This document shows positions 1-34,725 of a stretch of 34,725 nucleotides of DNA, in pieces; positions within the stretch are counted from its first letter, which is position 1, and each line of letters opens with the position of its first letter. The notes under the pieces are model-generated. The model had not been told where the DNA came from and did not search any database. It was given only the letters and a program-made list of their open reading frames with translations. The translations under genes and the position numbers were made by a program. Origin of the DNA: an uncultured Caulobacterales bacterium (GTDB taxonomy: Bacteria; Pseudomonadota; Alphaproteobacteria; Caulobacterales; Maricaulaceae); the NCBI GenBank assembly GCA_938001915.1, contig CALLBD010000102.1, forward strand, positions 1 to 34,725, in the 5' to 3' direction.

Positions 1-276
1 AATAATCAAGACAATCGCGGCCTGCCATTCATAAGCGGCAATCGCGAGACCAATTTTATAGCCATCCCCCGACATGCCAATAATCTGCTCTGCGGAAATA
101 TTGGCCGCCACGAGCGAGGCGCCAATCGCCCACCAGGGCAAGGCTTTCCCCGCGAGAAAATAATCTTCTGTGCTCTTGATCGTGCCCTTAGGCTCACGGG
201 ACACCCATTGCGCTATCCCAAATAAAAGAACGGCATAAAACCCGACAACAATTAAATCTAATGTACTTAAAAACAT
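1..276 (-). CDS. Sodium:solute symporter (SSS family), N-terminal part
   Basis: This is a partial gene that runs off the left edge; 92 codons are visible. The start is the ATG at 276-274, 15 bases after the stop of the GH3 gene, without a clear Shine-Dalgarno. The visible protein begins with a hydrophobic helix (MFLSTLDLIVVGFYAVLLFG). It then has the SSS signature around residues 37-86, a DYFLAGKALPWWAIGASL stretch followed by NISAEQIIGMSGDGY and AIAAYEW, which is typical of SGLT-like Na+/sugar cotransporters. It would sit in the inner membrane and import a sugar with sodium. Lying directly downstream of the beta-glucosidase on the same strand, it probably takes up the released glucose or glucoside. 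The family is seen in the sequence; the exact substrate is inferred. Confidence 0.88.
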   Translation of the reverse strand, partial: MFLSTLDLIVVGFYAVLLFGIAQWVSREPKGTIKSTEDYFLAGKALPWWAIGASLVAANISAEQIIGMSGDGYKIGLAIAAYEWQAAIVLII

Positions 277-290
277 CTTGGAGCCAGACT

Positions 291-2195
291 TTATTTCGAA
301 TAAGACAGGCCATATCCATATTTATATTTAATTGGCGCAGCAACGTCTTTGGTCGCCCCGGACGCGGGCCAATCAAATGGAAGTTTCCCCGTGAAGTCAA
401 AATTCGCGTCACCCTTTTTATTCGCAATCAATATGTCTGAAACCCCGTTTCCTTCACTGCCCGGAAGCCAAGCCGCGACAAAGGCATCTGAACGCTCAAT
501 CACGGGATCAACGCCGCGCGGGCGACCCGACAAAAAGACAGTGACGACAGGGATATTACGAGCCTTAAGAGATTGGATAAGCCTAAAATTTTCATCCTTT
601 TCAAGCGGCATATCAGTTGAGGCTAAGTCTCCATCAAATTCCGCATAAGGTGCCTCACCAAAGACAACAATGGCGACATCAGCAGGTTTATCTGGGTCCG
701 TCTCGACCGTTCCGCCAGATTTCTTGACGGCGGATTTTACGCCCTCCAAAATTGTGGTGTGGCCCTTATAATATTCTTTGGGGTTAATGATGCGCGTATC
801 TAGGTCGCGGCCTTGCCATGTCACGGTCCAACCCCCTGATTGATACGCAGGGTGATCACTTCCTGTGCCCACAACCATGATTTTGCTATCAACCGATATC
901 GGTAAAATCTTGTCATTCTTTAGAAGAACAAGCGACTCTCTGACGGCTTGCCGCGCAACAGCCCTGTGATCCGCGTGACCAATTAACTTAGCTCGTCCGG
1001 CGAGTTCATGTGAAGAAGGCTTGCCATCTTCGAACATACCTGCCCTGATTTTTACTCTCAAAATTCGGCGAACAGCATCATCAATACGCTCCATCGGAAT
1101 TTCACCCGATTTAACTTGTTTAATGGTGTTTCCAAGAAAAGCCTTCCACGCCTCTGGGACCATGATGAGATCTATCCCAGCGTTAATCGCTTGCGGGCAC
1201 GATTGCTCAGTACAGCCGGGTATTTGAGCATGGCCATTCCAGTCCCCTACAATAAATCCATCAAATCCCATTTTGCCTTTCAGAACATCTGTCAGCAAAT
1301 ATTTATGACCATGTATTTTTTCACCATTCCAGCTATTAAAACTCGCCATAACAGTCTGCGCGCCAACACCTAAGGCCTGCACATATCCCTGCCCGTGGGT
1401 TTTAAATAGTTCAGATTCAGGCAAATTTGTCTCGCCTTGGTCATCTCCGCCGGCCGTACCCCCATCTCCAATAAAATGCTTGGCAGTTACGACGACTTTC
1501 TGCTCCGACAGAAAGTTACCCAGTGCAGGATGACCTTGCAGACCTAAAATAAGTTCTTTTCCTAATTCCGCGACGACCTTGGGATTTTGAGAATAACTTT
1601 CATAAGTGCGGCCCCAGCGAATATCTTTCGCCACGGCAACCGTCGGTGAAAAGGTCCAATCAATTCCCGTCACGGCAATTTCCCGTGCTGTCGCCGTGCC
1701 AATATCCCGCATGAGATCAGGATTGTTAGCCGCGCCAAGGCCAATATTATGCGGGAAGACCGTTGCCCCAACGACATTATTATGACCGTGAACGGCATCT
1801 GTTCCCCAAATAATAGGAATAGCTAAACGGCCATCCCCCGTGTCCATGGACGCACCATAGAATAAATTCGCCAAATTCAACCACGCCCCAAGCGGGCCAT
1901 CTGCCTTGTTCGTTGGCCAAGACCCGCCCCCATTAAGAATAGACCCAATGTGGTATTTTGCGGCATCGTCTGGTGAGATAGATTTAATCTCAGCCTGAAT
2001 CATTTGCCCAACTTTTTGCTCAACGCTCATTTCCGCCATGAGTTCGTCAATTTGGGACTCCACCGCATCGTCAATAGCAATAGGGTTGCGAACCTTAGGC
2101 CAGGTAGGATCTTTAGCTGCGGCTCCGCAAGCGGATAAAATGGAACCAGCCAATAAGACAGCACTCAAACATCTGAGGCGAGACTTGATACTCAT
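291..2195 (-). CDS. GH3 exo-beta-glucosidase lipoprotein
   Basis: The 634-residue protein is a glycoside hydrolase family 3 enzyme that should release glucose from beta-linked glucans or glucosides. A lipoprotein signal ends in LSAC with the lipidated Cys at residue 23, so the enzyme is membrane-anchored and periplasmic or surface-exposed. The N-terminal barrel carries GTDAVHGHNN (131-140), RWGRTYESY (193-201), KHF(I)GDG (239-245) and GFIVGDWNG (313-321), with Asp318 as the expected nucleophile. The C-terminal alpha/beta domain has GEAPYAE (513-519), where barley ExoI-type enzymes keep the acid/base Glu. It has the two-domain length of ExoI and lacks the extra C-terminal domain of the roughly 830-residue ExoP type. 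GGAAG precedes the ATG by about ten bases. It lies 49 bases after the TonB receptor and so is probably co-transcribed. Beta-1,3 or beta-1,4 preference cannot be told from sequence. Confidence 0.93.
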   Translation of the reverse strand: MSIKSRLRCLSAVLLAGSILSACGAAAKDPTWPKVRNPIAIDDAVESQIDELMAEMSVEQKVGQMIQAEIKSISPDDAAKYHIGSILNGGGSWPTNKADGPLGAWLNLANLFYGASMDTGDGRLAIPIIWGTDAVHGHNNVVGATVFPHNIGLGAANNPDLMRDIGTATAREIAVTGIDWTFSPTVAVAKDIRWGRTYESYSQNPKVVAELGKELILGLQGHPALGNFLSEQKVVVTAKHFIGDGGTAGGDDQGETNLPESELFKTHGQGYVQALGVGAQTVMASFNSWNGEKIHGHKYLLTDVLKGKMGFDGFIVGDWNGHAQIPGCTEQSCPQAINAGIDLIMVPEAWKAFLGNTIKQVKSGEIPMERIDDAVRRILRVKIRAGMFEDGKPSSHELAGRAKLIGHADHRAVARQAVRESLVLLKNDKILPISVDSKIMVVGTGSDHPAYQSGGWTVTWQGRDLDTRIINPKEYYKGHTTILEGVKSAVKKSGGTVETDPDKPADVAIVVFGEAPYAEFDGDLASTDMPLEKDENFRLIQSLKARNIPVVTVFLSGRPRGVDPVIERSDAFVAAWLPGSEGNGVSDILIANKKGDANFDFTGKLPFDWPASGATKDVAAPIKYKYGYGLSYSK

Positions 2196-2244
2196 AATAG
2201 GTTTTCTTCCAAATAAATTTTAGGCGTTTATAGCGGCGCGAAGT

Positions 2245-5055
2245 CTAGAACTTCGCCCGCACTCGAGCCCCATAGGTCCGCGGCGGAGAGAAGAAGCGTG
2301 TATTATCGAACTGCGTGATAATAATTGCCTGTTCGCGCTCGATACCTGTCAGATTATTGACATAGGCCTCGATTCGCCATTTGCCGTCATCGCCATGATT
2401 ATACCCTAATCCTGCATCCACTGTGAAATATCCATCAACCGTATCATCAAGTCGTCCAGAAACATTATCGTCTGGATTAAAATCGATACCGTTAAAAATT
2501 GTCATGTGCTGAGAGGACCGATACCCAAGTGACACAACGCCATCGACACTTCCTGCGCTAACGTCCCATGTTTTTGAGACGGAGCCATTAAATTGAATCT
2601 CAGGCGTGCGCACCAAACGGTTTCCCTCAATGGATTGATCAACAGCGTTCACGGGGTCAACATCGGCTTGGAAACGGAAATCTTGAATTTCTTGCGAATT
2701 CACGACCTTTGCCACAGGCAACCAAAGGAGCGTCGCATCAAGATTCAGATTTCCAGGAAGATCTAATCCACCCTCAAACTGTGCCCCATAAATTTCGGCG
2801 TCAGACGCATTGAACGTAAAGGCATTTACCTGACCAGACAAGCTAGCCAGATCTTCTGCAGAAATTCCTGACGTATCAACACCTGCGGTGTCAAGCGCCT
2901 GTACTGTTGAAACCAGAACCGTTAGCTGAAGGTCATCATAGTCATAATAAAAACCAGACACGTTAAAATGGCCGCTGACATCGTCGCTAATATCAAACTC
3001 ATTCTTAGATCCGAGTTCGAAGAGCGTCAGTGTCTCAGGACCATAGGTCGGCGCAATTGTATCAACTGCAAATTCAATAGGTGCGTTTGACGCAGGACTC
3101 GTCGCGAGTGACAAACCTTCTGTAGCGGCAATATTATCGTTGAAGCCACCAGATTTATTCCCTGTAGAAACAAGACCATAAAGCAGGTTTCGATCAGTCA
3201 AATCGTGCTCAGCCCGAAGCCTCCAATCAACGAAGTCATTCTCAAGGCGGCCATTTTGAACAGCAAAGGTCGAGTTAAACGGCGCGAGTGAGAAATCTAC
3301 AACTCCGTTAAAGTCACCAACGATGTTATTGTCACAACTTCCCACGAAGGCAAAGGCTTCACATGACGGACGATCCGCTGCATTTGGGAAAACATCTTGG
3401 ATTTGCATGCCGTTGGGGAAGATATCGTCGAAACCATCGCGCGCTCCAAACTGCGCAATACCGTCAAAGAGGAAGGCAATGGATTCATTGGCATCCACCG
3501 CGCCGTCACCGTTCGTATCTGGAATGATGATTTCACGGTCGAGACCCGCAAATTCAAACCCTTCCGTACCAGAGGCGACGCCATTGATGAAACAGCAAGA
3601 GAAATCTGGACCGCCGAAACCAAAGGCGTAACGCGCGTTAATGCCAAAACGGCTTTTGTCATCGTCGGTATAACGTAGACCGCCTGTGACGCGTGTTTTT
3701 TCATCGGCCAAATGATAAGTCACATCCCCGTAGAAGGAATAGCTTTCCGTGTCGGTGGTTTGGTTAAATTCAACCCCTTGGAAGAAGGGATTTCTGTCCC
3801 CTGTCGTCCCCAAGAATGTTCTTTGAGCCTCGTCAAAATAGAACGCTCCAACCGTCCAATCGAGTTTTCCATCCCCGAAAGAAACACCATCGTTGAAGAA
3901 ACGAAGTTCTTGCACGATGGATTCCGAATCCGTTGTAAAACCAATACGGTTGAAATTATCAAAATCGAGCGGGCCTAGCGTGTCTAAAACACCTTCATAA
4001 AATGGTCCGACGGGAGTGGTGAACACATAGTCATAGACCAAATCACGATATGAGCCGATATATTCGACATTGAAGTGCTCACTCTCGTAATTCACTTCGC
4101 CTTTAATACCGTAATGCTCTGTGTCTTCTTCCGGTGTGATACCGCGGCCTAAGACGTCCCGCGGATTATCTATGTCATCGGCATCAATACCATTGCCGAG
4201 CGGGTTAGCGAAGTTAACCCCAGTGTAGCCGGTGCCTTTTTGCTCGATGTAATCGCCTGTTAGCGTAAATGTGAGCGCATCCGTTGGCTGAATTTTATAT
4301 CCGACACGAATACCGAAATCATCAGCAGCCTCAGCAACCTCAAGTCCATCATCCTCTGAGGTAGGGACATCGACACCAGGAATATCGGCACTGTCTGGGG
4401 ACACATTATTAAAATAACTATCGTGCTCACCTTTAAAGGCCGCGATGCGCAGGGCCGAATTTTCTGTTACAGCTATGTTTGCCACGCCCTCAATTCGGTA
4501 ATCATTGAAGTTACCATAGGAAGCTTCAATTGCCCCGTCGGTTTGACCAATACCTGGCTCCCACGCAATGATGTCGACGGAGCCAGCAGTGGCATTTCGG
4601 CCGCGCAATGTCCCTTGTGGGCCAATATTTACCTCAACACGTGCAATGTCGAAAAATGCCGCACCGAACCCTGAGGGACGAGGCACGTAAACGCCGTTTA
4701 AATGCGTTGCAGCGGCAGGATCGCCGAGCTCTGTATTATTTGAAGACCCCACACCGCGAATATAGACTTCGATGTTGCCCGCGTTATTGGCGATAGAGAC
4801 CCCCGGAATCTTTCCGTCCAGCTCATTGATGTTATTAATGCCAAGCAGGCTTAGCTCCTCGCCTGAAATGGTCGCCGCTGTACCCGCATAATCTTGAAGG
4901 GATTGTGCGCGGCGTTCTACCGTGACGATGACTTCGTCGCCGCCCTCGTCCGCATCGACATTCCCGCTCGTTTGCGCCACTGATGTCGCGGAAACAGACA
5001 TTGCTGTCATTAAAGCAATGAAAGACGCGCTTGCGTGTTTATGATAATCCCTCAT
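2245..5055 (-). CDS. TonB-dependent outer-membrane receptor
   Basis: A protein of about 936 residues with a signal peptide, a plug domain beginning near EVIVTVERRAQSLQD, the plug motifs YIRGVG and VEVNIGPQGTLRGRNATAG, and a beta-barrel ending in a C-terminal aromatic residue (GARVRAKF). It should import a ligand across the outer membrane using TonB/ExbBD energy. I chose the ATG at 5055 rather than the one at 5061, because AGAGGG lies about eight bases from 5055 but almost touches 5061. Two Cys-rich loop segments (FSCCF, and a Cys pair about nine residues apart) lie mid-barrel and may be extracellular disulfides. It sits between the LytTR regulator and the GH3 gene on the same strand, so a beta-glucan oligosaccharide is the likeliest ligand. 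That substrate is an inference. Confidence 0.93.
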   Translation of the reverse strand: MRDYHKHASASFIALMTAMSVSATSVAQTSGNVDADEGGDEVIVTVERRAQSLQDYAGTAATISGEELSLLGINNINELDGKIPGVSIANNAGNIEVYIRGVGSSNNTELGDPAAATHLNGVYVPRPSGFGAAFFDIARVEVNIGPQGTLRGRNATAGSVDIIAWEPGIGQTDGAIEASYGNFNDYRIEGVANIAVTENSALRIAAFKGEHDSYFNNVSPDSADIPGVDVPTSEDDGLEVAEAADDFGIRVGYKIQPTDALTFTLTGDYIEQKGTGYTGVNFANPLGNGIDADDIDNPRDVLGRGITPEEDTEHYGIKGEVNYESEHFNVEYIGSYRDLVYDYVFTTPVGPFYEGVLDTLGPLDFDNFNRIGFTTDSESIVQELRFFNDGVSFGDGKLDWTVGAFYFDEAQRTFLGTTGDRNPFFQGVEFNQTTDTESYSFYGDVTYHLADEKTRVTGGLRYTDDDKSRFGINARYAFGFGGPDFSCCFINGVASGTEGFEFAGLDREIIIPDTNGDGAVDANESIAFLFDGIAQFGARDGFDDIFPNGMQIQDVFPNAADRPSCEAFAFVGSCDNNIVGDFNGVVDFSLAPFNSTFAVQNGRLENDFVDWRLRAEHDLTDRNLLYGLVSTGNKSGGFNDNIAATEGLSLATSPASNAPIEFAVDTIAPTYGPETLTLFELGSKNEFDISDDVSGHFNVSGFYYDYDDLQLTVLVSTVQALDTAGVDTSGISAEDLASLSGQVNAFTFNASDAEIYGAQFEGGLDLPGNLNLDATLLWLPVAKVVNSQEIQDFRFQADVDPVNAVDQSIEGNRLVRTPEIQFNGSVSKTWDVSAGSVDGVVSLGYRSSQHMTIFNGIDFNPDDNVSGRLDDTVDGYFTVDAGLGYNHGDDGKWRIEAYVNNLTGIEREQAIIITQFDNTRFFSPPRTYGARVRAKF

Positions 5056-5169
5056 GAGCATTTCCCTCTGCTTATGTTATTTTTTTATTGCCACTTGTAA
5101 GGCAAGCACGGTTAGTGAGTGCAAGGTCTTTGCGATGAAGGGGATTTATTCTGCGGTGAACGGGAAGAT

Positions 5170-5982
5170 TTACGCCGTTTTTGGCAATCTAGCGCGTAGC
5201 GCAGCCCCGTAAGTGCGGCTGACTTTCAACTGATTCTGGTCAGCCAATACAATAAAAGCCTCGCCTTTTGGGGCGGTGATAACCTCTCGAACTTTACTCA
5301 TATTAACGAGTGTGGAGCGGTGAATACGCTGAAAGTTCGGCCCCGATAATTCGGCCTCAATAGCTTTGAGCGTCGTCCGAATTATCCGCGTTTCGCCACC
5401 TGTGTGAATACATACATAGTCCCCTGCGGCCTCAATCCAGTCGATATTATCCGGGTCAAGCAAGGCGATACGGTCCATTTCTTTGACAATCAAAGTCGCA
5501 GGTTTTTGACCCGCCATATTGGATTTTACCTGTTCAGAAATATCTTGCAAAATCTCTAAAACTTCAGGCTTAGACCGCTTCACTTGTTTAACCTTCAATA
5601 GTGCTTTTGCACGGGCAAGGCTTTCGGCAATATTGTCTTCATTTAACGGCTTGAGTACATAATCTACAGCCTGAATTTTAAAGGCGTTGACCGCATATTC
5701 CGCATAGGCCGTAGTAAATATCACTAAGGGCAAGACATCGCCCTGAATGGCTGCGATGACATCAAAGCCATTCATCTCTGGCATTTGAATATCCAGAAAC
5801 ATAACATCTGGCGCGTATTTCATAACGGCCTCAACAGCGGCCTGGCCACTATTGCACTCGGCGACTAATTCGATTCCGTCTATATCAGACAAAATAGCGG
5901 ATAGGAGGTTCAAGGAGAGATCCTCATCGTCCACAATAATCACGCGGATGGGTCCATCGGCATCGGGCGCGCGAGTTGTCAT
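5170..5982 (-). CDS. LytTR-family response regulator
   Basis: The 270-residue protein has a receiver domain at residues 12-128 with the acidic pair Asp18/Asp19, phospho-acceptor Asp64 in VMFLDIQMP, Thr90/Thr91 and Lys111 in VLKPL. A linker leads to a LytTR DNA-binding domain at about 163-267 (IDWIEAAGDYV, FQRIHRSTLVN). This is the LytR/AlgR/YehT architecture. The ATG overlaps the last bases of the kinase gene by four bases (ATGA), so kinase and regulator are translationally coupled. The pair lies upstream of the TonB receptor on the same strand, which suggests local control of the receptor-glucosidase-symporter genes. That target assignment is inferred from position; I did not find a clear LytTR direct-repeat site. 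Confidence 0.93.
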   Translation of the reverse strand: MTTRAPDADGPIRVIIVDDEDLSLNLLSAILSDIDGIELVAECNSGQAAVEAVMKYAPDVMFLDIQMPEMNGFDVIAAIQGDVLPLVIFTTAYAEYAVNAFKIQAVDYVLKPLNEDNIAESLARAKALLKVKQVKRSKPEVLEILQDISEQVKSNMAGQKPATLIVKEMDRIALLDPDNIDWIEAAGDYVCIHTGGETRIIRTTLKAIEAELSGPNFQRIHRSTLVNMSKVREVITAPKGEAFIVLADQNQLKVSRTYGAALRARLPKTA

Positions 5983-7151
5983 GATGAGTTCGCCTCGTCT
6001 AGCGTATCAATTGAAGTTTCATAGGGAACCTTAAGGTCAAGCCTGAGCCCGCCTAGTTCTGAACGGCCGAGTTCTAAAGACGCTTCATCTGCGTAGTGAG
6101 ACTTTAGCCGTTCAACAATATTGATTAACCCCACTCCAGATTTTTGCGCAATCGCCTCACGAGTCTTATTCTCTACATCCGCAATACCGGCGCCACTATC
6201 TTCTACGGTAATCCACAAATTTGGTCCTTCTGTTCTCGCGGTCATTTTTATTTTCCCACCTGCCACTTTTCCAGCAATCGCGTATTTTATCGCATTTTCA
6301 AATATAGGCTGCAGCATGAGGCTCGGAACATGACCTAAAAGCGCCTCTTCGGACACATTAAATTCCGTTACTAAGCGCGGCCCATATCTGACGTCTTCAA
6401 TCCCCAAATAAAAGCCTAATGTTTGAATTTCATCGGCTAATGTGACCTTTGGATTGGGGCTTTTCTCTAAAGAAAATCGCAGAAAATCGCTGAGCTGAGA
6501 GAGGGTTGAACGCGCTTGATCTGAACGATTTGTTTTAATCAAGGCTGAAATTGAGTTCAGCGTGTTAAATAGAAAATGCGGGTTAAGTTGATAACGCAGC
6601 ATTTTTATCTGCGCTTGCCGCGCCCCGGTCTCAGCGGACAGGCGCTTGAGCTGTTCCTCTTGGATTTGCTGTGTTGCAAGATAGCGTTGTTCTCTTTCAA
6701 ATTGGAGCAAGGCGAATATTTTCGCGCCGAAATAGAGCGAGGTCCAACTCAGAAACACCATGAAAGAGCCGAAGTACCACCCCCCGAAATCTTTCCAAAT
6801 ATCATATTCTTGACCCAGCCAAAGAAAGGCCTGCATTCTCAAAATCGTCCAGCACACACTTGATAAAAATATTGAAGCGCCAATAATCAGGGTTTGCGTC
6901 CAGAAGGATGTATCCCACGCGACACGATAAATGGCGCGCAACGGCACACATATTAACATGCCCAAAATCCCTTGTACGATTGTATGGCTGACGTGGGAAA
7001 TATTTGGCGTCCCGTACCAAACTGTAAGGGACAGAAAAGTCACGACACACAGCCCGCCCCAACCAATAAGTTGAAGACCCCAAAATTGGGCCTCTTTGCT
7101 TTGTTCAAAATCCACAAAGAAAGAGGGCAAAGCTTTTTGTCGTGTTCCCAT
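5979..7151 (-). CDS. LytS/YehU-type sensor histidine kinase
   Basis: The 390-residue membrane protein has about four transmembrane helices in residues 22-148, then a short coiled linker (150-180). A His_kinase domain follows with QLNPHFLFNTLNS, where His192 is the expected phospho-acceptor. The HATPase domain has the N box ENAIKY (285-290), DSGAGI (318-323) and GVGLINI (339-345). All key residues appear intact. There is no large periplasmic sensor, so the signal is likely detected by the membrane segment, as in LytS/YpdA-like kinases. The protein would phosphorylate the regulator encoded by the overlapping next gene. The 670-base gene-poor stretch upstream should contain its promoter. Confidence 0.92.
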   Translation of the reverse strand: MGTRQKALPSFFVDFEQSKEAQFWGLQLIGWGGLCVVTFLSLTVWYGTPNISHVSHTIVQGILGMLICVPLRAIYRVAWDTSFWTQTLIIGASIFLSSVCWTILRMQAFLWLGQEYDIWKDFGGWYFGSFMVFLSWTSLYFGAKIFALLQFEREQRYLATQQIQEEQLKRLSAETGARQAQIKMLRYQLNPHFLFNTLNSISALIKTNRSDQARSTLSQLSDFLRFSLEKSPNPKVTLADEIQTLGFYLGIEDVRYGPRLVTEFNVSEEALLGHVPSLMLQPIFENAIKYAIAGKVAGGKIKMTARTEGPNLWITVEDSGAGIADVENKTREAIAQKSGVGLINIVERLKSHYADEASLELGRSELGGLRLDLKVPYETSIDTLDEANSS

Positions 7152-7770
7152 TGTAAAATGGTATCACATAAACTTGGGGTAAGCCAATAATCGAAAATGA
7201 ATAGTCCATCGGTCGGCATGCGCTAACGCCAACTGGCCATCGCGGACACAGCGAAACAAGGATTAAGCAGGACGGCCTGCGCGGCGGCAACCTCGATGGC
7301 TGCCAAATAGAATTAGTTATGTTTACGAGGTTGTCGACATGCATTCGATTAACGTCAAATGCATGCCCCCGCATTTCGCTAATACGAAATGCTTGGGCCG
7401 CGCAGCGATGGTTTTTGAAGAAACGGCCAGTCATAAACCCCAGAGTTGGCCCACTTGGAACCACTGGTCGGCTCTCGTTCCTAAAGCCCCGGCACAATCC
7501 GATGTCTCACCACCGGATGCTCAGACCCATCGTCTCTTGGTCCAGTCAATGCAATTTATCCAAAGATAAAATGCATAGCGTTCATTTATTGTTCCCAAAA
7601 ATTGAACGAGGTGAGCTCCTACCTGTCCTATGACCAAAAGAACACGCCTAGTGTGACATAGGTTTTGAAAGCGTGGATTATGTTTCTGCATTTGAGGGAC
7701 CCACCGCCTTAGCGCGTTGAAACACCTCACGGATATTCGGGATGGCGGCGGCGAGAGTTGAGGACGCCCC
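7152..7770. other. Gene-poor intergenic region
   Basis: About 620 bases without a convincing gene. Short open frames on both strands have no protein-like composition or recognisable motif. It holds a perfect inverted repeat (7371-7392) and, just before it, a weaker ATGCATT/AATGCAT pair. Near 7622-7659 a CCTATG/CATAGG pair encloses an ACAC/GTGT pair and could fold as an imperfect hairpin. The promoter of the kinase gene (minus strand, starting at 7151) should lie at its left end. A decayed gene or small RNA is possible but not supported. Confidence 0.5.
7371..7392. repeat. Perfect inverted repeat GCATTTCG-N6-CGAAATGC
   Basis: Two exact 8-base arms are separated by six bases (CTAATA), about 220 bases upstream of the histidine kinase start. 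The 9-mer GCATTTCGC here is the reverse complement of GCGAAATGC, which also occurs in the promoter regions at 26309 and 32062. It could be a dimeric regulator site. There is no T-run after it, so it is not a terminator. Confidence 0.5.
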
Positions 7771-7799
7771 AAAAAAAAGCCCACCGAGAGGCGGGCTTT
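7771..7799 (-). terminator. Intrinsic terminator after the redoxin gene
   Basis: On the minus strand AAAGCCCGCC and GGTGGGCTTT form a ten-pair stem (one G-U pair) around a TCTC loop. The stem runs straight into eight T residues. It lies 26 bases after the stop of the redoxin gene and closes the dsbD-redoxin operon. Confidence 0.93.
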
Positions 7800-7825
7800 C
7801 GTAAAGCGTCGGGTTCGCGCTTGGC

Positions 7826-8440
7826 TTAGCTGCTATATTTTACAGAACAGCCGTAAGGCGCTGTATCGGCTATTGCGACGGGCTGCCCTGCATCCAAATC
7901 AGCAAGGGCCGCGCGTACATAGTTCTTTGCGCCAGGCACCGTGGATTTGCGCGCTGAAGAATTATCATCGATAGCGCCTTGGTAAACAAGCGTTCCAGCT
8001 TCGTCGATAATATACATATGCGGCGTTGTCTTAGCGGCAAAGGCCTGACCCATATCGCCAGACGGGTCGAGAACGACAGCGCTTGGCGCAGCGTCGCGCG
8101 AGGTCGTTAGCGCATTTGCGCCCTCGCCCGACACATAGCCTTGTTTGCCAGGCGCGCTTGAAATCACGGATAGCCAGACCGTATCGCTACCGAGCGTGGC
8201 TTCTTTCTGCAGGTTTTGCATATTATTGGTATCATAATGTTTTTGCACATAGGGGCAGCCGTCATTTGTCCATTCGAGAACAACACGATTGCCTTTAAAG
8301 TCAGACAGCTTGTGTTGCTTCCCATTGGAATCTGTGACGATCATGTCTGACACGGTTGTGCCATTTGCAATTTTCGCAGAAGCTGGTGCCGCTGTGGCAA
8401 GTAGGGCTACTGCGGCTGTGGCGGTAAAAAGAGTCTTCAT
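7826..8440 (-). CDS. Periplasmic redoxin / peroxiredoxin-like protein
   Basis: The 204-residue protein has a signal peptide ending ASA|K near residue 22. A thioredoxin-fold AhpC/TSA-type domain follows (VSDMIVTDSNGKQHKLSDFKG, VVLEWTNDGCPYVQKHY, and TTPHMYIIDEAGTLVYQG with the cis-Pro). It matches the PRX-like group with an N-x-CPYV active site. Only one Cys (Cys62) is present at the active site where thioredoxins have CXXC. The only other Cys is Cys198 near the C-terminus, which might act as resolving residue. The gene follows the DsbD-like gene by 23 bases on the same strand, so its oxidised form is probably reduced by that protein in the periplasm. The redox role is supported; the real substrate is unknown. 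Confidence 0.85.
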   Translation of the reverse strand: MKTLFTATAAVALLATAAPASAKIANGTTVSDMIVTDSNGKQHKLSDFKGNRVVLEWTNDGCPYVQKHYDTNNMQNLQKEATLGSDTVWLSVISSAPGKQGYVSGEGANALTTSRDAAPSAVVLDPSGDMGQAFAAKTTPHMYIIDEAGTLVYQGAIDDNSSARKSTVPGAKNYVRAALADLDAGQPVAIADTAPYGCSVKYSS

Positions 8441-8463
8441 TATATAATCTCCTTAAAATGAAA

Positions 8464-10557
8464 CTATTGTCCCAGCGTCTCTTCTAATACGCTAAAACTG
8501 AGGGTTTGGGGCAGGACCAAACCCATCACATCATCGTGAGATGCTGGGAAAGCTAGGTATAATGGAACGCCGGCTCGGCCGTAGCGTTCCAATTCTGCTG
8601 CAATCTTGGCGTCCCTATTCGTCCAATCCGCGATAAGGAATGCGGTATTGGTGCGTTCGAATAAGGCCTGGGTGCGGTCCGTTTTCAGAACAAGCTGTTC
8701 ATTGACTTTACAGGTCACACACCAGGCGGCGGTAAAATCGACAAAAACGGGACGCCCTTGCGCCCGCAATTCTGCGACGCGTTCAGGGGACCACACCTCT
8801 GAATCTAGGACTGCAGCCTTTACGTCTGCTGCGCCCGTGGACAGGGTCAGAGGAAGCGCGGCCGCGCCGAGTGCGACAATAAGCGCCAGCCCTTTCGCAA
8901 AGCCTGAACCCCGCCGAAACACCCATATGGCAAACCCCGCCAACAGCATTGCAATCAGCAAAAGCCCTGTCCCATTCGCGCCCGTCTGCAGAATTAAAAC
9001 CCAGACCAACCAAATTGCAGCAGCGAACATGGGAAAAGCCAGCACCTGCCGGAAGGTTTCCATCCAGGGTCCTGGCTTGGGTAATTTTGCCAGCAATCCT
9101 GGTATATATCCGAGCAAGAGAAATGGCAGGGCAAAGCCTAAGCCTAAGGCGAGGAACACGATAAGGGTCGTTAGAGCAGGCTGCGCGAGCGCATAGCCAA
9201 CTGCGCCTGCCATGAAGGGCGCGGTACAAGGCGTCGCAACAACAACCGCGAGCACGCCCGTAAAGAAAGACCCCGATAAACCGCCGCGTGCGGTCAGACC
9301 TTGACCCGCGCCTTGTAAGCGGCTGCCAAATTCAAACAATCCCAATAGGTTTAAGCCAATCACGAAAAGCAACAGCGCCAATATGCCAACGACTTTGGGC
9401 GATTGGAGCTGAAAGCCCCAGCCAATTTGTGCGCCTGCGGCTTTGAAGGCAATCAGGCCGGCCGCCAATAGAGCAAATGTCACGAGCACGCCGCCCGTAT
9501 AAGCCCAAGCGCCCCGACGCGCCGCGGCACGCTCGCCATGTGCGGTCTTGGCGAGGCTAAGGGCTTTGAGGGAAATAATTGGGAAAACACAGGGCATGAG
9601 ATTTAAAATCAAGCCGCCCAACAGCGCGCCAAACGCCGCCGCCCACAGCCCCATAGAGGGCCCTGAGATGGACGGCGCTCCGATATCGAGCGCGGCGTTT
9701 GTCGCGACCGTCACAACCTCGCCGCGGGTCTCCCCGTCAAGCGTATATGTCAAGACGCCTTGAACCGTCTCCGCAATGCCATTCGCCCAGAGAAATTCAG
9801 GAGCGCTCATAAGGCCAATACCCGTTTTACCCAGACGGAAACTTTGCGGCGTACTATGGCCCAACACGCCTTGGTCAAAGGGGAAGAAATAAGCACCGCT
9901 AATGGTGCCGTCTGGGAGATTTGTGAAAGTCAGCGAGAGGGTCTCATTCGCAAGCTCGGCCGCGCCCCTAACACTGCCAGGGCGCGGACTACTCAGAACG
10001 GCCGCTTGAATTTGCGGGCCCCAGATGACGTCTTCTATAGGCTCGCCCACCTCTAAATCTAGTGACAGCTGGCCTTCCTCAGGAATGCAAATATCCGCGC
10101 ACACAAGGTAATAAAAATCGAGGACAAAAGAGAGCCTGTCGCCGTCTTGTGCCGAATTTGGCACAGTCATTTCCACCGGAAAAAGCGGGGCACCCTCAAA
10201 ACCGTAATTAACGATAGGGCCCGTTGGTGTAGGATAAGGCAAAGGCCAAGCGATTGGCCCAGCCTCTACGCCAGCGGGCAGCGCCCAAGTCAGCTGGACG
10301 GGTTCACCGCTATCACCCGGATTGCGCCAATAAGTGTGCCAGCCCTCGTCCAGCTCAGTGCGCAAAGCAATCCAAACCGTCTCGCCTGGCGCCACCCTAT
10401 CCAAAGAGGACACAAGAGACGCCGTCACCTTCCCGGTATCTAGCGTTTCCGTCTGACGGCCAAATGCGGTGGCCGCAAAAGACACGACCAACAAAAAAGA
10501 AAGCACCAGCCGAAATAATGATAACCGCATCCAAGACGAAAAGCTGATAGCGTGCAT
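8464..10557 (-). CDS. DsbD/ScsB-family thiol:disulfide interchange protein
   Basis: The 697-residue inner-membrane protein passes electrons from cytoplasmic thioredoxin to periplasmic thiol proteins. Its order is: signal peptide or anchor (10-33); a periplasmic DsbC-like N-domain with the pair Cys153/Cys157 in YYLVCADICIPEEG; a CcdA-type membrane region with NLMPCVFP (Cys323) and ATPCTAPF (Cys444), the two transmembrane redox cysteines; and a C-terminal thioredoxin domain with WCVTC (Cys613/Cys616). All three redox pairs are intact. The long N-domain with this motif is closer to ScsB/DipZ proteins than to E. coli DsbD. GGAG lies about nine bases before the first ATG. It heads an operon with the redoxin and is preceded on the same strand by the remnant of an RND pump gene. 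Confidence 0.93.
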   Translation of the reverse strand: MHAISFSSWMRLSLFRLVLSFLLVVSFAATAFGRQTETLDTGKVTASLVSSLDRVAPGETVWIALRTELDEGWHTYWRNPGDSGEPVQLTWALPAGVEAGPIAWPLPYPTPTGPIVNYGFEGAPLFPVEMTVPNSAQDGDRLSFVLDFYYLVCADICIPEEGQLSLDLEVGEPIEDVIWGPQIQAAVLSSPRPGSVRGAAELANETLSLTFTNLPDGTISGAYFFPFDQGVLGHSTPQSFRLGKTGIGLMSAPEFLWANGIAETVQGVLTYTLDGETRGEVVTVATNAALDIGAPSISGPSMGLWAAAFGALLGGLILNLMPCVFPIISLKALSLAKTAHGERAAARRGAWAYTGGVLVTFALLAAGLIAFKAAGAQIGWGFQLQSPKVVGILALLLFVIGLNLLGLFEFGSRLQGAGQGLTARGGLSGSFFTGVLAVVVATPCTAPFMAGAVGYALAQPALTTLIVFLALGLGFALPFLLLGYIPGLLAKLPKPGPWMETFRQVLAFPMFAAAIWLVWVLILQTGANGTGLLLIAMLLAGFAIWVFRRGSGFAKGLALIVALGAAALPLTLSTGAADVKAAVLDSEVWSPERVAELRAQGRPVFVDFTAAWCVTCKVNEQLVLKTDRTQALFERTNTAFLIADWTNRDAKIAAELERYGRAGVPLYLAFPASHDDVMGLVLPQTLSFSVLEETLGQ

Positions 10558-10593
10558 TTTGACCTACTCCGCTGGGTTGGGGATGGGCTGCGA

Positions 10594-10917
10594 TTATTGT
10601 TTCAATTTACGTGCGACCGTTTGCGGGGAAACAGATCCGCGCGAAATCAAATCATAGGCGGTCGGCACAATAAAAACAATTATCACGGCTGCCGCTAATA
10701 TACCAAATAAAATTACCACGCCGATTGCCGCCCCGCCCCCTGACGAGAGGATAAGCGGAACACGGCCAGCGGCGGCAGGAAGGCCAATCATGTCTAATTA
10801 CTAAAAGCCGGGCGAGCATCCCGATACTTATTATCTAAAAACGGCCGTCGTGAGAATAGGTGTGATTTTGGCGCGACATCCACTTGAAGTTTCTGCCGCG
10901 CCGCGAGAGTTCAGCTC
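10594..10917 (-). pseudogene. Remnant of an RND-family efflux transporter (3' end)
   Basis: The last 65 codons (start at 10791) read GRVPLILSSGGG, then AIGVVILFG and FIVPTAYDLI, the normal C-terminal helix pair of AcrB/HAE1-type RND pumps. Further upstream in the same frame comes AKITPILTTAVF, which fits the preceding RND motif (RPILMT). The two pieces are separated by 15 codons (about 10795-10839) that include four stops and have no RND match, as if a 45-base piece had been inserted or that stretch had decayed. Before about 10917 nothing RND-like remains. A full pump is over 1000 residues, so this is a scar of a deletion. The assignment rests on motif recognition only. Confidence 0.6.
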
Positions 10918-10925
10918 GTTTCATC

Positions 10926-10951
10926 AACGCAGGAAATCAATTTTTTGTTCC
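10926..10951 (-). promoter_or_regulatory. EcfG-type promoter match, leftward
   Basis: On the minus strand GGAAC (10951-10947) is followed after 17 bases by CGTT (10929-10926). This matches the alphaproteobacterial EcfG/ECF15 pattern GGAAC-N16/17-CGTT. It points toward the RND remnant and, about 360 bases on, the dsbD-like gene. A hairpin followed by CTTTT in the 45-base insert (about 10803-10823) could end a short transcript instead. The sequence match is exact; activity is inferred. Confidence 0.55.
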
Positions 10952-11028
10952 AAAAATTTTGAGTAAAACTTCTGCTTAACCTGATTGATGAGCTAGTCTG
11001 CGCTAAAGGTCCTAATCTCGAAAAAAAT

Positions 11029-11053
11029 GGAACAGATTACGCCGCAGCCCGTT
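11029..11053 (+). promoter_or_regulatory. EcfG-type general-stress promoter for the YqjD/YqjE-like pair
   Basis: GGAAC (11029-11033), 16 bases, then CGTT (11050-11053). This is an exact match to the EcfG (SigT/RpoE2-like) consensus, about 52 bases before the ATG of the DUF883 gene. Transcription would start near 11060. Placement before a gene of a family known to be stress-induced supports it. Confidence 0.75.
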
Positions 11054-11104
11054 GGTATCATGAAGCCGTCTCCATCGACACGGCCAGTTAAAAGGAGAAA
11101 TATT

Positions 11105-11410
11105 ATGGCAACTGCCAAATCGACGAATAAAAAGGTTGTAGCCCTCAATCCAGATGTGTCTGAGCAAATTCAGGCCCTACGTGAAGACGTCGCGCTCCTC
11201 GCGAGCGCCGTGAAGGTGCAGACAAAAACGAAAGTTGCGGACACGACGTCAACTGTCAAAACTGCAACGACAGAAAAAGCGGAAATGGCGAAAGCTAAAT
11301 ATGACGAAATCACGTCGCAAGCCGAGACCTCCATCAAGGAGAACCCACTGACATCGGTGGCTATCGCTGCAGGCGCGGGCTTGCTCTTAGGCGCGATTTT
11401 ACGTCGTTAG
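11105..11410 (+). CDS. DUF883 / ElaB-YqjD-like small membrane protein
   Basis: A 101-residue protein. The start is the ATG at 11105, preceded by AAAAGGAG at good spacing; an upstream in-frame ATG at 11027 lies inside the promoter and is rejected. Residues 1-75 are charged and helical (SEQIQALREDVALLASAV, then a Lys/Thr/Ala-rich stretch). The C-terminus is the family signature ENPLTSVAIAAGAGLLLGAILRR, one membrane helix ending in Arg-Arg. E. coli YqjD and ElaB are tail-anchored, bind ribosomes and rise in stationary phase; a similar membrane-tethering role under stress is inferred. The next gene starts four bases after the stop, and an EcfG-type promoter lies upstream. Confidence 0.85.
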   Translation: MATAKSTNKKVVALNPDVSEQIQALREDVALLASAVKVQTKTKVADTTSTVKTATTEKAEMAKAKYDEITSQAETSIKENPLTSVAIAAGAGLLLGAILRR

Positions 11411-11414
11411 GGCC

Positions 11415-11849
11415 GTGAAGCTTCTCGGCACTCTCATAAGCCTGGCCCCCTTTTTATTGAGGGGGTCAAGCCAAAAGTCAGTCTCACGGATTGTAAAGGG
11501 GCTCGCTACGGGCCTTTTAGGGATGCTTGGGCTGATTTTCATCGCCGTGGCAACATTTAGAGTCCTTTTGGAAGCCTACGGCGCAACAATCGCATGTTTC
11601 GTCATGGGACTGCTCTGTATGTCCCTCGCTTTCATCCTAAGGTTACTCCCTGACAAATCGAAGAAACGGGCCCTCCGGTCTCGACCCGGCGCGAAACCAT
11701 CCGATCCCCTGTCATCAGCCCTGCCAAGTTCGCTGATAGACGATGAAACCATTGAACAGCTGCAATCTCGCATCATTGAGAACCCGTTGGCAACGACCTC
11801 AACCGCCTTTGCAGTGGGGCTAACCCTATCAAGCGGCGTCATCAAATAA
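11415..11849 (+). CDS. YqjE-like (phage-holin-like fold) membrane protein
   Basis: A 144-residue protein from a GTG at 11415, four bases after the DUF883 gene. Two membrane helices are clear (about residues 32-50 and 57-78: LLGMLGLIFIAVATFRVLL, then ACFVMGLLCMSLAFILRLL). A basic Lys/Arg stretch and a soluble C-terminal tail with IENPLATTSTAFAVG follow. That tail echoes the ENPL motif of the preceding protein. The position after a YqjD-like gene and the paired helices match the yqjD-yqjE arrangement of enterobacteria. Sequence identity to YqjE is not obvious by eye, so this is an architectural call. It shares the upstream EcfG promoter. Confidence 0.65.
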   Translation: MKLLGTLISLAPFLLRGSSQKSVSRIVKGLATGLLGMLGLIFIAVATFRVLLEAYGATIACFVMGLLCMSLAFILRLLPDKSKKRALRSRPGAKPSDPLSSALPSSLIDDETIEQLQSRIIENPLATTSTAFAVGLTLSSGVIK

Positions 11850-11933
11850 CGCTCTTTTCTTTTTTAAAATTTTTAAACCCTGACAAAACACATTCGGTTT
11901 GCATCAGATTTTGCGTAAACGCTACAGATAAAC

Positions 11934-12062
11934 AAAAAAGCCACTCTCAGAGAGAGTGGCTTTTGCGCTGAGTATAAGGGGAAGGGTCTCAGCGAACGGT
12001 AGTAAGGGGAAAACTACCTATATGTGTTTAGCGCCGGAAAGGTTCACTCGGGCTTACACAGG
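11934..12062 (-). ncRNA. Candidate stress-induced small RNA with C-rich loops (GsrN-like)
   Basis: The minus strand holds a complete small-RNA unit of about 129 bases. An EcfG-type promoter lies at 12094-12069, so the 5' end is near 12062. A first long hairpin may pair TGTGT with ACACA (12060-12024). Next is a hairpin with stem GGTAGT/ACTACC (12018-11998) and loop UUUCCCCUU. A third has the seven-pair stem CGCTGAG/CTCAGCG (11994-11966) and a 15-base loop containing CCCUUCCCCUU. The last is a 13-pair terminator hairpin with a T-run. No ORF fits. The repeated CCCCUU loops resemble seed loops of alphaproteobacterial sRNAs such as Caulobacter GsrN, which SigT controls and which uses a C-rich loop to pair with mRNAs. 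The structure is seen in sequence; function and GsrN homology are inferred. Confidence 0.78.
11936..11964 (-). terminator. Intrinsic terminator of the small RNA (possibly bidirectional)
   Basis: Thirteen perfect pairs (AAAAGCCACTCTC with GAGAGTGGCTTTT) around a three-base loop. On the minus strand the stem runs into TTTTTTGTTT, a good U-tract. On the plus strand only four T follow, but it may also stop transcripts from the YqjE-like gene, which ends 86 bases upstream. Confidence 0.9.
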
Positions 12063-12068
12063 TCGTCT

Positions 12069-12094
12069 AACGCAGCGGGTCGCTGATTGGTTCC
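12069..12094 (-). promoter_or_regulatory. EcfG-type promoter of the small RNA
   Basis: On the minus strand GGAAC (12094-12090), 17 bases, CGTT (12072-12069): an exact match to the EcfG/ECF15 pattern, immediately upstream of the C-rich-loop small RNA. This is the third such match within 1.2 kb. Confidence 0.72.
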
Positions 12095-12212
12095 CAAAAA
12101 AATAAGTTTTTTTGGTGGCACATGTTAAACGTCAAATTAAAATTACGAATTCGATGAAACGATGTGGTATTTTAAGCGTTATTAAGCGCGGGTCCAAGGC
12201 AAAGGGGTTTTT

Positions 12213-14003
12213 CTGTTTAAAATTACACATTGGTTTTTTGGGATAGTTTGCGGGCTGGCCGTCGGCTTCTCCGCGCCTATGGCGCATGCAAACGAACCGC
12301 TCGCCGCTATTGAAGGCGAAATGCCTAAGGATCTGAAAACCTTGCTCACTGAAGTTTTGGGTAAGGTGGAAAGCTCACCACGCTCACTCGCGCAAGCGCG
12401 CCGCCGCGTCATGAAAGCTAAAGAAAGCGCAACCTCCGTTATGCGGTCTCAAGGCTATTATGGCGCAGATATCGACGCCAGAGTTATCGAGCCGCCTGTC
12501 AGTGCTGACCTAAGTAAACGCCGAGCACACCGCCCTGTTTTGGTCATTTCACCTGGGCCGCAATTCAAGGTCAGCTCAATTGACATTATTTTTGAGGGAG
12601 ACGCTCCCGATATTTCGCAGGATGCGCTTGATCGGCTCACGCTAAAACCCGGCGACATCGCGCTTGCGGCCGTCGTTGTCGCAGATGAATTACAAACCGT
12701 GAATTATCTTAACGCCCATGGCTTCCCTGATGCGAGCGCGGAAAAGCGCGCCGTTATTGTCGATCACGAAACCAAAACCATGTCTGTGGCATATAAAATC
12801 AATGCCGGACAGAAAACGCGTTTTGGCGAGATTAAGCAAACAGGCACCGCCTATATCGTCAAAAGTTGGCCCCGCATGGTTGCACCGTTCAAGCCGGGCG
12901 ATGAATTCGACATTCGTGAGATCAATGCGCTCGCCTCTCGGGTGATTGGGACGGGTGTGTTTGACGGGGCAACAGCAATTTTGTCTGAGGACGCCACACC
13001 CAATGATGACGGGACTGTCACACGCGACGTTATCTTGAATGTCGAACAAGGCGCCATTAACACAATCAATGGAGAGATTGGCTTTTCGACAACAGATGGT
13101 ACGGGCGTGGATGTATCTTATGAGCGCCGGAATTTTATCGGATATGCGCAAACCTTGACCTTATCCTCAAGCCTCAAAACCAATCAAATAAGATTTGGGG
13201 TCGATTATAATATCCCCTTTGCTTGGCGCGCGGACCGAGAATTAGACTTGAACGCGGAAGTTGCGCGCGAGGATACAGAAGCTTTGTCGGGCGAGCGTAT
13301 CGGCGCGAATGGCCTCATGACACAGAAAACATCAAAAAAATTTAGGGTTAGCGCGGGCTTTGGTCTGGAAGCCTCCAGATTCAGAGAAAGCGGAGAAGAT
13401 GTCACCTCCTACCTAATCGACGGTATCGGGCGCGCTGTTTATGACTCCCGGAATAGTCTTTTCGACCCCGAACTTGGCTATCTTCTAGAGGCTGAACTGA
13501 TGCCCACTTATAATTTTGGGGATGAAGCAGGTTATTTCACGACAGCGACTTTAGATGGGAGCACCTATCGGCGTATCTCCGATAAATTCGTCGTCGCAGG
13601 ACGGATGAAAATTGGTTCTATTATCGGAAGTGATTTTGACTCCATTGCGCTCAACCGACGTTTTTTTGCAGGCGGCGGCGGGTCTGTTCGCGGATTTGAA
13701 TATCAAACTATCTCGCCCGTGGATGGGGATGGGGAATTAATTGGCGGACGCTCTATCTCTGAGGTCGGAGCCGAGCTCAGGTATAAAGGTGATAGCCCGA
13801 TTGGGTTTGCTGCCTTTGTCGATGCGGGCTCCGTTACGGAAAAAGAATTTCCAGACTTTAGCGACATTCGTGCAGGCGCTGGCATCGGTGTGCGCTATTA
13901 CACTAGCTTCGCGCCCTTACGGGTTGATATCGCGACACCAATAAATAAGCGCCCCGGAGATAGCGCTATTCAGCTGTATATAAGTATCGGGCAGTCGTTC
14001 TAA
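12213..14003 (+). CDS. tamA: TamA, Omp85-family outer-membrane protein
   Basis: An Omp85/BamA-superfamily protein with N-terminal POTRA-like repeats (the FKVSSIDIIFEG and GEIKQTG regions) and a 16-strand-type barrel. The barrel has the lid-lock motif VRGFEYQ (13686-13706) and a C-terminus ending in Phe (YISIGQSF). TamA works with TamB in inserting or transporting components to the outer membrane. The first ATG (12279) would cut off the signal peptide. In frame upstream lies FKITHWFFGIVCGLAVG ending in AHA|N, but there is no ATG, GTG or TTG between the stop at 12183 and 12279. I place the start at CTG 12213, five bases after a strong AAAGGGG; see findings for alternatives. The stop overlaps the tamB ATG (TAATG). 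The family is certain, the start is not. Confidence 0.88.
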   Translation: MFKITHWFFGIVCGLAVGFSAPMAHANEPLAAIEGEMPKDLKTLLTEVLGKVESSPRSLAQARRRVMKAKESATSVMRSQGYYGADIDARVIEPPVSADLSKRRAHRPVLVISPGPQFKVSSIDIIFEGDAPDISQDALDRLTLKPGDIALAAVVVADELQTVNYLNAHGFPDASAEKRAVIVDHETKTMSVAYKINAGQKTRFGEIKQTGTAYIVKSWPRMVAPFKPGDEFDIREINALASRVIGTGVFDGATAILSEDATPNDDGTVTRDVILNVEQGAINTINGEIGFSTTDGTGVDVSYERRNFIGYAQTLTLSSSLKTNQIRFGVDYNIPFAWRADRELDLNAEVAREDTEALSGERIGANGLMTQKTSKKFRVSAGFGLEASRFRESGEDVTSYLIDGIGRAVYDSRNSLFDPELGYLLEAELMPTYNFGDEAGYFTTATLDGSTYRRISDKFVVAGRMKIGSIIGSDFDSIALNRRFFAGGGGSVRGFEYQTISPVDGDGELIGGRSISEVGAELRYKGDSPIGFAAFVDAGSVTEKEFPDFSDIRAGAGIGVRYYTSFAPLRVDIATPINKRPGDSAIQLYISIGQSF

Positions 14004-17000
14004 TGGCGGCGGAAACCAAAACCAAAAAACCTTGGCTACGGCGAACACTATGGGGCGTTGTGGCGCTCATGCTCATTTGCGCGATTGCCCTATTCGCGCT
14101 GCGTATATTTATCGCGACCAGCGGCGGCGCACGCTTTATAGAATCCCAAGTAAATAAACGTAGCTTTGGACCAATTGAACGCGTTGAAATCTCGGGATTG
14201 TCTGGCGACCCTTTAAGCGAGTTTTCCCTTGCGAGCGTCACACTTTATGACGTCGACGGTGTTTGGATGCGCGCCAAAGATTTATCGATGAGCTGGAACG
14301 TTTGGGTCTTGCGGGATAAAGTTTTAGACCTAGATAGCCTCACGGTCAAAACCGCCGAGCTCATTCGGCGGCCGCAGCTCAATCCTCCCTCGACCTCGGC
14401 CTCACCAGATACCCCCTACACGGTTCAATTGGGAACGGGGCGAGTGGATGCACTCACCCTCAACGAATCCCTCATCGGACAAGCCGCTATCTTATCTCTG
14501 TCGGGAGAGCTGACCACGCAGGCCAATGGCAATATCCGTACAAAATTGGAAGCCCTGCGCCTAGACTCAGCCGGCGATGAGCTTGTCTTGGATTTCTCCC
14601 GCTCGCCTCTTGGGAAGATGAGAGGCGACTTTGTACTTTCGGGCGCAGCTGGCGGGACTTACGCCACCTTCCTGCGCGCGCCAGAAGGTGCCGCTATATC
14701 TGTCGCGGGCGAGCTTCGAGGCAACACAGAGACCGGTGAAGGTCAGATTGAAATCAAATTTAATGGTGCGCCGAAAGTCGCAGCGACAGGCGACTGGATG
14801 GGCGGCTCGGCCAATCTCAAAGCGAATATAAATACGGCGAATTGGGCCCTTTTCGACAGTGCGCGGCGCGGTCTCGGCGAGCGCGTTACGCTGACGGCCA
14901 ACCTAAATCGTCAATCCACTCTCACGGATTTTAATGTCTCTCTAGAGTCGAGTCGTCTCGCGGCGAAGGCACGGGGCAAAATGAACCCCACCCAGAAAAG
15001 ACCAAGCTCTGCAGAAATCACAGTCAACACAGATGATCTAGGCGCGATACTGCCGATGCCTGAAGGGTTCAAACTTGGCGCCGGCACGATAGACGGCACG
15101 CTGACGCTTAGTCCGCAATATGCTTTTGATGGGGAGATTGACGTTTCAGAAATTGAGACGCCTCACGGCAAAGCGGCCAGCCTCACAGGACCAATTAAGC
15201 TTATGCAAACTGGAGTGGCCGAATACGCGGTTAAGACAAATTTGGACCTGAATAAATTACGTACAGAGACACAGCTTCCCCTCGTACTATCCGAAACGAC
15301 CCAGCTAAAAGCGGGTATGCGTCTCAATACGAAAACTGCACAGCTCAAAGATATCGCGGTAAACGTAAAATCAGGCGAAAACCGCCTAGCCCTATCTGGT
15401 TCCGCCCATTATCGAGTTCCGAGCTACAAGGTCTCAGGAGACGTCGCCGCCAGCATAAGCGCCGCGGGGGCTTGGCCCTCCGGCGACTTGCAATCGACAT
15501 TTTCTTTGCAGAAAACCGCCAGCTCGGCCCTCGCAATTTCTGGTGACGGGGCCTTTACACCGAGCTCGGCTCTCGCCCCGCCCTTTGATCAACTCATCCC
15601 AGAGGGGGTGACCTTCGGCGTGAACATGTCGCCCGTTACAAATGGCGTGCGTATTTCCGAAGCCTATGTCCGGGGAGAGAATATTCGCGCGGCCTTAGCA
15701 GGCAGCATAACCGAGACCTTCGACGTTGACGGTGAAGCGCTATTACAGGCCCCTTTAACCTATCAGTCTGCCTCCGTTTCGGGCGAAAGCTCTGCGAGTT
15801 TCACTGTGACAGGTAGTCGCGCCGCTCCAAATATCAGGCTCGATTCGAAAGCCGAGCGCGTTGAAATTGGGGGCTATGCGCTGGACGACGCAAGGCTGCG
15901 GGCAGAGCTGGAAGATATTTTTGATGCCCCGAAAGGCCCGTTGCGCCTAACCGCAGACACGGCGCAGGGCGCGCTAGATTTCTCGACGAATTTTGCGTCT
16001 CGCGAGCAGGTTTTCATTACGGATGACATTGCGCTGAATTGGGGACGCCTTACCGCCTCTGGGACGCTTTCGAAACCAGTCTCCGCACCCATCACAGGCG
16101 AACTTCGGTTGAATCTCCCTGAAGACGGCAACCAATTTGCGCGCGCGGGTCTCACTTTATCTGCGCAAGGGCAAACCCAAGGTATAGCGCTTGAAGCGGA
16201 GGCGAAAAATATTGCCTATAATAATTTCGCTTTAGATAGTTTGTCGGCAAAAATCGAAGGCACCTTATCTTCGCTGTCGGGGAACATCGCAGCAAAAGGC
16301 CGGCAGCAGCAGGACATCCTCGAACGGGCCTTTGAAATTAAATCCCCCCTTTCTCTAACCCGCAGCGATGAAGGCGCCTTCAAAGCGACGCTCAATCCAG
16401 ATTTGACCTATGGGAATATCGTTATCGAGGCAGGACCGCCGATTGCGGCAGAGTATACCGCTGGGGACATCACGCTGATTGCGCCTTTGCAGATCTCAGG
16501 CGCGCGGGTCGACCTGCGCTATAGCAAAACATCAGGTCAAGAAAGCTTGAACCTAAAGGCTGAAAAATTACCGACGACGCTTCTACCCCTACCTGGATTA
16601 TTTGCAGATACGCGCGGCCAGCTTGACGTGGCTATTGAACTTGCAACTTCCGCTGAAGGTTCCGGCATAACGGGGGGCGGTACGCTCACGCTTTTGGATT
16701 GGCGAGGATTTGACGTTGATAAGGACATGGGCTTGACGACAAAATTGGACCTCTCCTTGGCGCAGGACCGGCTAAACTGGAAATTGGACGCACGCTCCCC
16801 AGTCGAGTTTACGGCCCAAGGCGACGGTGCACTCCCGCTTTCCAACACGGCATCCTTGACTGCCCTTCGCCCAAAAATGGACGCCCCGATTACGGGTCAA
16901 TTTACGGCTTCGGGTGCCGCGGCGGCGCTTCTCAAGCTTGTCACCCCGAGTGACGCAAAGCCAAGTGGTCAGCTCCAAGCCAATCTGAAACTTTCTGGTA

Positions 17001-18163
17001 CCCTCGCCGATCCGCTAATCGAAGGGCGCGCTACGGGCAGTGCTTTGAGCCTCGAGGTGCCTCAGCTTGGAACGCGGTTGAAAAAAGGGCGCTTCACAGC
17101 CGAGTTTACAAATGATAGTTTGACGGTCAGAGATGTATCCCTGTCTGACACGGATAACGGCACTATTTCGGGCCAAGGCCAATTCAAATTGGGTGAGTAT
17201 GCGCGGCCAATCGGCGAGCTTAGTTTGAAAGCCAATGACTTCCGCGCCCTTGATCGCAGTGACTATGAAGGCAAGGTGACGGGAAATCTGAGCGTAAAGA
17301 GCTCGCAAGACACCACGCTCTTAGAAGGGGACATCACCCTTAACCGCGTGGAGGTGAAGCAATTTGCAAACAGCACAACCACAGTTATCGAAATTCCGGT
17401 TGAGGAAATCAACAAACCCGAACGCCTTGAGCTTATAGAAATTAAAGCCCCGGCCAGACCTATAGATCTTAACGTCAGGCTGAGGGCGCCGCGCCGTATT
17501 TTTGTACGCAGCCGCGGGTTAGATGTTGAATTATCTTTAGATGCCACAATCACAGGTACGCTCACAGAGCCTGAGGTTTTCGGCGAGGCGATAGTCCTCA
17601 GAGGGGGTTATAAGATTGCGGGAGAAGAAATCGAAATTGAAAGCGGAAGCATTAAGTTCAATGGTGCTATCGGCGAGGCCAGAGTGAATCTTGTGGCGAA
17701 TACAACGACGCAAAACCTATCTGCATCAGTAACAGTTAAGGGAACAGTTGCCGCGCCCGAAATAGACCTCTCGAGTACACCTGAGCGGCCGCAAGATGAA
17801 ATTTTGTCGGCCATTTTATTTGGACGCTCCGCGACGGAACTCTCTGCTATTGAGGCCGCGCAACTGGCGGGCGCGCTTGCGCAATTCTCAGGAGCGGGCG
17901 GAGGCTTTGATTTGATGGGCGGCTTGCGCGACGCACTTGGAGTCGGGCAATTAAGTATCGGATTGGGTGAAGAAGGCGGAGCCCAAATTACGGGCGGGCG
18001 CTACCTCGCAAAGAATGTGTACCTCCAAGTCTTCTCGGGCGGTGGCACAGGGCAAACTGGCGCATTGATTGAATGGGAGCTGCGCAGGAATATTTCTCTA
18101 CTTTCCAAAATTCAGTCGGATAATGACCAGAGCCTGACACTTAAAGTCAAAAGGGACTTCTAA
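14003..18163 (+). CDS. tamB: TamB, translocation and assembly module / bridge-like lipid-transport protein
   Basis: A 1386-residue protein. It has an N-terminal signal-anchor helix (residues 10-34, TLWGVVALMLICAIALFALRI) and then a very long periplasmic region of repeating beta-strands (AsmA/VPS13-like groove). The C-terminal TamB/DUF490 domain has AEVFGEAIVLRGGYK-like and EIDLSSTPERPQDEILSAILFG motifs, a long Gly-rich segment and a final barrel-like strand. It spans the periplasm and partners TamA; E. coli TamB family members carry phospholipids to the outer membrane. The start ATG overlaps the tamA stop by one base, so the two are co-translated. The length is close to usual (about 1260-1450). 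No internal damage is visible. Confidence 0.95.
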   Translation: MAAETKTKKPWLRRTLWGVVALMLICAIALFALRIFIATSGGARFIESQVNKRSFGPIERVEISGLSGDPLSEFSLASVTLYDVDGVWMRAKDLSMSWNVWVLRDKVLDLDSLTVKTAELIRRPQLNPPSTSASPDTPYTVQLGTGRVDALTLNESLIGQAAILSLSGELTTQANGNIRTKLEALRLDSAGDELVLDFSRSPLGKMRGDFVLSGAAGGTYATFLRAPEGAAISVAGELRGNTETGEGQIEIKFNGAPKVAATGDWMGGSANLKANINTANWALFDSARRGLGERVTLTANLNRQSTLTDFNVSLESSRLAAKARGKMNPTQKRPSSAEITVNTDDLGAILPMPEGFKLGAGTIDGTLTLSPQYAFDGEIDVSEIETPHGKAASLTGPIKLMQTGVAEYAVKTNLDLNKLRTETQLPLVLSETTQLKAGMRLNTKTAQLKDIAVNVKSGENRLALSGSAHYRVPSYKVSGDVAASISAAGAWPSGDLQSTFSLQKTASSALAISGDGAFTPSSALAPPFDQLIPEGVTFGVNMSPVTNGVRISEAYVRGENIRAALAGSITETFDVDGEALLQAPLTYQSASVSGESSASFTVTGSRAAPNIRLDSKAERVEIGGYALDDARLRAELEDIFDAPKGPLRLTADTAQGALDFSTNFASREQVFITDDIALNWGRLTASGTLSKPVSAPITGELRLNLPEDGNQFARAGLTLSAQGQTQGIALEAEAKNIAYNNFALDSLSAKIEGTLSSLSGNIAAKGRQQQDILERAFEIKSPLSLTRSDEGAFKATLNPDLTYGNIVIEAGPPIAAEYTAGDITLIAPLQISGARVDLRYSKTSGQESLNLKAEKLPTTLLPLPGLFADTRGQLDVAIELATSAEGSGITGGGTLTLLDWRGFDVDKDMGLTTKLDLSLAQDRLNWKLDARSPVEFTAQGDGALPLSNTASLTALRPKMDAPITGQFTASGAAAALLKLVTPSDAKPSGQLQANLKLSGTLADPLIEGRATGSALSLEVPQLGTRLKKGRFTAEFTNDSLTVRDVSLSDTDNGTISGQGQFKLGEYARPIGELSLKANDFRALDRSDYEGKVTGNLSVKSSQDTTLLEGDITLNRVEVKQFANSTTTVIEIPVEEINKPERLELIEIKAPARPIDLNVRLRAPRRIFVRSRGLDVELSLDATITGTLTEPEVFGEAIVLRGGYKIAGEEIEIESGSIKFNGAIGEARVNLVANTTTQNLSASVTVKGTVAAPEIDLSSTPERPQDEILSAILFGRSATELSAIEAAQLAGALAQFSGAGGGFDLMGGLRDALGVGQLSIGLGEEGGAQITGGRYLAKNVYLQVFSGGGTGQTGALIEWELRRNISLLSKIQSDNDQSLTLKVKRDF

Positions 18164-18256
18164 CGCGGGCCTTCGGGTTATTAGTCGTCATTTTGATCCT
18201 CAACCCCTCTGCGTTAAATAGGCTTAAAACCGCGTGTGAATACGCCAAACTGAGCG

Positions 18257-18421
18257 TTATTTACAAGTCAGAGGTTTGCGCAGCAACTCATCAAAAAGGG
18301 CTTTTTCGTTTAAAGCACAATTGGTGAGAGTTTCGACCAAATAATCACCCCTCATAACCCAGATTTGATCCGTTGAAGCCAGGCTACCCCAGAGAGGTAT
18401 ATATAATAGAAATGCAAGCAC
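18257..18421 (-). CDS. Possible small secreted protein, unknown
   Basis: A 54-codon frame from GTG 18421 to TAA. The predicted protein begins with a hydrophobic run MLAFLLYIPLWGSLAS, like a short signal peptide. A mixed, protein-like mature part follows with two Cys (35 and 53) that could form a disulfide. No family is recognised. Against it: no Shine-Dalgarno, a six-pair hairpin two bases before the start, and an in-frame stop five codons upstream. It may also be the tail of a decayed gene. Low confidence. Confidence 0.25.
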   Translation of the reverse strand: MLAFLLYIPLWGSLASTDQIWVMRGDYLVETLTNCALNEKALFDELLRKPLTCK

Positions 18422-18594
18422 ATCACTGAAATCTCAGTGTCTTCGAGTAAATAGGTAAAATATCCCCAAGGTCATTTGGGGGTATCTATACACGGAGGTA
18501 AAGGCGGAAAACTTTCCCGGTGAAAAACATATTTCATCACCTCGTCGCGCATAAAATCTTCACAGAAAAATTCATAGGATTGACTCAAATATTG

Positions 18595-18610
18595 AGGTAA
18601 CCGGTGTCAT
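18595..18610. promoter_or_regulatory. LacI-type operator 1 (upstream of the regulator gene)
   Basis: AGGTAACCGGTGTCAT lies about 110 bases before the LacI ATG. Its reverse complement is repeated exactly, 16 of 16 bases, at 19803-19818. The ACCGGT centre with partly symmetric flanks is typical of LacI-family operators. It implies autoregulation. Confidence 0.75.
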
Positions 18611-18720
18611 AACATAGTCTATTAACAATGTGACCCGGCATTTTTGTCTTCAACAAAGCTGAAACATAGAGGTTTTATTATATTTGGGCCGATGCAACCC
18701 TAAGAGGACCAAACGCAGAT

Positions 18721-19764
18721 ATGACACATCAACGCGACAGAGGCACAATTACCATAACCGATATTGCCAGAATGGCTGAGGTATCAAAAAAGACAGTGTC
18801 CCGCGTTATTAATGATCTGCCCTCGGTAAAGGAGTCCACGCGGCTTCGGGTCAAAAAAATCATCGAAGAAACGGGATTTGTGCCCAACCCCCAAGCCCAA
18901 GCCCTCGCATTGAGACGATCTCTTCTCGTTGGGTTAGTTTATGATAACCCAAGCCCGCAATATATAACTAATATACAAATTGGCATTTTAAAAGAGTTAG
19001 AAGAGACGCGCTATCAATTAGTTCTACGACCCGCCATACGCACAGATCCCGATTGTCATGATCAAATCTTATCCTTTGTTCGTCAACATAATCCTTTTGG
19101 GCTTATTTTCGTTCCTTCCATGTCTGAAGACCCAGAACTCACCGATAAACTTGATGAATTAGACTGTCATTACGTCAGGATGGCCTGTGTCGAGCTTGGC
19201 GATCCGAGCCGCCAAATCAAGACCAATGATGCGGACGGAGCCAAGCTTGCCGGTGACCATCTCGCTCGTCTAGGGCACACAAAGATAGCCCACATTCACG
19301 GTCCAGAGTCCTTTTTATCGACACATGAACGACGGGCCGGGTTTCAAGAAGCGCTAAAACATCATGGGATTGAGTTAAAACCAGAATTCACGGTTGAAGG
19401 CGCATATACTTATGCATCCGGAGTAGACTGCGCAAAACACCTCTTTCGTCTGACTGATCGACCTACCGCAATTTTCGCTGGAAACGACGAAATGGCGATG
19501 GGAGTTTATCGCGCAGCACAGGACGCAGGTCTGCGCATACCCCACGATTTGTCTGTTGTTGGATATGATGATACGACTATGGCTTCCCGTGTCTCACCGC
19601 CAATGACATCTGTGCACTCCCCTATTCGCGAGGCCGCGCGCGCCATAGCCAAGCTCCTCATAACATCCCACAAATCTAAAGAACACAAAGCTCAAGATGC
19701 GCGTTCAACCATTCACTTGGACCTTAATATACGCCAATCCACGGCACCGCCTGCAACTGAGTAA
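18721..19764 (+). CDS. LacI-family transcriptional repressor
   Basis: A 347-residue protein. The N-terminal LacI helix-turn-helix is at residues 11-56 (ITITDIARMAEVSKKTVSRVIN, hinge helix around PNPQAQALALRR). A periplasmic-binding-protein-like effector domain follows (VGLVYDNPS, HLARLGHTKIAHIHGP, TAIFAGNDEMAMGVY, SVVGYDDT). AGAGGA precedes the ATG by about eleven bases. The two identical operators, one before this gene and one before the next, indicate that it represses itself and the isomerase-kduD genes. The inducer is probably a uronate-catabolism intermediate such as KDG or the 5-ketouronate, which is inferred from the neighbours. Confidence 0.93.
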   Translation: MTHQRDRGTITITDIARMAEVSKKTVSRVINDLPSVKESTRLRVKKIIEETGFVPNPQAQALALRRSLLVGLVYDNPSPQYITNIQIGILKELEETRYQLVLRPAIRTDPDCHDQILSFVRQHNPFGLIFVPSMSEDPELTDKLDELDCHYVRMACVELGDPSRQIKTNDADGAKLAGDHLARLGHTKIAHIHGPESFLSTHERRAGFQEALKHHGIELKPEFTVEGAYTYASGVDCAKHLFRLTDRPTAIFAGNDEMAMGVYRAAQDAGLRIPHDLSVVGYDDTTMASRVSPPMTSVHSPIREAARAIAKLLITSHKSKEHKAQDARSTIHLDLNIRQSTAPPATE

Positions 19765-19802
19765 TGTGATGAGAAGTGATGGATTAGGTCTGGACCTTTA
19801 AA

Positions 19803-19818
19803 ATGACACCGGTTACCT
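19803..19818. promoter_or_regulatory. LacI-type operator 2 (upstream of the isomerase-kduD operon)
   Basis: ATGACACCGGTTACCT lies 40 bases before the isomerase ATG. It is identical in inverted orientation to the site at 18595-18610 and overlaps a possible -10 box (TAAAAT, 19799-19804). That is well placed for repression of the downstream operon by the adjacent LacI protein. Confidence 0.78.
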
Positions 19819-19858
19819 TAACGGCTTTCCCAGCCTATATGTGACGCAGGAGCGTGAA

Positions 19859-20500
19859 ATGAAAATTGCCCTTATTATTGAAAACAGTCAGGCCGCCAAA
19901 AGCGAAATTGTACATAGAGCCCTCAAAACAGTTGCTGAGCCTGCAGGACATTCGGTTTCACATTACGGCATGTACGGACCCGATGATGATGCCTCGCTTA
20001 CCTATGTGATGAACGGGGTTCTGGCTGGCCTCTTGATAAATTCAGGGGCTGCTGATTTCGTGGTATCAGGTTGCGGAACGGGCATGGGCGCCATGCTCGC
20101 CCTTAACGCTATGCCAAATGTTGTTTGTGGGCTTGTCATTGACCCTACGGATGCGTTCCTATTTGGTCAAATCAATGACGGGAATGCCATTTCAATGCCT
20201 TATGCCAAGGGTTTTGGCTGGGCTGCAGAGCTTAATCTACAAGATTGTTACCGGAAACTCTTCGAGATTGAACGCGGTGTTGGATATCCCAAGGAACGTG
20301 CGGCAATCATGGCCAAAAATAGGAACATTTTTAGCGATGTTAAAGCCGCCGCAACAAAAGACATGCTGACGGTCCTTAAATCAATCGATCAAGACCTACT
20401 CAAATCCGCAATTTCTGGTGAAAAATTCAGTGAACTTTTCTTTGCGAACGCAACTAATGATGCGCTGGTTTCCTATGTGAAGACAGTGTTAGAAGTATAA
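19859..20500 (+). CDS. dhuI: RpiB-family 4-deoxy-5-ketouronate isomerase (DhuI type)
   Basis: A 213-residue protein of the RpiB/LacAB sugar isomerase fold: MKIALIIENSQAAKS at the start, VSGCGTGMGAMLALN (catalytic Cys region, like the RpiB CGTG loop), DPTDAFLFGQINDGNA and MPYAKGFGWAAEL. This subgroup and length match the streptococcal enzyme DhuI. DhuI isomerises 4-deoxy-L-threo-5-hexosulose-uronate, made from unsaturated glucuronic acid, to the 2,5-diketo sugar acid. It replaces the unrelated KduI. I start at ATG 19859 (AGGAG six to seven bases before), six codons inside the longest frame, which matches the family N-terminus. It is followed by kduD, the next pathway step, and preceded by a LacI operator. 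Confidence 0.85.
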   Translation: MKIALIIENSQAAKSEIVHRALKTVAEPAGHSVSHYGMYGPDDDASLTYVMNGVLAGLLINSGAADFVVSGCGTGMGAMLALNAMPNVVCGLVIDPTDAFLFGQINDGNAISMPYAKGFGWAAELNLQDCYRKLFEIERGVGYPKERAAIMAKNRNIFSDVKAAATKDMLTVLKSIDQDLLKSAISGEKFSELFFANATNDALVSYVKTVLEV

Positions 20501-20558
20501 TATTCGAAATTAGGCTTTAGCCATATTTGTTTTTCTCTCCAAATTTTAGGAGCGCCTC

Positions 20559-21320
20559 ATGCATTTGAATCCTTTTGACCTTAGCGGAAAAGTTGCCCTC
20601 GTGACCGGCGCTAATACGGGACTTGGGCAGGGCATGGCTATCGCACTCGCGCAGGCGGGCGCAGACATCACATTAATCGGACGGTCTGAGCCAACAGAGA
20701 CACTCAAACACATTGCCGAAACTGGCGTACGGGCTCATTCAATCCGGGCAGATTTGTCCAATTCGGATGCCGTTGCTGATATTGTTGCAGAGGCGGTGTC
20801 AGAACTTGGACGAGCAGATATCTTGGTCAACAACGCTGGAATAATTAAACGCAATGAGGCCATCGACTTCACACCCGAGGAGTGGGACGCTGTGATGAAT
20901 GTGAATTTACGCAGTTTGTTCTTCCTCAGCCAAGCCTTTGCCCGTCACCTCGTAACTGAGAGCAAATCGGGAAAAATCATTAACATCGCTTCCATGCTAA
21001 CCTTTCAAGGCGGCATCCGTGTGCCATCTTATACGGCGTCGAAGAGCGGCGTAGGTGGATTAACAAAGGCCTTAGCGAATGAATGGGCCGCCCATGGCAT
21101 CAATGTAAACGCCATTGCGCCAGGCTATTTCGCAACAAATAATACCGCTGCTTTACAGGCTGACAAAAAACGCAATGCAGAAATTTTAGGACGCATTCCA
21201 AGTGGGCGTTGGGGCAAACCTTCCGACATGGCCGGTGCGATTGTATTCCTCGCCTCTCCTGCATCGGATTACGTCCAAGGTGTTACCTTACCCGTGGATG
21301 GGGGATGGTTATCACGGTAA
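20559..21320 (+). CDS. kduD: KduD, 2-dehydro-3-deoxy-D-gluconate 5-dehydrogenase
   Basis: A 253-residue short-chain dehydrogenase, the same length as E. coli KduD. The NAD-binding motif TGANTGLGQG is at residues 16-25 and NNAG at 91-94. The catalytic Ser145, Tyr158 and Lys162 (YTASK) are present. The C-terminus RIPSGRWGKPSDMAG ending PVDGGWLSR is characteristic of KduD. It reduces 3-deoxy-D-glycero-2,5-hexodiulosonate to 2-keto-3-deoxygluconate. AGGAG lies seven bases before the ATG, and the gene is 58 bases after the isomerase, so it belongs to that operon under the LacI repressor. KDG kinase and aldolase genes are not in this window. Confidence 0.95.
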   Translation: MHLNPFDLSGKVALVTGANTGLGQGMAIALAQAGADITLIGRSEPTETLKHIAETGVRAHSIRADLSNSDAVADIVAEAVSELGRADILVNNAGIIKRNEAIDFTPEEWDAVMNVNLRSLFFLSQAFARHLVTESKSGKIINIASMLTFQGGIRVPSYTASKSGVGGLTKALANEWAAHGINVNAIAPGYFATNNTAALQADKKRNAEILGRIPSGRWGKPSDMAGAIVFLASPASDYVQGVTLPVDGGWLSR

Positions 21321-21636
21321 ATTTTAAAGTCAGTCCTTTTGCTATGATTATTGCTTCCGCTATTTCAACCCCTATGAGGGTTTGTGCGGAGCGTAAAAAT
21401 GGAGCGAAGGTCAATGACATCTCTATCGCAGATTAGCCGTAGCTGAGGAGGAAGCGGCCGCCGCGCGGTCGGCAGAAATTCATAGCGGCAGACGCTCTCA
21501 AGAAACTGCGCGATAGCTCGAGAACATATTATTAGGACTTTCTCGATAAAGCCTCCTACAACTCTAGATTATAAGTCAGTGTTTTAGATATGAGTCCAGC
21601 GATATTCCGGAATTTCCAGTGGGAGCTTTGAGAGCT
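21321..21636. other. Gap between kduD and the TRAP binding protein
   Basis: About 316 bases with no recognisable gene, promoter or terminator. Short frames on both strands show no family resemblance. The stretch is unusually long for the inside of an operon and may be a deletion scar. Confidence 0.4.
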
Positions 21637-22617
21637 TTGAGCGAGAAAAGTCGAGAGGTTTTAATGACCGGAGGCAGTGCGCTTTTACCAGGGCGTAAAG
21701 GTGAAGCCTTGAATAGTCCTTTGATAGCAACTGATCATCATCCAGCCGGATATCCCACAGTGGCCGCAGTTCAACATATGGGCAAGTTGATTCACGAAAG
21801 GACAGACGGTCGTTTAAACATAGAAATGTTTGCGGGTGGTTACTTGGGGTCCGAAACAGACACGATTGAAGTTACAGCCTCTGGCGGGTTAGATATCAAC
21901 CGTGTGGCAATCGCCGCGCTAAACACGATTGAGCCCACGACCATTGTGCCGTCACTTCCATTCCTCTTTCGCTCCAAAGCACATATGCGCAAAGCTTTGG
22001 ATGGGCCCGCGGGAGATATCATTTTAGAATCTTTAAAACCGCATGGTTTAATCGGTCTTTGTTTTTATGACTCGGGTGAACGCTGCTTCTACAACACCAA
22101 AAAACCAATACTGACTCCTGAGGATATGAAGGGAATGAGGATAAGGGTGCAAAACTCTGATCTTTATGTGTCCATGGTTAAAGCGCTTGGGGCCGATGCG
22201 GCGCCCATGCCGCTGGGTGAAGTTTATCAATCCTTGGTTCGCGGTGTAATAGACGGGGCTGAGAACAATTGGCCATCTTATCAAGGCGGTCGCCATTTCG
22301 AGGGCGCGCCTTATTACAGCTTAACGCGCCACGCGATGGCACCAGAGGTTTTGGTCATGTCATCCAGCAGATGGAACAAGCTTTCCAAAACGGATCAGGA
22401 TATTACCAAACAGGCGGCCAAAGACTCAGTGCCCTTTATGCGGGATCTCTGGGACAAGCGTGTTAATGAAGCTCGCATTACTGTTTTAAGGCTAGGCGTA
22501 AAAACAAATGAAGTGAACGACCTCTCCGCATTCGGTGAAAAAGTGCGTCCTGTTTGGGACCGCTTCCTCGTCACGGAGCAGCAAAAGGCGCTCGTCAATT
22601 CTATTCGAAATATTTAG
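21637..22617 (+). CDS. TRAP-transporter substrate-binding protein (DctP family), probably decaying
   Basis: The mature region is a full DctP domain: PLIATDHHPAGYPTVAAV, FAGGYLGSETDTIE, PSLPFLFRSKAHM, GMRIRVQNSDLYVSM and PLGEVYQSLVRGVIDGAENN. The conserved arginine of the ligand pocket lies in MRIRVQ. Such proteins hand sugar acids or dicarboxylates to DctQM permeases. The N-terminus is odd. SREVLMTGGSALL looks like a lipoprotein signal, but the expected lipobox (LLAGC) reads LLPGR, with no Cys. The start is uncertain: TTG 21637 (GGGAG eleven bases before), GTG 21619 and ATG 21664 (AGAGG five bases before) are all possible. No permease genes follow; the next gene is convergent. Uronate binding is inferred from the operon. 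It is possibly non-functional. Confidence 0.75.
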   Translation: MSEKSREVLMTGGSALLPGRKGEALNSPLIATDHHPAGYPTVAAVQHMGKLIHERTDGRLNIEMFAGGYLGSETDTIEVTASGGLDINRVAIAALNTIEPTTIVPSLPFLFRSKAHMRKALDGPAGDIILESLKPHGLIGLCFYDSGERCFYNTKKPILTPEDMKGMRIRVQNSDLYVSMVKALGADAAPMPLGEVYQSLVRGVIDGAENNWPSYQGGRHFEGAPYYSLTRHAMAPEVLVMSSSRWNKLSKTDQDITKQAAKDSVPFMRDLWDKRVNEARITVLRLGVKTNEVNDLSAFGEKVRPVWDRFLVTEQQKALVNSIRNI

Positions 22618-22726
22618 ATATTTTAGTAGAAACGTTGAGGGCAAACTTTGTCCAATCTCAATACTGAGAAGCCTACGTAGAAAGTTACACGAAACCGACG
22701 GATGCACCCCAAACCAATCGTGATCG

Positions 22727-23992
22727 CTAATTTAAACGTAGCGTCGGTCGAGGGGCCTCAATTTCCTTAAGGTGTAAAGCGGAGTTTTTAGCTCTGCGTA
22801 GAACATTAAAGTTTCCTGATTTTGTTTTCTTGAGAAGTTGCAGTTGAATAGACGCCACGGTTTCCATCGTAACCCCTTTTGAAACATGGATATTGTTGTC
22901 TGCAAAGCTTTGCCCAAGTGTCGAATTATCGAGGCATTCCGTAATGGAGTTTTCAAGCGCTACCTGATCCAACGGTATAAAGTTGAAACCCTTTAATCCC
23001 TCCCGCTCAGTCACGTCGATAAAATCACCCATCATTGGATAGGCAGCTGGCGTTCCATAGATCGCGGCCTGATGCAGAACGCCCGAGCTTCCAGTTGTGC
23101 TGTCATAGTCGAAAACAGCGAGTTTAGCCTGGGTAAAGAATGTTGCAACGTCTTCTTCAGCCACATAACCATGGAAGACGATATTTGCGTCGGCCTTATG
23201 CTCATTTTCTAAAGACTTCAGATAACCGGGTGTTGCAGGGTGATCGCTCCCGCCAATGACCAACTTTACTTTCTTATTTTCTGCTCGAGACATATTCAAT
23301 TTTTGGATTGCAGCAATTGTCCGCTCAAGTCTCTTATAAGTTCCAAACTTTCCCATTGTGACGATTATATTTGGTCGATAAGCCAGCGCTGGGATCTGAA
23401 CATCAGAAGCCAAGGGGAAAGAACCATGCGGAACCATGAAAGCGTTCTTGGCTTTATATTTTTCTTTCAAAATATCCCAGAAGCTATCCAATGTGACGGT
23501 CATAAAGCCGGACATCAACATGGTTTTCGTCACAAAGTAGCTGGCAGCACCAACTAGCTTTTGACGGAATGGGCTTTTTGCAAGGTTCGTTTTACTGAGA
23601 TCTACAGCCTCTACCAAATTATGCATAATCACTCCTGAAGGCAGACCCGTTTTCTGAGAAATCATGGGTGTTAGCAATCCGAGCGCAGCTGGAATTTCGC
23701 GATCACCAAAAGAGGCCGTCTGGAGATTGTATAGAGCGCCTTCGACCTGAGTTGACTTGAGTGCTCGTAATATATGGATACCTGCCAGCGGATCATTGAA
23801 CCGCCAGACGCGCTTCACCTCTACCTTCGGACCCAAGTCGAGTTCTGGTGTCGCTCCTTTGTATTTATCAGCAATCACGATGATTTTCTTGATGTCCGAG
23901 CGGGCGGCGAATGCGTTGACCAAATGAAGTCCGTACTCGTTCAAAGAACCAGCACTTGGTGGAAAGGCCGTAACAATTGCAATAGTTTTCAT
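22727..23992 (-). CDS. Family GT4-like glycosyltransferase
   Basis: A 421-residue protein with a GT-B fold: an N-terminal Gly-rich start IAIVTAFPPSAGSLNEYG, a middle MPHGSF-like segment (VPHGSFPLA), the hinge IIVTMGKFGTYKRLERTI, and a C-terminal nucleotide-sugar site (NIVFHGYVAEEDVATFF, STTGSSGVLHQAAIYGTPAAYP). It has no signal peptide and should act at the cytoplasmic face, adding a sugar to a polysaccharide precursor. GAGGAAC precedes the ATG. It lies 21 bases after the GH5-like gene on the same strand and forms the third gene of that operon. The usual E-x7-E motif of GT4 is not obvious in the GSSGVLHQ region, so a divergent subfamily is likely. Donor and acceptor are unknown. Confidence 0.82.
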   Translation of the reverse strand: MKTIAIVTAFPPSAGSLNEYGLHLVNAFAARSDIKKIIVIADKYKGATPELDLGPKVEVKRVWRFNDPLAGIHILRALKSTQVEGALYNLQTASFGDREIPAALGLLTPMISQKTGLPSGVIMHNLVEAVDLSKTNLAKSPFRQKLVGAASYFVTKTMLMSGFMTVTLDSFWDILKEKYKAKNAFMVPHGSFPLASDVQIPALAYRPNIIVTMGKFGTYKRLERTIAAIQKLNMSRAENKKVKLVIGGSDHPATPGYLKSLENEHKADANIVFHGYVAEEDVATFFTQAKLAVFDYDSTTGSSGVLHQAAIYGTPAAYPMMGDFIDVTEREGLKGFNFIPLDQVALENSITECLDNSTLGQSFADNNIHVSKGVTMETVASIQLQLLKKTKSGNFNVLRRAKNSALHLKEIEAPRPTLRLN

Positions 23993-24013
23993 CGTAAGTT
24001 CCTCAAGTGTTTT

Positions 24014-25525
24014 TTAATTGGTTGGTTGAGTTGCGACAGACATCGCATGCGATTGAAACACGAATTTCGACGGGCGGGATGAGCCATCAGCGCGAAGAAG
24101 GCCAAAGTGTCTTTGTTGGGCTTTGCGCCAAGGCCTGCGCCCCACGACATCACTGCTCACGTGTTCAAAGTCATTCAAAGTCCAGACGAACGCGCCATTA
24201 GCGGCGATTGATTGACTTAATTGTTTTTTCAAGCGCGCTGCCTGTCTGGCTTCAGCAGCGTGCTTAGAACGAAATGGGGCCCAAACAGTAGACCCTAATT
24301 CTGTGATCAAGATCGGCTTGTCACGGACTTCCGATTTTATCGACTGCAGTCGCTCCGCAAAACCTTTGACGGCTCCGTATTCATGGTAGGTCACAAAATC
24401 GACCACATCATTTAGGCCAAGCGCTGAGTTTGGATTTGACCAACCAACTGTCACCGGAAGATTCGGATATTGAATTTGAATATGACGCGCCACGACCGTA
24501 AGCCAACCTTTGACGACGCCTTCCCCCCAAACCGGAAAATCGAGGTCAGCTTGATTTTTGATATCTATTCCCAAGATGCTCGGATGACCTGATATGTCTG
24601 CGAGTACGCGATCAATATGATCCACGTCGCGTGTCATATTAGACAATGTGTAATCGGGGCGAAGATCAAATAATGTGACAAGCACCTGAATGTTTTTCGC
24701 TGCACAAAGGTCTAAGAATAGGCGTAGCTTGGCTTTTGCTTCGTCGCGTGTGGCGGCTTCATTAAAGTAGTTATGAGTTAGAAATACGCGAACGGAATTC
24801 GCCCCCATGTCTCTTATTATTTTGAGGTCAGAATTAATCGCTTCGACGGGGAACTCCTCCCAAAACTCTTTCCATGATGCAGATGCCGGATAGTAATTTA
24901 CGCCCACGAAATTTGTAGAAAATTTGGTGTCGAACTTACCGCTACGGTCGTCGAATTCCAAAGATTCTTCGTCGAGGACTTCTGAAGTTTTCTGTGCCCA
25001 TCCATTTTGCGTTTGATAGAATCTAAACAATCGCGTCTCATTAGCAATCTCATCGATGGATAAAAGTTTAAGTGCAGGATCAGTCTTGAATGTGACGCGC
25101 AAACTTGTCTCTTTCACATTTGCGATCCGCAGATCTTTATTCATGTGCAGTTCGCGAAATTCTCGTTTTAAACGAAACGGGACTGCGCAAGGCTCTTTTG
25201 ATAACAGACATGATGCCTCTTTTGCCACTGTCAGCGCCTGCCCCGTGACAGCGATGTCAGACGCCGGCGTCCAGTTAGATTGCTCAAGTTCCGTAACGAT
25301 TGTGGTGAGTTTCTCACGGTCTTGAATAGGGAGTACAAAAGCCTCCCCAGCCCAATTCTGCTTTACCAGTGAAGCGGATGAGCTTAAATGCTCATGAAGA
25401 TACTCATTTGAGCCAACAGGGGTTTCAATAATGCTGGATATAAAACCAGCAAACACCACGCCGGACAGAAGGGTAGCAATCGCGAACGGCACCCGCTTGG
25501 TTGAATGAACCAAATTGAGTGTCAT
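24014..25525 (-). CDS. Membrane-anchored GH5-like (clan GH-A) protein with altered acid/base residue
   Basis: A 503-residue protein from ATG 25525 (GGAGG upstream, ATGA overlap with the preceding gene). It has an N-terminal membrane anchor (residues 14-32) and a region of about 170 residues with no known match. A TIM barrel follows: FVGVNYYPAS, DMGANSVRVFLTHNYF, VLVTLFDLRPDY, GHPSILGIDIKNQADLDF, VDFVTYHEYGA, KPILITELGST and GAFVWTLNDF. The nucleophile Glu409 (TELG) is kept. The acid/base site, normally Asn-Glu, reads Asn324-Gln325 (codon CAA). It should face the periplasm. It may bind, remodel or cleave the polysaccharide made by this cluster, or be a pseudoenzyme. Confidence 0.78.
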   Translation of the reverse strand: MTLNLVHSTKRVPFAIATLLSGVVFAGFISSIIETPVGSNEYLHEHLSSSASLVKQNWAGEAFVLPIQDREKLTTIVTELEQSNWTPASDIAVTGQALTVAKEASCLLSKEPCAVPFRLKREFRELHMNKDLRIANVKETSLRVTFKTDPALKLLSIDEIANETRLFRFYQTQNGWAQKTSEVLDEESLEFDDRSGKFDTKFSTNFVGVNYYPASASWKEFWEEFPVEAINSDLKIIRDMGANSVRVFLTHNYFNEAATRDEAKAKLRLFLDLCAAKNIQVLVTLFDLRPDYTLSNMTRDVDHIDRVLADISGHPSILGIDIKNQADLDFPVWGEGVVKGWLTVVARHIQIQYPNLPVTVGWSNPNSALGLNDVVDFVTYHEYGAVKGFAERLQSIKSEVRDKPILITELGSTVWAPFRSKHAAEARQAARLKKQLSQSIAANGAFVWTLNDFEHVSSDVVGRRPWRKAQQRHFGLLRADGSSRPSKFVFQSHAMSVATQPTN

Positions 25526-26205
25526 GCTCTTTCCTCCCGCCCAGTGCAAAATTTAGACAGCTCAGTAGAAAATACTTCAATATTTTTTAGTACAGCCCTG
25601 ACTCTCAGCGGGGCCACATATGCATCCGGACAAGTGCTCTCATAGGCTAAACGACCGTTTGAAAGCTGCGTGAATTCCGACTGCTGAACTCCACTTCGAT
25701 CGAACCAATCAAGGGCAATCAGCGTTTGGTCGGATATTGGATTATCAAAGGCATCACGGATTACATCCGAGGTTAGGTCTATAAGGTTGGCATTTCGAGA
25801 CGGTTGGACGTTGAGGGCAAACGTAATGGGCTCGCCCGCAACCACCATGACTTGCGCTTGGTTCGACATCACATCTCCCGCAAATGCGTTGAAAGTCATT
25901 CTGCCAGCTCTGCGTTGAGCGGGGACGTCAAATGAGACTAAACCTCGAGAAATTTTTCCGTAGAGTGAAATTGGCACCCTATCAGAAACATAAGTCAGTT
26001 GCACAGTTTCATCATGCGAGCTTTTTCCGTGAACGTCTGTCATTTCGATCGTCACACTTATGTTCTGCCCAGGAGTAACGGTCTGTGGCCCCGCATAGAC
26101 TTGCAGTATGTCAGAGGGAGCCTGCGCCTGCACCGGGGTAACGGAAAAGCTGCCCCCCATAATGAGCGACAAAAGCGATAGCGAAAATTTCGTATGTGTA
26201 GTCAT
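25522..26205 (-). CDS. Secreted Ig-like domain protein, function unknown
   Basis: A 227-residue protein. A longer frame starts at 26358, but the signal peptide MTTHTKFSLSLLSLIMGG...VQAQA begins at ATG 26205 with GAAAAGA just upstream. The mature part is beta-rich. It starts like a bacterial Ig or invasin-type domain (VYAGPQTVTPGQNISVTIEMTD) and continues with a second beta region (GEPITFALNVQPSRNANLIDL). Two Cys near the C-terminus may pair. No enzyme motif is seen. It is the first gene of the minus-strand operon, overlapping the GH5-like gene by four bases. It probably acts in the periplasm as a binding or scaffold partner of that protein. Confidence 0.75.
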   Translation of the reverse strand: MTTHTKFSLSLLSLIMGGSFSVTPVQAQAPSDILQVYAGPQTVTPGQNISVTIEMTDVHGKSSHDETVQLTYVSDRVPISLYGKISRGLVSFDVPAQRRAGRMTFNAFAGDVMSNQAQVMVVAGEPITFALNVQPSRNANLIDLTSDVIRDAFDNPISDQTLIALDWFDRSGVQQSEFTQLSNGRLAYESTCPDAYVAPLRVRAVLKNIEVFSTELSKFCTGREERA

Positions 26206-26292
26206 AGGTCTTTTCTTTGCGAAGTTGCCTATGAATAGCTGCAATGGATGTGCCGCGAAAAACGCCCTGTTTTGCCGCTCATTTGAGTAAAA

Positions 26293-26317
26293 TTGCAAAA
26301 TGAACTTTGCGAAATGC
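26293..26317. promoter_or_regulatory. Possible shared regulator site in the divergent promoter
   Basis: TTGCAAAAT (26293-26301) and GCGAAATGC (26309-26317), seven bases apart, lie between the divergent Ig-like and GT2-STAS genes. Both 9-mers recur exactly upstream of the TolC-like gene (32074-32082 and 32062-32070). Binding by a common regulator is inferred. Confidence 0.45.
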
Positions 26318-26414
26318 GAATGTCTTTCCTGATTTGCAAAGAAATCACCTAAAAACACAGGGAAAATCGCGGTCTGGTATTTGCGTCGTAATCTCCGAAA
26401 TATTGGAGACTAAA

Positions 26415-27587
26415 ATGACCAAACAAAAAATCAGATTTACTGAAGCTTCACTGGAACAGCGGGTACTAAAGTCGGCTCCTTGGAAGCATGATAGAACATC
26501 TATAATTATTCCCTGCTACAATGAAGCCAATAGATTGCATCTGGAAGTCTTCCTGAATTTTGCGCGCAAAAACCCGAAAATATCCTTCGTCTTTGTGGAT
26601 GACGGTTCGAAAGATCTCACCATTAGTTTGCTCTGCGGCGCAATGGCTGCCTTGCCTGATCAAGTCGATGTTCTCACAATGGCGCGGAATGCTGGAAAAG
26701 CAGAGGCCGTTCGTCACGGACTTAAATTCGCTGCCCAACGGGGTGACAAATATATCGCTTTCTTGGATGCTGACCTTGCAACCCCACTAAACGCTATCAT
26801 TGACTTTATATCGGTTGCAGACCGGTTGGATAATATTGATGTCGTTTTCGGATCACGCGCCGGTGGCTTGGGCCGCAGAGTTTATAGAGACATACATCGT
26901 AAGATGATATCTCTGGTTTGTGCATCGATGGGACGACTAGCGACGGGCCTAGCTTTGAAAGACACGCAATGCGGAGCAAAACTGTTCCGCAATACTGAAC
27001 ATCTTATCAACTGCCTGGACGCACCTTTCACGGCGGGCTGGTTATTTGATGTCGAGTTATTCCTAAGAATTTCAAACCCGAATAAACGTGAACGAAAAAA
27101 CTTCTTTGAGTATCCTGTTCTGGAATGGACCGAAATCCCCGGCTCTAACATCAAGTTTTCAGATGTCGTCAAGGGCGGCCTAAAGATGACGACCCTTATT
27201 TTTAGTCAATGGAAAATTAGAGCTCGTTTTCAAAATAGGCGCATCAAGCCGTCACCTTCAATGACCCAACATCTTCGGTCTGGAGGGGCTTTAAGCGCCC
27301 AAAGCATTCGTTCGATGAAAGCCTTAATTTCGGAAGAACGGCATCACATCACTTTAGACTTCTCCAGTGTCAAAACATTAGGACCATCTGTTTTCACAAC
27401 TCTCACAGAAGTTTGTGAAGATCTCCGGGCGCATGATAAAGAGGTTTCTATTTACCTTCCAGATGATGCAGAGATCCTGTCCGCAGCGAGACGTTCCTCT
27501 ATCACTGCACTTTTTGACTGCACAATTCGGACACGTCTTTCGAGCCACTTCACAGACAACGCCCGTTTCTCATTGTCGGAGGCTTAA
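26415..27587 (+). CDS. GT2 glycosyltransferase (DPM1/ALG5-like) fused to a STAS domain
   Basis: A 390-residue protein from ATG 26415 (GGAG eight bases before); a longer frame from 26307 covers the promoter and is rejected. Residues 28-264 are a family 2 glycosyltransferase of the polyprenyl-phosphate sugar transferase type: SIIIPCYNEANRL, FVFVDDGSKD, NAGKAEAVRHGLK, FLDADLATP (the DxD, residues 118-120), and KDTQCGAKLFR. No C-terminal membrane helices follow. Residues 309-374 resemble a STAS/anti-sigma-antagonist domain (ITLDFSSVKTLGPSVFTTLTEV). At the usual D-S-S-G phosphosite it reads G-P-S-V, so the phosphorylatable Ser appears to be Pro. It likely makes a lipid-linked sugar for the cluster, with the STAS part regulating or docking. 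Confidence 0.83.
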   Translation: MTKQKIRFTEASLEQRVLKSAPWKHDRTSIIIPCYNEANRLHLEVFLNFARKNPKISFVFVDDGSKDLTISLLCGAMAALPDQVDVLTMARNAGKAEAVRHGLKFAAQRGDKYIAFLDADLATPLNAIIDFISVADRLDNIDVVFGSRAGGLGRRVYRDIHRKMISLVCASMGRLATGLALKDTQCGAKLFRNTEHLINCLDAPFTAGWLFDVELFLRISNPNKRERKNFFEYPVLEWTEIPGSNIKFSDVVKGGLKMTTLIFSQWKIRARFQNRRIKPSPSMTQHLRSGGALSAQSIRSMKALISEERHHITLDFSSVKTLGPSVFTTLTEVCEDLRAHDKEVSIYLPDDAEILSAARRSSITALFDCTIRTRLSSHFTDNARFSLSEA

Positions 27588-27588
27588 G

Positions 27589-28878
27589 GTGCCCCGATCT
27601 CTCACCTTCCGTTTCCAAGCTTTGCGAACAAACATATTATTTGGGCCAGCGGCAACCTTATTCATCTCCGCGAATATCGCGAATGCTGCCAACCTTGTTT
27701 TTAATATGGTGTTCGCCCGCATCATGGGGCCGGCGGCCTTTGCTGATCTCACACTTCTGCTCACGCTAAAGCTTGGCATATTGTCATTCCTTGGTGCGCT
27801 GCAGTTTGCATTTGCCGAATTGACAGCAAAAGAAGGTAAGATTCATCAGAGCCGTCAACGCGCGAAAGCGATATCTTGGCGTAGTCTAAAATTTTCTATC
27901 CCGATCATGTTCATTGTCATTGCGTTGGCAAACTACATTTCTGGGACATTGAACTTTTCCTCACCACTGGCGCTTTGCGTCTTGGCGCTAGCAATTCCGT
28001 TCTTTCTGCCGATGGTGATTTACAGAGGCTTTACGCAAGGATTGATTGACCTACCAAAGATTATTTTTTCCTTCCAAGCCGAATGGCTCATTCGACTTTT
28101 TGGAAGTTTGTTGCTCTGGAGAATGGGGTTTGGTTTAGCCGGCATTGCTGCAGCGGTTGGTCTCTCCATCTTGGCAGGTTTATTCTGCTCAATGCGCAAA
28201 GAGGATGTAAAACCACTTCGCCCGCGAAAAGGACCTGCCCTAGACCCACAAACAAGGGCACTTGGCGTGGTGGCTGTGCCGTATTTGATTTTGCAGATGG
28301 CTCAAGTCTTAGTCTTGGACAGCGATATTCTCATCGCAAAGGCTAGTTCTTCGCCTGAAACCGCTGGTCTCGTTGCGGGGTTACTTCTCATCCAGCGCGT
28401 CTTCTTTTTTGCCTTTTTATCTTGCTCAACCATTCTTCAGCCCCTTGTCGCAGCGAAAAAGGATGTTCAAAAATCCCCTAACGAATTGCTGATGCTCTTG
28501 GGGGCAATTTCGATAATCACGATGTGCTCAATAGTTATCATCCTACCCAACTCCGATTTGATTGTACGCATTATGCTAGGGGGAGAGTATTTAGCCCTAT
28601 CGTCAATCGTTTGGATTAGCGCTCTCACGGGGGCTGTCTTTATCGGTAGCCACCTTTGCGCAATCTATCAAATTGCTAAAGGCAAGAGTTTTTCCGCAGT
28701 AGTCGTTCTAGGCTTTGGCGTTATCCAGTTCATTTCGCTCTCGTTAGTTAATCACTTCTTTCCTGAAATCGGGTTACACACCTATTTCCGCTTAAAGTTA
28801 CTTATTCAAATTGCGTGTGCAGCAACCTTGATAGGAATTATTCTGATGCCATCAAAAATAGAGAGGCTGATTTCCTAA
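27589..28878 (+). CDS. Wzx/MATE-like polysaccharide flippase
   Basis: A 429-residue polytopic membrane protein with about 12 helices, of the MOP superfamily (Wzx/RfbX-like). It begins with NAANLVFNMVFARIMGPAAFADL, the usual first-helix motif. The start is GTG 27589, seven bases after GGAGG and one base after the GT2-STAS stop; the longer upstream frame overlaps the previous gene and is rejected. The protein would move a lipid-linked sugar unit across the inner membrane. A Wzy-type polymerase is not obvious in the window, though the next gene is a large membrane protein. PelG-like or O-antigen-type flippases are alternatives. Confidence 0.85.
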   Translation: MPRSLTFRFQALRTNILFGPAATLFISANIANAANLVFNMVFARIMGPAAFADLTLLLTLKLGILSFLGALQFAFAELTAKEGKIHQSRQRAKAISWRSLKFSIPIMFIVIALANYISGTLNFSSPLALCVLALAIPFFLPMVIYRGFTQGLIDLPKIIFSFQAEWLIRLFGSLLLWRMGFGLAGIAAAVGLSILAGLFCSMRKEDVKPLRPRKGPALDPQTRALGVVAVPYLILQMAQVLVLDSDILIAKASSSPETAGLVAGLLLIQRVFFFAFLSCSTILQPLVAAKKDVQKSPNELLMLLGAISIITMCSIVIILPNSDLIVRIMLGGEYLALSSIVWISALTGAVFIGSHLCAIYQIAKGKSFSAVVVLGFGVIQFISLSLVNHFFPEIGLHTYFRLKLLIQIACAATLIGIILMPSKIERLIS

Positions 28879-28879
28879 T

Positions 28880-31800
28880 ATGACGGCAAGGTCATGGACA
28901 TATTTAGCGATTTTACTGGCACTTATGTTTCATGGGGCGCTCTTGCCATTCACCTATGGGCAAACCTACGATTCTTACATCCATATGTTTTTCGGAAACC
29001 ACTATCTAACATCGTGGTTCGATCCTTGGGAAACGCGGTGGTATACTGGCTTTACGGTGACGGCCTATCCCCCAGGAAGCCATCAAGCCTTGGGGGTTCT
29101 GATGCGCTTCATGGATATGCGCATCGCATTTATCGCGCTGCAACTCTTAGCCATTGGGATCCTGATTATTGGCGTATTCAGATTCAGCCGACTTTGGGTG
29201 AATGATAAGGCGGCGTCATACGCAGCAATACTATGTGGGTTTTCCACAAGCGTTTCGGAAACGCTTCACATCTTCGGACAATTACCCACTCTGCTTTCAA
29301 TCGCACTGTTCCTAAACGCAATTCCTCACATATCGAGTTGGATTGAGCATGGACAAAAAAAAGACTTTTTCTTAGCTCTGTTTCTCACGGCAGCAACGAC
29401 CTCAGTTCACCATGTCACGCCCTTATTCGGGACCGTCTTCTTTGTGGCGCCAATTGGCATTGCGGCACTCTTGGCCAATTTGAAAAGACGTGAGACGTCC
29501 AAACCATCAGGCAAAATTGCGTATTTAACATGGGTCTCCCCTGCCTTGATACGTGGGACCCTAATAGGCTTTGGGATGCTATTTCTAATCATCACAATTG
29601 TTTTCCCCTATTGGCACTGGTCCATCACCGACCCGATCACCCAAGTCAGCATTCCACATGGCAGTCGCGAAAACTTTATTACCAAACCAAACTTGGGATT
29701 AATTTTCTTCATAGTCCCTTGGGGCATGCTGATTGCCGTCGTCCCTTACGTAATATTAAAATCAATTCGAACGCCGCTTTGGCCTTTGGGCCTTTCGGTT
29801 TTAATCGCATTGTTCTTAGGAACTGGGGGAACCACGCCCTTTCCGCGGATTCTACTTGGGCTTGCTTTCGAAATTCTAACTTTGGATAGGTTTACCTTCT
29901 GGGCTTCAATTTTGATTTTGCCTTTCGCAGGATTGGCAGTTCAAAGCCTTTGGGAGGGGCGCGGCAAGATATTGTTCAACCATGCCTTCGGGTCCTTTTT
30001 GAGCCGAGCGGCCCTTGTGCTGATGCTTGTCAGCTATGTTGGCCTCGCCGTTGGGACCGCGCTTCTTCCTACGTTCCGACCTACGCAACCTGACTTCATT
30101 GACCCCGCACCCATTGTCACATTTATGGATGAAGATCGTCATTCGGATTGGCGCTATCTGACCCTCGGTTTCGGGGATCAGTTTGCCTACCATAGCGCTC
30201 TCATAAACGCGGAGTCAGTTGACGGAAATTATCACTCCGCAAGACGTTTACCAAGCCTGATGAACTACTCTGTGGAGCGATTGGAAAACTCGAAATATAT
30301 GGGTGTTCCAGGCTTGGCGTCACTCAATCAATTTCTGACAAATGCAGAGAAGTTTCACCTGAAATATGTGTTTTCAAATGACGAGTTCTATGATCCGGTT
30401 CTGCACTACACAGGATGGAACCAAGTCACGCGGCTGAACAATGGTATTCGTGTGTGGGAAAAGCCAGACATTTCCCCGTTGCCAGCTGTGCGACCTCGAA
30501 GGGATCTACCACCTTACCAAAGACTCATGTGGGGAACATTGCCAATTGGGTCCCTAATTTGGGGCTTTTTCACCCTAATCGGTCTTGCTTTAAGGCAACA
30601 GCTGATATCGTCTGAATCAACCCCATTTTTACCGAGTGCACCCTCGTCGTTTATGACGATCAAGGCGCCCAAACCTGGACCAACTCAGACTATCGACGTT
30701 ATAACTCAGCCTGCGCAGTTGCCAGCGACTTGGGTACCTCCAAAAACTATGACTTGGTTAGTGACGGCCTTGCCCCTCGCCGCTGCGTGTCTAGTGGCAA
30801 TAGTAATATTTATCACCCTGCAAAATCAACGCAAACCCTTACAACCTGAAACCGTCGTTGAGCGTTTCTATCAACACTTAGACTTCCGTGAAACGGAACA
30901 GGCTTTTTCATTGCTCGCAAGCGATCCGAGTCTGGACTATGGACAATTTCTAAAGTTGCAAAAACTTACGGGCGGCCTTGTCCCCTCCTTCGGGAAACTC
31001 ACATCTGTAAAGCCTTTAAATGTAGAAACGATAGAAGACGGACAGGTTCGGATAAAATCAGAGCTGACATACCTAACGTCTATCGGGATACGCCCAGTCA
31101 TAGCTGAAATGACTCTCCTGCAAAACACCGAGAAAGTTTGGCAAATCAAATATGAGCCCGCCGAAAAAACCTACATCCCCAGCTTCATAGCCAAGCAAAA
31201 CGCCCCGAATTTTCGCGACCTAACTGGACAAAAATATTTGACCCCAACAGACCCTGTTCAGAGACTAGCTCGGCCTGCGGTTGAAGTCATGGCGGCGGAA
31301 GTCATTGAGGAAGATGGCAGATTATTCGTCATTGGCCGCGTTAAAAACCTATCAGAATTTCCAGCCTGTACGAAAATTTTAGCGCGGGCGATGGATAATA
31401 ACTTAGAAACAGAGTTCAAACAACATGCAGGCCGTATTGGATCGCATCGCCTTCTGCCTGGAGAGAGTTCGGCTTTTCGTATCGACTTTGAAGGTTATCT
31501 GAAAATCCAAGATCAACCTTTTAATGCGGCCTACAATCCTGACGAATTCAGCGTTCCTGAATTCAGCAGCCTTCCGTCTAATGTCAATCTGTCTCTTTCT
31601 ACGACCGTTTGCTCACCTGCATATTATAAATCAGTCACATTCTCGGATATGAGTGTAGTCGAAGATGACAATCACGAGACGCTTTCCGTTACTTTGACGA
31701 ATACTGGCACCGAAATCGTAAGCACGCTTCAACTTAAACTTTCTTATCTCGATGCCGATGGTCGCCTTATTTGGGTTGCGCCCTACTACCTTCAGAATAA

Positions 31801-32008
31801 TCTAATCCCAGGCGAAATTCGACCCATTCAAATCCCCCTTTTAGGAACAAAAGGAAAACTCGTTTCTTCTCTGGACCGTCTGCAAATCAATGGACAAGAG
31901 ATCAATATCAACTCGAACTCCATCTGGCCGATAGGAGTCCCATTCACTCATAGTGGTGCCCGCATCATAATTGACTATGATGCAATGCTGTATCGTCCAC
32001 TGGACTGA
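28880..32008 (+). CDS. Large GT-C / PTPS-related membrane protein with periplasmic NTF2-like and FxLYD-like domains
   Basis: A 1042-residue protein starting one base after the flippase stop. Residues 1 to about 580 are a polytopic membrane region like the PTPS-related (PF10131) GT-C-type family: TYDSYIHMFFGNHY with the loop acidic residue, WYTGFTVTAYPPGSHQ, LDRFTFWASILILP, and then a soluble loop. A further helix (626-648) leads to a periplasmic part. That part has an NTF2-like domain (about 657-757, ETVVERFYQHLDFRETEQAFSLL) and two beta domains that look FxLYD-like (about 799-890, with VIGRVKNLSE; and about 917-1010, with LSVTLTNTG). It probably transfers a lipid-linked sugar in the periplasm or polymerises the glycan. 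Family membership is by motif recognition. The domain combination is unfamiliar to me. Confidence 0.72.
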   Translation: MTARSWTYLAILLALMFHGALLPFTYGQTYDSYIHMFFGNHYLTSWFDPWETRWYTGFTVTAYPPGSHQALGVLMRFMDMRIAFIALQLLAIGILIIGVFRFSRLWVNDKAASYAAILCGFSTSVSETLHIFGQLPTLLSIALFLNAIPHISSWIEHGQKKDFFLALFLTAATTSVHHVTPLFGTVFFVAPIGIAALLANLKRRETSKPSGKIAYLTWVSPALIRGTLIGFGMLFLIITIVFPYWHWSITDPITQVSIPHGSRENFITKPNLGLIFFIVPWGMLIAVVPYVILKSIRTPLWPLGLSVLIALFLGTGGTTPFPRILLGLAFEILTLDRFTFWASILILPFAGLAVQSLWEGRGKILFNHAFGSFLSRAALVLMLVSYVGLAVGTALLPTFRPTQPDFIDPAPIVTFMDEDRHSDWRYLTLGFGDQFAYHSALINAESVDGNYHSARRLPSLMNYSVERLENSKYMGVPGLASLNQFLTNAEKFHLKYVFSNDEFYDPVLHYTGWNQVTRLNNGIRVWEKPDISPLPAVRPRRDLPPYQRLMWGTLPIGSLIWGFFTLIGLALRQQLISSESTPFLPSAPSSFMTIKAPKPGPTQTIDVITQPAQLPATWVPPKTMTWLVTALPLAAACLVAIVIFITLQNQRKPLQPETVVERFYQHLDFRETEQAFSLLASDPSLDYGQFLKLQKLTGGLVPSFGKLTSVKPLNVETIEDGQVRIKSELTYLTSIGIRPVIAEMTLLQNTEKVWQIKYEPAEKTYIPSFIAKQNAPNFRDLTGQKYLTPTDPVQRLARPAVEVMAAEVIEEDGRLFVIGRVKNLSEFPACTKILARAMDNNLETEFKQHAGRIGSHRLLPGESSAFRIDFEGYLKIQDQPFNAAYNPDEFSVPEFSSLPSNVNLSLSTTVCSPAYYKSVTFSDMSVVEDDNHETLSVTLTNTGTEIVSTLQLKLSYLDADGRLIWVAPYYLQNNLIPGEIRPIQIPLLGTKGKLVSSLDRLQINGQEININSNSIWPIGVPFTHSGARIIIDYDAMLYRPLD

Positions 32009-32047
32009 TTTAGCATTAGCATTCTGACACGTAAAAGGGCTGATTTT

Positions 32048-32082
32048 GCATTTTGCAAAACGCGAAATGCATATTGCAAAAT
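32048..32082. promoter_or_regulatory. Repeat-rich regulator site before the TolC-like gene
   Basis: Closely spaced boxes: GCATTTTGC, GCAAAAC, GCGAAATGC (32062-32070) and TTGCAAAAT (32074-32082). GCATTTTG and CGAAATGC form an imperfect inverted repeat (7 of 8) with a seven-base gap. The last two 9-mers also occur at 26293-26317. This probably marks a separate promoter for the TolC-like and MBOAT genes. Confidence 0.45.
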
Positions 32083-32186
32083 AAACGGATAATTAGACTC
32101 ATTTTAACCATCTAACTGCTTGAATTTATTGAACGTCGAAGTGGTCTCTCGATTGCAATGACTTTCCCGTAAAACGGAGTCGTGAC

Positions 32187-33671
32187 ATGACAATTGAGCA
32201 AAAGAACCCACCTTTCAAAAAAGCGCTTATGATATTTGGCGTAATTGGGACCCTTGCAATGGGGGGATGTTCCACAACAGCTGTGAAGTATGACGCCTCG
32301 AATGTGTCCGGCTTTACGGATAGCACATTACGACCTCAGGCCGTTCCGCTGGCAACAGACGCGCCTCTAAATATTGATGACGTGCGGACACGTACGCTCG
32401 CTCATAATTCCGAATATTCACGCGCCCAAACTCAGTTGATGGAGACGGTTAGAAAAGCCGGAATCCGGGGCAAAGATTTCTTCCCTCAAGCCTACGCCAA
32501 CAGCTATGGCACATGGAGAAACAACGCGAGTGCTTCTATCGGCAAGAAAGTCGACGATACATCCAGAACAATGCCGAAAGACTTCTACACGGCTCAAGAC
32601 CAAGCTGCTGCAAGGTCAAATCTAACGACAAGTTGGGACCTCCTAGAGATTGGCCTAAGCGGTTTCAAAGCTAACCGCCGTACAATAAATGCTTACTCGC
32701 AGAGTGAGCAAAACCAATATCAATGCAACAAAATGATGGTCGATGTTGAGAATGCCTATTGGCGGGCCGTTGCATTCGAACAAGCTGAAAAGAAATCAAC
32801 ATGGCTAAAAAACCGCGTGGCTTACGCGCTAGATCTGTCACAACAGCGCGCAGATCAGAACCCTGATACGAAGCTTCAAGAATTAATGTTTCAGCGTGAA
32901 TTAATCGATATAAATCGGTGGTATCAATCTCTTTACCGATCCCTGCTTTCAGCGAAACCTGAACTCGCTCGCTTGATGAATGTGCCTGCAGGGACCAATT
33001 TTGCATTAGAATCTACGCGTCTGCCTTCCAATCTGGGAGAGCTTGGAGAAAAGAATGCGCTAGACCTTATTACAACAGCTTACCAAAACCGTCCGGAAAT
33101 TCGGCAAGCGCTTTATCAGTCTGATTTGACAAAATTAAAAAATGAGGAAGACCTTTGGCGACACCTGCCCGCGATGCGTTTTTTCCTCGGGGCGAACCAC
33201 AACACGAATAGCTTCGTACTGAATCAAGATTTCGCCTCCGCTGGACTCAACTTGAGTTGGGACATTTTACGCTTGGGCCAAATTGGTGAAACGAAACGAA
33301 ACGGCAAACTCGCGCTCGCCGAACAAAGAAGACAGACAGAAATTCTCGCCAGTGCCATCATGGCGCAGGTTATTATTGCCCGCGAGCAAATGCACAAATT
33401 GGATTATGATCTGACTCTCGCGTGGAAGGCCTTATCTGTGCAAGGTGAAATTACGGATGACCTGTATAAAGACGCACAGTCTGGAGCGAAACCCGAGACA
33501 TATTTAGTCAAAGAAGAACTGATGCGGGAATTATCCTTCATTCGTGAACAGATGGCTCGGGCAGAATTACATACAGCGAAAGCTCGTTTAGAGCAGAGCA
33601 TCGGCATTGTACCAATATGCCAGGCTCCAACACACCTTCAGGCAAGCGTTCCATCGCCGTCTGCACTCTAG
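32187..33671 (+). CDS. TolC-family outer-membrane efflux lipoprotein
   Basis: A 494-residue protein. A lipoprotein signal peptide has its Cys at residue 28 (MGGCST), CGGAG upstream. A TolC/OEP-like body of two long coiled-coil halves follows: LNIDDVRTRTLAHNSEYSRAQ, then RPEIRQALYQSDLTKLKNEEDLWRHLPAMRFFLG in the second repeat, and a C-terminal helix EQMARAELHTAKARLEQS. TolC proteins form the outer-membrane exit duct of export machines. No membrane-fusion protein or inner-membrane pump is visible in the window, so the partner lies beyond the edge, or the duct serves polysaccharide or protein export by this cluster. It follows the large membrane protein by 178 bases, with its own putative promoter. 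Confidence 0.85.
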   Translation: MTIEQKNPPFKKALMIFGVIGTLAMGGCSTTAVKYDASNVSGFTDSTLRPQAVPLATDAPLNIDDVRTRTLAHNSEYSRAQTQLMETVRKAGIRGKDFFPQAYANSYGTWRNNASASIGKKVDDTSRTMPKDFYTAQDQAAARSNLTTSWDLLEIGLSGFKANRRTINAYSQSEQNQYQCNKMMVDVENAYWRAVAFEQAEKKSTWLKNRVAYALDLSQQRADQNPDTKLQELMFQRELIDINRWYQSLYRSLLSAKPELARLMNVPAGTNFALESTRLPSNLGELGEKNALDLITTAYQNRPEIRQALYQSDLTKLKNEEDLWRHLPAMRFFLGANHNTNSFVLNQDFASAGLNLSWDILRLGQIGETKRNGKLALAEQRRQTEILASAIMAQVIIAREQMHKLDYDLTLAWKALSVQGEITDDLYKDAQSGAKPETYLVKEELMRELSFIREQMARAELHTAKARLEQSIGIVPICQAPTHLQASVPSPSAL

Positions 33672-33685
33672 GCCGCTAAAAACAA

Positions 33686-34725
33686 TGCTCTTCACTGATC
33701 CCGTATTCCTGACAAAGTTTTTACCCTTGGTCCTTCTGGGCTTTTTCGCAACGCTGTTCTCCAAAACGCGTTGGCATAGCCAAATCCTATTGATTGGCGC
33801 CAGTCTTGTTTTTTACAGCTGGTTCAAATCAGAGTACTTAATACTTTTGATCGGGTCGATGGGCGTCAACTACGCGCTCGCAAAACATATTTTGGCACAA
33901 CCCGGGACACGAAAATCCAAACAGGTTTTGATTATCGGCATCGTCGCCAACCTACTGCTTCTAGGTGTCTACAAATACCTCGGTTTCCTAACTGTGAATT
34001 TCAACGCCCTATTCGACCTAGGTCTCCCTGATCCAAAGCTACTTCTACCGCTCGCAATTTCTTTCTTCACTTTCCAACAGATTTCCTATCTGTGTGACAG
34101 TCATGCAGGAAAGATGGACCCGGCCTCGCACACCCCGCTTGAATATGCGTTGTTTGTTACATTTTTTCCGCAGCTAATCGCGGGACCTATTGTCCATCAC
34201 GCAGAGATGATGCCGCAATTTCGAAAATTCATCACGCCAAGCGCGCGTGCGATTATGTTTTGCGAAGGCCTATGTCTCTTCGCGCTGGGTCTTTTCAAAA
34301 AACTGGCGATCGCAGACTCCATAGCTCCCTACGCCAACCAAGTTTTCGCCTCTGTCGATAGCGGCGTTGCTGTGACTAGCATAACGGCTTGGGGCGGTGC
34401 CCTCGCCTATACCTTCCAAATCTATTTTGATTTTTCGGGCTATTCCGACATGGCCATTGGCCTTGGGCTTCTGTTCGCAATCCGCCTACCGTGGAATTTC
34501 AACTCTCCTTACAAATCTGAAAACATGTCTGAATTTTGGCGGCGTTGGCACATGACACTCAGCCGCTGGTTACGCGATTATCTCTACATACCTCTTGGCG
34601 GTAACCGTCACGGCAAGGTACGCCAGTACATCAACAATTTTGCGACAATGGTCCTAGGCGGACTATGGCATGGCGCCCACTGGAACTTCCTCATCTGGGG
34701 TGCACTACACGGTTTCTATCTCATC
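33686..34725 (+). CDS. AlgI-type MBOAT O-acyltransferase, partial, frameshifted near the start
   Basis: The gene runs off the right edge. From 33721 one clean frame shows an MBOAT membrane acyltransferase: LLIGASLVFYSWF, FFPQLIAGPIVHH, YFDFSGYSDMAIGL, FWRRWHMTLSRWLRDYLYIPLGG and LWHGAHWNFLIWG, with the catalytic-type His in LWHGAHW. Such enzymes acetylate secreted polysaccharides (AlgI) or related surface polymers. That frame has a stop at 33697 and no good start. The expected N-terminus, MLFTDPVFLTKF, begins at ATG 33686 in a different frame and joins the rest if the TTTT at 33719-33722 had one more T. It is either a real frameshift mutation or a base-call error. It lies 14 bases after the TolC-like gene. 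Confidence 0.88.

Follow-up and report, generated by a model that had tools for sequence, protein, structure and literature searches.

A candidate EcfG-dependent small RNA with two identical C-rich loop motifs in an uncultured Caulobacterales bacterium

The minus strand of the window (the whole analysed stretch, 34,725 nucleotides) carries an EcfG-type promoter box, a segment with a pronounced fold and exposed C-rich loops, and an intrinsic terminator, all of them in an EcfG context (Table 1). The unit is probably an EcfG-dependent small RNA, a two-seed variant of the C-rich-loop kind, and is put forward as a candidate without detected relatives. The reading that we favor, with somewhat better than even confidence, is that of a free-standing gene for a trans-acting, lineage-restricted small RNA of the EcfG general stress response (GSR), of the anti-Shine-Dalgarno type; by analogy with known families, it would be transcribed in an EcfG-dependent manner and would repress its targets through the loops acting as seeds, possibly with the involvement of Hfq.

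Table 1. Positions of the predicted small RNA, its parts, and the neighboring features in the window
Feature	Position	Strand	Basis
EcfG (general stress sigma) promoter box GGAAC-N17-CGTT	12069..12094	-	Sequence; three boxes cluster within 1.2 kb
Predicted small RNA, about 129 nt, inferred start site	11934..12062	-	Fold z -7.0; no Rfam family at gathering score
5' hairpin, UGUGU/ACACA plus inner stem, loop with weaker CU tract ACCUUUC	12023..12060	-	Fold
Hairpin 1, stem GGUAGU/ACUACC, loop UUUCCCCUU, predicted seed	11998..12018	-	Fold, unpaired probability
Hairpin 2, stem CGCUGAG/CUCAGCG, loop ACCCUUCCCCUUAUA, predicted seed	11966..11994	-	Fold, unpaired probability
Intrinsic terminator, 13 pairs, U6	11934..11964	-	Sequence and fold; stem also on + strand
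EcfG box GGAAC-N16-CGTT before the DUF883 gene, inside a mechanical N-terminal ORF extension	11029..11053	+	Sequence; relatives
DUF883-type gene	11105..11410	+	Pfam DUF883_C
Small membrane-protein-like gene after DUF883	11415..11849	+	Pfam: no match
Third EcfG box GGAAC-N17-CGTT, divergent from the DUF883 box	10926..10951	-	Sequence

Direct reading of the minus strand bore out the exact GGAAC-N17-CGTT promoter of the initial annotation, with GGAAC at 12094-12090, 17 intervening bases, and CGTT at 12072-12069. The segment that follows does measure 129 nt as annotated, but it begins at the seventh base past the box (12062), not about ten bases on. The EcfG motif has been given as GGAAC-N16-CGTT for Rhizobium etli (PMC3892343) and as GGAAC-N17-20-GTT for Sphingomonas (PMC6599016; here and below, papers cited by PMC number are drawn on for the accessible part of their text). 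Since GGAAC-N16/17-CGTT had fewer matches in the 2.6-Mb assembly (33) than the reversed control (59), the motif by itself proves nothing, and two of the five boxes in the window fall in coding sequence (8564/8590). The three boxes outside likely coding sequence all lie within 1.2 kb (10951 minus, 11029 plus, and 12094 minus), for which a Poisson P of about 4e-4 was obtained, calculated after the cluster had been seen. In 712,600 bases, comprising the window and 40 GSR stretches from 38 of the 39 genomes (among 60) in which NepR was found, the exact box occurred 184 times, while 150 permuted boxes averaged 12 occurrences and reached 36 at most; the EcfG motif is thus real in this group. The box of the unit is credible through its context, not through the motif alone. 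A sigma-70-like hexamer pair (9 of 12 positions) lies just upstream of it, at 12128-12099 minus, and could be an alternative or second promoter of the predicted RNA.

The fold of 11933-12062 had an energy of -46.4 kcal/mol, against -24.1 (standard deviation, 3.2) for dinucleotide shuffles, none of 200 being as good (z = -7.0). The fold signal is not all due to the terminator, since z was still -3.9 for the first 98 nt, which lack it, and -5.0 for the two C-loop hairpins alone. The plus strand showed a lower fold energy (-49.2) with a weaker z (-5.2); the strand was assigned as minus because of the box and the longer T run. The segment forms four hairpins, the last of which is the intrinsic terminator, and their predicted stems and loops match the earlier description. 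The repeated C-rich loops were also borne out: the octamer UUCCCCUU is present in both, and both copies were predicted to be unpaired with a probability of 0.99-1.00 across five assumed start sites. In composition-preserving shuffles of the loops, an octamer common to the two was obtained in 746 of 200,000 cases (0.4%). The annotated 13-pair terminator followed by U6 is correct as to its pairs (stem 11964-11936, 3-nt loop), but four A-U pairs consume four of the six Us, so that a full U6 tail leaves nine pairs. Terminator-like sites in 11400-12500 did not exceed shuffles (1 versus 1.6). The terminator is possibly used from both sides, its plus-strand copy following the DUF883-side gene that ends at 11849.

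The description of an sRNA-like unit complete in itself, made up of a box, a folded segment, and a terminator, thus held good. A descriptor combining the box, a C-loop hairpin, and a terminator brought up three units from the 184 real boxes, namely a GsrN-like gene of the sister family (group f3), one in genome G212, and that of the window, versus four from 1,842 permuted-box sites in the same 712,600 bases. The chance expectation from 184 boxes is about 0.4, and we consider the excess supportive, not overwhelming. Because the descriptor is insensitive, bringing up three of the five GsrN stretches with one mismatch allowed (one of them only via a wrong upstream box) and one of the five when strict, its silence in relatives is weak evidence. 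These figures bear on the reading that there is no gene here and that a chance EcfG box happens to lie upstream of the terminator of a convergent operon, with fortuitous hairpins. We consider this unlikely: the clustering of the boxes, the z of the hairpins without the terminator, the rarity of a shared loop octamer among shuffles, and the excess of units over expectation all argue against it, even though it would accommodate the lack of conservation in the relatives searched, the lack of genome-wide enrichment of the motif, the two further boxes in coding sequence, and a terminator that may serve the plus-strand operon.

The favored reading, a gene of the EcfG response, is consistent with the neighborhood. 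A DUF883 match was obtained in 19 of 36 genomes, own included. Among 14 relatives, the best of the 18 other DUF883 genomes after the four weakest had been left out, 13 have an EcfG-type box no more than 260 bases upstream of the DUF883 gene, and the 14th is truncated by the end of its contig; the pattern was loose (GGAAC-N15..18-[CG]-GTT), and 12 of the 13 read CGTT. A gene of similar size to that after DUF883 in the window occupies the same place in G016, G015, and G008. The nepR gene lies within 3.5 kb of DUF883 in 8 of the 11 other same-genus genomes with both genes, and in the remaining three the two are on different contigs, as they are in the assembly studied, where the NepR gene is on contig C86 and the unit on contig C102. 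One contig of G016 contains, in order, nepR, ecfG, DUF883, the membrane gene, tamA, and tamB (named by eye apart from NepR, DUF883, and TamA), and in G015 nepR is about 9.5 kb from tamA. With DUF883 and tamA near nepR in relatives, the window appears to hold the outer portion of an ancestral GSR cluster.

Several side observations concern the same region. In G016 (L087 2184-12000), a single cluster containing several EcfG boxes comprises DUF883, tamA, and tamB as well as the GSR genes and a dps-like gene, which ties outer-membrane assembly genes to the stress locus. The box at 10926-10951 in the window faces a small membrane-protein-like open reading frame of 65 aa (10594-10791, minus) with no Pfam match. 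On contig C86 (L086), two EcfG boxes overlap head to head (9091-9116 plus and 9107-9083 minus) around GGAACCAAATTGGTTCC, in the interval from nepR to a phyR-like gene; boxes of the form GGAAC...GGTTCC are found repeatedly in relatives' GSR stretches (L098, L099, and L100 among others), and L095 has GGAAC...GGGTTCC.

We then looked for homologues of the unit. The conservation of loops and promoter expected of close relatives was found in none of the relatives searched, be it by blastn, patterns, a covariance model, or inspection of tamA loci. By blastn against 40 genomes including its own, the unit was recovered at full length from its own only; 17 of the 40, own included, gave something at E<=1, the others being pieces of 16-35 nt, many of them at the terminator. 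The loop pattern TTCCCCTT-N12..42-TTCCCCTT occurred in 8 of 200 genomes and a box plus CCCCTT pattern in 12 of 18 (own included in both), and the unit scan of the loci so obtained returned the own unit only. A covariance model made from the single sequence of the unit (R1), applied with stricter filters to 60 genomes, matched in four of them, own included; the other three matches (E, 0.15-0.77) gave no unit in the unit scan, so that none of the 59 other genomes contained a convincing match. Over 46 sequence sources, R1 gave 10 matches, three of which were inspected. One was the unit itself; L088:6272-6141 (E, 5e-4) was rejected, since it comprises the terminator of a phyR-like gene and the 3' end of that gene; and a match at E 1e-3 was the plus-strand copy of the unit's own terminator. 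The other seven had E values of 0.07 to 3.2. An origin of the unit from the 3' end of phyR was likewise dropped, as there was no match to the GSR stretch of the own assembly.

The unit was also absent from five contigs with a related tamA (one from an uncultured Robiginitomaculum, two from Hellea, and two from uncultured Caulobacterales), and synteny upstream of tamA revealed no unit in the plus-strand tamA loci of relatives; the unit scan covered both flanks of the tamA loci, including those on the minus strand. Since the nearest TamA proteins are only 68% (G004) and 71% (L205) identical, a young or fast-changing RNA would escape detection. Phages, plasmids, and viral contigs, searched partly by one exact pattern, gave no match to the unit. 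Rfam 15 assigned no family at gathering score to the unit or anywhere else in the window; the best of eight subthreshold matches in 11500-12500 was RefA9, with 30.4 of 49 bits, at the plus-strand terminator.

The initial annotation had called the unit reminiscent of Caulobacter GsrN, and in this the EcfG-type box, the exposed C-rich loops, and a GsrN-like way of working stood, while homology, which it could not show, was not supported here either. GsrN is typically located near GSR genes, has six consecutive Cs in its 5' loop, and pairs through this C-rich loop with G-rich target sequences (PMC5869019). A descriptor containing no query sequence picked out genes of G029, G047, and G025 that lie near nepR and combine a C7 loop with an EcfG-type box and a terminator; we called them GsrN on account of these features, which are those of PMC5869019. 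The covariance model built from these three feature-recognized genes (R2), not from the Caulobacter crescentus gene, found all five f3 stretches at 79-136 bits; three of these had built the model, and G037 and G043 (79-80 bits) are independent of it. Over 41 sources, R2 gave no match to the window at E<=10; its next best matches were L122 (24.5 bits; E, 0.02) and L117 (20.8 bits), both uninspected, besides a reverse-strand piece of L089. Applied to the unit alone, it scored 14 bits (E, 1e-3 for 201 bases), from the outer stem and the terminator only. The proposed check by a GsrN covariance model thus came out negative.

A GsrN orthologue diverged beyond recognition and moved away from the GSR locus along with DUF883 and tamA, whose mechanism would overlap that of the favored reading, would have the box, the C-rich loop, and the terminator seen here, would suit the proximity of DUF883, and in two genomes of tamA, to nepR, and would explain the 14 bits of the unit taken alone. 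We nevertheless judge it improbable, given that those bits come from no other part of the molecule, that the window goes unmatched, that the f3 genes have one C7 loop in a long stem instead of separate short hairpins, and that GSR stretches of the same family reach no more than the 24.5 bits of L122. A link between GsrN and its target katG was dropped as well, since no catalase-peroxidase protein (PF00141) was found in the assembly, which is about 90% complete. On its sequence, the unit is not detectably GsrN.

The G212 unit, from a genome of the same family, offers a parallel to that of the window. At L105:6542-6684, an EcfG box (6542) precedes an RNA with the main loop GCCCCCCAUGUCCCCCU, a fold z of -6.5, and a strong terminator, flanked by a dps-like gene on one side and by phyR and ecfG on the other (by eye; NepR by search). 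Shared with the unit of the window are the box, the C-rich loop, and the strong terminator; the G212 RNA sits beside GSR genes. It has both C tracts (C6 and C5) in one loop, whereas the unit has one tract in each of two hairpin loops. No match of the G212 RNA to R1 was obtained. At E<=0.01, its DNA gave matches in 46 of the 137 family genomes, a count that includes G212, and most of them were to the terminator; 6 of the 12 nonterminator matches were inspected and none was a like unit, and the genome of the window gave no match. On this evidence, the G212 RNA does not have a convincing homologue among the 137 family genomes. Tentatively, and with the odds in our view against it, one may suppose that in the Robiginitomaculum/Hellea-type family GsrN has been replaced by unrelated, fast-arising EcfG-driven RNAs that have converged on the display of C tracts in hairpin loops, the unit described here doubling the seed, which would let a single stress RNA engage two mRNAs or provide redundancy against envelope mRNAs whose ribosome-binding sites contain AAGGGGAA. 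If so, selection would keep the device, not the gene.

The possible targets were approached through the sequence AAGGGGAA: in the assembly, an ATG follows it at a distance of 0-16 nt in 20 places, versus 9 with the reversed control, and one of these 20 sites is the unit's own loop read on the complementary strand. Going by the reading frame and the upstream stop, we judged 6 of the 20 to be gene starts and 14 not. The six belong to a TonB-dependent receptor, a DUF3604 protein, an S9 peptidase, an aldehyde dehydrogenase, and two proteins without a Pfam match, one of them lipoprotein-like and the other secreted-looking; by eye, all but the aldehyde dehydrogenase have an exported or lipoprotein-like N terminus. 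These sites are suggestive, post hoc, of envelope control, and the signal is small and confounded by ordinary Shine-Dalgarno use. The tamA gene, transcribed away from the RNA, has AAGGGG at 12202-12207, with which the RNA could form only six pairs; a possible CTG start lies five bases further on, at 12213. As a side observation on tamA itself, its start may be this CTG, preceded by AAAGGGG, as a start at the first ATG (12279) would remove a signal-peptide-like stretch.

In the proposed mechanism, stress would free EcfG from NepR, and EcfG would transcribe the 129-nt RNA. At ribosome-binding sites, its two UUCCCCUU loops, each redundant with the other as a seed, would then pair with AAGGGG(AA) and would mostly block translation, plausibly that of envelope proteins. 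If the unit is transcribed, small-RNA control of the alphaproteobacterial general stress response would reach a lineage without GsrN in the stretches searched, and a clean two-loop RNA would be at hand for asking whether repeated C-rich seeds are redundant. The analysis also suggests that such stress RNAs may turn over too fast for sequence search and that the combination of promoter, loop, and terminator can find them.

Several known RNAs carry C-rich loops. The alpha-r14 RNAs have one C-rich motif in three hairpins (PMC10746234), and their members keep the loops while the stems vary (PMC10746234, PMC7143759); AbcR has two C-rich motifs (PMC7143759), and LhrC has three UCCC sites (PMC4132741). 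All of these loops pair with G-rich regions near ribosome-binding sites (PMC7143759, PMC10746234, PMC4132741). The suggestion that the double-loop arrangement is new thus fails as stated; the joining of repeated C-rich loops to an EcfG box was not found in the accessible text of the open-licence papers listed, and no paper on a Robiginitomaculum small RNA was found in that literature. The likeness to the alpha-r14/cuckoo RNAs, in which several hairpins with unlike stems present one C-rich loop motif, lies in the identical octamer of the two loops here (three in alpha-r14), whose stems are likewise unlike; the unit could be an RNA of that kind, in which copies of an anti-Shine-Dalgarno motif occupy several loops, taken over by an EcfG promoter. 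We give this little credence, as the motif is UUCCCCUU, the alpha-r14/cuckoo motif CCUCCUCCC and CCUCC are both absent, and no Rfam family matched at gathering score. The regulators differ too, as far as the accessible sources tell: NfeR1, of alpha-r14, is under LsrB/NtrC and CcsR is under RpoHI/RpoHII, whereas the unit has an EcfG-type box. CcsR1-4 belong to the cuckoo RNAs. A citation in PMC10253847 points the same way. A sponge or protein-titrating RNA, whose repeated, identical C-rich loops bind another RNA or a protein instead of mRNAs, would have a precedent in the documented sponging of small RNAs in Caulobacter (CrfA, PMC12559287), but such loops are a usual type of mRNA seed in the accessible literature, and we find this reading very improbable.

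Compared with these systems, a trans-acting small RNA of the EcfG response, as we favor it, resembles LhrC of Listeria and AbcR1/2 of rhizobia in its redundant C-rich sites suited to G-rich ribosome-binding regions; those RNAs have other regulators and hosts, and the unit has no Rfam match. By description only, its predicted EcfG control likens it to ReC64 of R. etli, a trans-encoded ncRNA directly under EcfG and beside phyR, with a length of 88 nt versus about 129 nt here (PMC3892343), and several RpoE2-linked small RNAs of S. meliloti have been tabulated (PMC7143759). EcfG-controlled ncRNAs and repeated C-rich loops are therefore each already known. With GsrN of C. crescentus (Caulobacteraceae), the unit shares the exposed C-rich loop, the terminator, a similar size, and the upstream EcfG/SigT-binding site, present here as GGAAC-N17-CGTT. 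It differs in having C4 in two mid-molecule hairpins, its 5'-most loop holding only ACCUUUC, and in that these hairpins are separate and short, whereas in the f3 GsrN genes the long stem with the C7 loop also encloses a second hairpin. A role in stress is expected here as in GsrN, and by its anatomy the unit could work in the same way.
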